This document shows positions 1 to 64,000 of a stretch of 64,000 nucleotides of DNA, one piece after another. The stretch comes from Blastomonas sp. SL216 (GTDB taxonomy: Bacteria; Pseudomonadota; Alphaproteobacteria; Sphingomonadales; Sphingomonadaceae). Position numbers and translations under genes: made by a program. Location: NCBI GenBank assembly GCA_026625625.1, contig CP113055.1, forward strand, positions 3,145,001 to 3,209,000, read 5' to 3'. The notes beneath the pieces were generated by a model. The model saw only the letters and a list, made by a program, of their open reading frames with translations, searched no databases and was not told where the DNA came from. How positions within the stretch are numbered: position 1 is the stretch's first letter; each line of letters begins with the position of its first letter.

Positions 1-205
1 ACACCGTCTTGCCATCGGCGGTCTTGATGACGCCGCCGGGAATTTCGGCGATCTTGCCGCGTGTCGCGTCGCTGGTATCGCTGCCATCGTCAGCCGGCAG
101 CCGCGCCAGCACCGCCGCGCGCTCGGCATCGGTCAGCTGCGCCTGCGCGCTTGCGCCGCTCACCAGCGCCAGCGCCATCGCGCCGGTTTTCAACACCCGT
201 TTCAT
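1..205 (-). CDS. Exported protein of unknown function, N-terminal part only
   Basis: The gene runs off the left edge, so only the first 68 residues are visible. It begins MKRVLKTGAMALALVSGASA, a good Sec signal peptide with a charged start, hydrophobic core and small residues before a likely cleavage site near AQA. The mature start is polar, with a TDAERAAVLARLP segment. The start is set by the ATG at 205. The gene is divergent from the Tat-type protein beginning at 497. Nothing visible identifies the family; a periplasmic or secreted enzyme is possible but unproven. Confidence 0.7.
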   Translation of the reverse strand, partial: MKRVLKTGAMALALVSGASAQAQLTDAERAAVLARLPADDGSDTSDATRGKIAEIPGGVIKTADGKTV

Positions 206-496
206 GTGCACCCTCCTGCATCATCGCGCTTGCCGCGCTTCATTTATTGGCAGTCATGCTGCCATATTATGACGAGCCTGTCAGCATCGATCGCACTGTT
301 GGTCAAATCCCCCCCAATTGGGGTGTGGACAGGGTGAAGCCGGGCTTAAGCCTGTTGGCAACGAGGCATCAGCTTTTCATCGCACGCTACCGAACACACA
401 GCAAACCGCGACCCTGCTGGCCGGTGACACGCGATGGAAAGGCGATCCCGGCAGGTTCAGCGCCTGCCGGGATCGTCGCTTGGGACCAGGGGACAA

Positions 497-1504
497 ATGA
501 GCATGAGTTTCGACCGCCGCAGCTTTCTCATCGCCTCGGCCAGCGCCGCCGCGCTCGCTGCGCTGCCTGTGCCCGCGCTCGCCGCGAAAAAGGCAAAGTT
601 GCCGGTCGCGCTGAAAAATCCCGCTGCGCTCTCCGGCATGCGCCAGGCGGTGATCGGCTCCTTCGCGGTCGGCTTCCTGACCGAGCGGGTAGACCGCGCC
701 AAGGCAGGCGGCGGGCTGATGGGCGGCGGATTTGGCGGCAAGTCGACCGCGCGCAGCTATCTGGCGGGCCTTACCGATACCGATTTCAAGGATGCGACCG
801 AGGCCGCCTATGCCGCCTTTGTCGAACGGCTGACGGCCATGGGCATCACGCTGGGCGACCGGCAGGGGCTGGTCGATGCCTACGGCACCAAGGTCAAGCC
901 GCTGCCCAATGGGGAAGAGCGCAGCCTGATTACCGGGCGCGACGACAAGGCCAAGGCGCGGCTGTTCAGCCCGGCGGCGCTCGGCGATCCGGTGGTGCTG
1001 ATGGAATGGCTGGGCATGCTCCACGGCGGCAGCTTCGATTTCAGCTTCAACATGAGCGTGGGACAGGCCAGCATGGCCGCCAAGACCTATGCCAAATCCT
1101 CGAGCCAGCCGGTGATCAACGCGCTGCTGCTGGTCGATTTTGCCGATGCCGACAGCTATGGCGGGTTTTTCACCACCAGTTCCGCAGTCAAGGTCAAGTC
1201 CAGCCTCGCGGCGTTCCCCGAGGTGAGCCAGCTCACGGTGTTCGCGCCTGGCGGCAAGACCGGGCAGGTGATCCTGAAGGAACCGGTGGCGATGGGCGGC
1301 GACTATGGCACGATCGAGGATACCACGGGCGGCACCGCCAAGACGGTCGAGACGATCAGCAACGTGATCGGCTTTCTGGGCGGAGTGGGCACCAACAAGT
1401 CGCGCAAATACACGATGACCGCCGATCCGCAGCGCTGGCGCGATGGCGTGGCCGGGCTTTCGCAAGAGGCATTTGCCCGGCTGACAGCGAACCTTTCTGC
1501 CTGA
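497..1504 (+). CDS. Tat-type exported protein of unknown function
   Basis: The product is 335 aa. It starts MSMSFDRRSFLIASASAAAL, a twin-arginine signal (DRRSFLI) with a hydrophobic stretch and an ALAA cleavage region, so a folded protein in the periplasm is likely. I chose ATG 497 because AGGGG lies just upstream; ATG 503 is also possible. After the signal comes a Gly-rich stretch (AGGGLMGGGFGGKS) near residues 75-90. No catalytic motif is recognisable and I do not know the family. It stands alone, 50 bases before uppP on the same strand. Confidence 0.8.
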   Translation: MSMSFDRRSFLIASASAAALAALPVPALAAKKAKLPVALKNPAALSGMRQAVIGSFAVGFLTERVDRAKAGGGLMGGGFGGKSTARSYLAGLTDTDFKDATEAAYAAFVERLTAMGITLGDRQGLVDAYGTKVKPLPNGEERSLITGRDDKAKARLFSPAALGDPVVLMEWLGMLHGGSFDFSFNMSVGQASMAAKTYAKSSSQPVINALLLVDFADADSYGGFFTTSSAVKVKSSLAAFPEVSQLTVFAPGGKTGQVILKEPVAMGGDYGTIEDTTGGTAKTVETISNVIGFLGGVGTNKSRKYTMTADPQRWRDGVAGLSQEAFARLTANLSA

Positions 1505-1557
1505 TACCGGCCCGTTAGGCGGTTGACTTGGGGGCAGGCCACCGCTCTTAAGGCGGC

Positions 1558-2361
1558 ATGATCGAACTCTATCTTATCCCCATATTGCTGGGAATCGTCG
1601 AGGGCCTGACCGAGTTTCTCCCGGTCTCCTCCACCGGACACCTGATCCTCGCGACCGAATTGCTGGGCTTCGATGCCCAGGCCTGGGCGGTGTTCAACAT
1701 CGCGATCCAGCCCGGCGCGATCCTGGCGATCGTGGTGCTCTACTGGCGCACCTTCATGGATGTGCTGGCAGGTCTGGTGCGATGGGAGCCGTCTGCGGTG
1801 GCGTTCACCCGCAACCTGCTGATCGCCTTCTTCCCCGCGGTCATCCTGGGCCTGGCCTTTGGCGACCAGATCGACAAGCTGCTGGAAAATGCGGTGGTGG
1901 TCGCCTGGGCGCTGATCATCGGCGGGGTCGCGATCCTGGTGGTGGAAAAGCTGGCCAAGACGAGCGATGCCGGCGGGGTGGCCGGGGTGCCGTTCAAGAC
2001 CGCGATCGGCATCGGCCTGGTCCAGTGCATCGCGATGATCCCGGGTGTCAGCCGATCGGGCGCGACGATCCTGGGCGCGATGGCGATGGGCGTCGACCGC
2101 AAGACGGCGGCGGAGTTCAGCTTCTTTCTGGCACTGCCGACGCTGACCGGCGCCACGGTGCTGCAGCTGTACAAGAACCGCGATGCGCTGACCGCCGATG
2201 ATTTCGGCGCGATCGCCATCGGGTTCGTGGTGTCGTTCGTGGTCGCGCTGGTGGTGGTCAAGGCGTTCCTGAAGATCATCACGCGCTATGGTTTCGCGCC
2301 TTTTGCCTGGTACCGCATCGTCGCCGGCGCTGCTGCCCTGGTGTGGCTTGCCAATCGATAG
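1558..2361 (+). CDS. uppP: Undecaprenyl-diphosphatase UppP (BacA)
   Basis: The product is 267 aa, the usual length. This membrane enzyme dephosphorylates undecaprenyl diphosphate to recycle the lipid carrier for peptidoglycan and other envelope polymers, and confers bacitracin tolerance. Both family signatures are visible: the Glu-rich motif ending in EFLPVSSTGHL (about residues 15-29), and PGVSRSGAT (about residues 162-170). Hydrophobic segments fill the rest, including a Val/Ala-rich helix near residue 220. It is monocistronic, about 50 bases after the Tat-type gene. Assignment is secure. Confidence 0.97.
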   Translation: MIELYLIPILLGIVEGLTEFLPVSSTGHLILATELLGFDAQAWAVFNIAIQPGAILAIVVLYWRTFMDVLAGLVRWEPSAVAFTRNLLIAFFPAVILGLAFGDQIDKLLENAVVVAWALIIGGVAILVVEKLAKTSDAGGVAGVPFKTAIGIGLVQCIAMIPGVSRSGATILGAMAMGVDRKTAAEFSFFLALPTLTGATVLQLYKNRDALTADDFGAIAIGFVVSFVVALVVVKAFLKIITRYGFAPFAWYRIVAGAAALVWLANR

Positions 2362-2561
2362 GTCCGGATCGGGACTTTAACTCTGGAGAAATTGTCCCAC
2401 CCTGCGACGAAATGAGCATTCGCACCGATCAAAAGGCAACAATGCTTACCTATTGACATAAAAGTGCGTGACTCAGCGTGCCCAATGCCTTAAAGCTGCG
2501 TCAGTTGCGGCGCGCGCAATTTTTCGCGCGCCCGGAGTTTAGCGCAGGACAGGGCAGGGGC

Positions 2562-4061
2562 ATGGCTGACCAACAGCACGAACAGAATGTGGCCACGGCT
2601 GCGGCATTGGCGGCGGAAAAGCTGGCGATGCTGCAATTCGTCGATCGCGGGCAGGCCTATCCGCCCAAGCGCAGCGCCGAAGACCGCGCCGACGATTTCG
2701 AGGAAATTTCCGACCGGTTCGATGGCGCGGCGGCGCAGGCGCAATCGGCGCGCTGCTCGCAATGCGGCGTGCCTTATTGCTCGACCCACTGTCCGCTGCA
2801 CAATCACATTCCGGACTGGCTGCGCCTGACCGCCGAAGGGCGGCTGCGCGAGGCGTACGAGATGTCGAACCTCACGTCGACCATGCCCGAGATCTGCGGC
2901 CGCATCTGCCCGCAGGACCGGCTGTGCGAAGGCAATTGCGTGATCGAATTCTCCGGCCATGGTGCGGTCACCATCGGATCGGTGGAAAAGTACATCACCG
3001 ACACCGCCTGGGAACAGGGCTGGGTCGAGCCGGTGCAGGTCGGCAAGCCGCGCGGCCAGTCGGTGGGGATCATCGGCGCAGGGCCTGCGGGCCTGACGGC
3101 AGCCGAATATCTGCGCATGGGCGGCTATGACGTGCATGTCTATGACCGCCACGACCGTGCAGGCGGGCTGCTCACCTATGGCATTCCCGGCTTCAAGCTG
3201 GAAAAGGACGTGGTGATGCGCCGCATCGCCCGTCTGGAAGCGGCAGGCATCGTCTTCCATTGCGGGTTCGAGGTAGGTCGTGACGCCAGCATGGAGACCT
3301 TGCGCGACAAGCATGATGCCGTGCTGATCGCCACCGGCGTCTACAAGGCGCGCGACATCAAGGTGCCGGGCATCGGCGCCGATGGCGTGGTACCCGCGCT
3401 CGATTATCTGATCGCCTCCAACCGCAAGGGCTTTGGCGATGATGTCCCCGGTTTCGACAGCGGCGCACTGAACGCCGAGGGCAAGAATGTGGTCGTCATC
3501 GGCGGCGGCGATACCGCGATGGACTGCGTGCGCACTGCAGTCCGCCAGGGTGCATCCTCGGTCAAGTGCCTCTACCGCCGCGACCGGATCAACATGCCGG
3601 GATCGCAGCGCGAGGTGCTCAATGCCGAGGAAGAGGGCGTTGAGTTTGTCTGGCTGTCCGGCCCGGTCGCAGTCGAAGGCACGCCGCACGCCACCGCCGT
3701 GCGCGCCAGCCGCATGCGCCTGGGCGCGCCCGATGCATCGGGCCGCAGCGCACCCGAGCCCGATCCCGACAGCGATTTTTCGGTCCCCGCCGATCTGGTG
3801 ATCAAGGCTTTGGGCTTCGATCCCGAGGATCTGCCCGGTGCGTTCGGCTGCGATGACCTGTCGGTCAACCGCTGGGGCACGCTGCGCGTCGACCACAAGA
3901 CGATGATGACCAGCCTGGACGGCGTGTTTGCCGCTGGCGATATCGTGCGCGGCGCCTCGCTGGTCGTCTGGGCGATCCGCGACGGCCGCGATGTCGCCGA
4001 TCACATGCACAAATATCTCAAGGCCAGGGCGCGCGCCGGGGCCGAGCAGGTGGCGGCCTGA
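2562..4061 (+). CDS. gltD: Glutamate synthase [NADPH] small (beta) subunit
   Basis: The product is 499 aa. It passes electrons from NADPH through FAD and iron-sulfur clusters to the large subunit for glutamate synthesis from glutamine and 2-oxoglutarate. The N-terminal part carries the clustered cysteines (CSQCGVPYCSTHC near residue 65, then ICGRICPQDRLCEGNC). A FAD-binding GAGPAGL lies near residue 172 and an NADPH-binding VIGGGDTAMDC near 312. The start at 2562 has AGGGG upstream; an in-frame ATG at 2478 would add 28 unlikely residues. A DUF2059 gene follows 3 bases later, then gltB, so the order is the reverse of the common gltBD. Confidence 0.96.
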   Translation: MADQQHEQNVATAAALAAEKLAMLQFVDRGQAYPPKRSAEDRADDFEEISDRFDGAAAQAQSARCSQCGVPYCSTHCPLHNHIPDWLRLTAEGRLREAYEMSNLTSTMPEICGRICPQDRLCEGNCVIEFSGHGAVTIGSVEKYITDTAWEQGWVEPVQVGKPRGQSVGIIGAGPAGLTAAEYLRMGGYDVHVYDRHDRAGGLLTYGIPGFKLEKDVVMRRIARLEAAGIVFHCGFEVGRDASMETLRDKHDAVLIATGVYKARDIKVPGIGADGVVPALDYLIASNRKGFGDDVPGFDSGALNAEGKNVVVIGGGDTAMDCVRTAVRQGASSVKCLYRRDRINMPGSQREVLNAEEEGVEFVWLSGPVAVEGTPHATAVRASRMRLGAPDASGRSAPEPDPDSDFSVPADLVIKALGFDPEDLPGAFGCDDLSVNRWGTLRVDHKTMMTSLDGVFAAGDIVRGASLVVWAIRDGRDVADHMHKYLKARARAGAEQVAA

Positions 4062-4064
4062 GCG

Positions 4065-4784
4065 ATGCGGATCGAACGTCCCTTGCGCCGCTGTCGCGGC
4101 ATCGCATCGGCGCTGGCAGGCCTCGCCCTGCTGGCACTGACCCCTGGCATTGTTCATGCGCAGGCGCCCGCGCCCACCGATTCTGCCGAGGCGGCTGCCG
4201 CGATCGATCCCGCGCGGCTTGCAGCGGCACGTCCCGTGGTCGAGAAGCTGTGGCCGCTGGGCACCTATCGCCGGATGATGGACGGCGCCATCACCGGCAT
4301 GATGCAGCAGATGATGGACAAGATGTTCGACATGCCGGCGAGCGATTTTGCCAAGATGGGCGGCGCATCGGAGGCGGCGGCAGCAGCGACCGACGGCAAG
4401 TCGCTGGGTGAGCTGGCGAGTTCGGCCGATCCGCATTTTCGTGAACGCACCCGCATCGCGACCGATGTCATGTTCAGGGAAATGATCCCGCTGGTCGAGA
4501 AGCTGGAGCCCGGAATCCGCGATTCGCTGACCAGGGTCTATGCGCGCAAATACTCCGCAGAGCAGCTGGCCGATCTCGACCGGTTCTTTTCGACCCCCAC
4601 CGGCCAGGCCTTTGCCGGCGATTTCATGATGACCTTCGTCGATCCGGAACTGACCAGCCAGATGCAGGCCTTTGTGCCCGAGCTGGTCGCCGGCATGCCC
4701 GCGATTGTCGCCAAGATCGAAGCCGCAACGGCGCATCTGCCGCCCCCGCCCAAGACAAGCCGCAAGACCAGCGGACAGCCATGA
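4065..4784 (+). CDS. DUF2059-domain exported protein
   Basis: The product is 239 aa. An N-terminal hydrophobic segment (LAGLALLALTPGIVHAQA) is a signal peptide, so it is probably periplasmic. The C-terminal third (RVYARKYSAEQLADLDRFFS, then TPTGQAFAGDFM) matches the DUF2059 pattern, a helical domain of unknown function. The C terminus is Pro/Lys-rich. It starts 3 bases after gltD and ends 47 bases before the chosen gltB start, so it is almost certainly co-transcribed with both glutamate synthase genes. A role in glutamate synthesis is not implied by the family. Confidence 0.85.
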   Translation: MRIERPLRRCRGIASALAGLALLALTPGIVHAQAPAPTDSAEAAAAIDPARLAAARPVVEKLWPLGTYRRMMDGAITGMMQQMMDKMFDMPASDFAKMGGASEAAAAATDGKSLGELASSADPHFRERTRIATDVMFREMIPLVEKLEPGIRDSLTRVYARKYSAEQLADLDRFFSTPTGQAFAGDFMMTFVDPELTSQMQAFVPELVAGMPAIVAKIEAATAHLPPPPKTSRKTSGQP

Positions 4785-4831
4785 CCGGGCAGGCCGCCCA
4801 CCCGGCCGCCCTTTCAGGAAAGAATGTGACG

Positions 4832-7800
4832 ATGACCCATCTTCCCACCCCCGAGCATGAACGCCTCGCGCGCGAAGGCATGTATCGCCCCGAATATGAA
4901 TCCGATGCCTGTGGTGTCGGCCTGGTCGCCGCGACCGACGGCAAGGCCTCGCGCCGTGTCGTCGAAAGCGCGATCGATGCGCTGAAGGCGGTGTGGCATC
5001 GCGGCGCGGTCGATGCCGATGGCATGACCGGCGACGGCGCGGGTCTGCATGTCGATCTGCCGGTGCGCTTCTTCGACGATGCGATTGCCGATTCGGGCCA
5101 CAAGGTGCTGCCCAACAAGCTGGCCGTCGGCATGGTCTTCCTGCCGCGCACCGATCTGCAGGCGCAGGAAACCTGCCGTACGATCGTCGAGAGCGAAATC
5201 ATCGAGGCGGGCTATACCATCTATGGCTGGCGTCAGGTGCCGGTGAACATCTCGGTGATCGGCGACAAGGCGCAGCGCACCCGGCCCGAGATCGAGCAGA
5301 TCATGATCGCAGGGCCCATGCCCGACGAACAGAACATCGCCGAGTTCGAAAAGCAGCTCTATCTCGTCCGCCGCCGGATCGAGAACAAGGTGATCGCCGC
5401 GCAGATCAACGACTTCTACATCTGCTCGCTGTCGTGCCGCTCGATCATCTACAAGGGCCTGTTCCTCGCCGAGAGCCTGTCGGTCTTTTACCCCGACCTG
5501 ACCGATCCGCGCTTCGAAAGCCGCATCGCTATCTTCCACCAGCGCTATTCGACCAACACCTTCCCGCAATGGTGGCTGGCACAACCGTTCCGCTGCCTGG
5601 CGCATAATGGCGAGATCAATACCATCCGGGGCAACAAGAACTGGATGAAGAGCCACGAGATCAAGATGGCGAGCCTCGCGTTCGGCGAGAACAGCGAGGA
5701 CATCAAGCCGGTGATCCCGGCAGGCGCGTCCGATACCGCGGCGCTGGATGCCGTGTTCGAGGCGATCTGCCGCTCGGGCCGCGAGGCACCGACCGCCAAG
5801 ATCATGCTGGTGCCCGAAGCCTGGCAGGGCGACCAGGTGCTGCCGCCCGAGCACAAGGCGATGTACGAGTATATGGCGAGCGTGATGGAGCCGTGGGACG
5901 GCCCTGCGGCGCTGGCGATGACCGATGGCCGCTGGGCGGTGGCGGGCGTGGATCGCAACGCGCTGCGTCCGCTTCGCTATAGCCTCACCAACGACAATCT
6001 GCTGGTCATCGGGTCCGAAACCGGAATGGTGGTGCTGCCCGAAAGCAGCATCGTCGAGAAGGGCCGGCTGGGTCCGGGCCAGATGATCGCGGTGGACCTG
6101 CACGAGGGCCGCTTCTACCACGACCGCGAGATCAAGGACCGCATCGCTGCCGAGCAGCCCTATCGCGAGCTGGTCAAGGGCTTCCGCTCGATCGACGACC
6201 TGCCGCGCGGCGGGCCTGACAGCATTGCCGAGATGAACCGGGCCGAGCTGACCCGGCGTCAGGTCGCAGCGGGCCTCACCATCGAGGATATGGAGACGAT
6301 CCTCGCGCCGATGGCCGAAGACGGCAAGGAAGCCATCGGGTCGATGGGCGACGATACGCCGCTCGCGGTGGTCAGCGCCAAGCCGCGCCCCATCGCGCAG
6401 TTCTTCCGCCAGAATTTCAGCCAGGTCACCAATCCGCCGATCGACAGCTTGCGCGAACGGCATGTGATGAGCCTGAAGACGCGCTTTTCGAACCTGGCCA
6501 ACATCCTGGAGCAGGACAGCCAGAACGAGCGCGTGCTGGTGCTGGAAAGCCCGGTGCTGACCAATTCCGACTGGGGCCGGTTGAAGGCCGATTTCGGCCG
6601 TCTGGTGGCAGAGATCGACTGCGTCTTCCCGGCTGAGGGCGGACCCGAGCAGCTGCGCGCGGCGATCAGCCGCATCCGCAACGAGGCCGAACAGGCGGTG
6701 CGCGAGGGCAGCACCGAGATCTTCCTGTCGGACGAAAAGGCGGACGAGGACCAGATCGGCGTGCCGATGATCCTCGCAGCCGCTGCCGTGCACACGCATC
6801 TCGTGCGCAAGGGCCTGCGCGCCTATGCCTCGATCAACGTGCGCTCGGCCGAATGCCTCGATACGCACCATTTCGCGGTGCTGATCGGCGCCGGTGCGAC
6901 CACCGTGAACGCCTGGCTGGCAGAGCTGTCGATTGCCGATCGCCAGGCGCGCGGCCTGTGCGGCGATATCAGCCTCGACAAGTGCATCGCCAACTATCGC
7001 AAGGCGATCAACGAGGGGCTGCTCAAGATCATGTCCAAGATGGGCATCGCAGTGATCTCGAGCTATCGCGGCGGTTACAATTTCGAGGCGGTGGGGTTGA
7101 GCCGTGCGCTGGTGAACGATCTGTTCCCCGGCATGCCGTCCAAGATCTCGGGCGAAGGCTATGCCTCGTTGCACCTCAACGCCAAGCTGCGCCACGAATC
7201 GGCATGGGACAGCAATGTCGCGCGCCTGCCGATCGGCGGCTTCTACAAGCAGCGCGATGGCGGCGAGGCGCATGCCTATTCCGCCGGGTTGATGCACCTG
7301 TTGCAGACCGCCGTCGCCAAGGACAGCTATTCGCAATATCTCCAGTTCGCCGAAGGCGTACGCCAGCTGCCGCCGGTGTATCTGCGCGACCTGATGGAGT
7401 TCAACTACGCCGCCAAGGCGGTGCCGCTCGATGAGGTCGAGGCGATCACCGAGATCCGCAAGCGCTTCGTCACGCCGGGCATGTCGCTGGGCGCGCTCTC
7501 TCCGGAAGCGCATGAGACGCTGGCGATCGCGATGAACCGCATCGGCGCCAAGGCGGTGTCGGGCGAGGGCGGCGAGGCCTCCGAACGGTACCTGCCGCGC
7601 GACAATGGCGACAATGCCAATAGCGGCATCAAGCAGGTCGCATCGGGCCGGTTCGGCGTCACCGCCGAATATCTCGGCGCGTGCGAGGAAATCGAGATCA
7701 AGGTGGCACAGGGTGCCAAGCCCGGCGAGGGCGGCCAGCTTCCCGGCTTCAAGGTCACCGAATATATCGCCAAGCTGCGCCATTCGACGCCCGGGGTGAC

Positions 7801-9355
7801 GCTGATCAGCCCGCCGCCGCATCACGACATCTATTCGATCGAGGATCTGGCGCAGCTGATCTATGACTTGAAGCAGATCAACCCGCATGCGCGCGTCTGC
7901 GTGAAGCTGGTCTCTGCCGCGGGCATCGGCACGATTGCCGCTGGCGTCGCCAAGGCGCATGCCGACGTGATTCTCGTCTCCGGCAATGTCGGCGGCACCG
8001 GCGCAAGCCCTCAGACCAGCATCAAATATGCCGGTACGCCCTGGGAAATGGGGCTGTCCGAAGCGAACCAGGTGCTCACGCTCAATGGCCTGAGGCACCG
8101 GGTGAAGCTGCGCACCGATGGCGGGCTCAAGACCGGGCGCGACATCGTTATCGCGGCGATCCTGGGCGCGGAAGAATATGGCATCGGCACGCTGTCGCTG
8201 GTCGCCATGGGCTGCATCATGGTGCGCCAGTGCCACAGCAACACCTGCCCGGTGGGCGTGTGCGTGCAGGACGAACGGCTGCGCGCCAAGTTCACCGGCA
8301 CGCCGGAAAAGGTCATCAACCTGATGACCTTCATCGCCGAGGAAGTGCGCGAGATCCTGGCGCGGCTGGGCTTCCGCAGCCTCGACGAGATCATCGGCCG
8401 CACCGATCTGCTCCGCCAGGTCAGCCGCGGGGCAGAGCATCTCGACGATCTCGACCTGAACCCGATCCTGGCCAAGGTCGATGTTGCCGACGACCAGCGC
8501 AAGTTCAATCTGGACAGCTGGCGCAACCCGGTGCCCGACAGCCTCGACGCGCTGATCCTCAAGGATGCGCGCCCCGTGTTCGACCGGCGCGAGAAGATGC
8601 AGCTGACCTATAATGTGCGCAACACCCACCGTGCGGTGGGTACGCGGCTGTCGGCGGAAATCACGCGCATCTACGGCATGAAGGCGCTGGACGAAGGCCA
8701 TGTCCGCATCCGGCTGCGCGGCTCGGCCGGCCAGTCACTGGGCGCGTTCATGTGCCAGGGGATCACGCTGGAAGTGTTCGGCGATGCCAATGACTATGTC
8801 GGCAAGGGTCTGTCCGGCGGCACCATCATCGTGCGCCCGACGGTCAGCTCGCCGCTGGTCAGCCATGCCAACACGATCATCGGCAACACCGTGCTCTATG
8901 GCGCGACGGCGGGCAAGCTGTTCGCGGCGGGCCAGGCGGGCGAACGCTTTGCGGTGCGCAATTCGGGCGCGGAGGTCGTGGTCGAAGGCTGCGGCGCCAA
9001 TGGCTGCGAGTACATGACCGGCGGTGTTGCGGTGATCCTGGGCGAGACCGGCGGCAATTTCGGCGCGGGCATGACCGGCGGCATGGCGTTCGTGCTCGAC
9101 CGGCATGACCGCTTCGCAGGGCAAGCCAACCCTGAATCGATCATCTGGCAGCGCATCGACAGCGCGCATTGGGAAGACCGCCTCAAGGGGCTTATCGCGG
9201 CGCATATCGAAGGCACCGACAGCCAGTGGGCACAGGAGATCCTGCGCAACTGGGACCGCTATCTGCCGCAATTCTGGCAGGTCTGCCCCAAGGAGATGCT
9301 GACCCGTCTCGCCCATCCGCTGAGCGACGCGGTGGCGATGGAAGCGGCCGAATAA
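4832..9355 (+). CDS. gltB: Glutamate synthase [NADPH] large (alpha) subunit
   Basis: The product is 1507 aa, full length. It hydrolyses glutamine and transfers the ammonia through a channel to 2-oxoglutarate at an FMN site. The class II glutaminase nucleophile is the Cys of DACGVGLV at residue 27, so a 26-residue propeptide should be removed. A central synthase/FMN domain follows, with the 3Fe-4S cysteines in CIMVRQCHSNTCPVGVC near residues 1128-1144. The C-terminal Gly-rich beta-helix is at about 1250-1490. I chose ATG 4832 because AGGAAAG lies 9 bases upstream. An ATG at 4781 overlapping the previous stop would lengthen the propeptide by 17. Confidence 0.97.
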   Translation: MTHLPTPEHERLAREGMYRPEYESDACGVGLVAATDGKASRRVVESAIDALKAVWHRGAVDADGMTGDGAGLHVDLPVRFFDDAIADSGHKVLPNKLAVGMVFLPRTDLQAQETCRTIVESEIIEAGYTIYGWRQVPVNISVIGDKAQRTRPEIEQIMIAGPMPDEQNIAEFEKQLYLVRRRIENKVIAAQINDFYICSLSCRSIIYKGLFLAESLSVFYPDLTDPRFESRIAIFHQRYSTNTFPQWWLAQPFRCLAHNGEINTIRGNKNWMKSHEIKMASLAFGENSEDIKPVIPAGASDTAALDAVFEAICRSGREAPTAKIMLVPEAWQGDQVLPPEHKAMYEYMASVMEPWDGPAALAMTDGRWAVAGVDRNALRPLRYSLTNDNLLVIGSETGMVVLPESSIVEKGRLGPGQMIAVDLHEGRFYHDREIKDRIAAEQPYRELVKGFRSIDDLPRGGPDSIAEMNRAELTRRQVAAGLTIEDMETILAPMAEDGKEAIGSMGDDTPLAVVSAKPRPIAQFFRQNFSQVTNPPIDSLRERHVMSLKTRFSNLANILEQDSQNERVLVLESPVLTNSDWGRLKADFGRLVAEIDCVFPAEGGPEQLRAAISRIRNEAEQAVREGSTEIFLSDEKADEDQIGVPMILAAAAVHTHLVRKGLRAYASINVRSAECLDTHHFAVLIGAGATTVNAWLAELSIADRQARGLCGDISLDKCIANYRKAINEGLLKIMSKMGIAVISSYRGGYNFEAVGLSRALVNDLFPGMPSKISGEGYASLHLNAKLRHESAWDSNVARLPIGGFYKQRDGGEAHAYSAGLMHLLQTAVAKDSYSQYLQFAEGVRQLPPVYLRDLMEFNYAAKAVPLDEVEAITEIRKRFVTPGMSLGALSPEAHETLAIAMNRIGAKAVSGEGGEASERYLPRDNGDNANSGIKQVASGRFGVTAEYLGACEEIEIKVAQGAKPGEGGQLPGFKVTEYIAKLRHSTPGVTLISPPPHHDIYSIEDLAQLIYDLKQINPHARVCVKLVSAAGIGTIAAGVAKAHADVILVSGNVGGTGASPQTSIKYAGTPWEMGLSEANQVLTLNGLRHRVKLRTDGGLKTGRDIVIAAILGAEEYGIGTLSLVAMGCIMVRQCHSNTCPVGVCVQDERLRAKFTGTPEKVINLMTFIAEEVREILARLGFRSLDEIIGRTDLLRQVSRGAEHLDDLDLNPILAKVDVADDQRKFNLDSWRNPVPDSLDALILKDARPVFDRREKMQLTYNVRNTHRAVGTRLSAEITRIYGMKALDEGHVRIRLRGSAGQSLGAFMCQGITLEVFGDANDYVGKGLSGGTIIVRPTVSSPLVSHANTIIGNTVLYGATAGKLFAAGQAGERFAVRNSGAEVVVEGCGANGCEYMTGGVAVILGETGGNFGAGMTGGMAFVLDRHDRFAGQANPESIIWQRIDSAHWEDRLKGLIAAHIEGTDSQWAQEILRNWDRYLPQFWQVCPKEMLTRLAHPLSDAVAMEAAE

Positions 9356-9361
9356 GCAAAA

Positions 9362-9400
9362 GCCCCGCCCGCCCTGGGGAAGGGGCGGGCGGGGCCTTGT
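9362..9400. terminator. Strong bidirectional hairpin terminator
   Basis: A stem of about 13 bp (GCCCCGCCCGCCC against its complement at 9383-9395) with a short loop lies between the convergent gltB and outer-membrane barrel genes. A short run of A precedes it and a few T follow, so it could stop transcription from both sides. Confidence 0.8.
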
Positions 9401-9430
9401 TGCCGACCGTCAGCGGTCAGCGGATGCCGA

Positions 9431-9970
9431 TCAGAAGTTGAACGACAGGCCGCCGGCGACGCGGGTGGTATCAAAGCCCAGCGTGTCGACCGTCACGCGC
9501 AGCGCGGTGTTCGGGCCGATCTTGTACTGGCCGCCGATGCCGACGAGATAATCGCCATCGGTGTCGTCAAAGCCGGCGGGAACGGGCACGTTCAGCACCT
9601 TCGAACCGTCGACATTCACCCACTGATAGCCGCCGCGCGCAAACAGCTGGCCGCGTTCGCCAACATTCACGCCGATCTTGCCGGCAACGCCATATTCGCT
9701 GTCGATGGCGTTGGAGCCCAGGTTGTAATTGCCTTCGGCACCCAGCACGAGCGTCGGGCCGACGGGAACGTCGACACCGGCATAGACACCGTAGATCGCG
9801 CCATCATCGGCACCGATCGGGTTGCTGCCCAGGTCATGATAGCCGACCTGGCCACCGACATAGACTTCGGGCTGGCCGGCGTCCTGCGCCATCGCGGGTG
9901 CGGACAGGGCGAAGGGAAGGGCCGCGGCTGCCGAAAGCGCTGCGAGCTTGAGGGGGGTCAGTGTTTTCAT
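9431..9970 (-). CDS. Outer-membrane beta-barrel protein (OmpA/opacity-like fold)
   Basis: The product is 179 aa. A signal peptide (MKTLTPLKLAALSAAAALPF, ending SAPAMAQD) is followed by alternating hydrophobic/polar strands such as EVYVGGQVGYHDLG and LFARGGYQWVNV. The last residue is Phe (GGLSFNF), the usual C-terminal signal for outer-membrane insertion. This fits a small 8-stranded barrel. I chose the ATG at 9970, which has AAGGA upstream; an ATG five codons earlier lacks one. It is convergent with gltB. The specific role is unknown. Confidence 0.85.
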   Translation of the reverse strand: MKTLTPLKLAALSAAAALPFALSAPAMAQDAGQPEVYVGGQVGYHDLGSNPIGADDGAIYGVYAGVDVPVGPTLVLGAEGNYNLGSNAIDSEYGVAGKIGVNVGERGQLFARGGYQWVNVDGSKVLNVPVPAGFDDTDGDYLVGIGGQYKIGPNTALRVTVDTLGFDTTRVAGGLSFNF

Positions 9971-10213
9971 TGTCTTGTCCTTCATTGACACGCCAGGTCT
10001 TGCCCGGCGTCGCAGCCGGTCTAGTGCCCCGCACCCGACCCTAAGCTGAACGAAAGATGCGGCAAATCGACAGAATCCATCCGTTCGTCGAAACAATATG
10101 ACTTTCTGTTCAGCTTCGCGCGGTGCGCGCCTGCCCGTTTGCTCGCCCCGTTTCGACGGTAAAAATGCGTGACCACGCGCAACGATTTATGGACGCACCC
10201 GCGCGGCTGTTGC

Positions 10214-10897
10214 ATGGATGATGGCATGTGGCAGCTGTTCCAATTCCCCTTATGTCCGTTTTCGCGCAAAGTCCGGCTCCTGCTGGGGGAAAAGGGCATA
10301 GGCTATGAACTGGTGCGCGAATCACCCTGGGAACAGCGCGACGAATTTCTCGACATGAACCCCGCCGGGCGCACCCCGGTGATGCGCCATCGCGATCGCG
10401 ACCAGACGCTGTGCGACAGCTGGGCGATCTGCGAATATTTCGAGGAAACGGTCGAAAAGAACCCGATGATCAACGGGTCCGCCGACAATCGCGCCGAAAT
10501 CCGGCGGCTGGTCGCCTGGTTCGACGAACAGTTCTTTGGCGATGTCGTCGCCCCGCTGATGCACGAACGCATGCGCAAGCGCCTGATCTATCGCCAGCCG
10601 CCCGATGGCCGCGTGCTGCGCGAGGCGATGCGGCTCGCTAATACCCATCTCGATTATATCGACTATCTGCTCGACCATCACGCGTGGATCGCGGGCGCGA
10701 CGATGAGCCTGGCGGACCTGGCGGCTGCCGCGCATATCTCGATCGCCGATTATCTGGGCGGCATCGACTGGCTGGCGCATGCGCAGACCGCCGACTGGTA
10801 CCGGAAGTTCAAATCCCGGCCCTCCTTTCGTCCGCTGCTGGCCGAACGGATGGAAGTGATCAAGCCACCGGCGCATTACGAGGAAGCGGATTTCTGA
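10214..10897 (+). CDS. Glutathione S-transferase family protein
   Basis: The product is 227 aa. The N-terminal thioredoxin-like domain contains FPLCPFSRKVRLLLGEKG with the CPFS motif, and NPAGRTPVM, the cis-Pro glutathione-binding loop, near residue 55. An all-helical domain follows, with the typical MSLADLAAAAHISIADYLGG near residue 170. Such enzymes conjugate or reduce electrophiles using glutathione in the cytoplasm; the CPFS Cys suggests possible thiol-transfer chemistry. The start could instead be ATG 10226; neither has a strong ribosome site. It stands alone, divergent from the barrel gene. Confidence 0.9.
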   Translation: MDDGMWQLFQFPLCPFSRKVRLLLGEKGIGYELVRESPWEQRDEFLDMNPAGRTPVMRHRDRDQTLCDSWAICEYFEETVEKNPMINGSADNRAEIRRLVAWFDEQFFGDVVAPLMHERMRKRLIYRQPPDGRVLREAMRLANTHLDYIDYLLDHHAWIAGATMSLADLAAAAHISIADYLGGIDWLAHAQTADWYRKFKSRPSFRPLLAERMEVIKPPAHYEEADF

Positions 10898-11032
10898 TTC
10901 GCCTCCGACCGCTTGAGCATCAGCCGGCGGGGACAGAGTTGCACCGGAATGGTGTTTTCATCCAATTACTCAACGCATTTTAAATGTTACTCTTTGGGCT
11001 TGAAGTGATTCTCACGCACAAAGGGGGCTTTC

Positions 11033-11401
11033 GTGCGCGGCATTGGCTTGACCCTGTTGACGTTGCTGGCGGGCCTGCCCCTTGTGGGCGGCTGCACCAT
11101 CGTCCGGGTGGAAGGCGCTAGCCCGGCCACCAGCGTGCATTTCGGCGTGCTGCGCCTTGCCCCCGCAACGCCCGATTCGATGATCTCGGTCGATGCCACC
11201 GGTATCGGGCTGGTGCCGGGCATGTCGGGCGCGACGCTGGGCTTTGCGCGCAGCCGCATGGTGTTCCTCAACGATTTGTCCCGCTGCCGTCTGGTGATCT
11301 TCGAGACCGGCAACGACCCGCAATCACGCGCCTTCTGGGCCGAGGCGATCAGCGACGTGCAACAGGCCTGCAATCAGGGGGAGATGAAGGATGGGCGGTA
11401 A
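11033..11401 (+). CDS. Small lipoprotein of unknown function
   Basis: The product is 122 aa. It starts at a GTG preceded by AAGGGGG. The N-terminal hydrophobic stretch ends in LVGGC, a lipobox, so the mature protein should be lipid-anchored from Cys21. The rest is short with two further Cys (RCRLVIF and QQACNQGE) that may form a disulfide. It overlaps the next lipoprotein gene by 11 bases, so the two are translated together. No family is recognised. Confidence 0.75.
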   Translation: MRGIGLTLLTLLAGLPLVGGCTIVRVEGASPATSVHFGVLRLAPATPDSMISVDATGIGLVPGMSGATLGFARSRMVFLNDLSRCRLVIFETGNDPQSRAFWAEAISDVQQACNQGEMKDGR

Positions 11402-12356
11402 GGCAAGGATCGGTGCGGCATGGATCGCGCTCTCGGCAAGTATGCTAGCGGGCGGGTGCTACCCGATGGAGCAGGCGTCGCTTGTTTATTCCTCGCGCCA
11501 GCAAATGGGGGTCAATGTTACGGCGGGCACCTCCGATTCTCCGGGCATGGATGTTGTCATCGGCTACAAGGGGCTCGATGTGGCCATGGTACCGGTCGCC
11601 GTGGCAAAACACTGCAAGCATGAAACACCTGCCAATTGCGTCCAGGGCAATTACGACATGAAGATCATCGCGGGCCGACGCAATGAGAGCACCGGTACCG
11701 ATGATCTGCAGGCTGCCATCGCCAATCTGAACGCATTGATTTCTGACAAATCTGCGTTGCTTCGCGGACAGCAAGGCAATCTTGCTACATTGCAGAAGAC
11801 CATCTCGGACAGAGGAACGTTCTATGAAATAGAGAACGAAATTAATCGGATCGATGCGCTGAAAAAAAGTACGCCTGCAGATCAGGTTGAGGCTCTCGAT
11901 GGCTACGAAAAGCAGATCGGCCTGAAGCGTTCAGAGCAGGGGCAGTTTGCTTATGCCAAGGATGAAAACCTCACGGAACTGCAGAAGACGGCAGATGGCT
12001 TGCGGAAGAATATTGACAGTTTGACCACTGAGATCGGGCAGAACAAGGATAGTTTGAGCGAGAAGCTTCTGGCAGTGCAGATGGAGTCGGTTGGTACCCG
12101 CGACGATGCGCTTTCTGTTTATGGCACGTTCGATGGTGGATCGGTCGGCAACAGGGATGGTGCAAAGCTCAGTGTAGGCAAAGTGTTTGCAACAGGCATT
12201 GCGGCCCAATTCCTGTCGGAAACGGCGGGAATTTCGGATTGCCTAGCCAAGCTGGCGATTTTGGCTGAAAGCGTGGCGGAAGGGGCAGCCAGGAGTGCCT
12301 ATGTGAGCGACACAAGAAAACTGTGCGAGATGAAGCACGCAGGCCAAGCGCATTGA
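11391..12356 (+). CDS. Coiled-coil lipoprotein of unknown function
   Basis: The product is 321 aa. The lipobox LAGGC near residue 23 marks a lipid-anchored envelope protein. Residues about 105-230 are rich in heptad-like helix (ALISDKSALLRGQQGNLATL, IENEINRIDALKK), indicating a long coiled coil. The C-terminal part contains two Cys (ISDCLAKL and RKLCEMKH). From about 11700 the base composition is clearly more AT-rich than the neighbours, which suggests later acquisition or relaxed selection. It overlaps the preceding small lipoprotein gene and probably works with it. Function unknown. Confidence 0.78.
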   Translation: MGGKARIGAAWIALSASMLAGGCYPMEQASLVYSSRQQMGVNVTAGTSDSPGMDVVIGYKGLDVAMVPVAVAKHCKHETPANCVQGNYDMKIIAGRRNESTGTDDLQAAIANLNALISDKSALLRGQQGNLATLQKTISDRGTFYEIENEINRIDALKKSTPADQVEALDGYEKQIGLKRSEQGQFAYAKDENLTELQKTADGLRKNIDSLTTEIGQNKDSLSEKLLAVQMESVGTRDDALSVYGTFDGGSVGNRDGAKLSVGKVFATGIAAQFLSETAGISDCLAKLAILAESVAEGAARSAYVSDTRKLCEMKHAGQAH

Positions 12357-12389
12357 TGCGCCTGGTCGGGTGTTATGTAGCGGCTCCGT

Positions 12390-13475
12390 TCAGGCGCTCA
12401 GCGCGATCTCGCGGCCGATCTGGTAGCGCTTCATCTTCTCGACAAAGGTGGTGCGCTGCAGCTTGACCAGGCGCGCGGCGGCGGAGACGACGCCGTTGGT
12501 CGATTCGAGCGCCTCGATCAGCACGCGGCGTTCCTCGTTCTGCAGGTGCTCGCGCAGATCGATCGGCTTGCCGAAGGTCGGCGTGACCGGCTGGATGATG
12601 GCGGGCTGGGCGTGGACTGGCTGAGCGGGCGCCATCGTCACGACATTGGCGGGCATGGCAACGCCGATCGGCGCGGACATTTCCGGACGGGCCGAGCGGA
12701 TCGGGCGCAGCAGCATCGCCATCTGGTCGGTGCCTACTTCCATGCCTTGGAAGAACACGGCGGCGCGCTCAACCAGATTCTTGAGCTCGCGGACATTGCC
12801 CGGCCAGTCATGCGCCATCAGGATGGCCATTGCCTCTTCGGTGAACACCGGCGGGTTGTCGGCTGCAAAGCCGCGCGACAGGAAATGCTCGACCAGCATC
12901 GGAATGTCCTCGATCCGCTCGGCCAGCGCGGGCAGCTCGATCGGCAGGACGTTGAGGCGGTAGAACAAGTCAGCGCGGAACCGGCCTTGCCCGATCGCGC
13001 TTTCCAGGCATTGATGGGTTGCCGCGATGAGGCGGACATCGACGCGGACGTCGTCGTTGCTGCCGATGCGGCGGACCTTGTGGTCTTCCAGCACGCGCAG
13101 CAGGCGGACCTGCATGTCGAGCGGCATTTCGCCGATTTCGTCGAGGAACAGGGTGCCGTTATTGGCCGATTCGAAATGGCCGATGCGGCGCGCGATCGCG
13201 CCGGTGAAGCTGCCCTTTTCATGGCCGAACAGTTCGGATTCGATCAGCTCGCGGGGAATGGCGCCGCTGTTGACCGCGATGAACGGGGCGGCGGCACGTT
13301 CGGACGCGCGGTGCAGCGCCTGCGCCACCAGCTCCTTGCCGGTTCCCGACGGGCCGGTGATCAGCACCGATGCACTGGTCTGCGCCGCAAAGCGCACCAG
13401 ACCACGGATTTCCCGGATCGCCAGGCTGTTGCCCACGATCAGGTCGGCCATTGCCAGTCCGTCGAGCTGTTCCAT
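12390..13475 (-). CDS. Sigma-54-dependent transcriptional activator, no receiver domain
   Basis: The product is 361 aa. It is an AAA+ activator that opens sigma-54 promoters. Walker A is GPSGTGKE (residues 41-48). The sigma-54 contact loop reads GSFTGA (88-93) instead of the canonical GAFTGA. Walker B is in TLFLDEIGE. A Fis-type helix-turn-helix ends the protein (VVSAAARLVKLQRTTFVEKM). The AAA+ domain starts almost at residue 1, so there is no room for a receiver or sensor domain; control must come from partners or expression level. FlbD-like flagellar regulators are a possible relationship, but no flagellar gene is nearby. A near-consensus CtrA box lies upstream. Confidence 0.92.
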   Translation of the reverse strand: MEQLDGLAMADLIVGNSLAIREIRGLVRFAAQTSASVLITGPSGTGKELVAQALHRASERAAAPFIAVNSGAIPRELIESELFGHEKGSFTGAIARRIGHFESANNGTLFLDEIGEMPLDMQVRLLRVLEDHKVRRIGSNDDVRVDVRLIAATHQCLESAIGQGRFRADLFYRLNVLPIELPALAERIEDIPMLVEHFLSRGFAADNPPVFTEEAMAILMAHDWPGNVRELKNLVERAAVFFQGMEVGTDQMAMLLRPIRSARPEMSAPIGVAMPANVVTMAPAQPVHAQPAIIQPVTPTFGKPIDLREHLQNEERRVLIEALESTNGVVSAAARLVKLQRTTFVEKMKRYQIGREIALSA

Positions 13476-13541
13476 TATGCTTGCCCCATTTCGTTACCAG
13501 CGGTGCTTACCGCGACTAGTTAACGATTTAGGGGTCATTCG

Positions 13542-13556
13542 TTAACGATGGGTAAA
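13542..13556. promoter_or_regulatory. Possible CtrA box upstream of the sigma-54 activator
   Basis: TTAA-N7-TAAA on the plus strand reads TTTA-N7-TTAAC on the minus strand, one mismatch from the CtrA consensus TTAA-N7-TTAAC. A second GTTAACGAT half-site lies 22 bases away (13519-13527). Both lie 45-80 bases before the activator start. CtrA control is inferred only from the motif. Confidence 0.35.
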
Positions 13557-13647
13557 GCCGTCAGATCAGGTGACAGTTTTCGCCAAATATTTGACATGCT
13601 GTGGAAAAATCATGTCCCGATATGGGGCTGGCCGCAAACCGGGTGAT

Positions 13648-14397
13648 TCAGCGCTTCTCTGCGGGACGCGCGAGGTTGAAGCAATGCTCGAAATCAATGC
13701 CGCCGTCCTGGTCAGCTCCATCATCGCTGGCGTCGCGCGCCTTTTCTGCCGCAATGGCGGTCTCGCGCGTCTCGATCAGCCTGGCATCGGCTTCGTTGCC
13801 GCTCAGCCCTTCATCGCGCATTTCGTCACGCGCCCGCGATTCGAGCACGCTGGCCAGCGTCTGGAGGTCGCGCGCGGTGTTCGAATCACCCTCGCGGCGC
13901 TTCACCTCTTCATAGGCGAGCTGCACATAGACCGCGCATTGCAGCATAGAGGGCGGCGGCGGCAGCGGCACCGCGGCGTCCAGCTTGGCCAGGCACGGCT
14001 CCATGATGGCATCGACAACGCCCGCCGGATCGTTCGATTGCGCCGCATCCTGCTGCAATTGCTGGACGATCTGCCACAGCGCCGCGCCAATCGCTTGCTC
14101 GCTGGAGGCGGTTTCGGTGACGATCCGCTCTGCAGTGCGGACAAAATAGCTGCGGCCCCGGCTCACCAGAGTGGGGTAGCCGAGCGCCGACGTCACGCCG
14201 CGTTCCTGTTCGGACGCCACGATCGCAAAGGCTGCAGCGCAGGTCAGGTCGTCGCGCTGCGCTTGAGTGAGCGCGGGCGGCGCCATGGCCGGAATGGCCG
14301 GCGAGGCGACGGCTTGTGCGGCGAGCAACAGGGCAGCAAGGCTGGTCATGGCTGTGCTTATGCTGGGGGCTTGGCTGCCTGTCACCTGCTTTTGCAT
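13648..14397 (-). CDS. Exported protein of unknown function
   Basis: The product is 249 aa from ATG 14397. A hydrophobic segment (MTSLAALLLAAQAVASPAIP) near residues 17-36 is a signal peptide; starting at that inner ATG (14349) is equally plausible. The mature part is helical with three Cys (LTCAAAF, EPCLAKL, MLQCAVYV) plus FEHCFNL near the end, and an acidic C-terminal region. It is divergent from lnt, with 79 bases between. No family is recognised. Confidence 0.72.
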   Translation of the reverse strand: MQKQVTGSQAPSISTAMTSLAALLLAAQAVASPAIPAMAPPALTQAQRDDLTCAAAFAIVASEQERGVTSALGYPTLVSRGRSYFVRTAERIVTETASSEQAIGAALWQIVQQLQQDAAQSNDPAGVVDAIMEPCLAKLDAAVPLPPPPSMLQCAVYVQLAYEEVKRREGDSNTARDLQTLASVLESRARDEMRDEGLSGNEADARLIETRETAIAAEKARDASDDGADQDGGIDFEHCFNLARPAEKR

Positions 14398-14476
14398 CGA
14401 AAAGCCGCCATAGTGTGACAGGCGCGTTGCAACCCCGATTGTCAGGCCGCGCGGGCACGGGCATAGGGTCGGGCAG

Positions 14477-16012
14477 ATGATCCAGCGCTTTCCCAAATGG
14501 CTCGCCCTGCTGGCGGGCGGCCTTTCCGCCACCGGCTTTGCGCCGCTGAACCTGTGGCCGGTGACGCTGGGCTGCATGGCCCTGCTGATCCATCTGATCG
14601 CGATCGCGCCCAACCGCCGGGCTGCCTTTGCGCGCGGCTGGATGTTCGGCCTGGGCCAGTTCACCATCGGGCTGAACTGGATCGCGATTGCCTTTACCTA
14701 TCAGGATGCGATGCCGGCCTGGCTGGGCTGGGTCGCGGTGGTCGGGCTGTCCTGCTATCTCGCGCTCTTCCCGGCGCTGGCGACTCTGGCCGTCCATATG
14801 CTGTTCGCCCGTGATGGCGCGCGGCCGACCGCGCCATTCATCCTGGGCTTTGCCGCGCTGTGGCTGGTCACCGAATGGATGCGCGCCTGGGTGTTTACCG
14901 GCTTTGCCTGGAACCCGCTCGGCGTCGTCGCGCTCGATGCGGGATGGGCCGCGCGGCTGGTCGGCACCTATGGGCTGGGTGCGCTGGTGATGCTGGCATC
15001 GGGCGCGCTGCTGCTGGTGGCGCACAGGCAGTGGAAGCCCGGGCTCGGGCTGCTCGCAGGGGTCGCGCTGGCCAGCCTGGCGGGATGGGCGGTTGCCCCC
15101 GCGCCTGCCGGCCTCACCAAAACGCCGCTCACCGTGGTGCAGCCGAACAACGACCAGTCGGACAAATATGATCCGCAAGAGGCGATGCGCAACTTTGCCC
15201 GGCTGGTTGACCAGACCGTCGACCGCAAGGCCCCGCGCGGGCGACTGGTCTTCTGGCCGGAGGCGGCGACCGAGGATTTTGTCGAGGACGGCTATCCCCG
15301 CCGCTTCTATTATCCTGAAACCGCTGCCGGTGTCCGCGCACGGTTGACCCGTCCGATCAACGATGGCGATCTGCTGGTGACCGGCGGGGCGAAGCTGGAT
15401 TTTGACAATCAGGGCCAGGCCATCGCCGCGGCCAACAGCGTGTTCGTCTTCAGCAGCCAGGGCGAGATACTGGGCAGCTATGACAAGAGCCATCTGGTGC
15501 CCGGCGGTGAGTATCTGCCCTATGAAGAGCTGCTGGGGCCATTGGGCCTGTCGCGGCTGGTGCCGGGAACGCTGGGCTTCACCCCGGGGCCGGGGGCGCA
15601 GACCATCGATCTTGGCCGGTTCGGGCGGATGGGGCTGCAGATCTGCTACGAAATCGTGTTCTCGGGCGAAGTGGCTGATCGCGCCCAGCGGCCAGGCTTC
15701 ATCTTCAACCCCAGCAACGATGCCTGGTTCGGCCCCTGGGGCCCGCCCCAGCATCTGGCGCAGGCGCGGATGCGCGCGCTGGAGGAAGGCGTGCCAGTCA
15801 TCCGCTCCACCCCCACCGGCATATCGGCGGTGATCGATGCCGATGGCCGGTTGCTCCAGTCCATCGCGCACCACAAGGCGGGGCATATCGATGCGCTGAT
15901 GCCCAAGGCGCATGGTCCCACACCCTTTGCGCTCTGGGGCAATCTGCTGCCGCTTGGCCTTGCCGCGCTGCTGATGCTGTTCGCGGTTGCACTGCGTGCA
16001 TTCCGCCGTTAA
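14477..16012 (+). CDS. lnt: Apolipoprotein N-acyltransferase
   Basis: The product is 511 aa, the normal size. This inner-membrane enzyme adds the third acyl chain to the N-terminal Cys of lipoproteins, so it would process the lipoproteins encoded nearby. The first half is a run of membrane helices. The second half is a nitrilase-type domain with the expected triad: Glu in FWPEAATE (near 261), Lys in SYDKSHLVPGGEY (near 336) and Cys in LQICYEI (near 390). Hydrophobic residues close the C terminus. It precedes metK by 74 bases; the region between carries a palindrome. Confidence 0.96.
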   Translation: MIQRFPKWLALLAGGLSATGFAPLNLWPVTLGCMALLIHLIAIAPNRRAAFARGWMFGLGQFTIGLNWIAIAFTYQDAMPAWLGWVAVVGLSCYLALFPALATLAVHMLFARDGARPTAPFILGFAALWLVTEWMRAWVFTGFAWNPLGVVALDAGWAARLVGTYGLGALVMLASGALLLVAHRQWKPGLGLLAGVALASLAGWAVAPAPAGLTKTPLTVVQPNNDQSDKYDPQEAMRNFARLVDQTVDRKAPRGRLVFWPEAATEDFVEDGYPRRFYYPETAAGVRARLTRPINDGDLLVTGGAKLDFDNQGQAIAAANSVFVFSSQGEILGSYDKSHLVPGGEYLPYEELLGPLGLSRLVPGTLGFTPGPGAQTIDLGRFGRMGLQICYEIVFSGEVADRAQRPGFIFNPSNDAWFGPWGPPQHLAQARMRALEEGVPVIRSTPTGISAVIDADGRLLQSIAHHKAGHIDALMPKAHGPTPFALWGNLLPLGLAALLMLFAVALRAFRR

Positions 16013-16020
16013 GGGCCGTG

Positions 16021-16040
16021 ATATAAGGAAATCTTTATAT
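16021..16040. promoter_or_regulatory. Palindromic operator candidate upstream of metK
   Basis: The 20-bp sequence ATATAAGGAAATCTTTATAT is an imperfect palindrome (8 of 10 positions symmetric) in otherwise GC-rich DNA, 46 bases before metK. Its AT-rich ATATAA-N8-TTATAT form resembles sites reported for ArsR-family regulators of the SAM/SAH cycle (SahR type) in proteobacteria. That identity is recalled from the family, not tested here. A GC-rich hairpin (CGGGG/CCCCG) follows before the start codon. Confidence 0.5.
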
Positions 16041-16086
16041 GTGCCTGCGGGGCGGTTCCCCGTGGGCCTCAGCAAGAAGGCGACCC

Positions 16087-17304
16087 ATGCGCAAGAGCTT
16101 CCTCTTTACCTCCGAATCGGTCAGCGAAGGCCATCCCGACAAGGTTGCAGACCAGATTTCCGACTCGGTCGTCGATCTGTTCCTGTCCAAGGACCCCTAT
16201 GCGCGCGTCGCCTGCGAAACGCTGACCACCACGCAGCGCGTCGTGCTGGCCGGTGAAATCCGCTGCAAGGGCGTGTACGAAAATGGTGAATGGGCCCCCG
16301 GCGCGCTGGAAGAAATCGAAAAGACCGTCCGCGCGACCGTGAAGCGCATCGGCTACGAGCAGGACGGCTTCCACTGGGAAACCTTCAGCTTCGAAAACCA
16401 CCTGCACGGCCAGTCGGCTGAAATCGCGCAGGGCGTCGATGCCAAGGACAACAAGGACGAAGGCGCCGGCGACCAGGGCATCATGTTCGGCTATGCCTCG
16501 GACGAGACCGAAGACCTGATGCCCGCCACGCTCGACTATTCGCACAAGATTCTCGAGCGCATGGCTGCCGACCGTCACAACAAGGTCGTCGATTTCCTCG
16601 AGCCCGACGCCAAGAGCCAGGTGACGCTCGCCTATGAAGACGAAAAGCCGGTGCGCGCCACCGCTCTGGTCGTCTCCACCCAGCACGCTGCCGACTATTA
16701 CTGGCATGAAGGCCAGGGCGATGCCGACAAGTATCAGAAGCTGTACGACTATGTCGTCGGCGTGATGCACGACGTTCTGCCCAAGGGTTTCATCACCGAC
16801 GAAACCAAGATCTACGTCAACCCGACCGGTCGTTTCGAAATCGGTGGTCCTGACGGCGATGCCGGTGTGACCGGCCGCAAGATCATCGTCGACACCTATG
16901 GCGGCGCTTCGCCCCATGGCGGCGGCGCTTTCTCGGGCAAGGACCCGACCAAGGTCGACCGTTCGGCTGCCTATATCAGCCGCTACATGGCCAAGAACAT
17001 CGTTGCAGCAGGCCTTGCGCGTCGCTGCACCATCCAGCTGTCCTACGCCATCGGTATTGCCGAGCCGCTGTCGCTCTATGTCGACACCCACGGCACCGGA
17101 ACGATCGCCGACGACAAGATCGAGGCGGTTCTGCCGCAGCTCGTGCGTCTGACGCCGCGCGGCATCCGCGAGCATCTGGGCCTCAACAAGCCGATCTATC
17201 AGAAGTCGGCGGCGTACGGTCACTTCGGCCGCAAGCCCGAAGGCGACTTCTTCCCCTGGGAGAAGACCGATCTGGCCGAAAAGCTAAAGGCGGCTCTCGC
17301 CTGA
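16087..17304 (+). CDS. metK: S-adenosylmethionine synthetase
   Basis: The product is 405 aa. It makes SAM from methionine and ATP in the cytoplasm. The family motifs are visible: [14 protein letters not shown] near residue 13, [12 protein letters not shown] near 130, and [19 protein letters not shown] near 280. The start at 16087 ([11 protein letters not shown]) has AGAAGG upstream. Length is slightly above the Escherichia coli enzyme, as is common in alphaproteobacteria. A palindromic operator candidate precedes it and a clear terminator follows, so it is a single-gene unit. Confidence 0.97.
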
Positions 17305-17325
17305 TCCCCAAGGATCGCTGAAACA

Positions 17326-17367
17326 CAAAAAGGCCGGGTGATCATCGCGATGACCCGGCCTTTTTTG
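17326..17367 (+). terminator. Rho-independent terminator of metK
   Basis: AGGCCGGGT and ACCCGGCCT form a perfect stem around a 13-base loop, flanked by a run of A before and TTTTTT after. It lies 22 bases after the metK stop. The A run means it may also serve the convergent minus-strand gene. Confidence 0.9.
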
Positions 17368-17410
17368 TTGCCGGTTGCTCAAGCAGAGCCACCTTGCCCA
17401 GCGGCCAGCG

Positions 17411-17815
17411 TCACATGGTGCATCGCAGCCAGTAGGTGCGCTTGCCGTAGACCAGCGTGCCGACATGGCTTGGTCCATTGCCCGACGCGTTGGCGCGCGT
17501 GACCGGCACCGGACGAAGGCGCAGCAGGCCCGCCTCGCTGCCCTTGGCATCGAGCAGGACGATCCTGACCAGCGATGGCGAGGCCATTGTCTGTCGCCAT
17601 CCCCAGCGTGCCAGGTCGCGTTTGCCCTGACGGACGCTCAGCTGGTCAAAGGCCATGGTCGAGCCCACCAGTGCGGACACCTCAGGGGTGTCGCGACGGC
17701 CCGAACATTCCAGATTCATTGTCGCAAAAGCCGGGCAGGAGGTCATGGCCAGCCATCCCAGCGCCAAGGCCGAGGCCGTCTTGAGCAAGCGGGGAGAGGC
17801 GGGCCGGTAGTTCAA
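17411..17815 (-). CDS. Small exported protein of unknown function
   Basis: The product is 134 aa if translation starts at the TTG at 17815, which overlaps the stop of the preceding helix-hairpin-helix gene (TTGA). An ATG at 17746 would remove most of the signal peptide (LLKTASALALGWLAM, ending CPAFA), so the upstream start is preferred. The mature part has two Cys, one near its start (NLECSG) and one at the end (YWLRCTM), likely a disulfide. No family is recognised. Confidence 0.68.
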   Translation of the reverse strand: MNYRPASPRLLKTASALALGWLAMTSCPAFATMNLECSGRRDTPEVSALVGSTMAFDQLSVRQGKRDLARWGWRQTMASPSLVRIVLLDAKGSEAGLLRLRPVPVTRANASGNGPSHVGTLVYGKRTYWLRCTM

Positions 17816-18378
17816 AGCTTGCCGAACTTCGCCTCGAACCCGGCAATATCGCCGCGCGCCAGGAAGCCTGCCTGTTCGATCCAGCCGTCGCGATCGACGC
17901 GGCCCTTGAACGTGCCGAGATACGGATCGATTTCCGCGACATCGGCAGGGGTCCAGGCGGCAATCTGGTCGTAACGGGCAACGCCCAGTTCGCCGAGCAG
18001 CGTGTTGAGCTTGGGGCCGATGCCCTTGATCTTGCGCAGGTCGTCGGGCTCGCCGACGGCAGCGGCGATGCGCGGCTTGCCGCTGGCCTGGGCCTCTGCA
18101 GCCTGGGCGGCGATCTGGGCGTCGATGTCAGCCGTGGAAAGCGGAACCGCCACAGGATCAGACGCGCCGCCAAGGGTCGGGACGATCGCGGGCGGCGCTT
18201 CGACCGCGGCATGGCCGTGATCGTGCGTGTCATGGCCATGGCCATGATCGTCATGCCCGTGTCCGGCATCGTGATGGCCTGCACCCGCGCCGCCGCTGCG
18301 CCCGACCAGCGCCCAGACGAGGATCATCACGGCGATCACCAGAGCGGCGATCAGGAAAAAGAGCTGCTGTCCATCCAT
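17812..18378 (-). CDS. Membrane-anchored helix-hairpin-helix protein with His-rich linker
   Basis: The product is 188 aa. Residues 6-26 form one membrane helix (FFLIAALVIAVMILVWALV). A His/Asp/Gly-rich segment follows (about residues 34-58, with many HGHD and HDHGH units), a likely metal-binding linker. A soluble domain from about residue 110 contains DLRKIKGIGPKLNTLLGELG and YDQIAAWT, a helix-hairpin-helix pattern like the one fused to NuoE in some alphaproteobacteria. Such motifs usually contact DNA or protein. It is upstream of, and overlaps, the small exported protein gene. Exact role unknown. Confidence 0.8.
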   Translation of the reverse strand: MDGQQLFFLIAALVIAVMILVWALVGRSGGAGAGHHDAGHGHDDHGHGHDTHDHGHAAVEAPPAIVPTLGGASDPVAVPLSTADIDAQIAAQAAEAQASGKPRIAAAVGEPDDLRKIKGIGPKLNTLLGELGVARYDQIAAWTPADVAEIDPYLGTFKGRVDRDGWIEQAGFLARGDIAGFEAKFGKL

Positions 18379-18501
18379 GGAATATCGGGGCCTTTCATCA
18401 ACACGCGGCCCGGCGCACGAGCGCCCCGGCCGCCCAAGGCCCTTACCGGGTTGAACGATTCGTGACCAGACCCGCTTTTGCAGGCCAGGGCAGTCCCGGC
18501 G

Positions 18502-18813
18502 TTACATGACGCGGTCGCGCTCGTCGTCGATCTGTTCCTGGATATCGCGTGCCAGTTCGCACGCATCATCGTTGCCGTCGTCGCACTTGCGCAGTGCCTT
18601 GTCGCGCTGGCGCTGCAGCTTGCCCAGCCGCTCCTCCGCCTTGCGCATCGCGCGACCGCGGTTCTCGTCGGCTTCGGACTGGCTGGTGGTGGCAAGATCG
18701 ACGCCCTTGGACACGATCTTGACAGGCGCGGTCACCACCGCGCCGACCGCGCTGGCGATGCAGCCGGTCAGTGCCAGCGGAGCCAGCAGGACAAAGCCAA
18801 GCGCAGTTTTCAT
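18502..18813 (-). CDS. Small charged lipoprotein of unknown function
   Basis: The product is 103 aa. The signal MKTALGFVLLAPLALTGC ends in a lipobox with Cys18. The rest is short and highly charged (KAEERLGKLQRQRDKALRKC, DIQEQIDDERDRV), predicted as helix or coiled coil, with two Cys that could pair. The start at 18813 has GGAGGG upstream; an ATG at 18849 lacks support. It lies downstream of galU on the same strand, 74 bases away. Function unknown. Confidence 0.78.
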   Translation of the reverse strand: MKTALGFVLLAPLALTGCIASAVGAVVTAPVKIVSKGVDLATTSQSEADENRGRAMRKAEERLGKLQRQRDKALRKCDDGNDDACELARDIQEQIDDERDRVM

Positions 18814-18887
18814 CGATTCGACCCTCCGACGCGCGGAACCGCGCAGCATGGGTCCTGCTATAGCCCGGCTGAGCCTGTGCTGAACCG

Positions 18888-19751
18888 CTATTTCAACAGA
18901 TCGAGCGCAAAGGCGCGGATTTCGTCGGCCATATCCTCGCGGCCCAGCGCGATGGCGAGGTTCGCCTGGACATAGCCCGCCTTGGAGCCGCAGTCATAGC
19001 GCTTGCCGGCAAAGGTCACCGCGTGGAACGGCTGGGTGCCGATCATCCGCGCCATCGCATCGGTCAGCTGAATCTCGCCGCCTGCGCCCTTTTCCTGGCT
19101 TTTCAGCGTGTGCATCACTTCGGGCTGCAGGATGTAGCGGCCCGAGATGATGAGGTTCGACGGCGCATCCTCGATCCTGGGCTTTTCGACCAGACCGAGC
19201 ACCTCGGTGATATCGCCCTCGCGGGTGCCGGGCGCGATCACGCCATAGCTCGACACCGCCTCGCGCGGCACTTCCAGCACGCTGATCAGATTGCCGCCCA
19301 GCCGGTTATAGGCATCGACCATCTGCTTCATGCAGCCGGGCGATCCCACCATGAATTCATCGGGCAGGAAGATCGCGAACGGCTCGTCACCGACGATATC
19401 GCGCGCGCACCAGATCGCGTGCCCCAGGCCCAAGGGTTCCTGCTGGCGGACATAGGCGCAGTTGCCGGGACCCAGCCGGGTGGGCTCCAGCACCTCGAGT
19501 GACTTGCCGCGCTCTGCCATCGTCTTTTCCAGCTCGAACGCGATGTCGAAATGGTCCTCGATCGCGCTCTTGCCGCGCCCGGTGACGAAGATCATCTGTT
19601 CGATCCCCGCCTCGCGCGCTTCGTCCACCGCATATTGGATCAGCGGACGATCGACGATCGGCAGCATCTCCTTGGGGATCGCCTTGGTAGCGGGCAGGAA
19701 GCGGGTGCCAAGACCGGCAACCGGAAACACAGCTTTGCGGATGGGCTTCAC
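18888..19751 (-). CDS. galU: UTP-glucose-1-phosphate uridylyltransferase
   Basis: The product is 287 aa. It makes UDP-glucose, the precursor for exopolysaccharide and glycolipids such as sphingomonad glycosphingolipids. The nucleotide-binding loop is GLGTRFLPATK (residues 13-23), followed by PKEMLPIVDRPLIQYAVDEA. GGEIQLTDA and YDCGSKAGY are the later sugar-binding motifs of this family. Length and start are normal. A lipoprotein gene follows on the same strand. Confidence 0.96.
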   Translation of the reverse strand: MKPIRKAVFPVAGLGTRFLPATKAIPKEMLPIVDRPLIQYAVDEAREAGIEQMIFVTGRGKSAIEDHFDIAFELEKTMAERGKSLEVLEPTRLGPGNCAYVRQQEPLGLGHAIWCARDIVGDEPFAIFLPDEFMVGSPGCMKQMVDAYNRLGGNLISVLEVPREAVSSYGVIAPGTREGDITEVLGLVEKPRIEDAPSNLIISGRYILQPEVMHTLKSQEKGAGGEIQLTDAMARMIGTQPFHAVTFAGKRYDCGSKAGYVQANLAIALGREDMADEIRAFALDLLK

Positions 19752-19840
19752 GTTATGTCCTCTTTATCGGCCCCGACAGCCGACGCGAGACCTTGCAGCG
19801 TGCTGCGCGGCTGTCAAGCCGCGACCCGGTCACGCCGGAC

Positions 19841-20374
19841 TCAGGCCTTCACGCGCGCCGCAAAGCTCTTGCGCAGCTTCTGCAGCTTGGGCGGGATCAC
19901 CGCCAGGCAATAGGGATTGCGCTGGCCTTCGCCGGCCCAGTATTCCTGATGATAATCCTCGGCTGGATACCAGGTGGTCGCCTCCTCGATGGTGGTGACG
20001 ATCGGGGCGGGCCAGTTGGGCTGGTTGCGGCTCATCGCAGCCTCGGCCTCGACCTGCTGGGCGGCATCGAGCGGGAAGATGGCCGAGCGATACTGGGTGC
20101 CGACGTCATTGCCCTGGCGGTTGAGCTGCGTCGGATCGTGCGTGGCAAAGAAGATGTCGAGCAGATCGGCATAGCTCAGCTGCTCGTCGTCAAAGGTCAC
20201 CCGAATGGCTTCGGCATGGCCGGTATCGCCGCCGCACACCTGCTTGTAGGTCGGGTTGACGGCGGTGCCGCCGATATAGCCGCTTTCGACCTGGCTTACC
20301 CCGACCACGTCGTTGAACACGGCCTCGGTGCACCAGAAACAGCCTCCGGCAATGATGGCGGTTTGTTCGGTCAT
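19841..20374 (-). CDS. msrA: Peptide-methionine (S)-S-oxide reductase MsrA
   Basis: The product is 177 aa. It repairs methionine S-sulfoxide in oxidised proteins. The catalytic GCFWC motif is at residues 11-15, with the nucleophile Cys12. The family sequence [15 protein letters not shown], and the C-terminal [13 protein letters not shown] with a possible resolving Cys, are also present. It lies alone between galU and an inverted-repeat element. Confidence 0.96.
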
Positions 20375-20404
20375 TCGGGTTGTCCTTTTTTGCTTGCACC
20401 CACT

Positions 20405-20485
20405 CCGCTCAGCCTGAGCCTGTCGAAGGCCTCGCGCCTACGCAGGCCAAAAAGCGGGGCCTTCGACAAGCTCAGGCTGAGCGGG
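20405..20485. repeat. Inverted-repeat element, family A (copy 1)
   Basis: Two arms, CCGCTCAGCCTGAGCCTGTC (continuing GAAGGCC) and its near complement ending CTCAGGCTGAGCGGG, flank about 30 bases between msrA and the RND gene. The same sequence occurs as a pair at 27419-27544 and as a single arm at 37431-37460. It fits a REP-like, possibly RAYT-mobilised or transcription-stopping element common in sphingomonads. Confidence 0.85.
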
Positions 20486-20533
20486 CTTTGGTTCGATACC
20501 GAAATAGAGCGAGACGGCTGCAAAACAACCACC

Positions 20534-23500
20534 CTAGCCTTCGACCGGCAGCACCGGCGGTGCTTTGGCCTCGTCATCCTGCTCGCCGCCGCGCGCGATC
20601 AGCAGGTACATGGCCGGGGTGACGATGCGCGACAGCAGGGTGGAGGAGATCAGCCCGCCGATGATCACGCTGGCCAGCGGCGCGTAGAGCGAGCCGCCGA
20701 ACAGCGCGAGCGGCAACAGCCCGCCGATCGCGGTGACCGAGGTCAGCAGCACCGGCAGGAAGCGCACTTCGCCCGCGCGTTCGATCGCCGCGCGCAGGCC
20801 CATGCCCTCGCGCCTCAGCTGGGTGGTGAAATCGACGAGCAGGATCGAATTCTTGATCTCGATGCCGATCAGCGCGACAAAGCCGATGATCGCCATATAG
20901 CTCAGCGACGATCCGGTCACGAACAGCGCGACAAAGCCGCCGAACGTGCCGAGCGGGATGACGCCTGCCACCACGATCGTCTCGCGGAACCGGCCGAATT
21001 CCGCCACCAGCACCGCGAAAATGCCGAACAGGGCGATCAGGATGATCGGCCCCAGCCCGCCGAACACGGTGGCGATCGCCTCGGCCTCGCCGCCCGCCGA
21101 AACGCGATAGCCCGGCGGCAGCTTCAGCTTGTCGACCTCGCCCATGGCCTGCTCGCTGATCCGCGCTGGCAGCGCGCCGGGCTGGGCATTGGCGGTGACC
21201 GTCACCGACCGTTCGAGCTGATAGCGCTGAATCTGCGGGGGGACGCTCTGCAGCCGGGGGCTGCTGATCTCGGACAGCGGGATCGCCTCGCCGGTGCGGC
21301 TGGCGACATAGACCTTGTCGAGCGCGGAGATCGGCTGGCTGGCATCGAGCGGCAGGCGCACGACGACGCGGTAGCTGTCGCCTTCGGGATCGCGGAAGGT
21401 GCCTGCGCCTTCGCCCGACAGCGCCAGGCGGATGGCCCGGCGCGGTTCGCCCGGCGCGATGTTGAGCAGCGCCGCCTTGGCATCGTCAATGCCGATATCG
21501 AGGTCGATGCCATCGGTCGCGACCGGGTTGATCACGTCGCGCGCGCCGGGCGTCGCGCGGAGGATCTTCTCCACCTTCGCGGCCAGATCGCGCAGCGTAT
21601 CGAGATTTTCGCCCGTAATGCGCAGCGCCACGGGCGATGCGATCGGCGCGCCGTTCTGAAACAGCTCGACATTGAAACGCGCGCCCGGAATCTGTTCCAG
21701 CCGGTCGCGGATGCGCTGGATCATCTCGGGGCTGCGGTCCGCATTCCAGCGGTCCATCACCGCGAACACCTCGCCGAAATTCGGCCGCTGGTCGAGCGCG
21801 AAGACATTGTAGAACACTTGCGGGTTGGAGCTGCCGGTATTGGCGGCGCGCACCTTGATATCCGGCTCCCTGGCCAGCACCGCCTCGACCTTGCGCACCA
21901 GCGCGTCGGTGGTGGCGACGCTGCTGCCCTGTTCGGCATCGATGGTGACGCGGAAATAGCTGGTATCGGCATAGGGGAACAGGCTGAAGCCCAGCACCGG
22001 GATCAGCGCAAAGGCCGACAGCGTCAGCGCCATCGACGCCCAGAAGGTCTGTTTGGGCTTGTCGAGCGCCTTGTGCAGGATCGGGCGATAGAGCCGCTCG
22101 ATCTGGTGCGTCAGCCATTTGAGGATCGCATTGCCCTCCGGGTCCTCATCGCGCGAGAGGATGCGGCTGGCAAGAAAGGGAATGATCGTCAGCGAGATCA
22201 CCAGCGAGGCGAAGACGGTGAAGATGATCGTGTAGATGAACGACTGGGTGAACTTGCCCGCGCCTTCGGGCAGAAACAGCAGCGGCGTGAAGGCGAAGAT
22301 CAGCACGCCGGTCGAGCCCAGCACCGCAGGCGTGATCTCGCGCGTGGCATCGATCGCGGCGATCGATCGGCGCTTGCCCATGCGCAGATGGCGCGAGATG
22401 TTTTCGGTCACCACGATCGAATCGTCGACCAGCAGGCCCAGCGCGACGATGAACCCTGCCACCGCGAGCTGGCTGAGGTTGAAGCCCATCACGCTGATCG
22501 CCAGCAGGCCCGAGGCGAGCGACAGCGGAATCGAGATCATCACGATCACCGAAGCGCGCCAGCCCAAAGGCAGCAGCGTGATGATGACGAGGCCCAGAGC
22601 GAGCGAGAAGTCGCGGGTCAGTTCGCTCAGGCGGTGTTCGATGTCGCGGCTCTGGTCGAATATCTGTTCCAGCCGGATATCGGGCGGGAAATTGGCCTGT
22701 TGCCGCTTCAGTTCCTCTTCCAGCGAAGCCTTGAGGCGGATGACATCGAAGCCGTCCTTCTGCTGGATCGACAGGAAGATCGCGCGCTCGCCGTTGAAGC
22801 GGGTGATGTACAATTGCTCGGCCTCGCCCCAGCGGACATCGGCGACGTCCCTGACGCGCATCAGCGTGCCGTTGCCCGCGCGGATCGGCAGGTTGGCGAT
22901 GGTATCGAGATCGCGATAGGCGCCGCCGGCCTCGACATTGAAGCGCCGTCCCGCACTGTCGACCGCGCCGGGGGGCAGTTCCGCTCCGCCGCGGCGCAGC
23001 GCATCGGCGATCGCGGAGGGGGCGAGGCCCAGTTCGGCCAGCCGGCGGCTGTCGATCGCCACCTGCACCTCGGGCGTGGGCAGACCATCGATCACCGTGT
23101 TGCGCACGCCGGGATAGCGGACAAAGGTGTCGCGGATGTCCTCAGAATATTTCTGCAACCGGCGCCAGCTTGCGGTCTTGCTGACCATGGCGAGCTGCAG
23201 CACCGCCGCTTCGGTGGTGCGCGCCTTGCGATAGCGCAGCTCGGTAATGCCCTCGGGCAGCTGGCTGCGGATCGCACTGACCTCGCGCACGACATCGTTG
23301 AAATACTGGTCGGGGTCGCCGTCCCAGTCGAATTCGGCGGTCACGGTGACAAAGCCGTCGGTAATCCCTGCGCGGATCTCGTCGATATCGTCGATCCCGC
23401 GCAGCACCTCCTCGATCGGCTTGGCAATGGTCTGCTCGATATCCGCCGCGTCCGCGCCGGGCAGCGCGATGATCACGGTGACGACGGGGATCGGGAAATG

Positions 23501-23614
23501 CGGGTCGACCGAGCGCGGGATGGTCAGCAGCGACGTCAGTCCCAGCGCCGCCAGCAGCAGGAACGCCACCAGGCTGAGCTGCCACCGGGCAATGGTAAAG
23601 GCGGCGAGGTTCAT
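20534..23614 (-). CDS. RND-family efflux permease (HAE1/AcrB type)
   Basis: The product is 1026 aa. It is an inner-membrane proton-driven exporter with the duplicated RND layout: a first membrane helix at the N terminus, two large periplasmic loops and two bundles of membrane helices. The proton-relay Asp pair is in GLLVDDSIVVTENISRH, which marks the HAE1 multidrug rather than the heavy-metal class. The second half shows the matching VALIGIEIKNSILLVDF. The adaptor gene is 12 bases upstream on the same strand, so they form an operon. No outer-membrane channel gene is adjacent. Substrate unknown. Confidence 0.94.
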   Translation of the reverse strand: MNLAAFTIARWQLSLVAFLLLAALGLTSLLTIPRSVDPHFPIPVVTVIIALPGADAADIEQTIAKPIEEVLRGIDDIDEIRAGITDGFVTVTAEFDWDGDPDQYFNDVVREVSAIRSQLPEGITELRYRKARTTEAAVLQLAMVSKTASWRRLQKYSEDIRDTFVRYPGVRNTVIDGLPTPEVQVAIDSRRLAELGLAPSAIADALRRGGAELPPGAVDSAGRRFNVEAGGAYRDLDTIANLPIRAGNGTLMRVRDVADVRWGEAEQLYITRFNGERAIFLSIQQKDGFDVIRLKASLEEELKRQQANFPPDIRLEQIFDQSRDIEHRLSELTRDFSLALGLVIITLLPLGWRASVIVMISIPLSLASGLLAISVMGFNLSQLAVAGFIVALGLLVDDSIVVTENISRHLRMGKRRSIAAIDATREITPAVLGSTGVLIFAFTPLLFLPEGAGKFTQSFIYTIIFTVFASLVISLTIIPFLASRILSRDEDPEGNAILKWLTHQIERLYRPILHKALDKPKQTFWASMALTLSAFALIPVLGFSLFPYADTSYFRVTIDAEQGSSVATTDALVRKVEAVLAREPDIKVRAANTGSSNPQVFYNVFALDQRPNFGEVFAVMDRWNADRSPEMIQRIRDRLEQIPGARFNVELFQNGAPIASPVALRITGENLDTLRDLAAKVEKILRATPGARDVINPVATDGIDLDIGIDDAKAALLNIAPGEPRRAIRLALSGEGAGTFRDPEGDSYRVVVRLPLDASQPISALDKVYVASRTGEAIPLSEISSPRLQSVPPQIQRYQLERSVTVTANAQPGALPARISEQAMGEVDKLKLPPGYRVSAGGEAEAIATVFGGLGPIILIALFGIFAVLVAEFGRFRETIVVAGVIPLGTFGGFVALFVTGSSLSYMAIIGFVALIGIEIKNSILLVDFTTQLRREGMGLRAAIERAGEVRFLPVLLTSVTAIGGLLPLALFGGSLYAPLASVIIGGLISSTLLSRIVTPAMYLLIARGGEQDDEAKAPPVLPVEG

Positions 23615-23626
23615 GCTGGACGGGCG

Positions 23627-24754
23627 CTACTGGGCTGCGGCAGCGGGCGCTGCGGCGGCGCTGCTGCGGCTCGACTGGCGCGTGGCCAGCGGCTTCACCT
23701 TCGCGCCATCGGTCAGCAGCACCAGGCCAGAAGCGACGATGCGGTCGCCCGGCTTCAGGCCACCGGTGATGACCAGTTCCTTGTCGTCGATCCGGCCGAT
23801 CTGCACCGCACGCGCGCGGACGCGATTGGCCTTGGGGTCGAGCAGATAGACAAAGCCCTCGTCCGCCCGCACGTTGAACACCGCGCTGGCGGGCACGGCG
23901 AGCCCGGTAGCGTCGGGCGCGGCGGCGACGCGGAATTCGGCGGTGCCGATCTGGCCAGAGCGCAGCGCCGGGTTGGCGGGCAGCGCAATGGTGACCTCGA
24001 ACGCGCCCGAAGACGGGTTGGCGCGCGCGTCGATCTCGCTGATCACGCCTTCGATCTCGCCGCCAGGCACCGCAGACAGGCGCACCATCACCGGCATTCC
24101 GGGGGTGAGCCGCGCGATGTCGCTGTCGATCATCGGTGCGCGCAGCACCATGCCGCCACTGGTTTCACCCAGCACGACGATCTGCGTGCCCGCCGCCACC
24201 ACCTGGCCAGGCTCGGCAGTGCGGGCCAGGATGATGCCGCCCGATGGCGCGTTGATACGCGATGTGCCGCTGGCAAAGCCTGCGCTGCTGACCTGGGACG
24301 AGGCGGCGCGCGCGGTGGCCTCGGCACGCTCAAGCTGCGCGCGCGTCACCCAGCCCTTTTCGAACAGCTGCTGGAACCGGCCCAGCTCTGCCTGCGCGCG
24401 CTGCTGCTCGGCGCGGGCGCTGTCCAGATTGGCGCTGACCTGAGTCGCATCGAGCGCCGCGATCAGGGCACCGGGCATCACCCGGTCGCCTTCCTGAAAG
24501 CGGATGCTGGCGATCTTGCCCGCCGTGGTGAAGCCCAAAGGCGTCTCATAGCGATAGCGCACCGTGCCCGCTGCGGTGATCAGCGCCGAGGTCGAAGCCG
24601 GGCGCACCACCGCAATGGTGACCGGATAGACCTTGTCGGCCGAAACCGGCGCTGCGGTATCGCTGCCGCCAGAACAGGCGGAAAGCGCCAGCATCGCGCC
24701 AGCGATCAGCGACAGGGTGAGGGGCCCGAGCGGGCGAGCGGTGACGAAGCGCAT
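23627..24754 (-). CDS. RND efflux periplasmic adaptor (membrane fusion) lipoprotein
   Basis: The product is 375 aa. A lipobox (LALSAC, Cys27) anchors it to the inner membrane. The barrel-sandwich part begins near residue 60 (ETPLGFTTAGKIASIRFQEG), a helical hairpin follows (LDSARAEQQRAQAELGRFQQ), and PSGGIILARTAEPGQVV closes the lipoyl half. It links the RND permease to an outer-membrane channel. The C terminus is Ala-rich. It is the first gene of the two-gene operon and is divergent from the hemerythrin-like gene. Confidence 0.93.
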   Translation of the reverse strand: MRFVTARPLGPLTLSLIAGAMLALSACSGGSDTAAPVSADKVYPVTIAVVRPASTSALITAAGTVRYRYETPLGFTTAGKIASIRFQEGDRVMPGALIAALDATQVSANLDSARAEQQRAQAELGRFQQLFEKGWVTRAQLERAEATARAASSQVSSAGFASGTSRINAPSGGIILARTAEPGQVVAAGTQIVVLGETSGGMVLRAPMIDSDIARLTPGMPVMVRLSAVPGGEIEGVISEIDARANPSSGAFEVTIALPANPALRSGQIGTAEFRVAAAPDATGLAVPASAVFNVRADEGFVYLLDPKANRVRARAVQIGRIDDKELVITGGLKPGDRIVASGLVLLTDGAKVKPLATRQSSRSSAAAAPAAAAQ

Positions 24755-24911
24755 ATTGAGTTTCTATCTGCAACCAGTTTTTCTGGCAAGCGCGGAACTG
24801 AAATCGATGGCATTTCTTGGGAGGTCGCTGCGATTAGGCCAGAATTAACCAACACCGCATAGCCCTGAGGCTTGTGCTGATCGCTCATCGGCACGGAGGG
24901 GACGCTCGGTT

Positions 24912-25349
24912 ATGAACTGGCGCATCGGACAAATGCAGTCTCAACACGAAGCCTGTCTGGCTATCGTCCACGATATCGAGGCGCGATCCGTCGCTATCGC
25001 CGATCGCGGCGCGGCGGTGGAAATCACGCTGATGCTGGCGCGGCTGACCGGCATATTGCGCATCCATCTCGCGCTGGAAGACGAGATTCTCTATCCGGCG
25101 CTGCGCAATGCCAGTGACCCTGTGATCGCCCAGACGGCAGAGCGTTACTGGCAGGAAATGGGCGGGCTCGCCGATGCGTTTCTAAACTTTGTCGATCGGT
25201 GGAAGCGCGCGGACAGGCTGCTGGCCGAGGCCGACTGTTTCCGATCCGAATCGGCGCTGGTGTTCGCGGCGCTGGCCGAGCGGATTGCACGCGAGCATGG
25301 CGAAATCTATCCGATGGCCGAACGGTTGCGCGCGGCGCGCGCGGCCTGA
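24912..25349 (+). CDS. Hemerythrin-like HHE-domain protein
   Basis: The product is 145 aa. It is a four-helix protein with His/Glu ligands in the HHE pattern: QSQHEACL, RIHLALEDEILYPAL and REHGEIYPMAE. Family members bind a di-iron centre and sense or store oxygen, or help repair iron-sulfur centres. The last recognisable ligand helix is present, but only three clear His were seen, so metal occupancy is uncertain. It is divergent from the RND operon and converges on crtB, whose stop codon it abuts. Confidence 0.82.
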   Translation: MNWRIGQMQSQHEACLAIVHDIEARSVAIADRGAAVEITLMLARLTGILRIHLALEDEILYPALRNASDPVIAQTAERYWQEMGGLADAFLNFVDRWKRADRLLAEADCFRSESALVFAALAERIAREHGEIYPMAERLRAARAA

Positions 25350-26282
25350 TCAGCGCTGCTGATTGCGTGGGCGCGTCCACAGTCCGTCGCGGCTGACCGG
25401 ATCGGGTTGGCCAAGCGCCTGTGCCAGGCTGCGTGCAACCCAGCCGATCTTCTGGCCGCGCGTGGTGATGACCCGGTGGTCCCAGGCCTGCGCTGCGCGC
25501 CTGCGCACCTCGCGGGCGATATCGCCATAAATGCCCGCTGCCGCCAGCACCGCCCAGCGCGCGCGGAACGCAAGCCGCGCCGCGCCGACCCGCGCCGAGG
25601 CTTCGTGCGCCTCTGACCGGTCCGCCAGCCGCTTTGCCAGCGGCACCAGTTGCGGGCGCAGCCACGGCTTCATGTGCTGGCCGGGCGGAATATCCATCTC
25701 GGCCAGCCATTCGACGGGCAGATAGCAGCGGCCGACCGAATCGTCCTCTGACAGGTCGCGCGCGATATTGGCGAGCTGGAAGGCCAGGCCAAGGTCGCAG
25801 GCCCGGTCGAGCGTCTCCTCGTCCTGCGGGTCCACCCCCATGACGATCGCCATCAGCAGGCCGACTGCGCCCGCGACATGATAGCAATATTGGTACAGGT
25901 CGCGCTCGGTCCGGGGGCGCCATTCATCGGCGTCGAGACCAAAGCCCTGGATCACGTCGAAGATGATGCTGCGCGGCAGGCGGCATTCGCTGGCGACCAG
26001 CGCCAGCGCGGCAAAGGCCGGATCGTCGGTCGGTGCGCCCGCCAGGGCGGCATCGGTCTGCGCACGGATATAGGCGACGCGCTCTTTTGCATCGGCGACC
26101 GCGCTCATGCCATGGCCCATGTCCTGCCCATCGGCCAGATCATCGCATTTGCGGCACCAGGCATAGAGCAGCCAGGCCCGCTCGCGGGTCAGCGGATCGA
26201 ACAGCTTCGAGGCCAGCGCAAAGGATTTGGAGCCGCGCGCGATGGAATCGCGGGCATAGGAAACCAGGGCTGGCCTATCCAT
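25350..26282 (-). CDS. crtB: Phytoene synthase (squalene/phytoene synthase family)
   Basis: The product is 310 aa. It condenses two geranylgeranyl diphosphates to phytoene, the first carotenoid step. The first Asp-rich motif is in WCRKCDDLADG near residue 50, and the second in NIARDLSEDDSVGRCYLP near 170. The start at 26282 has AAGGGGGA nine bases upstream; a TTG at 26306 is less likely. The gene follows a LOG-family gene by 24 bases and is about 1.4 kb from crtI on the same strand, with two unrelated genes between. Confidence 0.93.
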   Translation of the reverse strand: MDRPALVSYARDSIARGSKSFALASKLFDPLTRERAWLLYAWCRKCDDLADGQDMGHGMSAVADAKERVAYIRAQTDAALAGAPTDDPAFAALALVASECRLPRSIIFDVIQGFGLDADEWRPRTERDLYQYCYHVAGAVGLLMAIVMGVDPQDEETLDRACDLGLAFQLANIARDLSEDDSVGRCYLPVEWLAEMDIPPGQHMKPWLRPQLVPLAKRLADRSEAHEASARVGAARLAFRARWAVLAAAGIYGDIAREVRRRAAQAWDHRVITTRGQKIGWVARSLAQALGQPDPVSRDGLWTRPRNQQR

Positions 26283-26306
26283 GCTGGCCGATCCCCCTTC
26301 GATCAA

Positions 26307-26900
26307 TCAAAGATCATCCGTGGTCATCGAAAAGATCGACTGGTGCGGGTGATAGGCTTCCATCTTGGCGAGCAACCCGTCGAGCGTATCGTCGACGATC
26401 AGGATATTGGCATGTTGCGGGCGGATGAAGCCGATCTCGATCATGTGCTGGTTAAAGGCGATGAGCTGGTCGTAAAACCCGTTCACGTTGAGCAGCCCCA
26501 CCGGCTTGGCATGATAGCCAAGCTGCGACCAGCTGATCGCCTCCCACAGCTCGTCCATGGTGCCGACGCCGCCGGGCAGAACGATGAAGCCGTCGGACAG
26601 GTCGGTGAACGCCTGCTTGCGGGCATGCATGCCCGGCACGACGTGGAGTTCGGTGCAGCCCTGGTGCGCCACTTCGGGCCGAACCAGCGCTTCGGGGATG
26701 ATGCCGATCACTTCGCCGCCCTGTTCGAGCGCCGAATCTGCGGTCGCGCCCATCAATCCCAGCCGTCCGCCGCCATAGACCACGCCGATCCCGCGCCTGG
26801 CTAGGGTCGCGCCGACCATGCGGGCGGTTTCGATATAGACGGGGTCGGCAGGGGTGGCAGAGCCGCAATAGACGGCCAGACGCTTGAAGGGGGCGGGCAT
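26307..26900 (-). CDS. LOG-family (TIGR00730) nucleoside monophosphate phosphoribohydrolase
   Basis: The product is 197 aa. The family signature PGGVGTMDELWEA is visible near residue 105, with YGGGRLGLMGATAD near 45. Members release a free base, such as a cytokinin or adenine, from its 5'-monophosphate riboside in the cytoplasm; many bacterial copies are simply annotated as Rossmann-fold proteins. The start at 26900 has AGGA upstream, and an upstream ATG at 26957 is unlikely. It ends 24 bases before crtB, so the two may be co-transcribed. Confidence 0.9.
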   Translation of the reverse strand: MPAPFKRLAVYCGSATPADPVYIETARMVGATLARRGIGVVYGGGRLGLMGATADSALEQGGEVIGIIPEALVRPEVAHQGCTELHVVPGMHARKQAFTDLSDGFIVLPGGVGTMDELWEAISWSQLGYHAKPVGLLNVNGFYDQLIAFNQHMIEIGFIRPQHANILIVDDTLDGLLAKMEAYHPHQSIFSMTTDDL

Positions 26901-27005
26901 GATGATTCCTGATGAGGGTGTTGCAAGGTCCATCGCCGGAAATGCGGGGTGGGGCAAGTGCGTTAAATCTTCCCCGAATGGAGCTCGGAATGGATCATGG
27001 CTCGC

Positions 27006-27380
27006 TCACTCCTGCGGCAGACCGTCGGCTATGGCGTAATAATCGCCCTTGTGCGCTGTGAAGATGTGGACGTGCAGCTGCGTGTCGGTCGGCGCATCGA
27101 ACGCGCCCATCGCCACCGCGGTCGAATCGCGGTGCGGCGGGTCCCAGAACAGGAAGCTGCCGCAGGTGCCGCAGAAACCGCGCCGCACCTTGGGGCTGGA
27201 CTGGTACCAGCGCACATGCTCCTCGCCCGAAATGGCAAGGTCGCTGCGCTTGACGTCGGTCGAGGCCCAGTAATGGCCCGACTGCTTGCGGCACTGGCTG
27301 CAGTGGCACGCGTCCGGCCCTTTGAGCGGGGCGGAAACGGTGAAGCGGACTGCGCCGCACAGGCATGATCCGGTGTGCAT
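27006..27380 (-). CDS. GFA-family (glutathione-dependent formaldehyde-activating-like) zinc protein
   Basis: The product is 124 aa. The Cys pattern of the GFA/CENP-V fold is complete: GSCLCGAVRF, CHCSQCRKQSG and GFCGTCGS. Zinc ligation by these Cys is the family norm. Members handle S-hydroxymethylglutathione or other thiol adducts, but most are of unverified function. The start at 27380 was chosen because the glycine-cysteine motif begins just after it; an ATG at 27416 is also possible. A family A repeat lies directly upstream. Confidence 0.9.
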   Translation of the reverse strand: MHTGSCLCGAVRFTVSAPLKGPDACHCSQCRKQSGHYWASTDVKRSDLAISGEEHVRWYQSSPKVRRGFCGTCGSFLFWDPPHRDSTAVAMGAFDAPTDTQLHVHIFTAHKGDYYAIADGLPQE

Positions 27381-27418
27381 GATGGAGGCTCCGCATCGGC
27401 ACGGAAGCGCACCCAAAC

Positions 27419-27544
27419 CCGCTCAGCCTGAGCTTGTCGAAGGCCCCGTGATATCGTCGGCCGGATATAGCCTGCGAGCCTTGTAAAAGGCAAAAGCAAA
27501 CGCGGCTTAGGGCGCGGGGCCTTCGACAGGCTCAGGCTGAGCGG
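27419..27544. repeat. Inverted-repeat element, family A (copy 2)
   Basis: Arms CCGCTCAGCCTGAGCTTGTC (continuing GAAGGCCCC) and GGCCTTCGACAGGCTCAGGC (continuing TGAGCGG) flank about 70 bases between the GFA gene and crtI. The arms match copy 1 almost exactly. A second hairpin-rich stretch (27585-27640) follows, before the crtI stop. Confidence 0.85.
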
Positions 27545-27642
27545 ATGGGGTAAAGGCGACGCTCGACACCGCTTCCCCTCCACCACCGACCTGTGGTCGG
27601 CGGTCCCCCTCCCCGAGAAGAACTCGGGGAGGATTTATGAGC

Positions 27643-29121
27643 TTACAGCATATCCTCCAGCATCAGCGAAGCGGTCGCTTTCGCGCTGCCGACCACGCCG
27701 GGAATGCCTGCGCCCGGATGCGTGCCGGCCCCGACGAAATACATGTTGGGGATGGCATCATCGCGGTTGTGCGTGCGGAAATAGGCGCTCTGCGTCAGCA
27801 GCGGCTCAAGGCTGAAGGCGCTGCCCAGATGCGCGTTGAGATCGTTGCTGAAATCCTGCGGCGTATAGTGGAAGCTGGTGACGATCCGTTCGTGGATGTC
27901 GGGAATCAGCCGATGGCCGATCTCGTCGAGGATCCGCTTTTCGTAGATCGGGCCCATTTCCTTCCAGTCGATCGGCAGCTTGCCCTGATGCGGCACGGGC
28001 GAGAGCACATAGAAGGTGCTGTGCCCCGGAGGCGCCATGCTAGGATCGGTCACGGTCGGGTGGTGGAGGTACAGCGAGAAGTCCTTGGACAGCACGCCAT
28101 GATCGTAAATGTCGTCGAGCAGGCCTTTGTAGCGCGGGCCGAACAGGATCATGTGGTGCGGAATGCCCGGCCAGTCACCCTTGATGCCGAAATGCGCGAC
28201 GAACAGCGAAGGCGAGAATTTCTTGCGCTTCAGGCTCGCGGCGGCGCGCTTGCCCCGGCCCGATTTGCCGAGCAGGTCGCGATAGCTGTGCATGATGTCG
28301 GCATTGCTGGCGACCGCGTCGAAGCTCTCGCGCCAGCCGCTCTTGGTCACCACGCCGGTGACCTTGTCGCCCATGGTCTCGATCTCGGTCACCGGATCAT
28401 TGAGGCGGATGGTGCCGCCTATCCGCTCGAAATGCTTCACCATCCCTGCGATCAGCTTGTTGGTGCCGCCCTTGGCGAACCACACCCCGCCGTCCTTTTC
28501 CAGCTTGTGGATCAGCGCGTAGATCGAGCTGGTCTTCATCGGATTGCCGCCGACCAGCAGCGTGTGGAAGGACAAGGCCTCACGCAGCTTCTCGTTCTTC
28601 ACGAAGGACGAGACGATCGAATAGACCGAGCGCCAGGCCTGATATTTCATCAGCGCGGGCGCGGCCTTGATCATGCTGGCAAAGTCGAGAAACGCCTTGT
28701 GGCCGAGCTTGAGATAGCCCTCGTCATGCACGCCGGCGCTATATTCCAGGAACCGGTCATAGCCCGCGACATCGTCGGGATTGAGCTTCTGAATCTCGGC
28801 GCGCAGGCTGGCCTCGTCGTTCGAATAGTCGAAATTCGTGCCGTCGGGCCAGTTGAGCCGGTAAAAGGGCATCACGGGGACGAGGTCGACATCCTCGCTG
28901 ATATGATGGCCGGTCAGCGCCCACAATTCCTCGAGGCACGGCGGATCGGTGATGACGGTGGGGCCGGCGTCAAAGGTGAAGCCGTCCTTCTCCCAGAAAT
29001 AGGCGCGGCCACCGGGCTTGTCGCGGCTTTCGATGACGGTGGTGGCGATTCCGGCGGATTGCAGGCGGATGGCGAGCGCCAGCCCGCCGAAACCCGACCC
29101 GATAACTGCAGCTTTTTTCAC
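27643..29121 (-). CDS. crtI: Phytoene desaturase (CrtI type)
   Basis: The product is 492 aa. It desaturates phytoene stepwise to neurosporene or lycopene. The N-terminal dinucleotide fold is VIGSGFGGLALAIRLQSAG (residues 6-24), followed by PGGRAYFWEKDGFTFDAGPT. The carotenoid-oxidoreductase C-terminal motif is GAGTHPGAGIPGVVGSAKA. Length is typical. It is on the same strand as crtB but separated from it by two genes and a repeat, so it probably has its own promoter in the 108-base gap upstream. Confidence 0.95.
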   Translation of the reverse strand: MKKAAVIGSGFGGLALAIRLQSAGIATTVIESRDKPGGRAYFWEKDGFTFDAGPTVITDPPCLEELWALTGHHISEDVDLVPVMPFYRLNWPDGTNFDYSNDEASLRAEIQKLNPDDVAGYDRFLEYSAGVHDEGYLKLGHKAFLDFASMIKAAPALMKYQAWRSVYSIVSSFVKNEKLREALSFHTLLVGGNPMKTSSIYALIHKLEKDGGVWFAKGGTNKLIAGMVKHFERIGGTIRLNDPVTEIETMGDKVTGVVTKSGWRESFDAVASNADIMHSYRDLLGKSGRGKRAAASLKRKKFSPSLFVAHFGIKGDWPGIPHHMILFGPRYKGLLDDIYDHGVLSKDFSLYLHHPTVTDPSMAPPGHSTFYVLSPVPHQGKLPIDWKEMGPIYEKRILDEIGHRLIPDIHERIVTSFHYTPQDFSNDLNAHLGSAFSLEPLLTQSAYFRTHNRDDAIPNMYFVGAGTHPGAGIPGVVGSAKATASLMLEDML

Positions 29122-29229
29122 GTAAGATTGGCCCCTGGTTGCGACCCGAATGCGCGGGCAGATTGTGCGGCACTATAGCGTTACGATTGCAATGTGCCAG
29201 CAGATGCACGCCTGCGCATCAAACCATGG

Positions 29230-30027
29230 CTATTGCGCCTGTGCTGCCATGGCCGCGCCGATCGATGCGGCAATCTCCTCGGGCCGCGGATTGCGCCGCA
29301 GCGTCAGCCCGCCATTGGCCTGGATATTCTGCCCAGTCACGAAACAGTGGTCATCGCACAGCCACAGCACCGCGTGCGCGATATCGTCTGCCGTGCCGAT
29401 CCGGCCCAGCGGATATTCCTTCGCAAACGCGGCCTCGAGCCCCGGAGTCGCGACCGCTGCCGCCGCCATCGGCGTCGCGGTCAGGCCGGGCGAGACGATA
29501 TTGGCACGGATGCCCAGTGGCCCGTACTGGTTGGCAAAGCAGCGGATCAGCGCCTCAGAGCCCGCCTTGGTGCCGATATAGGCGGCATGGTCGTAAATCA
29601 GGCACTGGGTCGTCGCAGAGGAAATCTGGATAACCGATCCGCCGGCGGTCATCGTGCGCAGGCACGCGTTCAGCATATGGTGGACGCCGGTAAACTGCAG
29701 CGCGACCATGGCTGCGAGATCCGCGTCGGTGACATCGGCCCATGGCTTCATCAGCCCCCAGCCGGTCGCGTTGATCGCGATATCGACCTTGCCGTGGCGC
29801 GCCGTGACACCATCGAACAGCGCATCGACATCGGCGCGGCTGGTCAGGTCGCAGGTAACCGCCTCGCCGCCGATTTCGGCTGCCAGTGCCTCGAGCGGTT
29901 CGCGCTTGCGGCCCGAGACGATCACGGTCGCGCCAGCGGCGGCGAGCGCGCGCGCGATCACCTGGCCCATATTATGATCACCCGCCGCGCCGATGACGAT
30001 CGCGGTCTTGGCGCTGAAGTCGGTCAT
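29230..30027 (-). CDS. SDR-family oxidoreductase
   Basis: The product is 265 aa. The cofactor motif is GAAGDHNMGQ, a variant of the Gly-rich loop. The catalytic set is Ser in QISSATTQ with Tyr and Lys in AAYIGTKAGSE. Such enzymes reduce or oxidise carbonyl/hydroxyl groups with NAD(P). Its ATG overlaps the stop of the ABM-like gene (ATGA), so it is the last gene of an overlapping operon led by a Rieske oxygenase. It would oxidise a product made by that oxygenase, for example a diol or alcohol, but the substrate is unknown. Confidence 0.9.
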   Translation of the reverse strand: MTDFSAKTAIVIGAAGDHNMGQVIARALAAAGATVIVSGRKREPLEALAAEIGGEAVTCDLTSRADVDALFDGVTARHGKVDIAINATGWGLMKPWADVTDADLAAMVALQFTGVHHMLNACLRTMTAGGSVIQISSATTQCLIYDHAAYIGTKAGSEALIRCFANQYGPLGIRANIVSPGLTATPMAAAAVATPGLEAAFAKEYPLGRIGTADDIAHAVLWLCDDHCFVTGQNIQANGGLTLRRNPRPEEIAASIGAAMAAQAQ

Positions 30028-30377
30028 GCTGCAGCTCCGCTCAAGAAGCGCGCGGTGGCGACGCCATCGGGGCCATAGACCGGCTCCTTCAGGTCGAACC
30101 GGTATTTGCGCGTATCGGCGTTGAGGATGGTGAACTGGCTGAGATGGCCCAGCATGCCCTGATAGGCCGGGCCTTCAAGATGCACCTGCAGCTCGTCAGC
30201 GCTGTCCCATTCCTCGAACACATGCACCCGGCCCGGATCGTGCGGATCGGCGGTCCAGGCATAGTGGCGGCATCCAGGCTCGGCCAATGCCATGTCGATC
30301 AGCGGTTTGGCGCCGGCGAGCGCGGCGTCGCGGTTCTCGGGCGGAAAATCGACTTCACCTGCGATGACGATACTCAT
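30024..30377 (-). CDS. ABM-domain (antibiotic biosynthesis monooxygenase-like) protein
   Basis: The product is 117 aa. A small dimeric ferredoxin-like fold is indicated by IVIAGEVDFPPENRDAALAG, CRHYAWTADPHDPGRVHVFE and WDSADELQVHLEGPAY. Family members act as cofactor-free monooxygenases or bind heme or small ligands. It overlaps both neighbours by 4 bases (ATGA), so it is tightly co-translated with the SnoaL-like and SDR genes. A helper role in breakdown of an aromatic or polyketide-like ring is plausible, not shown. Confidence 0.82.
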   Translation of the reverse strand: MSIVIAGEVDFPPENRDAALAGAKPLIDMALAEPGCRHYAWTADPHDPGRVHVFEEWDSADELQVHLEGPAYQGMLGHLSQFTILNADTRKYRFDLKEPVYGPDGVATARFLSGAAA

Positions 30378-30787
30378 TGGGCCTGGGTCTCCTTGAGGAT
30401 GCTGAAATGCCGTTCGGCAAAGCGCCAGCCGTCGGCGGTGCGGGTGTAGACATCGTGATACTGGCCGATCGGGCGGCTGACCGATCCGTCGGCGAGTTCG
30501 AGATATTCGTGCGTGTAGATCCGGCCCGTCGCCCGATCGCCATCGATGCTGATGCTGCCGACCTGCGCAAAGAACGCGACGAACGGAAAGCCCGCCATCG
30601 CCTGGTTCCACAGCCCGACGATCGCGGCGCGCCCGCGCACCTCGGTGCCCATCAGGTTCCACAACGCATCCTCGGCCCAGGTCGCACCCCAGTCGGTTGC
30701 ATCGCGGCGGAACACGGCATCCGAATAGCTGTCGATCAGCGCGCGGATCGCGACCTGGTCTTCGGCTGCCCCCCCAAAGCCGCTCAC
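30374..30787 (-). CDS. SnoaL/NTF2-like protein
   Basis: The product is 137 aa from a GTG at 30787 that overlaps the stop of the Rieske gene (GTGA). The NTF2-like fold is seen in QVAIRALIDSYSDAVFRRD, WGATWAEDALW and HDVYTRTADGWRFAERHFS. The family includes the beta subunits of ring-hydroxylating dioxygenases, ketosteroid isomerases and polyketide cyclases. Its place right after a Rieske alpha subunit makes a small-subunit role possible, but the sequence is closer to the free SnoaL type, so isomerase or cyclase is also open. Confidence 0.82.
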   Translation of the reverse strand: MSGFGGAAEDQVAIRALIDSYSDAVFRRDATDWGATWAEDALWNLMGTEVRGRAAIVGLWNQAMAGFPFVAFFAQVGSISIDGDRATGRIYTHEYLELADGSVSRPIGQYHDVYTRTADGWRFAERHFSILKETQAQ

Positions 30788-32169
30788 GGCAACTGGCCCG
30801 CCAGATACTTGTCCATCGTCTGGTGGAACTGCCGGATCCGCCCTTCCTGATAACGACCCAGCTCGACCCTGTTGTTGGCCGACGCGATCAGCCCTTCTTG
30901 GACATAGGGCAGGTTTTCCATGTCCTGATCGAACACCTCGCCCAGCGCACCCCATTCGGTGACCGTGGCCCAGGGCTCTTCCGGCGTGAGGAATCGCATT
31001 TCGGCCGCTTCGGGCATCGCGCCGTCCTTGGGCTTGCGGCCGAGCAGGCGCACCTCCATCAGCGTCGCATTCTGGTCGGGCCAGGGCCGCCAGCGATAGA
31101 CGATATTGGGTACGAACCCGCCCCAGGGCGAAAGGTTGGGGAAGATGTTGTAGGTGAAGGCGTCCAACATCTCGCTGTCCGATATCCCTTCGCTGTCATA
31201 GCCCAGCGCGTCGAGGAAATTGGCGCGGTTGATCTCTGCCATCGCCTTGCGCGCGGTCTCGCCTTCATCGAGCTTGCGCCCTTCGAGCGAGGCCGAGCGG
31301 CCCGAGGTGCGGCTGAACGCGGCGATGATATCGTCTTCGCTGAGGTTGTCCGCCGCCAGATGCGGGCTGGGCAGGCCGAACGGCGTCAGCGCCAGGTTCG
31401 CATGGTCGCCCCACATCGAATAGCGGGTGTTCGCGTCGCCGGTATAGGGCAGGATTTGCGGGTGCGTGACGATCGAGTGCCACGCTTCCATGAACGCCTC
31501 GGACACCGCCTTCCAGTTGGCGTTGATGACCTTGCCGACCCACAGGGCGGTATAGCATTCGTCGAGCCGCCAGCGGCCGAACCGGTCGTACACTTCGGCG
31601 CTCATATAGTCGCGCAAGCTGACCTGCGTGGTGCTTTCGGTAACGAAGATGAAGCCCTGCCAGCGCTCGACGCGCAGCTCGGGCAGGCTCATGTCGCGCT
31701 CTTTCAGATGCTGGAAATCCCATTCGCACGGGATGTGCTTCAGGCCGCCATCGGTCTTCCAGGCAAAGCCGTGGAACGGGCAGGTGAAATCGTCCGCCGA
31801 TCCGCTTTCGGTGCGCAGCTTGCGGCCGCGATGGAGGCAGACATTGTGAAAGGCTTTCACCGACCCGTCATCCTGCCGGACGATGAGGTAGGAGCGTCCG
31901 ACATTGTTGTAGACGACATAATCGCCGGCTTGCAGCAGCTCGTCCTCGCGCGCGGCCATCTGCCACACATTGGGCCACATCAGCTTCTTTTCGGCCTCGA
32001 AGAAGGCGGCGCTGGTATAGCGCTCTGCGGTGACCGGTTCCGTGCCCAGATCGCGCCAGCTGTCGCCGCGCACCTCGGGCGGCACCTCGCGGCTGTCGAG
32101 GTCGAGAATCTCGTCGACCGTGATCGCGGGGCAGCGGTCGGCAGGGTAGGTCCGGCTCGCATCTTCCAT
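30784..32169 (-). CDS. Rieske-type ring-hydroxylating oxygenase, alpha subunit
   Basis: The product is 461 aa. It hydroxylates a ring or C-H bond using a Rieske 2Fe-2S centre and a mononuclear iron. The Rieske ligands are in VCLHRGRKL and CPFHGFAWK near residues 100-130. The iron site follows E-AW-H-SIVT-H in SEAFMEAWHSIVTH, where the bridging Asp of classical dioxygenases is replaced by Glu. It is the first gene of an overlapping operon with SnoaL-like, ABM-like and SDR genes. No reductase gene is adjacent. A repeat element separates it from the next Rieske gene. Confidence 0.93.
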   Translation of the reverse strand: MEDASRTYPADRCPAITVDEILDLDSREVPPEVRGDSWRDLGTEPVTAERYTSAAFFEAEKKLMWPNVWQMAAREDELLQAGDYVVYNNVGRSYLIVRQDDGSVKAFHNVCLHRGRKLRTESGSADDFTCPFHGFAWKTDGGLKHIPCEWDFQHLKERDMSLPELRVERWQGFIFVTESTTQVSLRDYMSAEVYDRFGRWRLDECYTALWVGKVINANWKAVSEAFMEAWHSIVTHPQILPYTGDANTRYSMWGDHANLALTPFGLPSPHLAADNLSEDDIIAAFSRTSGRSASLEGRKLDEGETARKAMAEINRANFLDALGYDSEGISDSEMLDAFTYNIFPNLSPWGGFVPNIVYRWRPWPDQNATLMEVRLLGRKPKDGAMPEAAEMRFLTPEEPWATVTEWGALGEVFDQDMENLPYVQEGLIASANNRVELGRYQEGRIRQFHQTMDKYLAGQLP

Positions 32170-32217
32170 GGCTTGGCTCTCCTAAACTCGTTCTTGTGTA
32201 TTCTTGCCCCTCACCAG

Positions 32218-32292
32218 TTCGTCCCGAGCGAAGTCGAGGGATGTATGCGCCACCGCTTTCGATCACGTCCCTCGACACGCTCGGGACAAACG
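32218..32292. repeat. Inverted-repeat element, family B (copy 1)
   Basis: Arms TTCGTCCCGAGCGAAGTCGA (continuing GGGAT) and CGTCCCTCGACACGCTCGGG (continuing ACAAA) flank about 25 bases between the two Rieske genes. The same arms occur at 41638-41722. The two arms are near complements, so a long hairpin could form. Confidence 0.85.
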
Positions 32293-32312
32293 GAGCTGGG
32301 TTCGGGGATCTG

Positions 32313-33530
32313 TTACAAGGGCATGCCGATCGCCTCGGCAATGTGCTGATGCACCGCTTGCGGTGCGCTTTCGTTGGCGCCCAGCACCACGCGGAAATCC
32401 GCCGGCGCGGTCTTGAGGTTGGCATAGCCATAGCTGGCGACGCGATAATCCTCGGTCTGCACGACTTGCGCCGTGGCGTCGTACGCCATCTCGCACACCC
32501 CGCGATAATCCTCGTCGAGGATCCCGAAAGGCGCATAGACCGCGAACTGGCAGCGCGTCTTGCCGACCCCATCGGGGAACAGCCTGAACACCTGGGTGAA
32601 ATAGACCCCCGGCGTGACCGCGCCGAAGAACACCACCGTGTTGGGGAACAGGTAATGCACCCCGCCATATTCGGTATCGGGCCATTCGGCTTCGTCCTTG
32701 CCGACCAGATCGCCGATGGTCTTGTCGGGAAAGCTGATCCGGTGATGGCGGCCGAAGCGTTCGAGCACCGAGATATCGTTGTAATGCGTCTGGCCGATGG
32801 TCGAGCTGTGCAATGCTGCGAAATGATAGCCCTCGCCATAGGTGTCGAGCGCGAACTTCCAGTTCGAGTCCGCCGTCAATATGCCCTTTTTCACCGGCAC
32901 CGCGCGGGTGAGCTCGATCAGCGCCAGCTGATCGGCGAAATCGCCCAGATGCGCCGCCGCGTCGATCGGCTCGCCCTCGGACGCGCGCACGAAGATCAGG
33001 CCAAGATATTCGCTGCACGGCAGCTCGAGAAGGTCGCGCGCGCCGATGGCGCAATCTGCAAAGCCCGCCTTGCCCGGCTGGCCGATCAGCTTGCCCAGAT
33101 TGTCGAAGGTCCAGGCGTGGAAGGGGCAGGCGATGCGGCTGGCCTTGCCGGCAAAGGGCTCGGCCTGCTCGACCAGCTTGGCGCCCCGATGCGTGCACAG
33201 GTTGCGGAACGCGCGCACGACGCCATCCTTGCCGCGGATCACCAGGATCGAGGGGCCTGCCGCATCGAACACCAGATAATCGCCGGGTTCGGGAATATCG
33301 CCGGTCAGCCCCGCCACCAGCGGCTGCGACAGGAAGAGATGCTCACGCTCGGCTTCGAACCGCGCCTCGCCGGTATAGACCGATTTGTGCAGCGGGAGGG
33401 GCGAATCGGCCATGTCGGTGGTCTTGTTCGCCACATTGGCGACGATTTTGCGCCGGATCTCCTGCGCGCGCAGCTTGCGCGAGGCCGCCCAGTCCGGGGA
33501 CAGGCTGTCGGATGGATCGCGATCGGCCAT
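32313..33530 (-). CDS. Rieske-type oxygenase, alpha subunit (second copy)
   Basis: The product is 405 aa. Rieske ligands are in NLCTHRGAKL and ACPFHAWTF. The mononuclear iron site reads DTYGEGYHFAALH, again with Glu where the bridging Asp usually sits, as in the carnitine monooxygenase CntA group. I chose ATG 33530, with GGGAGG upstream. It shares only part of its sequence with the other Rieske enzyme, so the two likely act on different substrates. It is divergent from the VOC gene. No reductase is nearby. The substrate is unknown. Confidence 0.92.
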   Translation of the reverse strand: MADRDPSDSLSPDWAASRKLRAQEIRRKIVANVANKTTDMADSPLPLHKSVYTGEARFEAEREHLFLSQPLVAGLTGDIPEPGDYLVFDAAGPSILVIRGKDGVVRAFRNLCTHRGAKLVEQAEPFAGKASRIACPFHAWTFDNLGKLIGQPGKAGFADCAIGARDLLELPCSEYLGLIFVRASEGEPIDAAAHLGDFADQLALIELTRAVPVKKGILTADSNWKFALDTYGEGYHFAALHSSTIGQTHYNDISVLERFGRHHRISFPDKTIGDLVGKDEAEWPDTEYGGVHYLFPNTVVFFGAVTPGVYFTQVFRLFPDGVGKTRCQFAVYAPFGILDEDYRGVCEMAYDATAQVVQTEDYRVASYGYANLKTAPADFRVVLGANESAPQAVHQHIAEAIGMPL

Positions 33531-33630
33531 GTGCGGGCCTCCCAATTTGGACAATGGCAATTGGCGGCACCATGCCAGAAGAGACAAGGGCAATGACACT
33601 ATTGGTTTAGTGAGGGGAAAGGACCGGATC

Positions 33631-34182
33631 ATGCCCAGCCATGCCATCGCCGCCATCGGCAAGCCCATGCAGATCGCTTTCGTGCCCGACGATTTCGATG
33701 CCGCGCTCAGGCACTGGACCCGGAATATGGGGGTGGGGCCGTTCTTCGTGATGGAACGCATCCGGCTGGAGGATGCGCGGTTCATGGGCGCGCCATCGGA
33801 TTGCACCTTCACCATCGCGCTGGCGCAATGGGGCGATGTGCAGATCGAACTGATCCGGCAGGACAATGACGCGCCGTCCATCTATCGCGGCGATTACCGG
33901 CCAGAGGGCGGCGCGATGCACCATATCTGCGTTCTGACCGATGATATCCCGGCGGCGCGTGCCGCGATCGAGGCAGCGGGCGGCCTTGTGCTGGTCGAGG
34001 GCAAGGTGGGGGCTGACGGCGCGGTGCTCTATGCCGATTGCGGCCCTGCCGAAACGCGGCCCAATGCAGGCGCGATCGTCGAGGTGCTGCAACCCGCGAG
34101 CGGCAGCGAAGGCTTGTTCGCGATGATCTCCGACGCTGCGAAGGGTTGGGACGGATCGGACCCGGTTCGGGTTCTGGGGTAA
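33631..34182 (+). CDS. VOC-family (glyoxalase/dioxygenase fold) protein
   Basis: The product is 183 aa. It carries the paired beta-alpha-beta modules of the VOC fold: IGKPMQIAFVPDDFDAALRH at the N terminus and AMHHICVLTDDIPAARAAIE near residue 95. VOC proteins include glyoxalases, extradiol dioxygenases and lactoylglutathione-like enzymes that bind a divalent metal. A possible metal pair is the HH in AMHHIC plus an early Gln/Glu, but the set is not certain. The start at 33631 has GGGGAAAGGA upstream. It is divergent from the Rieske gene and 134 bases before crtD. Confidence 0.85.
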   Translation: MPSHAIAAIGKPMQIAFVPDDFDAALRHWTRNMGVGPFFVMERIRLEDARFMGAPSDCTFTIALAQWGDVQIELIRQDNDAPSIYRGDYRPEGGAMHHICVLTDDIPAARAAIEAAGGLVLVEGKVGADGAVLYADCGPAETRPNAGAIVEVLQPASGSEGLFAMISDAAKGWDGSDPVRVLG

Positions 34183-34226
34183 CCGAAGTCCTTTGCCTGC
34201 GCGCTCATGAGGCTCTGACGCCGCGC

Positions 34227-34268
34227 TGTCCAAATTATCCGACAAACATCTGTCAAACTTTATGGACA
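34227..34268. promoter_or_regulatory. Tandem PpsR/CrtJ-type boxes upstream of crtD
   Basis: Two perfect TGTC-N10-GACA palindromes lie at 34227-34244 and 34251-34268, six bases apart and ending 48 bases before the crtD ATG. This is the pattern of the photosynthesis repressor PpsR/CrtJ (TGT-N12-ACA) and its usual paired arrangement. Control by PpsR is an inference from the motif; no ppsR gene is in the window. Confidence 0.75.
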
Positions 34269-34285
34269 GGTGCTAGCATCGCAGA

Positions 34286-34327
34286 ATGACCCGTTTCTTT
34301 CCCGACTGGCTGACCGATGCGGCATGA
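34286..34327 (+). other. Possible 13-codon upstream ORF overlapping the crtD start
   Basis: ATG 34286 opens a short frame of 13 residues (MTRFFPDWLTDAA) that ends at 34325-34327, just past the crtD start at 34317. crtD has no visible ribosome site of its own, so coupling with this leader is conceivable. It could equally be chance. Confidence 0.3.
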
Positions 34328-35858
34328 ACCGATCATCGTCGTGGGAGCAGGCGTCGGCGGGCTGAGCGCTGCGGCCTTGCTGGCGGCGGCAGGCGAGCCG
34401 GTGCTGGTGGTCGAACGCCAGCCGACGCCGGGGGGCAAGCTGCGCGAAGTGATGGCCGCAGGACGGCCAGTCGATGGCGGGCCGACGGTGTTCACCATGC
34501 GCTGGGTGTTCGAGCGGCTGTTTGCCGATTGCGGCGGGGACATCGACTCGGCGATCCCGCTGACCCCGGCGAGCCTGATCGCGCGCCATGCCTGGGGCCC
34601 TGGCACCCCGTTCGACCTGTTTGCCGATGTGAACGAGAGCGAAGCGGCGATCGGCGATTATTTCGGCGCGCGCGATGCCGCAGGTTTCCGCACCTTCTGC
34701 ACCGAAGCCGCGCGCATCTTCAACGTGCTGCGCAAACCCTATCTAGAGGCCTCAGCGCCCACGCCGCTGTCGCTGGTGACGCGCATCGGCCTCAGGCGTC
34801 TGCCAGAGACGATGGCGATCCGCCCCTATCAGGCGATGTGGAAGGCGCTGGGCCGCCATTTCCACGATCCCCGACTGCAGCAGCTGTTCGGGCGCTATGC
34901 CACCTATTGCGGGTCATCGCCGTTCGTCGCGCCCGCAACGCTGATGCTGATCGCGCATGTCGAACAGGATGGCGTGTGGCTGGCCGATAACGGCATGCAT
35001 TCGATCGCGACGGCCATCGCGGACCTTGCGCGCAGCAATGGCGCGCAGTTCCGCTATGATGCGCCGATTGCCGAGATAGTCACCGAACATGGCCGCGCCG
35101 CCGGCGTGCGGCTTCAATCCGGCGAGGTCATCCGCGGCCGGGCGGTGGTGTTCAACGGCGATCCCGCCGCGCTCAACATCGGGCGGCTGGGCGATGCGGT
35201 GCGCAAGGCGGTGCCCCCGGTGCCGCCCAAGCAGCGCTCCTTGTCGAGCATGACCTGGCTGATGAATGCGAAGACCAGCGGCTTTCCCCTGGTCCGGCAT
35301 AGCGTGTTCTTTTCGAACGATTATCGCGCGGAGTTCGACGCGATCTTCGGGCGCGGCGCGGTGCCCGAAGCGCCGACCATCTATATCTGCGCGCAGGACC
35401 GCGACGACCATTCGGCGCGTGCACCGCCGGGGCCGGAGCGGCTGCAGCTGATCGTGAATGCGCCAGCCAATGGCGATACCTACCAGAGTTCACAGGCGGA
35501 GATCGACCGATGCGAGAGGCAAGTTTTCGGCTTCCTGGAGGCCTGTGGCCTGACGATCGACCATTCGCCGGACAATTCGCAGCTGGTGACCCCGTCGGAT
35601 TACGAGCAACTGTTCCCGGCGACGGGCGGCGCCCTGTACGGCCGGGCGACCCATGGCTGGAAGGCGGCTTTCCAGCGGCCCGGGGCGGCGAGCCGCTTGC
35701 CGGGGCTCTATCTGGCCGGGGGTGGCATTCACCCCGGCGCCGGGATCCCGATGGCGAGCCTCTCCGGCCGCTTGGCGGCAGAGCGGCTGCTTGCGGACCT
35801 GCCTTTGATGCGGTCGTCCCGCCGGGCGGCTATGCCTGGTGGTATATCGACGCGCTGA
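34317..35858 (+). CDS. crtD: Carotenoid 3,4-desaturase (CrtD type)
   Basis: The product is 513 aa. It is a FAD-dependent desaturase of the CrtI superfamily. The N-terminal fold is IIVVGAGVGGLSAAALLAAA, then PTPGGKLREVM and VDGGPTVFTMRWVFE, the form seen in hydroxyneurosporene/methoxyneurosporene desaturases. The C-terminal motif GGGIHPGAGIPMASLSGRLA is intact. An in-frame stop at 34311 forces the start at 34317, where no ribosome site is seen. It overlaps crtC at its 3' end and is preceded by two PpsR-type boxes. The CrtC neighbour supports CrtD over a second CrtI. Confidence 0.9.
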   Translation: MRHEPIIVVGAGVGGLSAAALLAAAGEPVLVVERQPTPGGKLREVMAAGRPVDGGPTVFTMRWVFERLFADCGGDIDSAIPLTPASLIARHAWGPGTPFDLFADVNESEAAIGDYFGARDAAGFRTFCTEAARIFNVLRKPYLEASAPTPLSLVTRIGLRRLPETMAIRPYQAMWKALGRHFHDPRLQQLFGRYATYCGSSPFVAPATLMLIAHVEQDGVWLADNGMHSIATAIADLARSNGAQFRYDAPIAEIVTEHGRAAGVRLQSGEVIRGRAVVFNGDPAALNIGRLGDAVRKAVPPVPPKQRSLSSMTWLMNAKTSGFPLVRHSVFFSNDYRAEFDAIFGRGAVPEAPTIYICAQDRDDHSARAPPGPERLQLIVNAPANGDTYQSSQAEIDRCERQVFGFLEACGLTIDHSPDNSQLVTPSDYEQLFPATGGALYGRATHGWKAAFQRPGAASRLPGLYLAGGGIHPGAGIPMASLSGRLAAERLLADLPLMRSSRRAAMPGGISTR

Positions 35859-36709
35859 GCGACGACGGACGCCACGGCCTCACCATCATCGCCTTTATCG
35901 GCAGCGTCTTCTCGCCATATTATCACTGGTCCGGGCGCGGCAATCCGGACAATCACATCGCGATGAACGTCGCGCTGTACGGCCCGCGCGGCGGCTGGTG
36001 CATGACCGAGCGGGGCAGCAAGCATCTTTCGCGCGATCACGACCATCTCGTCATCGGCCCCAGCGCGATGCACTGGGACGGCACCAGCCTGCGCATCGAC
36101 CTGGAAGAGATCACCGCGCCGATTCCGCGCCGGGTGCGCGGCACGATCCGTGTCTATCCGCACATGATGCCGCAGACCCAATGGCCGCTCGACCTGGCGG
36201 GGAACCATGCCTGGCGACCCATCGCCCCGCGCGCGGCGGTCGAGGTCAATATGGCGAGCCCTTCGCTCAGCTGGCGCGGCGAGGGCTATATCGACAGCAA
36301 TGCCGGGATCGAGCCCCTGGAACGCGGCTTTTCCGACTGGCACTGGTCGCGCGCGCATCTGGGCCGCGATTCGGTGGTGCTTTATGAAGGCCAGCGCCGC
36401 GATGCCAGCCGCTTCGCCATGGGCCTGCGCTTTGCCGAGGACGGCGCGATCAGGGAAGTTGAGCTGCCCCCCGAACGCGTGCTGCCCAAGACTTTGTGGC
36501 GCATGCCGCGCATCACCCGCGCCGATGCCGGAGCTCCGGTCGAGATCCGCCGCACCTGGGAGGACACGCCCTTCTATTCACGCACCGCGCTGAAGACGCG
36601 GCTGTTCGGCGAGAGCGCCGAGGCGGTGCACGAGAGCCTGTCGCTCGACCGGCTGGAAAAGGGGATCGTGAAGCTGATGCTGCCGTTCCGGATGCCAAGG
36701 CGGGGGTGA
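35510..36709 (+). CDS. crtC: Carotenoid 1,2-hydratase (CrtC type), start unclear
   Basis: The conserved part begins near 35804 (FDAVVPPGGYAWWYIDALSD) and runs to 36709, about 300 residues, the usual CrtC length. FIGSVFSPYYHWSGRG and HWSRAHLGRDSVVLYEG fit the family, which adds water to the psi end of neurosporene or lycopene. No ATG, GTG or TTG in this frame lies between 35510 and the conserved start, and the next ATG is inside the conserved region. The 35510 start is only the nearest in-frame ATG; its first 98 residues are read in a second frame over the end of crtD. Rare start codon, frameshift or sequence error are possible. Confidence 0.8.
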   Translation: MREASFRLPGGLWPDDRPFAGQFAAGDPVGLRATVPGDGRRPVRPGDPWLEGGFPAARGGEPLAGALSGRGWHSPRRRDPDGEPLRPLGGRAAACGPAFDAVVPPGGYAWWYIDALSDDGRHGLTIIAFIGSVFSPYYHWSGRGNPDNHIAMNVALYGPRGGWCMTERGSKHLSRDHDHLVIGPSAMHWDGTSLRIDLEEITAPIPRRVRGTIRVYPHMMPQTQWPLDLAGNHAWRPIAPRAAVEVNMASPSLSWRGEGYIDSNAGIEPLERGFSDWHWSRAHLGRDSVVLYEGQRRDASRFAMGLRFAEDGAIREVELPPERVLPKTLWRMPRITRADAGAPVEIRRTWEDTPFYSRTALKTRLFGESAEAVHESLSLDRLEKGIVKLMLPFRMPRRG

Positions 36710-36781
36710 TTACATCGTCCAAACCTATTAGGCGAATGGACAGCGTCAACCGGTGCAGCAAATAGCTTGGACGGAAGATCA

Positions 36782-37345
36782 CTATTCTATGGCTGAAAGC
36801 AGCTCCAGGGAGATCATGCGGTCAACGATGATTTCGGACTGATATAGGCCAAAATGACCGTAACCGCCGGGATATTTGGTCTTTCTGCCGACAAATGAAA
36901 CCAGATAGCGGTTGCCGATCTCTCCACCGATTGCACCGCTCAGCCATATTCTGTCGTTGGGGATCGGGCATTCAGTTTGTTCTGCCTCGGCAGGGCAGAA
37001 AACCGTGTGTTCATACTGACTGACCCATTCACCGCGCCAGACTTTGGCAGGTTCCATATGGACGCACTGATCGGTGGGAAGCTGTTCGTTCACCTCATAC
37101 CCATCGATTGTCTTTTTCCGCTTGCAAGGCTCGTCATATCCTTGAGTCGCTGTTCGTGCCAGAGCACGCTGCCGATCGATGTGATGGATAAAAGCCATAT
37201 ATGGTATGTCACCGAACGGTCTGATATCGAAAACAAGATACGTTTCAGTCGCCTTCATTCGTCTAGAACTGGGACCATCGTTTCTTTGCACCAGCAAAAG
37301 TCCGGCGATAACCAATAGCGCAAGAAGGAAACCGAGATTTCTCAT
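36782..37345 (-). CDS. Hypothetical membrane-anchored protein
   Basis: The product is 187 aa. The N terminus (LGFLLALLVIAGLLLVQ) is one membrane anchor or uncleaved signal. The rest is soluble, with three Cys (DEPCKRKK, TDQCVHM, HTVFCPAEAEQTECP has two) and no motif I recognise. Base composition is distinctly lower in GC than the neighbouring genes, which suggests acquisition. It converges on crtC. Function unknown. Confidence 0.65.
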   Translation of the reverse strand: MRNLGFLLALLVIAGLLLVQRNDGPSSRRMKATETYLVFDIRPFGDIPYMAFIHHIDRQRALARTATQGYDEPCKRKKTIDGYEVNEQLPTDQCVHMEPAKVWRGEWVSQYEHTVFCPAEAEQTECPIPNDRIWLSGAIGGEIGNRYLVSFVGRKTKYPGGYGHFGLYQSEIIVDRMISLELLSAIE

Positions 37346-37797
37346 GGGTCGAGGTTATGCGAGAACCCGAACAAGAGCAATATTTGCACTTCTCAGGTAT
37401 TTGCGAATTCTTGGTCCTACCCGCACCATTCCCGCTCAGCCTGAGCTTTTCGAAGGCCCCGCTATATGGCCAGCGTGGGCGCGGGTCCGTCAACTTCGTG
37501 GACTTCTCGTGAACCTGATTTTGCACGCGAAGGCGCGAAGGGGCGGGCGTGTTCATGGAGAGGCTGCGCGATGCGCGTTCCCCTCCCTGCAAGGGAGGGG
37601 TTGGTGGTGGGTGCGCGGTCGCGCGCAGGGGGCCGGAGCTTATCGCCCTCTCCCCTGCAGGGGGGAGAGTTGGGAGGGGGGCTTGCGCTGCCCTTGCTGA
37701 ACAAATCCGCCCATCGCTGACCCCTCTCAACTTCGGCTAGGCAGCAGAGCTGCCAATCCTTCGTTTCTCTCCCCTAAAGGGGAGAGAGCGGGGGGCT
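37346..37797. other. Long gene-free stretch rich in hairpins
   Basis: About 450 bases hold no gene I can support. It contains one arm of repeat family A (37431-37460), a CCCTCCCTGCAAGGGAGGGG hairpin near 37580, a second CTCTCCCCTGCAGGGG-type hairpin near 37650, and a CTCTCCCCTAAAGGGGAGAG hairpin near 37768, just before the stop of the TIGR03084-type gene. Short open frames here are not protein-like. Confidence 0.6.
37431..37460. repeat. Single arm of inverted-repeat family A
   Basis: CCCGCTCAGCCTGAGCTTTT followed by CGAAGGCCCC matches the left arm of the copies at 20405 and 27419 apart from one base change in the TGTC step. No matching right arm is seen close by, so this copy is a remnant or solo unit. 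Confidence 0.75.
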
Positions 37798-38601
37798 TTA
37801 TGCTTCGGCCTTCCGCCGCACCCCGGGCGCAGGTGGGTCGACCGGAGCGCCGGCGAAGCATTGCGCGATGGCCATCCACGCCGTCGCGTTCACCCCCGTC
37901 ACCTTGAGCGCCGTGTCCGCGATGTTGCGCGTCTGCGTCACCACCTGGCAGAACTCCGCCGCATCGCCCTCGATCAGCTCGCCGTCCGCCGGTTCGCCGA
38001 AGACCCATAATTCGCCCGAAGGCGCGGTGAGGCGGAGTTGCGGCACGGGCTGGGGCGGCTCCATCCGGCGGTTCTTGAAAGTCCAGCCATAGGTGTTGAG
38101 ACCAAGAACGCAGATATTCTTGAGCGCATCGCCGTTCTCGCGATCCACCCCCAGCACGTCGAAGATCGCCTGGGCATGCGCCCAGCTTTCCATCAGCCGC
38201 GCGGTGATCGAGGAGCGCGCGCTCATGCTCGGCCCGGCCCAGGGCACGCGCTGCGCGGGGTCGGCTTCGGCGAAATCGGCGGCGACCGCGCGATAGGTCT
38301 CGGCCCATGCCGCAACCAGCGCCTGTCCGGTCAGCCCGTCGAGCCAGACGCGCTCGAAGCTGTTCAGGTCCCCGCCCTTGGCGATGATGCCGCCGACCTG
38401 ACGCATGAAATTCTTGAACGCGTCCTCGTCCTTGAGCGACAGCTGCGCGGCCTGGTTCCAGACGTGCAGATGGCCGATGACGTCGCTGATCGTCCAGCCC
38501 TTGAACGCGGTGGGCATCGCCAGTGTCGCTTCATCGAGCGGCGCGACTATGCCTAGGATGCGGTCGCACTCAGTGAGAAAATCGCTCGCCTGCTGCATCA
38601 C
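37798..38601 (-). CDS. TIGR03084-type metal-binding protein (DinB/mycothiol maleylpyruvate isomerase fold)
   Basis: The product is 267 aa. The N-terminal four-helix part has KGWTISDVIGHLHVWNQAA with a likely metal His pair, and WAGPSMSARSSITARLMESW with AHAQAIFDVLG a further His. The C-terminal part (NTYGWTFKNRRMEPP) fits the TIGR03084 family, often found near acyl-CoA catabolic genes in actinobacteria and sphingomonads. It overlaps the next upstream gene (alpha/beta hydrolase) by 4 bases. Exact reaction is unknown. Confidence 0.85.
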   Translation of the reverse strand: MMQQASDFLTECDRILGIVAPLDEATLAMPTAFKGWTISDVIGHLHVWNQAAQLSLKDEDAFKNFMRQVGGIIAKGGDLNSFERVWLDGLTGQALVAAWAETYRAVAADFAEADPAQRVPWAGPSMSARSSITARLMESWAHAQAIFDVLGVDRENGDALKNICVLGLNTYGWTFKNRRMEPPQPVPQLRLTAPSGELWVFGEPADGELIEGDAAEFCQVVTQTRNIADTALKVTGVNATAWMAIAQCFAGAPVDPPAPGVRRKAEA

Positions 38602-39467
38602 AAAAAGCCCTTCAGCTCGGCCATGAACCGGTCGAACTGGTCATGGTGCAGCCAGTGGCCGGCGTCGGCGAACTTGGCGAGCCGCGCGTTCTGGAACAGC
38701 TCCATCCGGCCATCGGCCTCTGGATCGGATGCCCAGCTTTTCTCGCCCCAGCACAGCAGCGTGGGGCAGGTGATCCGCTGCCAGAGCTGATGCATGTGCT
38801 CAGGGGGAATGTCGAGGATCGGCCAGATGCGGATATGCGGGTCAAACTTCCAGCTATAGGTGCCGTTCTCGTTGCGGATCACCGCGTGCTCGCACAGGTG
38901 CCGCGCCTGCCCGGCGGTGAGATAGCTGTTTTCGGCATGCATCCGCGACAAAGCCTCTTCGAAGCTGTCATATTCACGGTGCTTGCGCGTCGCCTTGGCG
39001 CGCTTGTCGGCATACCATTTGCGCCAATGCTCGTGCACCGGGGTGGCGTTGCGCTCCTCGATCATCTTCGGAGACGGGCCCAGTCCCTCGATCGCGACGA
39101 TCTTGCGCACCTTTTCCGGATACAGCCCGGCATAGCGCAGCGCGGTATTGCCGCCGAGCGAGTGCGAGACGATGGTCACCTGATCATAGCCGAACTGCTC
39201 GACCAGCTGCGACAGGTCGTAGACGAAGTTCATGATCGGATAGTTGCCGTCGGCGGTCCATTGCGAATCGCCATGACCGCGCAGGTCGGGCGCGATGACG
39301 TGCCAGTCGGCCTGCAGCTCGCTCGCCACCCAGTCCCATGACCGGCAATGGTCCTCGCCGCCGTGCACCAGGATCAGCGGCGGGGCATCTTCATTGCCCC
39401 AATCGGCATAATGCAGCCGCAGCCGCTGCGAGAAATAGGTTTGCGAAGACGGTCCGGTGGGTTTCAT
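38598..39467 (-). CDS. Alpha/beta hydrolase
   Basis: The product is 289 aa. The nucleophile elbow is SHSLGGN (near residue 103), with the oxyanion motif LVHGGEDHC near 35 and PDLRGHGDSQW near 60. The catalytic His is in DAGHWLHHDQFD near the C terminus. Such enzymes hydrolyse esters, lactones or C-C bonds. It is upstream of, and translationally coupled to, the TIGR03084-type gene, so the two form an operon. Substrate unknown. Confidence 0.92.
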   Translation of the reverse strand: MKPTGPSSQTYFSQRLRLHYADWGNEDAPPLILVHGGEDHCRSWDWVASELQADWHVIAPDLRGHGDSQWTADGNYPIMNFVYDLSQLVEQFGYDQVTIVSHSLGGNTALRYAGLYPEKVRKIVAIEGLGPSPKMIEERNATPVHEHWRKWYADKRAKATRKHREYDSFEEALSRMHAENSYLTAGQARHLCEHAVIRNENGTYSWKFDPHIRIWPILDIPPEHMHQLWQRITCPTLLCWGEKSWASDPEADGRMELFQNARLAKFADAGHWLHHDQFDRFMAELKGFL

Positions 39468-39590
39468 GCCAAAACCTTAAGCGGCTTTGCAGCCAAAAGA
39501 AAAGTGGCTTTGGCAGGCATGGGCGCACGGGTCCGGTGCGACGCTACGGCAGGCTTGGCCCAACCCGCACGAACCGCAGGGCATGCACGA

Positions 39591-39628
39591 AAAAGGCCGG
39601 AGAAGCGGTGCGCTTCCCCGGCCTTTTC
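39591..39628 (-). terminator. Rho-independent terminator
   Basis: AAAAGGCCGG and CCGGCCTTTT form a stem with an inner GAAGCG/CGCTTC extension. Read on the minus strand it ends in a run of T, so it should stop the small exported protein gene at 39652-39924. Confidence 0.85.
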
Positions 39629-39651
39629 GGGTGTCATGGATTGGAGAGAGA

Positions 39652-39924
39652 TCAATCCAGACGGGCAAGTTCCTTCTTCGACAGCGAGGTCGAAACCTTG
39701 CCGTCGCCAGCGGTCAGGGTCGAAGCGCCGATACGCACGACCTTGCCCTTGTAGATGACCAGAGCCGAGCCGTCTTCCAGAACGCGGGTCACCTTGCCGA
39801 CGCGCTTGCCTTCGGCGTCGTAGATGGTCTGGTTCTTGGAGATCAGGGCATCGTCCTGCGCAAAGGCGGGAGCGGTGGTGGCGGCCAGGAGAACGGCGCC
39901 GAGCAGTGCGGAACGAAGGTTCAT
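39652..39924 (-). CDS. Small exported protein of unknown function
   Basis: The product is 90 aa. The signal peptide MNLRSALLGAVLLAATTAPA ends at FAQ. The mature part is about 65 residues of short beta strands (TIYDAEGKRVGKVTRVLEDG, ALVIYKGKVVRIG), which resembles a PRC-barrel-like small sheet. A strong terminator follows and a 255-base AT-rich region precedes it, so it is a single-gene unit with its own promoter. Function unknown. Confidence 0.8.
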   Translation of the reverse strand: MNLRSALLGAVLLAATTAPAFAQDDALISKNQTIYDAEGKRVGKVTRVLEDGSALVIYKGKVVRIGASTLTAGDGKVSTSLSKKELARLD

Positions 39925-40179
39925 GGGAGCATTCCTTTCAATCGCGGGGGAACGGACTGGCCCTTATCCGGGCGTGTATTCTTACGCCGTCCATTTAAGT
40001 GCGCGGTTGATAGGTTTCAATACGAAATGCTGCATTTGCGAATGATATTTTTGCAGATGTAGTTGCATAAAACTCAACCCGATTGTGGCGATTGAAATTA
40101 CGCGATTTTCTGGGGAGTCACGCATGCTGCGACGCAACAAAGTTGCGCATTTCGGCATTAGGTAGGCTGACAAATCCGC

Positions 40180-40587
40180 TCAGCGGTCCAGCGCGCCTAC
40201 CATGGCGGGGTCAAAATAAAAGGGCCGGATCTCGGCGACCTGCCCGTTTTCGATTCGAAAGCACTCGGCCAGCGGCATCGCCACGCTTCTGCCGGTGGCC
40301 CTGGACGTCAGGTGAAAGGTGACCAGGCTGACGACATGCCCGTCGCCCGCGGTCATGGCATGGAAATCGATCCTCGGCTCGTGCCAGTGCGCCATGACCT
40401 GCCCGTGCAGCCGCCGCAGCGCATCGCGCCCGCGATATTCTCCGGCATAAGGCAGGCCATCGGCCTCGAAGATCACCAGATCGGGCGACAGATACGCCTC
40501 GCAGGCCGCCCATTCGCCAGCACCTGCATGCGCATAGACCGCCTGGACGATGGCCTTGAGCTCAGCTTCGTGGGGGACAGATGCCAT
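40180..40587 (-). CDS. SnoaL/NTF2-like protein
   Basis: The product is 135 aa. It is a small cone-fold protein: ELKAIVQAVYAHAGAGEWAA, SPDLVIFEADGLPYAGEYRG and PLAECFRIENGQVAEIRPFY fit the NTF2-like superfamily, whose members are isomerases, cyclases, lyases or ligand-binding proteins. It is 26 bases downstream of an MDR reductase gene on the same strand and is likely in the same operon. Reaction unknown. Confidence 0.8.
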   Translation of the reverse strand: MASVPHEAELKAIVQAVYAHAGAGEWAACEAYLSPDLVIFEADGLPYAGEYRGRDALRRLHGQVMAHWHEPRIDFHAMTAGDGHVVSLVTFHLTSRATGRSVAMPLAECFRIENGQVAEIRPFYFDPAMVGALDR

Positions 40588-40613
40588 CGCTCTTTCTCCA
40601 CTTGCCCCCGGCG

Positions 40614-41612
40614 CTAGAGTTTCAGCATCTGCTTGCCGCGATTGGCGCCGGAGAACAGGCGCTGCATCGTCTGCGGTGCGTTCTCGAAGCCGTGCTGGAT
40701 GTCCTCGCGATAGGCCAGCTGCCCATCCTTCACGAACCCGGCCAGCCGCTTGCGGATCACCTGAAATTCGGCTGCCCAGTCGAGCACGATGAACCCGGTC
40801 ATCGTGGCGCGGCGGAAGATCAGGTTGAAATAGTTCTGCGGACCGGCGGGCATCTGCCCGGTCTCGTAGCGGCTGATGCCGCCGCAGATGACAACACGCG
40901 CGTTCGTCGCGATTTGGGCCAGCATGTCATCGAGGATCGCGCCGCCGACATTGTCGAAGATCACGTCGACGCCGCGCGGACAATGCTGCCTGATCGCCTC
41001 GCGCACGCCGCCTGCCTTATAGTCGATCGCGGCATCATAGCCTGCTTCCTCGACCAGCCAGGCGCATTTGTCCGCGCCGCCGGCAATGCCGACCACCCGG
41101 CAACCGGCGATCTTGGCGAGCTGGCCGACGATCGATCCGGTCGCACCCGCTGCGCCGGAGACCAGCACGGTATCGCCCGCGACGGGCTTGCCGATCTTGA
41201 ACAGCCCGCAATAGGCGGTGAGGCCCGTGGTGCCGAGCACCGACATCATCGCGGTCGGCGGCAATTCGGGGTCGCACGGCACCAGCCCTTCGCCATCGGA
41301 CAGGTGATATTCGGTCCAGCCGGTCGATCCGATCACCATCGTGCCGACCGGAAACTTGCCGCCATGCGATTCGATCACCTCGGAAATGCCCGATCCGCGC
41401 ATCACCTCGCCGATCTCGGTCGGGGCGACATAATCGGCGATATTCTCCATCCAGCCCTTCTGCGCCGGATCAAAGCCCAGATAATGCGTCTTCAGCAGCA
41501 TCTGGCCCGGCCCCGGCGGCGGCAGATCGCGCGTGACGAGTTCGAAATCGCTGTCCTGGACCGGGCGGCCGCGCGGGCGGCCTGCGATCAGCCATTGGCG
41601 GGTGGTGGTCAT
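40614..41612 (-). CDS. MDR-superfamily NADP-dependent oxidoreductase
   Basis: The product is 332 aa. It is a zinc-free medium-chain reductase: the NADP loop is SGAAGATGSIVGQLAK near residue 150, and the YLGFDPAQKGWM region near 45 is typical of the prostaglandin/leukotriene 13-reductase group. These enzymes reduce the C=C of alpha,beta-unsaturated carbonyls. A close relative is encoded at 51440-52453. It is followed by a SnoaL-like gene and preceded by a family B repeat. Confidence 0.9.
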   Translation of the reverse strand: MTTTRQWLIAGRPRGRPVQDSDFELVTRDLPPPGPGQMLLKTHYLGFDPAQKGWMENIADYVAPTEIGEVMRGSGISEVIESHGGKFPVGTMVIGSTGWTEYHLSDGEGLVPCDPELPPTAMMSVLGTTGLTAYCGLFKIGKPVAGDTVLVSGAAGATGSIVGQLAKIAGCRVVGIAGGADKCAWLVEEAGYDAAIDYKAGGVREAIRQHCPRGVDVIFDNVGGAILDDMLAQIATNARVVICGGISRYETGQMPAGPQNYFNLIFRRATMTGFIVLDWAAEFQVIRKRLAGFVKDGQLAYREDIQHGFENAPQTMQRLFSGANRGKQMLKL

Positions 41613-41637
41613 GTTCTATCCTCTCTCAAAACTGTCC

Positions 41638-41722
41638 CCTCCGTTTGTCCCGAGCGAAGTCGAGGGACGTTATCGGAAAGGGTTGTGCACAGGTCCCTCG
41701 ACACGCTCGGGACAAACGGAGG
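41638..41722. repeat. Inverted-repeat element, family B (copy 2)
   Basis: Arms CCTCCGTTTGTCCCGAGCGA (continuing AGTCGAGGGAC) and GTCCCTCGACACGCTCGGGA (continuing CAAACGGAGG) flank about 25 bases between the MDR gene and the acyl-CoA synthetase gene. It matches the copy at 32218 but has longer arms. Confidence 0.85.
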
Positions 41723-41741
41723 TGGTTCTGTCGTGATGGGC

Positions 41742-43301
41742 TTACCCGATCTGCCGCTCGCCCTCCTGCCAGTAGAGTTTGCGCAGTTCCTTCTTGAGCA
41801 CCTTGCCCGAAGGGTTGCGCGGCAGTTCATCGACGAAATCGACGCTCTTGGGGCATTTGAACCCGGCGATATGCGTGCGGGCAAAGGCGATCAGCGCTGC
41901 CTCATCAACCGTCGCGTCCGCCTTGAGCACGACAATGGCCTTCACCGCCTCGCCCCAGCGCGGATCGGGCACGCCGATCACGGCGCAGTCGCGCACCGCA
42001 GGATGGTGGTGCAGCGCGTTCTCGACCTCGGCGGGATAGATATTCTCTCCGCCCGAGACGATCATGTCCTTCACCCGATCGAACAGATAGAGATAGCCGT
42101 CCGCGTCCATGTACGCCGCGTCGCCGGTGCGGTACCAGCCATCGACAAAGGCGGAGGCATTGGCATCGGCAAGATTGTGATAGCCCGCCATGACGAGCGG
42201 CGCGCGGACCCAGACCTCGCCGACTTCGCCCGGCGCGCGGTCCTTCCCGTCCTCGCCGACGATGCGCAGTTCGACATCGGGGAACGGCTTGCCGCACCCG
42301 GCCATGCGCGGCGTGCCGGCGACATCATGGTCCTCGGGCGGAAGGTAGACGATGGTGCCGCTGGTCTCGGTCGCGCCGTACATCTGCACGAACTGCGCAT
42401 TGGGGAACATCTGCATCGACCGGCTGAGCACATCGAGCGGGATGGGCGATGCGCCATAAGGCAGCACCCGCATCGAGGAAAAATCCGCACCCGCGGCATC
42501 GGGATGATTGAGGATCATGTTGAGCACCGCAGGCACCGCGAACATCTTGGTGATGCCGTGCTTCTGCACCGTGTCGATGATCACCGCGACATCGGGCTGC
42601 GCCAGGATGACGCCGGTCCCGCCGCCATTGAGCGTCTGCATCACCCAGGCCGTGCCGCCGATATGGAACAGCGGCATGGCGACCAGCGATACGTCGCTGC
42701 TGACCCAGGCCGCCCAATCCTCGCCGATCTTCCTGCCCTGGCTCAACGAGGCGGTGAGGCTGCCATGGGTAAGCAGCGCGCCCTTGGGGTGGCCGGTGGT
42801 GCCCGAGGTATAGAGCTGGACCGCAACATCGCTCGGCTGAAGCTCTGCGACGCTGTCGTCTGGCGCAAAGCCCTGCACCCAGGCGCGGAAAGCGGGGCGT
42901 CCCTCGAATTCGCCATCGCCCAGCAGGATGGTGGCAAGGTCCGCTTCCTCGCGCACTGCCAGCGCATTGCCCAGCACCGCCTGCTGCGTGAGCAGGAACC
43001 GTGCGCCGGCATCCTGGATGATATAGGCGATCTCGCGCGGCACCAGCCGCCAGTTGACCGCCACCGTCACCGCGCCGATGCGCAAGCTGGCCATCAGCAG
43101 GATGACATAATCCATCGTGTTGAGGCCGAGAAACGCCACCCGGTCGCCCTTGCCGATGCCGCTGGCTTTCAGCGCCGCGACGCAGCGGCAGGTGAGATCA
43201 TGGAGCGCGGCATAGCTCAGCGCCGCATCATCCTGGATCAGCGCGGTCTTGTCCGGGGTCGCCGCCGCTCCGCGCGCGACCATCTGGGCGATCATGCTCA
43301 T
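41742..43301 (-). CDS. Acyl-CoA synthetase (AMP-binding enzyme)
   Basis: The product is 519 aa. It activates a carboxylic acid to its CoA thioester with ATP. The adenylation signature is YTSGTTGHPKGALLTH near residue 170, with YGATETSG near 310. The C-terminal Lys that carries adenylation is in PRNPSGKVLKKEL near 505. I chose ATG 43301; a TTG at 43313 overlaps the stop of the previous gene and is an alternative. The gene follows a carotenoid-cleavage-type oxygenase gene and probably shares its transcript. Substrate may be the acid that oxygenase releases. Confidence 0.93.
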   Translation of the reverse strand: MSMIAQMVARGAAATPDKTALIQDDAALSYAALHDLTCRCVAALKASGIGKGDRVAFLGLNTMDYVILLMASLRIGAVTVAVNWRLVPREIAYIIQDAGARFLLTQQAVLGNALAVREEADLATILLGDGEFEGRPAFRAWVQGFAPDDSVAELQPSDVAVQLYTSGTTGHPKGALLTHGSLTASLSQGRKIGEDWAAWVSSDVSLVAMPLFHIGGTAWVMQTLNGGGTGVILAQPDVAVIIDTVQKHGITKMFAVPAVLNMILNHPDAAGADFSSMRVLPYGASPIPLDVLSRSMQMFPNAQFVQMYGATETSGTIVYLPPEDHDVAGTPRMAGCGKPFPDVELRIVGEDGKDRAPGEVGEVWVRAPLVMAGYHNLADANASAFVDGWYRTGDAAYMDADGYLYLFDRVKDMIVSGGENIYPAEVENALHHHPAVRDCAVIGVPDPRWGEAVKAIVVLKADATVDEAALIAFARTHIAGFKCPKSVDFVDELPRNPSGKVLKKELRKLYWQEGERQIG

Positions 43302-43309
43302 GCCAGCAC

Positions 43310-44770
43310 TCAATGCGCCATGGCGCGGGCGTAGAGATCGCCATCGGCAGGATAGAAATTGCAGTGGAAGCCGCTGGGCACGCGGAAGGGAATGTGCACC
43401 CGCGCCACCGGGCCAGCAGCGATGTCGCGCGCGTGGAAGATCGCCAGCTCGCTGCCCGGCGCGTTGGCGCGGTGGACCAGGGTCATTGCATAGCCGTCCG
43501 CCTCGCCCTCCGGTCCCGTTATCGCGCCCAGGCGCGGCGCGAAGATCAGCTCGCCTGCTGCTGCCCCCTTGCCGAAATGATAGATGTCCTCCGCCCCCGT
43601 CTCGGTATCGAAGCGCAGCACGGCATCGAGCCCCTCGGCCCGGGCATCGCGCGATTCCAGGTTGATATTGGCAAAGGCCTGGCGCGTCTTGCGCGTCATC
43701 AGCCGGTCGTCGGGGCGCGGAAACTGCAGGTCGCGCTCGTTCAACACCTCTTCGCGCAGCATGTCTGTGTTGGCGTCGAGGTCGATCGTCCAGCGGCGCA
43801 GGCTCTGGCGCGTGCCTGAATGGGTCGCGCGCACCCCGGTTTCGTCGGGGAACAGCGCGGTGCCGTTGGCGGCCGCGACATCTGCGATGATCTTGCCGTC
43901 CTCTTCCCAGACATTGAGCTCGTGGAACATGTGGCGCGGGTCATATTCGAACCAGCGGACAGCATCGGCGCTGCCCCGGCGCGGCATGACGGCCAGCTTG
44001 GACGGGCGGTCGTTGACCCAGGCGGTCATCGGACCCCCGCGCATGAACCGGCCAAGATCGGTGTCGATCGGCAGCACCGGGAACACCACCCAGTTTTCGG
44101 TCACGAAAAACGTGTGCATCAGGCTCATGTGCGGCACGGGGATGATCTGGCTATGGGTCAGCGCGCCGGTGCGGTCGATAATGTCATAGCGGATTTCCGC
44201 AGCGCCCATCGGCCCGTTGATCATCGCGCCGATATTGATCAGCTCGCCGGTCGCATAATCGATCTTGGGATGCGCCGAGAAGGTGGTGGAGATGGTGCCG
44301 CCATAATGCTCTTCGCCCAAAGTGCTCAGATCGCGCGGGTGCATCTCCACCGGCGGCGCGCCTTCCATCAGCGCCAGCAGCTTTCCGCCATGGACGATGA
44401 TATTGGTGTTGGCGGTGTTGTAGCGCTTGCCCTGGACCGAGGGATCGGCGGTCATCGGATTGCCGAACACGCCGAACAACCGCTCGCCTGCGGCCTTTTC
44501 CAGTTCGAACTTCTCGGTCCGCACCCAGCGGTTGCGCATCGAGACACGGCCGTTCTCGATGAAGAAGCCATAGACCATGCCGTCGCCATCGAACCAGTGA
44601 TACTCGTCGCCGCGCGTCGGGTGCAGCGGTTCGGGACCGTTGCGATAGAACACGCCTGCCAGATCATCCGGAATCTCGCCCTCGATCACCAGGTCAGGCG
44701 CATCGGCCTCGAAACGGTTGGGGGCATGGTGCCCGTGCAGGAACGGATGCGGGGGAAAGGGCTTGGCCAT
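43310..44770 (-). CDS. Carotenoid cleavage / lignostilbene-type dioxygenase
   Basis: The product is 486 aa. It is a seven-bladed propeller enzyme that splits a C=C bond using iron held by four His. Family blocks visible are GVFYRNGPEPLHP near residue 40, EYHWFDGDGMVYGF near 60, FSAHPKIDYATGEL near 165, SLMHTFFVTENWVVFP near 220 and HMFHELNVWEEDG near 285. Substrates range from carotenoids to stilbenes and lignin dimers. Position before an acyl-CoA synthetase gene, and downstream of a TonB receptor gene on the same strand, favours a catabolic role over pigment trimming. Confidence 0.92.
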   Translation of the reverse strand: MAKPFPPHPFLHGHHAPNRFEADAPDLVIEGEIPDDLAGVFYRNGPEPLHPTRGDEYHWFDGDGMVYGFFIENGRVSMRNRWVRTEKFELEKAAGERLFGVFGNPMTADPSVQGKRYNTANTNIIVHGGKLLALMEGAPPVEMHPRDLSTLGEEHYGGTISTTFSAHPKIDYATGELINIGAMINGPMGAAEIRYDIIDRTGALTHSQIIPVPHMSLMHTFFVTENWVVFPVLPIDTDLGRFMRGGPMTAWVNDRPSKLAVMPRRGSADAVRWFEYDPRHMFHELNVWEEDGKIIADVAAANGTALFPDETGVRATHSGTRQSLRRWTIDLDANTDMLREEVLNERDLQFPRPDDRLMTRKTRQAFANINLESRDARAEGLDAVLRFDTETGAEDIYHFGKGAAAGELIFAPRLGAITGPEGEADGYAMTLVHRANAPGSELAIFHARDIAAGPVARVHIPFRVPSGFHCNFYPADGDLYARAMAH

Positions 44771-44803
44771 ATCGAAGCTTTTGCGATCCCGTTGGTCGTT
44801 GCA

Positions 44804-44842
44804 GGAAAAAGCCCGCCGCCCCATGCGAAGGACGGCGGGCTG
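44804..44842 (-). terminator. Hairpin terminator after the TonB receptor gene
   Basis: AGCCCGCCG and CGGCGGGCT pair around a 16-base loop. On the minus strand a TTTTT run follows. It lies just past the stop of the receptor gene and ahead of the dioxygenase start. Confidence 0.8.
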
Positions 44843-44854
44843 GAGATGAGGCTA

Positions 44855-47170
44855 TCAGAATTCGAGCATCAGCTCAGCGCCGAACTGCCGGGGCGGACGA
44901 ACCCCTGCAAAGGCGAACAGCCCGGCCACCGGCAGCGTGCTCGAAAGGCCGCGATTGTCGAACAGGTTGCGGCCGAAGACGCTGAAGGTCGCCTGCGCGC
45001 CGCCAAAGTCATGCTTGTACGACAGGGTCGAATCCAGGATCTCGCGCTCGGACGATTCGCAGCGCCGGTCGTTGGTGATGATGCCCTGGGCCTGCAATGC
45101 CGAGTCTGCGACGATGCAGGTGGTGTATTTATCGACATAGCGGAAGATCGTGCTCCAGCGGAATTCGCCATCGCCGATCGGCCGGGTATAGTCGAACCCT
45201 GCGGACCAGGCATATTTCGGCGCACGGCGCAGGTCGAGATCGGATACGTCCACGCCGCCGCGCACGAAATTCTGGTAATTGGCATCGAGATAGGTGGCCG
45301 AGAAGTTGAACGACAGGTCATCGGCCGGCAGCGCGACGATTTCCAGCTCGACACCCTTGATCCGCGCCGAGGCAGCGTTTTCCACGATGGTTTCCTGCGC
45401 CTGGATCGCGCTGAACGGGGCCACCGTCGGACGCACCAGCTCTTCCTGCTTGTCGGCATAATCGGTCTGGAAGATCGCGATATTGGTGCGCAGGCGGCGG
45501 TCGAGCCAGTCCGCCTTCAGGCCGATTTCATAGGCATCGACGATTTCCGGCTGGTACGGGCCGATCGCGGTCGGCGTTGCTGCGCGGCCGTTGAAGCCGC
45601 CCGAGCGGAAGCCGCGCGAGTAGGATGCGTAGATAAGCTGGCCGTCATCGAACTGGTAATCCAGGCTGGCGCGATAGGTGAACTCGCCGAAATCCTCCGA
45701 TCCGCGGCAATTGGCGGCGGTGATCCCGGCAAAGCCGATCGGGCAGGCGCCGGTCGGGCTGAGCGCGAAATTGGTCACCAGCGCCTTTTCGTCCCTGGTA
45801 TAGCGGCCACCCACGCCCAGCGTCAGATTGTCCGACAGCTTGAAGCGCGCATCGGCAAAGCCGGCATAGGATTTGGAATCGCCGACCGAAAGCTGGAAGG
45901 CGCTTGCACCGGGGCCCAAGAAGCCGAAGAACGAGGTCTGGCGCAACGTGTAGGTGCTGTCGAAATAATAGGCGCCCAGCACGACGTCCATCCAGTCGGT
46001 GACATCGCCGGCAAAGCGGATTTCCTGGCTGAACTGCTCGTAATTCTGGATGCGCAGCGTGTCGAAGAAGTTGATCGACGCCGAGTCGAAATCCTGCCGC
46101 ACGCTCTCGTTGTTCTTGCGCCAGCCGGTGACCGAGGTCAGCGTGAAATCGCCCAGCTCGATGTTGATCGTGCCGCTGATCGCGTCGGTCTTGTTGCGCA
46201 CCGGCGTCTGGATATTGCCGAACACCTGATAGAGCAGCTTGCTGTTGGTGGGCGTGCGATTGCACTGGTTGCCCGGAATCTGGAAGGCGCGGACCAGGCC
46301 GACGCCCGGCACCGGCACCTGAAGGCAGATCAGGTCGCGGTCGTTGGAGACGCTCGCGGTCGCAACCTCGCCATCCTCACTCATATGTTCATAGGTGATC
46401 ACCGCCTCGATATCGTCGGTGGGGGTGATCAGCGCGGTGATACCGGCGGTCCACACCTCATATTCGTTGGTGCGGCGGTTGCCCTGCGTCACGTTGCGCA
46501 GGAAACCATCGGTATTATCGTAGAAGAAAAAGCCCTTGAACGCGAGAAAGTCGCCGATCATCGGGGTGTTGACGACCAGGCGGCCGCGCACGGTGTTATA
46601 TTCGGCATAGCCGATCGAGGCGCGCACGCCCCATTCGCCGGTCGGCTTGCTGCGGCGGACGTTGATGACGCCGCCAATGGTGTTGCGGCCGAACAGCGTG
46701 CCTTGCGGGCCGCGCAGGATTTCGATCGATTCCAGGTCGAACGCGTCGAGCAGCTGGCCGGTATTGGTGCCGATGAAGACATCGTCCACCACCACGCCGA
46801 CCGCCGGGTCGAACGACTTTTCGATATCCTCGAAGCTGATGCCGCGAATGGCGATGGCGGCAGCCGAAGGCCCGGCATTGACCGGATCGACCACCAGGCC
46901 GGGCACGCGTCCGGCAAAATCGCGAAGGTCGTCCACCGCACCGGTTGCAAGCGCCTCGGAGTCGATGGCGGAAACAGCGACCGGAACCGCCTGCAGCGAT
47001 TCCTCGCGGCGCTGGGCGGTGACGACGATGGTGCGCAGCCCGCCTTCCTCCGCCTGCTCGCCGCTGGTCGCCTGATCGGACTGTTGCTGGGCCAATGCCG
47101 CCTGTGGCGCGGCCATCATGGCCAGCCCCAGGGCGAATGTCGAAGCCGACAGATAGGTGGACACCTTCAT
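44855..47170 (-). CDS. TonB-dependent outer-membrane receptor
   Basis: The product is 771 aa. A signal peptide (MKVSTYLSASTFALGLAMMA, ending ALAQ) precedes a TonB-box-like start (RTIVVTAQRREESLQAVPVA). The plug domain contains VPGLVVDPVNAGPSAAAIAI and LRGPQGTLFGRNTIGGVINV. The barrel ends with the usual aromatic C terminus (GAELMLEF). It imports a large or scarce substrate across the outer membrane. I chose ATG 47170, with GGGGAGG upstream. It is divergent from the molybdopterin enzyme gene, which implies shared control. A substrate other than iron is suggested by context. Confidence 0.95.
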   Translation of the reverse strand: MKVSTYLSASTFALGLAMMAAPQAALAQQQSDQATSGEQAEEGGLRTIVVTAQRREESLQAVPVAVSAIDSEALATGAVDDLRDFAGRVPGLVVDPVNAGPSAAAIAIRGISFEDIEKSFDPAVGVVVDDVFIGTNTGQLLDAFDLESIEILRGPQGTLFGRNTIGGVINVRRSKPTGEWGVRASIGYAEYNTVRGRLVVNTPMIGDFLAFKGFFFYDNTDGFLRNVTQGNRRTNEYEVWTAGITALITPTDDIEAVITYEHMSEDGEVATASVSNDRDLICLQVPVPGVGLVRAFQIPGNQCNRTPTNSKLLYQVFGNIQTPVRNKTDAISGTINIELGDFTLTSVTGWRKNNESVRQDFDSASINFFDTLRIQNYEQFSQEIRFAGDVTDWMDVVLGAYYFDSTYTLRQTSFFGFLGPGASAFQLSVGDSKSYAGFADARFKLSDNLTLGVGGRYTRDEKALVTNFALSPTGACPIGFAGITAANCRGSEDFGEFTYRASLDYQFDDGQLIYASYSRGFRSGGFNGRAATPTAIGPYQPEIVDAYEIGLKADWLDRRLRTNIAIFQTDYADKQEELVRPTVAPFSAIQAQETIVENAASARIKGVELEIVALPADDLSFNFSATYLDANYQNFVRGGVDVSDLDLRRAPKYAWSAGFDYTRPIGDGEFRWSTIFRYVDKYTTCIVADSALQAQGIITNDRRCESSEREILDSTLSYKHDFGGAQATFSVFGRNLFDNRGLSSTLPVAGLFAFAGVRPPRQFGAELMLEF

Positions 47171-47384
47171 CACAAACCTCCCCTCAATGCTGCGGCTGCT
47201 TGGCCCGCACTTTTTCCTATGTTGCGCGAAAATGATCGCAGGGCGGGAATGCCTCAAGTGTCAAAAATGACAGTCGCGGACCCTACGGCAACCGCTAGGC
47301 TGGGGACATCAGGCCGAGAGTCCGGCTGCGATGCTGCGCATCCATGCGCGGCACGCGGGACCGTGCCCAGGGGAGGTCAGCACC

Positions 47385-49505
47385 ATGCCGGTCCAGCGCA
47401 GCTTCTGCCGTTTCTGCCATGCCAATTGCGCGATCCTGGTGGAGACCGAAGGCGACCGCGTGGTGCGTGTGTCGGGCGATGCGGAGGACCCGGTGTTCGG
47501 CGGCTATACCTGTATCAAGGGTCGGCAATTGCCCGAGGCGCACCATCACCCGGAGCGGCTTCTGGCGTCGCAGAAAAAGGGGCCAGACGGCTTCACGCCG
47601 ATCGACACGCAAGCGGCGCTGGACGAGATCGCCGCGAAACTGAGGGCACTGATTGACGAGCACGGCCCCGATAGCGTCGCGATCTATACGGGCACCTATG
47701 CGTTCCAGAATTCCGCTGGGGTCGCCTCGGGGATGGCGTTTGCGCAAGGGCTGGGCACGCGGCATTTTTATACCAGCGTCACGCTGGATCAGCCGGCCAA
47801 GGTCTATACTGCCGCCCAATATGGCAGCTGGTCGGGCGGCGGGCATGTGTTTGGCGAGGCCGATGTCGCGTTCTTCATCGGCAACAACCCCATTGTCTCG
47901 CATTACGGACCGCCGGGAGGCCTGCCGCCCTTCTCGCCCTCGCGCCGCCTGCGCGATGCGATCGAGGGCGGGCTCAAGCTTATCGTCGCCGATCCCAGGG
48001 AAAGCGATGTCGCTGCGCTGGCGCATATCCACCTGCCCGTAAAGCCCGGCGAGGACCCGGCGCTGCTGGCGGGGATGATCCATGTGATCCTGGAAGAGCG
48101 GCTGTACGACGAAGCGTTCGTGCAGGGCCATGTCGATGGTCATGCCGAGCTGAAAGAGGCCGTGTCGGGCTTTCCCCCCGCTGTTGCAGCAGCGCGGGCC
48201 GGGGTGAGCGAAGCCGATCTGGTCGCCGCCGCGCGCATGTTTGCCGGCGGCACCAAGGGGTCGGCCAGTACCGGCACCGGCCCGGAAATGGCGGGCAATG
48301 GCACGCTCACCCAATATCTGGTCAGCAGCCTCAACATCCTGTGCGGGCGCTTCTGCCGCGAGGGCGAGAAAAGCTCGATCCCGCGCATCTTCACGCCGGT
48401 GACGCCGCGCCGTGCGCAGGTCAATCCGCCGATGAAGCTTTGGGGCGAGGGCTATCCCGCCTCGCGCTTCCGCGGCCTCACGCATCTGATGTTCGAAATG
48501 CCGTGCAACGTGCTGGCGGACGAGATTCTGACGCCCGGCCCCGGCCAGATCAAGGCGCTGATCTCGATTGGCGGCAACCCGATGCTGGCTTTCCCGGATC
48601 AGGACAAGATGGCACGGGCCATCGACGCGCTCGACCTGTTCGTCAGCGTCGATATCCGCAGCGAGGGCGTGTCCGCGCGCCGCTCCGATTATATCCTCGC
48701 GCCGCTGATGTGCCTGGAGCGCGACGACATCTCGTCGCTGTCCGAATGGTGGTATGAAATCCCCTATGCCCGCTATACCGAGGCGATCCTGCCGCGTCCT
48801 GAGGGATTGCTCGACGAGTACGAGATGCTCTGGGGGCTGGCGAAAAGGCTGGGCACCGGGCTGCCGCTGGCGGGCGGACCCTGCCCGATGGAGGCCTGTC
48901 CCGACAAGGAGACGTTCCTCGACCTGGCCGTCGCCGGCTGTGTCGTGCCGCCCAGCCAGGTCCATGCCGACAGCGCCGATGGCCGTGCGGTCATCTATGA
49001 CGACAAGCACCCCATCGTCGAACCGGCAGAAGCGGGGCACGAGGCGCGCTTTGATCTGGCAGCAGGCGCGATGCCGGAGCAGCTGGTGCGCTATGGCAGG
49101 GACGATCCGGCGGCGCAGGGCTATCCCTTCCGGCTGATCTCGCGCCGCAGCCGCCACCGGTTCAATTCGACCGGCGGGCACCTGTCCGCGCTCAAGGCCA
49201 AGCGCACCACCAACCCGGCGCATATCCATCCCGATGATCTGGCGGGGCTTGGCGTCGCCGATGGCGAGATGATCCGCATCGCCTCCCGGCATGGCGAGGT
49301 GCACGCGCTGGCCAAGGCCTCCGATGCGCTCCGCCGCGGGGTCATCTCGATGGCGCATGGCTATGGCGATCCGGACTTTGGACCGGATCAGGTTCCACTG
49401 CGCGGCGGCTCCACCAACCGGCTGGTGAGCGAAACCAGCGGCTTCGATCCGATTACCGGCCAGGCGCTGCAGAGCGCGATCCCGGTCAAGGTGCTGCGTG
49501 GTTGA
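47385..49505 (+). CDS. Molybdopterin oxidoreductase (formate-dehydrogenase-like family)
   Basis: The product is 706 aa. The N terminus has the 4Fe-4S Cys set RSFCRFCHANC followed by GGYTCIKGRQLP, then the molybdopterin domain, with GEADVAFFIGNNPIVSHYG near residue 165. The C-terminal domain that closes over the cofactor is at about 590-690 (NRLVSETSGFDPITGQAL). It belongs to the DMSO reductase superfamily but lacks membrane or Tat features at the N terminus, so it is probably cytoplasmic. The Rieske ferredoxin gene overlaps its end, which suggests an electron partner. Substrate unknown. Confidence 0.9.
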   Translation: MPVQRSFCRFCHANCAILVETEGDRVVRVSGDAEDPVFGGYTCIKGRQLPEAHHHPERLLASQKKGPDGFTPIDTQAALDEIAAKLRALIDEHGPDSVAIYTGTYAFQNSAGVASGMAFAQGLGTRHFYTSVTLDQPAKVYTAAQYGSWSGGGHVFGEADVAFFIGNNPIVSHYGPPGGLPPFSPSRRLRDAIEGGLKLIVADPRESDVAALAHIHLPVKPGEDPALLAGMIHVILEERLYDEAFVQGHVDGHAELKEAVSGFPPAVAAARAGVSEADLVAAARMFAGGTKGSASTGTGPEMAGNGTLTQYLVSSLNILCGRFCREGEKSSIPRIFTPVTPRRAQVNPPMKLWGEGYPASRFRGLTHLMFEMPCNVLADEILTPGPGQIKALISIGGNPMLAFPDQDKMARAIDALDLFVSVDIRSEGVSARRSDYILAPLMCLERDDISSLSEWWYEIPYARYTEAILPRPEGLLDEYEMLWGLAKRLGTGLPLAGGPCPMEACPDKETFLDLAVAGCVVPPSQVHADSADGRAVIYDDKHPIVEPAEAGHEARFDLAAGAMPEQLVRYGRDDPAAQGYPFRLISRRSRHRFNSTGGHLSALKAKRTTNPAHIHPDDLAGLGVADGEMIRIASRHGEVHALAKASDALRRGVISMAHGYGDPDFGPDQVPLRGGSTNRLVSETSGFDPITGQALQSAIPVKVLRG

Positions 49506-49887
49506 AGGCTGGCAGATGCACGGCACGACAAGCACGGCATTGCGGGCAAACCCGTTCTACGCCATCACTGAACCCATGGCTTTCACCCCGGTCACTCCTT
49601 GCGATGTTGCGCCCGGCACCACCCGGTTTTTGCAGCATGAGGGTGCAGCATATCTGATCGTTCGCGATGCTGAAGGCCGGCTGCACGCGCTCGATGGGCT
49701 GTGCAGCCACGCCCTGCTGCCGCTTGACGGCGCACGCGTAAGGCGCGGGCATGTGCTGTGCCCGCACCATGGCGCGCGCTTCGACATTGCTACCGGCGCG
49801 GCCAAGGGGCCGCCCGCCTATTGCGGCATCAGGACCTGGCCGGTGCAGGAGAAGGACGGAATGATAGAACTGGACCTCACCGCATGA
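49498..49887 (+). CDS. Rieske 2Fe-2S ferredoxin
   Basis: The product is 129 aa from GTG 49498 (AAGGTG upstream), or about 103 aa if the ATG at 49576 is used. The Rieske ligands are CSHALLPL and LCPHHGARFD, both complete. Such proteins carry electrons to oxygenases or from dehydrogenases. It overlaps the molybdopterin gene and its stop overlaps the next SDR start (ATGA). It could also supply the Rieske oxygenases encoded elsewhere in the window. Confidence 0.88.
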   Translation: MVEGWQMHGTTSTALRANPFYAITEPMAFTPVTPCDVAPGTTRFLQHEGAAYLIVRDAEGRLHALDGLCSHALLPLDGARVRRGHVLCPHHGARFDIATGAAKGPPAYCGIRTWPVQEKDGMIELDLTA

Positions 49888-50648
49888 TTTTCGACGTCAA
49901 GGACAAGGTCGTTCTCATCACCGGCGCGGCCTCGGGCATCGGCGCTGCGACCGCGCGGTTGGCGGCCGAGCGCGGGGCCAGGGTGATCGCCACCGATCTG
50001 GATGGCGAGCGCATCCAGGGCGTGGCCGCCGATTGCCAATGCATCGGGTTGAGGCACGATGTCACCTCCGCCGACGATTGGGACAATGCGATCACCGCTG
50101 CCGTGCACCATCACGGGCGGCTTGATGCGCTGGTCAGCAATGCCGGCTTCGTCAACTACGAGCCGATCATCAACCTCGATCTCGCGCGCTTCCGCAAGCT
50201 CAATCAGGTGCATGTCGAAGGAAGCTTTATCGGGCTGCAAAAGGCGGTGGCGCAGATGCGCGCCCAGGCCAGGGTACAGCCGGCCACGGGCAGCATCGTG
50301 CTGACCGCATCGGTGATGGCCAATTGCGCGGCGCCTGCCATCTCGGCTTATGCGGTCGCCAAGGCGGCGATGGCCAATATGGCGCGCGCGGTCGGCGTCG
50401 AGGTCGGGCGCAAGGGCGACATGATCCGCGTCAATGCGGTCTGCCCCGGCCCCACGCGCACCCCCTTGCTCGAAGGTGCGCTGCCGCCCGGCGCGATGAA
50501 CGATCCGGCGCACTGGACTGATGTGCCGCTGGGCGTTCCGCAGGAGCCCGAGGATATTGCCGAGAGCATCCTGTTCCTGATCAGCGAGGAATCCTCGTTC
50601 ATGACCGCGACCCAGATGGTGGTCGATGGCGGATGGAGCCTGACATGA
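49884..50648 (+). CDS. SDR-family oxidoreductase
   Basis: The product is 254 aa. The cofactor loop is TGAASGIG, and catalytic Ser, Tyr and Lys lie in LTASVMAN and ISAYAVAKAA. It fits the classical SDR group that includes hydroxysteroid dehydrogenases and 3-oxoacyl reductases. It is coupled by 4-base overlaps to the ferredoxin gene upstream and a second SDR gene downstream. Substrate unknown. Confidence 0.92.
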   Translation: MIFDVKDKVVLITGAASGIGAATARLAAERGARVIATDLDGERIQGVAADCQCIGLRHDVTSADDWDNAITAAVHHHGRLDALVSNAGFVNYEPIINLDLARFRKLNQVHVEGSFIGLQKAVAQMRAQARVQPATGSIVLTASVMANCAAPAISAYAVAKAAMANMARAVGVEVGRKGDMIRVNAVCPGPTRTPLLEGALPPGAMNDPAHWTDVPLGVPQEPEDIAESILFLISEESSFMTATQMVVDGGWSLT

Positions 50649-51397
50649 CCCGCACCGCCATCGTCACCGGCGCGACCTCGGGCATCGGCCGCGCCACCGC
50701 GCTGCGCCTCGCCAGGGCAGGCTTTCACATCATCGCCACCGGACGCAATCCCGAGCGCGGGGCAGAGACCGTGCGTCAGGTCGAGGCGGCAGGCGGCAGT
50801 GCGGAGTTCCACAGCTTCGACGTCACGTCAGAGAGCGACTGGGCGGCGGTCGCAGATGCGGTCACCGCCCGGCACGCCTCGGTCGACGCGCTGATCAACT
50901 CGGCCGGGTCGTTCTTCTCCAGGCCGCTGCCCGACACCACGCTCGACGACTTCCGCGAGCTGTGGACCGCCGATGTGGAGAGCGTCGTCCTCGGCACCAA
51001 ATACGGCTTTCGCATGATGCGCGACACGAAGAGCGCTGGCTCGATCGTCAACATCTCCTCGCTCGCGGGGCTGATCGGGCTCGATGATTGCGCCGCCTAT
51101 TGCGCGGCCAAGGCGGCGGTAACGCATTTCAGCCGCGTTGCTGCGCTGGAAGGCGCGCAGATGAACCCCAGGGTGCGGGTCAATTCCCTGAACCCCGGCG
51201 TCATCTATACCGAGATGATCACCGGCGCCTATGGCGACAATGACGCGGTCAAGGCGTTCGTGATGGACGGCAATGCGCTGCAGCGCGTCGGCACCGCAGA
51301 AGACATAGCGAGTGCCGCAACCTTCCTCGCCAGCCCCGCCGCGCGCATGGTGACCGGCACCGCGATGCTGGTCGATGGCGGACGCGGCGCGGACTGA
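50645..51397 (+). CDS. SDR-family oxidoreductase
   Basis: The product is 250 aa. Cofactor loop TGATSGIG; active-site Ser in SSLAGL, Tyr/Lys in AAYCAAKAA. The C-terminal VTGTAMLVDGG is the usual closing motif. It overlaps the previous SDR by 4 bases and precedes an MDR reductase by 42 bases. Having several SDRs in one operon suggests successive oxidations or stereo-specific steps on a hydroxylated substrate. Confidence 0.92.
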   Translation: MTRTAIVTGATSGIGRATALRLARAGFHIIATGRNPERGAETVRQVEAAGGSAEFHSFDVTSESDWAAVADAVTARHASVDALINSAGSFFSRPLPDTTLDDFRELWTADVESVVLGTKYGFRMMRDTKSAGSIVNISSLAGLIGLDDCAAYCAAKAAVTHFSRVAALEGAQMNPRVRVNSLNPGVIYTEMITGAYGDNDAVKAFVMDGNALQRVGTAEDIASAATFLASPAARMVTGTAMLVDGGRGAD

Positions 51398-51439
51398 CCT
51401 ATCCCTTTTTTGCAAGCTTTCGGACGGAGACCCACGCCC

Positions 51440-52453
51440 ATGACCAGCAACCGCCAGTTCATTCTCAAGCGCCGCCCTGCCGGTGCACCGGTGGCCGAGG
51501 ATTTCGCGCTGGAGACCAGCGCCTTGCCCGCCCTGGAAGACGGCCAGTTCCTGATCCGCAACCATTATGCCTCGCTCGATCCTGCCCAGCGCGGCTGGAT
51601 GTCCGATGCGGACAGCTACATGCCGCCGATCCCGCTGGGCGCGCCGGTGCGCGCGACCACGATCGGCGTGGTCGAAGAGAGCCGCGCCGAAGGCTTTGCC
51701 AAGGGCCAATGGGTGATGGGTCTGAACGCGATCGAGGACTATTCGATCGGCACGCTGGGCGGCTTTACCCAGCCGATCGATCCCCATGCCGTGCCATCGG
51801 TGACCAACTATCTGTCGCTGTTCGGTGCCGTCGGCATGACCGCCTATTTCGGCTTTCTCGATGTGTGCGAGCCCAAGGCGGGGGACGTGGTGCTGGTCAG
51901 CGGCGCAGCGGGCGCGGTCGGGTCGCTGGTCGGTCAGATCGCCAAGATCCTGGGCTGCACCGCCATCGGTATTGCCGGCGGCGCGGAGAAATGCGCGCGG
52001 CTGACCGAGCGCTACGGCTTTGACCATGCCATCGACTATCGCGGCAAGGACATGGCTGCGCTCGATGCCGCGATCCGCGCAGTCGCGCCTGATGGCGTCG
52101 ATGTGATCTTCGAGAATGTCGGCGGGGACATTCTGGATGCGGGGTTGATGAACCTGCGCCATGGCGCGCGCATCGGCCTGTGCGGACTGATCAGCGAATA
52201 TAATGCCCCGACGCCGGTCGGCGCGCGCAACCTGTGGCAGCTCATCGTCCACCGCGCCTCGATCCGGGGCCTGCTGGTCGCCGATTATGTCGCGCGCTTT
52301 GCCGAGGGCGGGGCGAAGATGGGTGAATGGGCGGCTGGCGGCAGGCTGATCGTCGACGAGCATATCGACGAGGGGCTGGACAATGCACTGCCCGCGTTCA
52401 TGCGGCTGTTCGAAGGGTCCAATCAGGGCAAGATGATCCTGAAGATCGCCTGA
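51440..52453 (+). CDS. MDR-superfamily NADP-dependent oxidoreductase
   Basis: The product is 337 aa. NADP loop SGAAGAVGSLVGQIAK near residue 155, and YASLDPAQRGWM near 45, show the same leukotriene/prostaglandin reductase-like group as the gene at 40614. It probably saturates an enone or 2-enoyl-type C=C bond. It is 2 bases upstream of the ThuA-like gene, so they are one transcript. Confidence 0.91.
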   Translation: MTSNRQFILKRRPAGAPVAEDFALETSALPALEDGQFLIRNHYASLDPAQRGWMSDADSYMPPIPLGAPVRATTIGVVEESRAEGFAKGQWVMGLNAIEDYSIGTLGGFTQPIDPHAVPSVTNYLSLFGAVGMTAYFGFLDVCEPKAGDVVLVSGAAGAVGSLVGQIAKILGCTAIGIAGGAEKCARLTERYGFDHAIDYRGKDMAALDAAIRAVAPDGVDVIFENVGGDILDAGLMNLRHGARIGLCGLISEYNAPTPVGARNLWQLIVHRASIRGLLVADYVARFAEGGAKMGEWAAGGRLIVDEHIDEGLDNALPAFMRLFEGSNQGKMILKIA

Positions 52454-52455
52454 GC

Positions 52456-53244
52456 GTGCGCCGATTGCTGGTCCTGTCGGGCGGCCATCCCTATGAGGCC
52501 GCACCCTTTGCTGCGCTGCTGGCCAGACTGAGCGGGTGGCAGGTCGAGCATCTGGTGCATCCCGATGCCGAAACGGCGGTGGCGGATGGGGCCGCAGCGC
52601 AAGCCGATGCGTTGCTGTTTTACGATATGCCGGGCTTCACCTTTGCCGATGGCACCGTCACCAGCCGCCCGCCTTCGCCGGGCTTCGTCGCCGCGATCAA
52701 GGCGCATTTCGCGCGCGGCAAGGGTGCTGTGGCGCTGCATCATGCGCTCGCCGGATGGGCCGACTGGCCCGAATGGGCGCAGATGCTGGGCGGCAAGTTC
52801 CTGTACCGGCCCGAGCGCCTGGACGGGCGCGACTGTCTCGATTCGGGCTATCGACACGATGTCGACTATCAGGCGGTCGTGGTCGCAGATCACCCGGTGA
52901 CGCAGGGCTTGCCGCAGCATTTTGCGCTGTGCGACGAACTGTATCTTGCGGAAATATTCGAAGATCAGGTCACACCGCTGATCCGTGCCAGCCATGAATT
53001 TGCTGCGCACAATTTCTATTCGGCCGCGCATGCGGTGGCTGGGCGCGTGTTCGACAATTCTGCCTGGCCGCACCCGGCTGGCAGCAATCTGGTCGGCTGG
53101 ACCAGGCCGGTCGCTTCAGGCCATCTGGTCTATCTGCAATTTGGCGATGGCCCCGCCGCCTATGCCAATCCGCATGTGCGGCGCGTGCTGGCCAATGCGC
53201 TCGATTACGTTACACAGGACAAAACGGGAGAGACACGAGCATGA
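52456..53244 (+). CDS. ThuA-like protein (first copy)
   Basis: The product is 262 aa from GTG 52456, 2 bases after the previous stop. It has the flavodoxin-like/ThuA layout: LLVLSGGHPYEAAPFAALLA at the start, KGAVALHHALAGWADWPEWA near residue 95, and HPVTQGLPQHFALCDELYLA near 155. ThuA in rhizobia is linked to trehalose use, but most members are of unknown reaction. A second ThuA-like gene lies at 59355. Both sit among acyl-CoA and SDR genes, so a role other than sugar metabolism is likely here. Confidence 0.87.
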   Translation: MRRLLVLSGGHPYEAAPFAALLARLSGWQVEHLVHPDAETAVADGAAAQADALLFYDMPGFTFADGTVTSRPPSPGFVAAIKAHFARGKGAVALHHALAGWADWPEWAQMLGGKFLYRPERLDGRDCLDSGYRHDVDYQAVVVADHPVTQGLPQHFALCDELYLAEIFEDQVTPLIRASHEFAAHNFYSAAHAVAGRVFDNSAWPHPAGSNLVGWTRPVASGHLVYLQFGDGPAAYANPHVRRVLANALDYVTQDKTGETRA

Positions 53245-53963
53245 GCAGGCTTCAAGGACGCAAGGCGCTGGTCACCGGCGCTGCATCGGGCATCGGCGCC
53301 GCGACGGTGGCGCGGTTGCTGGCCGATGGAGCCACGGTGCTGGCCTGCGACATCAGCGGCGATGGCCTGGCCGGCACGTTGAACCATGTCGCCAACCTCG
53401 CCGATCCGCAGGCGATCGCGGTGCTGGCGGCGGCGGCGGAGAGCCAGCTGGGCGGGCTCGACATCCTGGTCAACAATGCCGGAGTATGCCCGGTGGGTAC
53501 GCTCGACGAACTGACCGACGACCAGTGGCAGTTCGGGCTCGACGTCAACCTGCTGGCGCCGGCGCGGCTGTCCAAGGCCTGTCTCGATCTCATCAAGGCT
53601 TCCAAGGCGGGGCGGGTGATCAACACAGGATCGATCCTGTCGCGCTATGGCGATGCAGGTCTGGGCGCCTATGCCGCGTCCAAGCACGCGATCCTGGGCT
53701 TTACCCGGTCGCTGGCGATGGAACTGGGACCGTTCGGCGTCACCGTCAATTGCGTCCAGCCTGGCTGCATCGTTACCGGCATGACGCGCGGCATGCTGGA
53801 GAATGGCGCTGCGGCGGATTATTATCGCGACAAGTCGGCGCTCAAGCGGCTCGGGCAACCCGAGGATATTGCCGATGTCATCGCCTTCCTGGCGAGCGAC
53901 GATGCGCGCTTCATCACCGGCCAGGGCATCATCGCCGATGGCGGGGTGATGACGCATAGCTGA
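53241..53963 (+). CDS. SDR-family oxidoreductase
   Basis: The product is 240 aa. Cofactor loop TGAASGIG; Ser in TGSILSRY, Tyr/Lys in YAASKHA. It overlaps the ThuA-like stop by 4 bases. It is the last plus-strand gene before the toxin-antitoxin pair, so it ends the first half of the catabolic island. The closest functional idea is a 3-hydroxyacyl or hydroxysteroid dehydrogenase. Confidence 0.92.
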   Translation: MSRLQGRKALVTGAASGIGAATVARLLADGATVLACDISGDGLAGTLNHVANLADPQAIAVLAAAAESQLGGLDILVNNAGVCPVGTLDELTDDQWQFGLDVNLLAPARLSKACLDLIKASKAGRVINTGSILSRYGDAGLGAYAASKHAILGFTRSLAMELGPFGVTVNCVQPGCIVTGMTRGMLENGAAADYYRDKSALKRLGQPEDIADVIAFLASDDARFITGQGIIADGGVMTHS

Positions 53964-53974
53964 GCGGTCGGTCG

Positions 53975-54283
53975 TCAGTCATTGTCGAAATGGCTGACGA
54001 TGTCGCGGCTGGCGTGGAGAACGGCCGGCAGGTCGAGGCTTTGCTCGGTATAGCGGAAGGTGAGGATATAGTTGCTCACTGGCGTGGAACGGATGCCCTC
54101 GCCCAAATCCGGCCTGTCGCTGCCGAGCGTTCCCGGCAGCTCATCCAGTTGCCGCGCTTTGGCGACGAGACGCCTGCGAAAAGCTTGCGCCAGTTCGGGA
54201 TGGCCGCTTTCCCGAAGGATGTAGGACGAGATTTCCCGTAGCTGTTTGCTCGCTTGGGCGCTGATCCGCAGCGCACGCTTCAT
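53975..54283 (-). CDS. RelE/ParE-family toxin
   Basis: The product is 102 aa. The ParE/RelE fold is indicated by LRISAQASKQLREISSYILR, ELAQAFRRRLVAKARQL and the C-terminal strand run YILTFRYTEQSL. ParE members poison gyrase; RelE members cut mRNA; the sequence alone does not separate them. It overlaps the antitoxin stop by 4 bases, downstream of it, as is normal. It is on the minus strand inside a plus-strand catabolic region. Confidence 0.87.
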   Translation of the reverse strand: MKRALRISAQASKQLREISSYILRESGHPELAQAFRRRLVAKARQLDELPGTLGSDRPDLGEGIRSTPVSNYILTFRYTEQSLDLPAVLHASRDIVSHFDND

Positions 54284-54531
54284 TCGGCGGCCTGCTGATT
54301 TTCCCAGGCGGCCAGATCGGAATCGAGCTGCGCCTCGACCTCCTCAAGCGTGTACCACTTATCCTCCGCAATCGCCGCCTCGATCGTCTCCCGCAAGGCC
54401 GCCAGCTTGGCCTCGCGCTCCTCGACCAGTCGCAGGCCTTCGCGCACGATCTCGCTTGCCGATCCGTAGCGGCCGGTCTTGAGCAGCGCCTCGACATACC
54501 CTTCCCAGCGTTCACCGATGGATACATTCAT
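54280..54531 (-). CDS. ParD/CopG-family antitoxin
   Basis: The product is 83 aa. A ribbon-helix-helix start (MNVSIGERWEGYVEALLKTG) is followed by SASEIVREGLRLVEEREAKL, the usual ParD form, and an acidic C-terminal tail that wraps the toxin. I chose the ATG at 54531, with AAGGA about 9 bases upstream; the earlier ATG at 54540 is too close to that site. It likely represses its own promoter through the inverted repeat at 54573-54600. Confidence 0.87.
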   Translation of the reverse strand: MNVSIGERWEGYVEALLKTGRYGSASEIVREGLRLVEEREAKLAALRETIEAAIAEDKWYTLEEVEAQLDSDLAAWENQQAAE

Positions 54532-54572
54532 CGCCGTCATTCCTTCTGTCAGTCAGGTTTCGGATTATCAGA

Positions 54573-54600
54573 ATAACAGAAACTGCGCAATTTTCGTTAT
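54573..54600. promoter_or_regulatory. Inverted repeat, likely toxin-antitoxin operator
   Basis: ATAACAGAAA and TTTTCGTTAT are near complements (8 of 10) around an 8-base spacer, in an AT-rich patch 42 bases upstream of the antitoxin start. ParD-type antitoxins autoregulate through such sites. It also lies upstream of the divergent P450 gene. Confidence 0.5.
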
Positions 54601-54701
54601 TGATGCTTGCATGCCGTGCCCTAGCATTTTCGCCTATCGCAGGCCGATGCGAGCGCGGGCTATGACGGTGGCATGGCAGAGCATAATCATGGGAGCAGGC
54701 G

Positions 54702-55940
54702 GTGACGGTGGCGGCGGAGCAGCAGAGCTTTTTCCATCCGGACGTGCTGGTCGATCCGTTCGCCTTCTATCAGGAGCATATCCCGACCGAGCCTGTCTAT
54801 CATGACAAGGCGAGCGGGTTGTATCTGGTGCTCAGCCACAGGCTGGTCAGCGAGGCGACGTCGCGCACCGACGAATTTTCGAACAATTTCCAGGCGGTGC
54901 TGTCCGGCGCGCGGTCCGAAGACCCCGAGGTCAAGGCAATCCTCGATCATGGCTGGCCGCAGGTCGATACGCTGCTGACGGCCGATCCGCCGGTGCACAC
55001 CCGGTTCCGCAAGCTGGTCAACCTCGCCTTTTCCGCGCCGCGCGTGAACAAGCTGGAAGCGCATATCCGCGAGATCGCGCGCGACCTGATCGATGCCATG
55101 CTGGCCAAGGATGAAGTCGAATTCGTCCGCGATTTCGCCATGCCGCTGCCGATCCGCATGATCTCCGAACAGCTGGGCCTCACCCATGAGGACCCGGCCA
55201 CGATCAAGCGCTGGACCGATGGCTTTGTCGATCGCCTGGGCGGCATGGTGCCCAAAGAGCGCGAGCTGCAATGCGCGCGCGAGGTGGTGGAGTTCCAGCA
55301 CGCGATCAAGGCGCAGATGGACCTGCGGCGCGCCAGCCCGACCGACGATCTTCTGTCCGATCTGGTCCATGCCCAGATCGATGGCGAACGCCCCCTCGAT
55401 GATGGCGAGCTGCTGTCGATCGTGCAGCAGTTGCTGGTCGCGGGCAACGAGACGACCACCGCGACCTTGGCCGAGGGCATCATTCTGCTGGCACGCAACC
55501 CGTCCGAACTCGCCAAGGCCAAGGCCGACCCGAAGATCATTCCGAACATGGTCGAGGAAATCCTGCGGCTGGCCAGCGCATCTTCGGGCATCTGGCGGGT
55601 GATGAAGCAGGATGCGGAACTCGGCGGCGTCACCCTGCCCGCAGGGGCAATGGTGATGATGCGCTATGCCTCGGCCAATCGCGATCCGGAACGTTATGAG
55701 CAGCCCGACCGGTTCCTGGCCGATCGCGCCAACGCACGCACGCATCTCGCCTTTGGCCGCGGCATCCACATGTGTGTGGGCAACATGCTCAGCCGCAAGG
55801 AAATGACGGTGGCGTTCGAGGAACTGCTGCCGCGCATTGCCGGCTTCACGCTGACCGACGAGGCTGCGATCGCCTATCCTCCCAACATGATGCTGCGCGG
55901 ACCCGTTTCCGTGCCCGTCCGTTTTGAGCCGCACGCATGA
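54702..55940 (+). CDS. Cytochrome P450
   Basis: The product is 412 aa. All P450 signatures are visible: the oxygen-binding I helix AGNETTTAT near residue 248, EEILR (ExxR) near 285, and the heme Cys in FGRGIHMCVG near 357. No membrane anchor is present, as is usual in bacteria, so it needs a separate ferredoxin and reductase. The start is GTG 54702 with GGAG upstream. It overlaps the acyl-CoA dehydrogenase gene by 4 bases, so it feeds hydroxylated or oxidised product into a CoA pathway. Confidence 0.95.
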   Translation: MTVAAEQQSFFHPDVLVDPFAFYQEHIPTEPVYHDKASGLYLVLSHRLVSEATSRTDEFSNNFQAVLSGARSEDPEVKAILDHGWPQVDTLLTADPPVHTRFRKLVNLAFSAPRVNKLEAHIREIARDLIDAMLAKDEVEFVRDFAMPLPIRMISEQLGLTHEDPATIKRWTDGFVDRLGGMVPKERELQCAREVVEFQHAIKAQMDLRRASPTDDLLSDLVHAQIDGERPLDDGELLSIVQQLLVAGNETTTATLAEGIILLARNPSELAKAKADPKIIPNMVEEILRLASASSGIWRVMKQDAELGGVTLPAGAMVMMRYASANRDPERYEQPDRFLADRANARTHLAFGRGIHMCVGNMLSRKEMTVAFEELLPRIAGFTLTDEAAIAYPPNMMLRGPVSVPVRFEPHA

Positions 55941-57028
55941 ATTTCGACTATGATGAGAGCCAGCTGCTGTACCGCGCCTCGGTCGAGCGTTTTCTGGACG
56001 CCAGCGACATCGCCGCACGCAAGGCACAGCGTGCGCAACCCGGCGGCATAGACCGCGCGCGCTGGCAGGCGATGGCCGAGTTGGGGCTGACCGCGATGGC
56101 ACTGCCCGAGGACAGGGGCGGGCTGGGCAGCAGCCTGCTCGATCTGGTCGCGGTGGGTGAAAGCTTTGGTCAGCGCATCTCGTCGGACAACTGGCTGGAA
56201 AATGCGGTATTGCCGGTGCTGCTCGCAGGCGCAGGCCTTGCGGAAGACGATCCGCTGATGGCGGCGCTGGCATCGGGCGAGGCGATCGCCGCGCTGGCGA
56301 TGTTCGAGCCGGAAGCGCGGCATGTCGCCACCCCGCGCGGCACCACCGCCAAGGCAAGTGCTGCGGGCCATGTGCTGCAGGGTGAAAAGACCTTCGTGCT
56401 GGGCGGCATGGCCGCGGACTGGCTGCTGGTCAGCGCGGCAACCGAGACTGGCCCGGCGCTGTTTCTGGTCGCCGCCGATGCGCCCGGCGTGTTCCGCCGG
56501 GGCTATCGCATCATCGATGGCAATGAGGCGGCCGAGGTGCGGCTGCTGGGCTGCGAGGTCGCGAAGGATGCGCGGCTCGCGCTCGACTGGGCGGCGGTCG
56601 AAGCGGCGCTTGCCACTGCGCGGTTGGTGGCGGCAGCAGAAATGGCCGGCCTCGCGCAGCGGCTGTTCGACGATACCCTGGCCTATGTCCGCCAGCGCGA
56701 ACAGTTCGGCCAGCCGATCGGGCGCTTCCAGGCAATCCAGCATCGGATGGTCGAGGCCTATGCGCTGGTCGATCAGGCGAAAAGCGCGCTGATCGCAGCC
56801 GTGACCTCGGGCGATCCGCAGGAAATAGCCGGGATGAAGGCGGTTGTCGCCGATGCCGCGCTGCGCATCGGGCGCGAGGCGGTGCAGCTGCATGGCGGCA
56901 TGGGCACCACCGACGAGCTGGAGATTGGCCATGCGCACAAACGGGTCTTGCTGCTGGCGCAATGGCTGGGCGATCCGGCCAGCGGGCTGGATGCCTATGC
57001 CCAGACATCGATAAAGGTTGCGGCATGA
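55937..57028 (+). CDS. Acyl-CoA dehydrogenase family protein (short form)
   Basis: The product is 363 aa. C-terminal blocks REQFGQPIGRFQAIQHRMVE near residue 255 and AVQLHGGMGTTDELEIGHAH near 320 are typical. The protein is shorter and more divergent than the second one at 60108, a pattern seen in the alpha/beta acyl-CoA dehydrogenase pairs (ChsE1/ChsE2 type) that oxidise steroid side chains in actinobacteria. It overlaps the P450 gene upstream and the DUF35 gene downstream, so the genes are co-translated. Confidence 0.92.
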   Translation: MNFDYDESQLLYRASVERFLDASDIAARKAQRAQPGGIDRARWQAMAELGLTAMALPEDRGGLGSSLLDLVAVGESFGQRISSDNWLENAVLPVLLAGAGLAEDDPLMAALASGEAIAALAMFEPEARHVATPRGTTAKASAAGHVLQGEKTFVLGGMAADWLLVSAATETGPALFLVAADAPGVFRRGYRIIDGNEAAEVRLLGCEVAKDARLALDWAAVEAALATARLVAAAEMAGLAQRLFDDTLAYVRQREQFGQPIGRFQAIQHRMVEAYALVDQAKSALIAAVTSGDPQEIAGMKAVVADAALRIGREAVQLHGGMGTTDELEIGHAHKRVLLLAQWLGDPASGLDAYAQTSIKVAA

Positions 57029-57426
57029 GCTCCGCCCTTCCCGTGGCCGAGGGCCTGTGGACCGACGAGGCCGCGCCGTGCCTGATCGGCGGCCGTAACG
57101 CGCAGACCGGCGAGATTGTCTTCCCGATGCCGCAGGGCGATGCTGCGCAGCATTTTGCGCCGGTACCCCTGTCGCGCACCGGCACATTATGGTCCTGGAC
57201 CAGCCAGGACTTCCGCCCCAAATCGCCGCCTTATGCGGGGCCCGAAGATTTCACGCCGTTCCTGATCGGCTATGTAGAGCTGCCGGGCGAGGTGATCGTC
57301 GAAACGCGCATCGCGGGAGCGGCCCTGGCTGATCTCAAGCTCGGCATGGCGATGGAGCTGGTGCTGATCGAGTTCGCACCGGGCCGGAGCACCTTTGCCT
57401 TCAAGCCCGCAGGAGCAGGCGCATGA
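57025..57426 (+). CDS. DUF35 OB-fold protein, partner of the thiolase-like protein
   Basis: The product is 133 aa. The OB-fold part has GTLWSWTSQDFRPKSPPY, FTPFLIGYVELPGEVIVETR and MAMELVLIEF. The N-terminal zinc ribbon that normally precedes it has only one Cys (APCLIGGR), so zinc binding is doubtful. DUF35 proteins pair with SCP2-type thiolases; in steroid breakdown the DUF35 domain of ChsH2 binds the aldolase Ltp2. It overlaps the next gene, which is of exactly that type. Confidence 0.88.
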   Translation: MSSALPVAEGLWTDEAAPCLIGGRNAQTGEIVFPMPQGDAAQHFAPVPLSRTGTLWSWTSQDFRPKSPPYAGPEDFTPFLIGYVELPGEVIVETRIAGAALADLKLGMAMELVLIEFAPGRSTFAFKPAGAGA

Positions 57427-58568
57427 CCCAGGTCCAGATCATCGGCGCAGGCATCCATCCGTTCGGGCGCACCGATGGCCGGTCGGGGCGCGACCAGGGG
57501 GTGTTTGCCGTGCAGCAGGCGCTCGCCGACGCCGGGCTCGCATGGACCGATATCGAATGCGCCTATGGCGGATCGGAAGCGGCGGGCAATGCCGATATCA
57601 TGGTCAACGAGCTGGGCCTGACCGGCCTGCCGTTCATCAACGTCTCGAACGGCTGCGCAACCGGCGGCAGCGCGCTTGCCTCGGCCCGCAATGCCGTCGC
57701 CTCTGGCCAGTGCGACATTGCCATGGCCGTCGGCTTCGACAAGCACCCGCGCGGTGCGTTCAACGCCAAGCCGGGCGATTGGGGCCTGCCCGAATGGTAT
57801 GGCGAAACCGGCATGATGCTGACCACGCAATTCTTCGCGCTGAAGATCCAGCGCTATATGCAGCTGCACGGCATCAGCCGCGAGACCTTGGGCAAGGTCG
57901 CGGAAAAGGCGTTCCGCAACGGCACCTTGTGCGATCATGCCTGGCGGCGCTCGCCGGTCGATCTCGACACGATCCTCAATGCGCCGATGGTCAACGATCC
58001 GCTGACCAAATACATGTTCTGCTCGCCCGCAGAGGGCGCGGTCGCGCTCATCATCGCCTCGGAGAAAAAGGCGCGTGAACTGGGTGCCGACGGGGTCAAG
58101 GTCGCCAGCATCGCGGTGCGCACCCGCCCGCCCGGATCGTTCGAGGTATTCGCGCCCGCGATCAGCGTCGAACGCGGCGGCAAGCCGACCGAGCTGGCCA
58201 GCAAGGCCGCGTACGAGGCCGCAGGGATCGGCCCGGAGGATATCGATGTCGCGCAGCTGCAGGATACCGAATCGGGCGCCGAAATCATGCACATGGCCGA
58301 AAACGGTTTCTGCCAGGATGGCGAGCAGGAGCAGTGGTTTGCCGAAGGGCGCACCGAGCTCAACGGCCAGCTTCCGGTCAATACCGATGGCGGCTGCCTC
58401 GCATGCGGCGAGCCGATCGGCGCATCCGGGCTGCGCCAGGTTTATGAAAACACGGTGCAGCTGCGGGGACGCGGTGGGGCAAGGCAGGTGCCCGGCAACC
58501 CGAAAACGGCGTACAGCCATGTCTATGGTGCGCCGGGCCTGTCGGCCGTCGCGATTTTGGAGCGCTGA
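57423..58568 (+). CDS. SCP2/lipid-transfer-type thiolase homologue, possible retro-aldolase
   Basis: The product is 381 aa. The thiolase nucleophile position is kept as Cys78 in NVSNGCATGGSAL. Two catalytic His are replaced: the HDxF-type motif reads QDTE near residue 282, and GHP reads GEP in ACGEPIGASG near 330. Loss of these His is a mark of Ltp2-like side-chain aldolases rather than true thiolases. The overlapping DUF35 gene supports this. It would release a short carbonyl compound from a CoA thioester. An ordinary thiolase is still possible. Confidence 0.88.
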   Translation: MTQVQIIGAGIHPFGRTDGRSGRDQGVFAVQQALADAGLAWTDIECAYGGSEAAGNADIMVNELGLTGLPFINVSNGCATGGSALASARNAVASGQCDIAMAVGFDKHPRGAFNAKPGDWGLPEWYGETGMMLTTQFFALKIQRYMQLHGISRETLGKVAEKAFRNGTLCDHAWRRSPVDLDTILNAPMVNDPLTKYMFCSPAEGAVALIIASEKKARELGADGVKVASIAVRTRPPGSFEVFAPAISVERGGKPTELASKAAYEAAGIGPEDIDVAQLQDTESGAEIMHMAENGFCQDGEQEQWFAEGRTELNGQLPVNTDGGCLACGEPIGASGLRQVYENTVQLRGRGGARQVPGNPKTAYSHVYGAPGLSAVAILER

Positions 58569-58571
58569 ATC

Positions 58572-59342
58572 ATGGGATTGATGCAAGGCAAGGTCGCGCT
58601 GATCTCGGGCGGGGCGGAAGGCATTGGCGGAGCGACCGGACGGCGGATCGTGGAGGAAGGCGGCAGCGTCGTGCTGGGCGACGTGCAGTTCGACAAGGCC
58701 AAGGCGCTGGCGTCCGACCTCGGCGAACGCGCCATGGCCGTTGCGCTCGACGTGCGCGACCTCAAGCAATGGGAAGCGGCGGTGCAGGCCGCGCAGGCGA
58801 CCTTCGGCAAGCTGACGCACCTGGTCAACGTTGCGGGAATCTCCGAGCCCGGCGCGGTGCCCGATGTCGATCTGGACAGCTGGCAGCGCACGATCGACAT
58901 CAACCTTGGCGGCACCTTCAACGGCTGCCGCGTGGCGATCCCCGCCATCGCCGCTGCGGGCGAGCCTGGGGCCATCGTCAATATCGGCTCGATGCTGGCG
59001 CTGCGTGTGGGGCCGGGCTTTGCCGCCTATTGCGCGTCCAAGGCGGCGGTGACCGCGCTCACAAAGACGATCGCGCTCGATTGTGCCGAAAAGGGCCTGC
59101 CCATCCGCGCCAATACCGTGCACCCCGGCGCGATCCGCACGCCGATGTTCGAACGCTATCTGGAGGCGCTGCCGGGGACCGATGAGGAGGTCGAAGCCAT
59201 GTTCGCCGCCAACCATCCGATGGGGCGGGTCGGCGAGGCGCATGAGGTGGTCAATGCGATCGTCTTCCTGCTCTCCGACCAGGCGAGCTTCACCACCGGG
59301 GTCGACTTTACCGTCGATGGCGGCGGCCATTTCCGCAGCTGA
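58572..59342 (+). CDS. SDR-family oxidoreductase
   Basis: The product is 256 aa. Cofactor loop SGGAEGIG, active Ser in NIGSMLAL, Tyr/Lys in AAYCASKAA. GVDFTVDGGGHF closes the sequence. The layout resembles 3-alpha/20-beta-hydroxysteroid dehydrogenases and glucose dehydrogenases, but substrate cannot be set from sequence. It begins 3 bases after the thiolase-like gene and precedes the second ThuA-like gene by 12 bases. Confidence 0.92.
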   Translation: MGLMQGKVALISGGAEGIGGATGRRIVEEGGSVVLGDVQFDKAKALASDLGERAMAVALDVRDLKQWEAAVQAAQATFGKLTHLVNVAGISEPGAVPDVDLDSWQRTIDINLGGTFNGCRVAIPAIAAAGEPGAIVNIGSMLALRVGPGFAAYCASKAAVTALTKTIALDCAEKGLPIRANTVHPGAIRTPMFERYLEALPGTDEEVEAMFAANHPMGRVGEAHEVVNAIVFLLSDQASFTTGVDFTVDGGGHFRS

Positions 59343-59354
59343 AGGGACGAGGCC

Positions 59355-60104
59355 ATGGCAGAACGGATCGATGCGCATTTCGTCGCGGCGGGCAAATATC
59401 ACGATATCGACTTTGCCCGGCTGGAGGTGCTCAAGCTGCTCGCCGAGCATGACAACATCCGCACCACGGTAGCGCATGGTTACAACGGCGTGGGCGAGCG
59501 GCTGCCCGCGTGCCGCTTTCTCGTCACCTATACCTGCGACCTGATGCCCAGCGAGGCCGAAGCCCAGGCGATCGCCGCGTTCCTTGAAGCCGGCGGCCGC
59601 TGGCTGGCGCTGCACGGCACCAACTCGATCCTGCGCTTTACCGATGCCGGGGTGGACAGCCCCGAAGAGCGGCCCGACGTGATGCAGATGCTGGGCACGC
59701 AGTTCAAGGCGCACCCGCCGATCGGCGCGCCGTTCACGGTGGAGATCGTCGACGGCGATCATGACGTGACGCGCGGGATCAGCGATTTCGATGTGGTCGA
59801 CGAACTCTATCTGATGAAGCAGGTGAGCGATATTCGCACGCTCGCCCAGACCCGCTTCGAGGGCGAGGCGACCGGCTTTGTCGATGCCGATTGGCCCGAA
59901 ACCGTGGTGCCGGTCATCTATACCCGCGCCATCGGCCAGGGGGGCATATTGTACAATACGCTCGGCCATTGCCGGGGGCATTATGACCTGCCGGGCATGG
60001 CCGATTTCTACCCGCATCCGGAAAAATGCGCGTGGAACTACCCGGTTTATTATGAACTGTTGCGCCGCGGCATCGTCTGGGCGACCGGAAATGGCGGGAT
60101 TTGA
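59355..60104 (+). CDS. ThuA-like protein (second copy)
   Basis: The product is 249 aa. It has the same fold as the copy at 52456: an N-terminal half with HGYNGVGERLPACRFLVTYT, LHGTNSILRF near residue 80, and HDVTRGISDFDVVDELYLMK near 135. GHCRGHYDLPGMADFYPHPE near residue 205 is His-rich and may hold a metal. The two copies share the VDELYL/CDELYL block but differ elsewhere, so they are related, not duplicates. It lies between an SDR and an acyl-CoA dehydrogenase gene. Confidence 0.87.
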   Translation: MAERIDAHFVAAGKYHDIDFARLEVLKLLAEHDNIRTTVAHGYNGVGERLPACRFLVTYTCDLMPSEAEAQAIAAFLEAGGRWLALHGTNSILRFTDAGVDSPEERPDVMQMLGTQFKAHPPIGAPFTVEIVDGDHDVTRGISDFDVVDELYLMKQVSDIRTLAQTRFEGEATGFVDADWPETVVPVIYTRAIGQGGILYNTLGHCRGHYDLPGMADFYPHPEKCAWNYPVYYELLRRGIVWATGNGGI

Positions 60105-60107
60105 CGC

Positions 60108-61316
60108 ATGGACATGGATTTCACCCCCCAGGAGATCGCCTTTCAGGCCGAGGTGCGCAGCTTCCTCAAATCGCATCTCAACGAACGGCTGGTCGAAGGG
60201 GCAAAACGCACGCCGGGCGTGTTTGTCGAGCCCGATATCGGCCTGGAATGGCAGCGCATCCTGCACGAAAAGGGCTGGCTGGCGATCCACTGGCCGGTGG
60301 AAGATGGCGGCACCGGCTGGACCCCGGTGCAGCGCTATATCTTCGAAAAGGAATGCGCGCTGGCAGGGGCCCCGGCGCTCGCGGTGCTGGGGCTGAAGCT
60401 GGTCGGCCCGGTCATCTGCCGCTTCGGCACGCCCGAGCAGAAGGCGCATTTCCTGCCGCGCATCCTCAGCGCAGAGGATTATTGGTGCCAGGGCTATTCT
60501 GAGCCGGGCTCGGGATCGGACCTCGCCAGTCTGAAGACGCGCGCGGTGCTGGAGGGCGATAGCTACCGCATCAACGGCTCCAAGATCTGGACCACGCACG
60601 CGCATTACGCCAACTGGATGTTCTGCCTGGTGCGCACCGATCCGGATGTCTCGGCGCAGCGCGGCATCACCTTCCTGCTCGTGCCGATGGACCAGCCCGG
60701 CGTCACCGTCACCCCCATCGTCACCATGGCGGGCGACCACGAGGTCAACCAGGTGTTCCTCGATGATGCGAAGAGCCATGTCGGCAACCGCATCGGCGAA
60801 GAGGGGCAGGGCTGGACCATCGCCAAGTTCCTGCTCGAGAACGAACGCGGTGGATCGTGCTTTGCGCCCAAGCTGATCGCCGATATCGACGCGCTGACAA
60901 TGGCTGCCGCACGCGTGGCCAGCGGCACCAACGGTGCGCTGGTCCACGATCCGGAAATCGCGCGTAAGCTCGCCTCGCTGCGGCTGCGCGCGCGCGCGTT
61001 CGAGATCAGCGAGCTGCGCATCCTGGCCGAGATCGCAAAGGGCCGCCCGCCGGGGCCGCAGACCTCGCTGGTCAAGCTGTTCTCCGCCAACCTGCGGCAG
61101 GAGCTCGATACGCTGGCGATGGACATTCACGGCCTGGCCGGGCTGCAACTGCCCGCCGAACGCCCGCTCTACGGCAACGAGGCGCCCGAGCCGGTGGACA
61201 GCGTCGAGGCGCAGATGGCTGCGGGCCGCTATCTCAACTCGCGCGCCTGGACGATTTTCGGCGGATCGGACGAGGTGCAGAAGAACATCATCGCCAAGAC
61301 CGTGCTGGGCTTGTGA
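60108..61316 (+). CDS. Acyl-CoA dehydrogenase (long form)
   Basis: The product is 402 aa. FAD/substrate motifs: YSEPGSGSDLASLKT near residue 130, and a C-terminal GGSDEVQKNIIAKTVLG. The flavoprotein would make the alpha,beta double bond of an acyl-CoA with ETF as acceptor. Together with the shorter homologue at 55937 it may form a heteromer. It starts 3 bases after the ThuA-like gene. The next gene is beyond a 280-base repeat region. Confidence 0.94.
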   Translation: MDMDFTPQEIAFQAEVRSFLKSHLNERLVEGAKRTPGVFVEPDIGLEWQRILHEKGWLAIHWPVEDGGTGWTPVQRYIFEKECALAGAPALAVLGLKLVGPVICRFGTPEQKAHFLPRILSAEDYWCQGYSEPGSGSDLASLKTRAVLEGDSYRINGSKIWTTHAHYANWMFCLVRTDPDVSAQRGITFLLVPMDQPGVTVTPIVTMAGDHEVNQVFLDDAKSHVGNRIGEEGQGWTIAKFLLENERGGSCFAPKLIADIDALTMAAARVASGTNGALVHDPEIARKLASLRLRARAFEISELRILAEIAKGRPPGPQTSLVKLFSANLRQELDTLAMDIHGLAGLQLPAERPLYGNEAPEPVDSVEAQMAAGRYLNSRAWTIFGGSDEVQKNIIAKTVLGL

Positions 61317-61370
61317 GGCTTGGACTGACACCAGCACGCTTTCCCCTCCCGCCTGCGGGAGGGGCAGGTT

Positions 61371-61500
61371 CAGCTTGCTGAACCGGGGTGGGAACGCAGG
61401 CAGCTCAGCTTGCTGAACCGGGGTGGGAACGCAGGCAGCTCAGCTTGCTGAACCGGGGTGGGAACGCAGGCAGCTCAGCTTGCTGAACCGGGGTGGGCCA
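61371..61500. repeat. 35-bp tandem repeat with GC-rich hairpins at both sides
   Basis: The unit CAGCTTGCTGAACCGGGGTG (continuing GGAACGCAGGCAGCT) repeats at 61371, 61406, 61441 and 61476, the last copy being cut after GGGTGGG. A TTCAGCTTGCTGAA palindrome lies in the first unit. A CCCCTCCCGCCTGCGGGAGGGG hairpin precedes (about 61343) and a similar one follows (about 61551). No spacers are present, so it is not a CRISPR array. Confidence 0.85.
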
Positions 61501-61596
61501 GAGCAGATGGCTGTTCGCTCCCACCCCGGCTTCGGCTATGCCTCAGCCACCCCTCCCGCTGGCGGGAGGGGAGAAAAGAACAAGGAGAGCCCCTGA

Positions 61597-62508
61597 ATGG
61601 ACATCACGCAGATCATGTACCGCCCCGGGCTGATGCAGGGCGAGCGCATATTGGTGACCGGTGGCGGCACGGGCTTGGGCAAGGTGATGGCCGAGGCGTT
61701 CGTGTATCTTGGGGCGGAAGTGCATATCTGCGGGCGACGCGGAGCGGTGCTGGAGGCGACCGCGGATGAGCTGATGACGCGGCATGGCGGCAAGGTAGCG
61801 GCGCATGTCTGCGACATCCGCAACGCGGAATCGATCGATGCCATGGTGGCGCAGATCTGGTCGCAGCACGGCGCGCTCACCGGCCTGGTCAACAATGCGG
61901 CGGGCAATTTCATCAGCCGCACCGAGGATCTCAGCGTCAATGGCTTCAACGCCATTTCGGACATCGTCTTTCGCGGCACCTTCTACATCACGCACAATGT
62001 CGGCAAGCGGATGATCGCCGAGGATATTCGCGGCAATTTCCTCGCGATCCTGACCACCTGGGTATGGAATGGCGGGCCGTTCACGGTGCCGTCGGCCATG
62101 TCCAAGGCGGGCATCAACGTGATGACCCAGTCGCTCGCCACCGAATGGGGGCGTTATGGCCTGCGTTTCAACGCGATCGCGCCGGGCACCTTCCCCACCA
62201 AGGGCATGACCGAGCGGCTGTCGCCCGGCAATTCGCAAGGGTTGCAGGGGCAGAATGCCGATCGCGGCAATCCGATGGGCCGGGTGGGCGAGATGCACGA
62301 GTTGGCAAACCTTGCCGTGCTGCTGATGGGGCGCGGTGCGGACTATATCAACGGCCAGACCATCGCCATCGACGGCGCGGGCTATCAGGCCAATTCGGGC
62401 AATTTCTACCAGAGCCTGTCGCGGATGGACGACCAGCAATGGGCGGACATGGCGGCGATGATCCGCGGGGCCAATGCCAAGGACAAGGCGTCACGCACCA
62501 CGGGATAA
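61597..62508 (+). CDS. 2,4-dienoyl-CoA reductase-like SDR
   Basis: The product is 303 aa. The cofactor loop is TGGGTGLG. The usual active-site Tyr is missing: the region reads FTVPSAMSKAGINVM, with Lys kept. This is the pattern of the DECR group of dienoyl-CoA reductases, which act on 2,4-dienoyl-CoA in breakdown of unsaturated acids. It ends the operon-like run and follows a repeat region. Substrate in this island is probably an acyl-CoA with several double bonds. Confidence 0.9.
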   Translation: MDITQIMYRPGLMQGERILVTGGGTGLGKVMAEAFVYLGAEVHICGRRGAVLEATADELMTRHGGKVAAHVCDIRNAESIDAMVAQIWSQHGALTGLVNNAAGNFISRTEDLSVNGFNAISDIVFRGTFYITHNVGKRMIAEDIRGNFLAILTTWVWNGGPFTVPSAMSKAGINVMTQSLATEWGRYGLRFNAIAPGTFPTKGMTERLSPGNSQGLQGQNADRGNPMGRVGEMHELANLAVLLMGRGADYINGQTIAIDGAGYQANSGNFYQSLSRMDDQQWADMAAMIRGANAKDKASRTTG

Positions 62509-62637
62509 GCGGCCGATGCGGGGCTTTTGTCACGCTATCGGTAAAAAGCGCCGCTTCAGCCAGCATTCCGTAGCGTTCCGCCCCGGCTTGCCATAAGCTC
62601 CCCATCAGGAGAGCCGGATCGAATCAGAGGGACAACC

Positions 62638-63453
62638 ATGATCGAGACACATGCCAAATTCAGCGAGAATGCCGAGGGGCGCAACAGCCCGTTCAACACC
62701 CTGGCGCAGCGCGTTACCATCCGCCGGGTAGAGGACATTCGCGACGCCGCGCTGGCGCTGCATGAAATGGCGCAGACGCGCGGATTTCGTGTCGCCGCCT
62801 GCGACGACATCTCCTCAAAAGAGCCGATGGTCGATGCCGATGGCGCGATCATCAACGGCGAAATCTTCGGCTGGATGGCCGATGGCGAACGCTGGTGGGA
62901 GGATACCAGGCTGGCGCTCAACTCGCCGCTGCCGCGTGCCTGCCGCTATGAGAGCGAGCCGTTCTGGTGCAACGAAACCGGCATGTACGGCCGCTGGCGC
63001 AACGAATATCTCGAAGCGATGGACCTGACCGATTTCCGCAAGCGATCGCTGGTCCATGCCGCCATCGTCGTGCCGGTGCACCTGCCGTTCGGTCAGATCT
63101 CTGCGGTCAGCTTCACGCCGATGGACCGGACGCTCACCGACCTGTCCGAACTGTTCGAAAAGCATGCCGATCTGATGGCATCGATGACGCGCCGTTTCAT
63201 CGGTGGTTATGTGATGGTCATGCGCACCAAGCGGCGGATGCCGGCGGACTGCATGCTCTCCAAGCGCGAGGTCGAGTGCCTGCGCTGGGCCGCGATCGGC
63301 AAGACGGACAAGGAAATCAGCATGATCCTGGACCGCAGCCACGCCACCATCCGCTATCATATCCATCGCGCGGGCGAGAAGCTGGACGCGGTCAACCGCA
63401 GCCAGACGATCTTCAAGGCCGGGCAACTGGGCTATCTCGGCGCGAGCGATTGA
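62638..63453 (+). CDS. LuxR-type transcriptional regulator (probable LuxR solo)
   Basis: The product is 271 aa. The C terminus has a LuxR helix-turn-helix: LSKREVECLRWAAIGKTDKE followed by ISMILDRSHATIRYHIHRAG. The N-terminal 200 residues resemble the autoinducer-binding fold (SEPFWCN, VVPVHLPFGQISAVSF), but conserved signal-binding residues are not clearly kept. No luxI gene is in the window, so it may sense a catabolic ligand. It sits just after the catabolic run and is a candidate regulator of it. Confidence 0.88.
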   Translation: MIETHAKFSENAEGRNSPFNTLAQRVTIRRVEDIRDAALALHEMAQTRGFRVAACDDISSKEPMVDADGAIINGEIFGWMADGERWWEDTRLALNSPLPRACRYESEPFWCNETGMYGRWRNEYLEAMDLTDFRKRSLVHAAIVVPVHLPFGQISAVSFTPMDRTLTDLSELFEKHADLMASMTRRFIGGYVMVMRTKRRMPADCMLSKREVECLRWAAIGKTDKEISMILDRSHATIRYHIHRAGEKLDAVNRSQTIFKAGQLGYLGASD

Positions 63454-63473
63454 AGGCGCGCCGGAACGGACGA

Positions 63474-63752
63474 TCAGCCGCGCAGGCGGCTTGCCAGCAT
63501 GCGTCTGCGCCTTAGATCGGCGATGTGAACGGGGAAGGACAGCGCCAGCGGCAGCGCGATCAGCGGCCAGTCCGCTCCGGTCAGCGCCGCGCGCAGCGCA
63601 AGGACGATGAACACCGCAGGCCCCAGCGCCAGCGCGACATCGAGCGGCTTGTTGCCGCGCCGCACCAGCCAGGCGAATTCGATTGCCAGCACCGCCAGGA
63701 TCAGGTCCGCCGCATGGCCGCTGGCGAAGAAGCCGGGAATGGCGGCCATCAT
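63474..63752 (-). CDS. Small membrane protein of unknown function
   Basis: The product is 92 aa. Three hydrophobic stretches (AADLILAVLAIEFAWLV, LDVALALGPAVFIVLALRAA, DWPLIALPLALSFPVHIADL) indicate three membrane helices, with an Arg-rich C terminus. The ATG at 63752 overlaps the stop of tspO (ATGA), so it is coupled to it. No family is recognised. Confidence 0.7.
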   Translation of the reverse strand: MMAAIPGFFASGHAADLILAVLAIEFAWLVRRGNKPLDVALALGPAVFIVLALRAALTGADWPLIALPLALSFPVHIADLRRRRMLASRLRG

Positions 63753-64000
63753 CCGAACGGACCGTTGAGCTGGACGATAGCATAATTGAGCGCAGCGGCG
63801 ACGCTCACCCAAGCGATATAGGGCAGCAGCAGCCAGGCCGCCGTCCTGGAAAAGCGCCCGCAATACACGATCAGCAGTGCGATCGACGCCCAGAGCAGCG
63901 CTACCTCGACCAGCGCCCAGTCGGGCCGCTGCACGCGGAAGAACAGCAGGCTCCACAGCACGTTGAGAAAGCCGTTGAACGCGAACAGGCCGATGACATT
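63749..64000 (-). CDS. tspO: TspO/MBR-family protein, C-terminal part only
   Basis: The gene runs off the right edge; the last 83 residues are visible. GFLNVLWSLLFF and PYIAWVSVAAALNYAIVQLN are typical TspO membrane helices with the conserved Trp and Asn. TspO is an outer- or inner-membrane tryptophan-rich protein that binds porphyrins; in Rhodobacter it dampens photosynthesis gene expression. It is the upstream gene of a two-gene overlap with the small membrane protein. Confidence 0.88.
   Translation of the reverse strand, partial: NVIGLFAFNGFLNVLWSLLFFRVQRPDWALVEVALLWASIALLIVYCGRFSRTAAWLLLPYIAWVSVAAALNYAIVQLNGPFG

Follow-up and report, generated by a model that had tools for sequence, protein, structure and literature searches.

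A probable PpsR/CrtJ operator before crtD-crtC of Blastomonas sp. SL216: two closely spaced palindromes apart from the usual divergent partner gene

Which regulator acts on the two palindromes standing before the carotenoid genes crtD and crtC of Blastomonas sp. SL216, and is their arrangement the customary one? Blastomonas comprises aerobic anoxygenic phototrophs and is described as a strictly aerobic, bacteriochlorophyll-producing genus (PMC3622956), and PpsR control of crtCD as such is already known from R. sphaeroides, as reported in the relevant part of a ChIP-seq study (PMC4344238). The type of switch is therefore well known, and what appears unusual in the present case is the spacing of the boxes together with their separation from the usual partner gene. 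Literature search combining Blastomonas and PpsR led to the description of strain AAP53 (PMC3622956), where PpsR boxes, crtD and crtC are unmentioned, this silence being no proof that the boxes are unreported. Here, we analysed a window of 64,000 bp (C1:3145001-3209000 of a single-contig 3.86-Mb genome) and compared its crtD promoter with those of related bacteria. Very probably, the crtD-crtC boxes represent a PpsR/CrtJ operator in Blastomonas, with PpsR binding both palindromes and repressing crtDC.

The box pair and its chance expectation

The elements of the locus are as follows:

34227..34244, + strand: PpsR box 1 (distal), TGTCCAAATTATCCGACA; half-sites invariant in 9/9 Blastomonas genomes, interior invariant at 2/10 positions
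34245..34250, + strand: gap between the boxes, 6 bp (24 bp start to start); 6 bp in 9/9 Blastomonas genomes
34251..34268, + strand: PpsR box 2 (proximal), TGTCAAACTTTATGGACA; half-sites invariant in 9/9 genomes, interior invariant at 5/10 positions
34317..35858, + strand: crtD, 1-hydroxycarotenoid 3,4-desaturase; NF045637 703.8 bits, cut-off 580
35510..36709, + strand: crtC reading frame, carotenoid 1,2-hydratase; NF045922 303.3 bits, under the cut-off of 400

The sequence-only reading had placed two perfect TGTC-N10-GACA palindromes six bases apart and 48 bases 5′ of crtD, and all of these coordinates are correct, with 48 bases lying between box 2 and the ATG at 34317. Both boxes match the TGT-N12-ACA palindrome of PpsR/CrtJ operators, with the longer TGTC and GACA halves, and occupy the promoter of a carotenoid operon whose crtD exceeds the NF045637 cut-off. 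The true start of crtC lies further inside its reading frame, the profile match beginning at residue 126, and this frame gave no Pfam hit. The window also contains, at 25350-29121 and 43310-44824, crtI, which exceeds the cut-off of its subfamily model, and two genes that stay under theirs, one crtB-like and one for a cleavage dioxygenase of the carotenoid/lignostilbene type; no strict PpsR box stands beside any of these three.

The strict motif TGTC-N10-GACA occurs three times in the window against a mean of 0.59 in shuffled sequences, only 2 of 100 shuffles reaching three; the third site is at 17069, while relaxed TGT-N12-ACA sites are at 28128, 30203, 56686 and 63524. Across the genome, 55 strict sites stand against 42 for the reversed control and 422 relaxed ones against 359. 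Since both counts are little above the control, most single sites in the genome are probably chance occurrences, and the strict site at 17069 may be one as well. Thus the single motif is mildly enriched, and significance rests on the close pair: simulation of 300 windows produced no two strict sites within 100 bp of each other (0.0005 expected analytically per window), and besides the crtD pair none of the nine genomes of the genus has a strict tandem pair with a gap of 2-16 bp. The simulated windows together with conservation rule out chance origin of this pair. In 9/9 Blastomonas genomes the boxes start at offsets -90 and -66 from the crtD ATG, and all 16 half-site bases (8/8 per box) are invariant, as against 0/30 for the 30 bases just upstream. 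Half-sites kept perfect in 9/9 genomes while interiors drift bear the mark of selection, not of decay.

Comparison was extended to 90 distinct crtD upstream regions, obtained from 97 crtD loci after removal of seven with identical 200-bp upstream sequence; the named loci in this set are the best 80 of 567, so that the sample leans towards CrtD of this strain. Within it, the strict N10 box stands in 54/90 regions, and spacers N6-N9 and N11-N16 give 0 or 1 of 90. With looser ends the same 90 regions, their named loci being the best 80 of 567, yield TGT-N12-ACA in 58 loci, TGT-N14-ACA in 22 and TGT-N16-ACA in 19; the latter two look like by-products of the strict box because 42 of their 51 hits start at most 4 bp from it. 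Among the matches listed, TGTC-N10-GACA precedes crtD in alpha-, beta- and gammaproteobacterial phototrophs. Hence the proposal that PpsR controls the crtD promoter gains support from conservation in 9/9 genus genomes and from the same motif before crtD in other phototrophs.

The regulator and its other sites

A PpsR-CrtJ protein is encoded at C1:3219350-3220648 (TIGR02040 378.4 bits, cut-off 275.4), about 10 kb past the window end and about 40 kb downstream of the boxes, and homologues over the cut-off are present in 9/9 genus genomes. The lack of a ppsR homologue, which would have told against the sequence-only reading, is thereby disproved. Both the regulator expected from the boxes and the photosynthesis gene cluster supposed to lie outside the window were found, the latter as bch genes around ppsR and pufLM on the same contig (pufL/M match at C1:2668482-2670146, some 510 kb away from the boxes, and all nine genus genomes have pufLM-type matches). 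Genes bchG, bchF, bchN, acsF, bchP and bchC exceed their NCBIfam cut-offs and tspO is under its own. This organization resembles the split cluster of Blastomonas sp. AAP53, one part of which comprises ppsR, bchG, pucC, bchP and tspO and the other bchIDO-crtF-bchCXYZ-pufBALMC (PMC3622956). Next to ppsR there is a gene for a protein with a B12-binding domain (Pfam), which by position and domain appears to be AerR/PpaA-like.

PpsR itself carries PAS and HTH_8 (Fis-type helix-turn-helix) domains over the Pfam cut-offs, as expected for the PpsR/CrtJ family, and matches solved PpsR chains (best E 3.3e-29), presumably those from R. sphaeroides. Its helix-turn-helix cysteine, Cys430, is kept, a cysteine being aligned here in 18/18 PpsR sequences compared; we take it to be equivalent to C420/C424 of Rhodobacter, the alignment to the solved chain ending before Cys430. 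The partner cysteine of the redox disulfide, which we assume to be C251 in R. sphaeroides PpsR, aligns to Ile261 in one pairwise alignment of low identity, Cys231 being the only other cysteine. Since isoleucine aligns with the partner position, the Rhodobacter redox switch cannot be assumed for Blastomonas PpsR, and the response to oxygen and light in the sequence-only reading is to be taken as no more than possible. For R. capsulatus, the partner cysteine is given as C249 in the cited section of PMC5362033.

Boxes were also recognized at other photosynthesis genes of the genus. Those at bchG and aerR-bchF are strict in 9/9 genomes, and the bchI box matches 7-8 of 8 bases in 7/7 genomes examined. 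The bchC promoter has a pair of weaker boxes, matching 7 and 6 of the 8 bases and 26 bp apart start to start (8-bp gap), in 8/8 genomes examined; sites of 6 of 8 are common across the examined promoters, including those of genes such as tspO and hemA, and the weaker bchC box counts only because it holds the same place in 8/8. Neither pufB (in 9 genomes) nor acsF (in 5) showed a box at 6 of 8 or better.

Among 60 relatives, CrtD and PpsR were found in the same 17. The closest named CrtD loci (among the best 80 of 567) belong to B. natatoria, Sphingomonas (Blastomonas) ursincola and Blastomonas spp. Next in CrtD identity among the matches listed (64-69%) are four Sphingomonas MAGs (L090, L091, L092 and L095), which contain no strict or 7-of-8 box before crtD though PpsR is present; near relatives can therefore do without PpsR control of crtD. 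These four also yielded no divergent crtE/crtF-like gene, and some of them retain an extended -10-like sequence. Absence of PpsR was considered as the cause of box absence and rejected: in a contrast sample of 50 named genomes, of which 16 have a strict box before crtD and 34 do not, all match PpsR, 49 of them over the cut-off.

Promoter, divergent partner and rival explanations

Downstream of the boxes, three further elements need to be taken into account:

34250..34255, + strand: CTGTCA, candidate -35 overlapping box 2, proposed by position, with an 18-bp spacer to TAGCAT
34271..34279, + strand: TGCTAGCAT, candidate extended -10; invariant in 9/9 Blastomonas genomes
34286..34327, + strand: 13-codon upstream ORF; present in 9/9 genomes, ATG invariant

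If TGCTAGCAT is read as an extended -10, box 2 falls on -35 and box 1 near -60, so that the pair probably covers -35 and -60 and not -35 and -10. In 13/45 other box-bearing loci of the best-80-of-567 set, TGnTA follows the box at this same distance. Since a consensus scan of the crtD upstream region found no sigma-70 site, it is conservation that speaks for the overlap of box 2 with -35. Counted from the end of TAGCAT, the upstream ORF has its ATG starting at the seventh base, and its stop codon overlaps the beginning of crtD; the peptide is not conserved among the nine genus genomes. A Shine-Dalgarno-like word before crtD is absent in 9/9 Blastomonas genomes and present in 31/55 other loci, and a leaderless, translationally coupled start at the upstream ORF and crtD is possible.

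On this layout, PpsR would bind both palindromes before crtD; the proximal box probably covers -35 and abuts the conserved extended -10, and bound PpsR would thereby keep RNA polymerase off crtDC. Repression may be relieved through the AerR-like partner and by dark or redox state. For D. shibae, an aerobic phototroph, the section of PMC10890935 concerned describes repression by PpsR in light that does not depend on oxygen. A Porphyrobacter strain with a ppaA insertion overproduces bacteriochlorophyll and carotenoids, as stated in the pertinent part of PMC10674011, and for this reason the sign of the AerR/PpaA-like partner may differ. A close counterpart is bchC of R. capsulatus, likewise equipped with two tandem TGT-N12-ACA palindromes at the promoter of a photosynthesis operon; these span -47..-30 and -21..-4, on -35 and -10 with their starts 26 bp apart, as described in the relevant passage (PMC5362033), whereas the Blastomonas crtD boxes are 24 bp apart and probably sit on -35 and near -60.

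Apart from that, the crtD promoter looks one-directional, unlike the usual control region common to crtD and a divergent crtE- or crtF-like gene. Both gene names are given by domain and place and not by family cut-off, for which reason we speak of crtE/crtF-like genes. The crtF probe, an O-methyltransferase by Pfam, gave no hit in NCBIfam; the crtE probe, a polyprenyl synthetase, reached 148 bits, under the CrtE cut-off of 460. Outside Blastomonas, a divergent crtE/crtF-like gene accompanies 44/45 strict-box loci and is lacking at 21/36 loci without a strict box (best-80-of-567 set). A 7-of-8 box is present in 14 of these 36, and when such boxes are included, a box stands in 57/59 divergent loci against 2/22 non-divergent ones (same best-80-of-567 set). 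Gene order thus explains box presence better than PpsR presence does. In Blastomonas, 0/9 genomes have a divergent crtE/crtF-like gene at crtD (the upstream stretch covered being 254 bp for G002 and 305 bp for G004), and two perfect boxes without such a gene are unusual. The crtF-like gene of the genus resides near bchC in the puf half (here C1:2676042-2677142) and was located in puf-side stretches of 7/9 genus genomes, this strain included, at the same place as in AAP53. In R. sphaeroides, too, a PpsR site has been assigned by ChIP-seq to crtEF and crtCD, but in the corresponding part of that report one site is listed for the two operons (PMC4344238), while in Blastomonas no divergent crtE/crtF-like gene was found at crtD (0/9).

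A further trace of the shared arrangement is GTCAA (TTGAC on the other strand), which follows the box shortly in 35/45 other strict-box loci, L099, L101 and L112 among them, and at exactly 32 bp from the box start (14 bp after the box) in 23/45, against 0-2 of 45 for three control words; all 35 loci have the divergent crtE/crtF-like gene (best-80-of-567 set throughout). GTCAA is probably the -35 of the divergent promoter, in which case both promoters would share the PpsR box. It is absent from the crtD upstream region in 9/9 Blastomonas genomes, and the Blastomonas operator is likely a one-directional descendant of a shared one. The sequence evidence as a whole supports the notion that in a phototroph of a strictly aerobic genus the carotenoid operon is kept under PpsR although it has parted from its usual divergent partner.

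The same findings may be read differently. The boxes could be a decaying relic of the control region once common to crtD and the divergent gene and no longer regulating anything; the lack of that gene and of GTCAA in 9/9 genomes agrees with this, as does the rarity of boxes of 7 of 8 or better in other loci without a divergent partner (2/22), but perfection of both boxes in 9/9 genomes with drifting interiors makes a relic highly improbable, the least credible of the explanations weighed. Hardly better is the chance that the boxes belong to another regulator recognizing TGTC-N10-GACA. The motif is not exclusive to phototrophs, given that strict tandem pairs exist in family genomes without a CrtD match (e.g., G016, G212, G244 and G274); against this, CrtD and PpsR co-occur in the same genomes, the motif recurs at bchG, bchI, bchC and aerR-bchF of the genus, and it precedes crtD in phototrophs of three proteobacterial classes among the matches listed.

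Unlikely, though deserving more attention, is that PpsR binds here mainly as an activator of crtDC, with the second box placed upstream of -35 and not on -10. The conserved TGCTAGCAT, taken as the -10, would indeed put the distal box near -60, and according to the introduction of PMC5362033 the homologue in Rubrivivax is regarded as a repressor and an activator alike. On the very same reading, however, the proximal box overlaps the core promoter, and PpsR is a repressor of bchF in D. shibae in the part of PMC10890935 concerned. Repression of crtDC by PpsR bound to both boxes is most likely.

Inversion beside box 1 and spacing of the boxes

Comparison with other genomes of the genus revealed a rearrangement adjoining the operator:

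34180..34227, strand not applicable: left breakpoint of an inversion of 29.3 kb, as seen against the genus genomes G007, G006 and G001
63454..63495, strand not applicable: right breakpoint of the 29.3-kb inversion, on the side of tspO-bchP-pucC-bchG

The window segment 34.2-63.5 kb is inverted relative to these three genomes, in which both breakpoints could be followed; in two of them the first base of box 1 is where alignment starts again. For G003 and G008 the junction at crtD alone was seen. Within each breakpoint stretch no repeats were found. In G007, G006 and G001 crtDC adjoins the tspO end of tspO-bchP-pucC-bchG. The inversion parted crtDC from the bch cluster in this strain, and the operator stayed with crtDC; on the sequence evidence, PpsR control would persist here away from the remainder of the cluster.

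As to geometry, the sequence-only reading had called the arrangement classical. Tandem palindromes are indeed there, but the classical gap of 7-9 bp is not: the gap is 6 bp in 9/9 Blastomonas genomes (24 bp start to start). Gaps between PpsR palindromes are given as 7-8 bp (PMC2654016) and as 8-9 bp (PMC4452267) in the relevant parts of these papers. In the 81 other crtD loci of the set whose named loci are the best 80 of 567, box pairs show a distance of 26 bp in 30 loci and of 25 bp in 8, with no case of 24 bp, and coding controls contained no box pairs. A second count used 397 family genomes drawn evenly out of a larger group. Outside Blastomonas, 67 of these matched CrtD, and all but G470 were read, giving 66 genomes; this sample partly overlaps the crtD-locus set. 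Here, pairs 24, 25 and 26 bp apart were found in 2, 12 and 11 genomes, respectively, and the 25-bp pairs have the strict box first and a weaker one downstream in 7/12 genomes. The crtD boxes of Blastomonas are thus 2 bp closer than with the commonest, 8-bp gap.

That the 6-bp gap is exclusive to Blastomonas, as suggested by its absence from the strict-box and total crtD loci outside the genus (0/45 and 0/81), was overturned by two family genomes. G207, of a second genus of the family, has two perfect boxes with a 6-bp gap before crtD (G207:C1:1060036-1060077, L186), standing between crtD and a divergent crtF-like gene, and the 24-bp pair before crtD in G260 consists of one perfect and one 7-of-8 box.

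It is tempting to ask what the short gap might do. Tentatively, and with more doubt than confidence, we suggest that once the crtF-like gene had been separated from crtD in the Blastomonas lineage, the control region turned one-directional and the operator was rebuilt as two perfect boxes 6 bp apart. With 8 bp at bchC, one and the same PpsR would then act differently on the two operators, and the carotenoid genes would answer its signal in another way than the bacteriochlorophyll genes. If so, this would be a spacing code like that reported for crtI and pucB of Rubrivivax. In Rubrivivax gelatinosus, tandem PpsR boxes likewise differ in gap between a carotenoid and another photosynthesis promoter, with gaps of 9 and 8 bp at pucB/crtI in the part of the report at issue (PMC4452267), as distinct from 6 bp at crtD and 8 bp at the weaker bchC boxes of Blastomonas. 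The two Blastomonas operators, with 6-bp and 8-bp gaps under one PpsR, make a natural pair in which it can be tested whether spacing decides how the signal is read. Much wider gaps also occur in the family: G016, G244, G274 and G379 (L183, L181, L196 and L203), which are not among the CrtD matches, contain strict pairs with a 13- or 15-bp gap, perhaps the site of another regulator.
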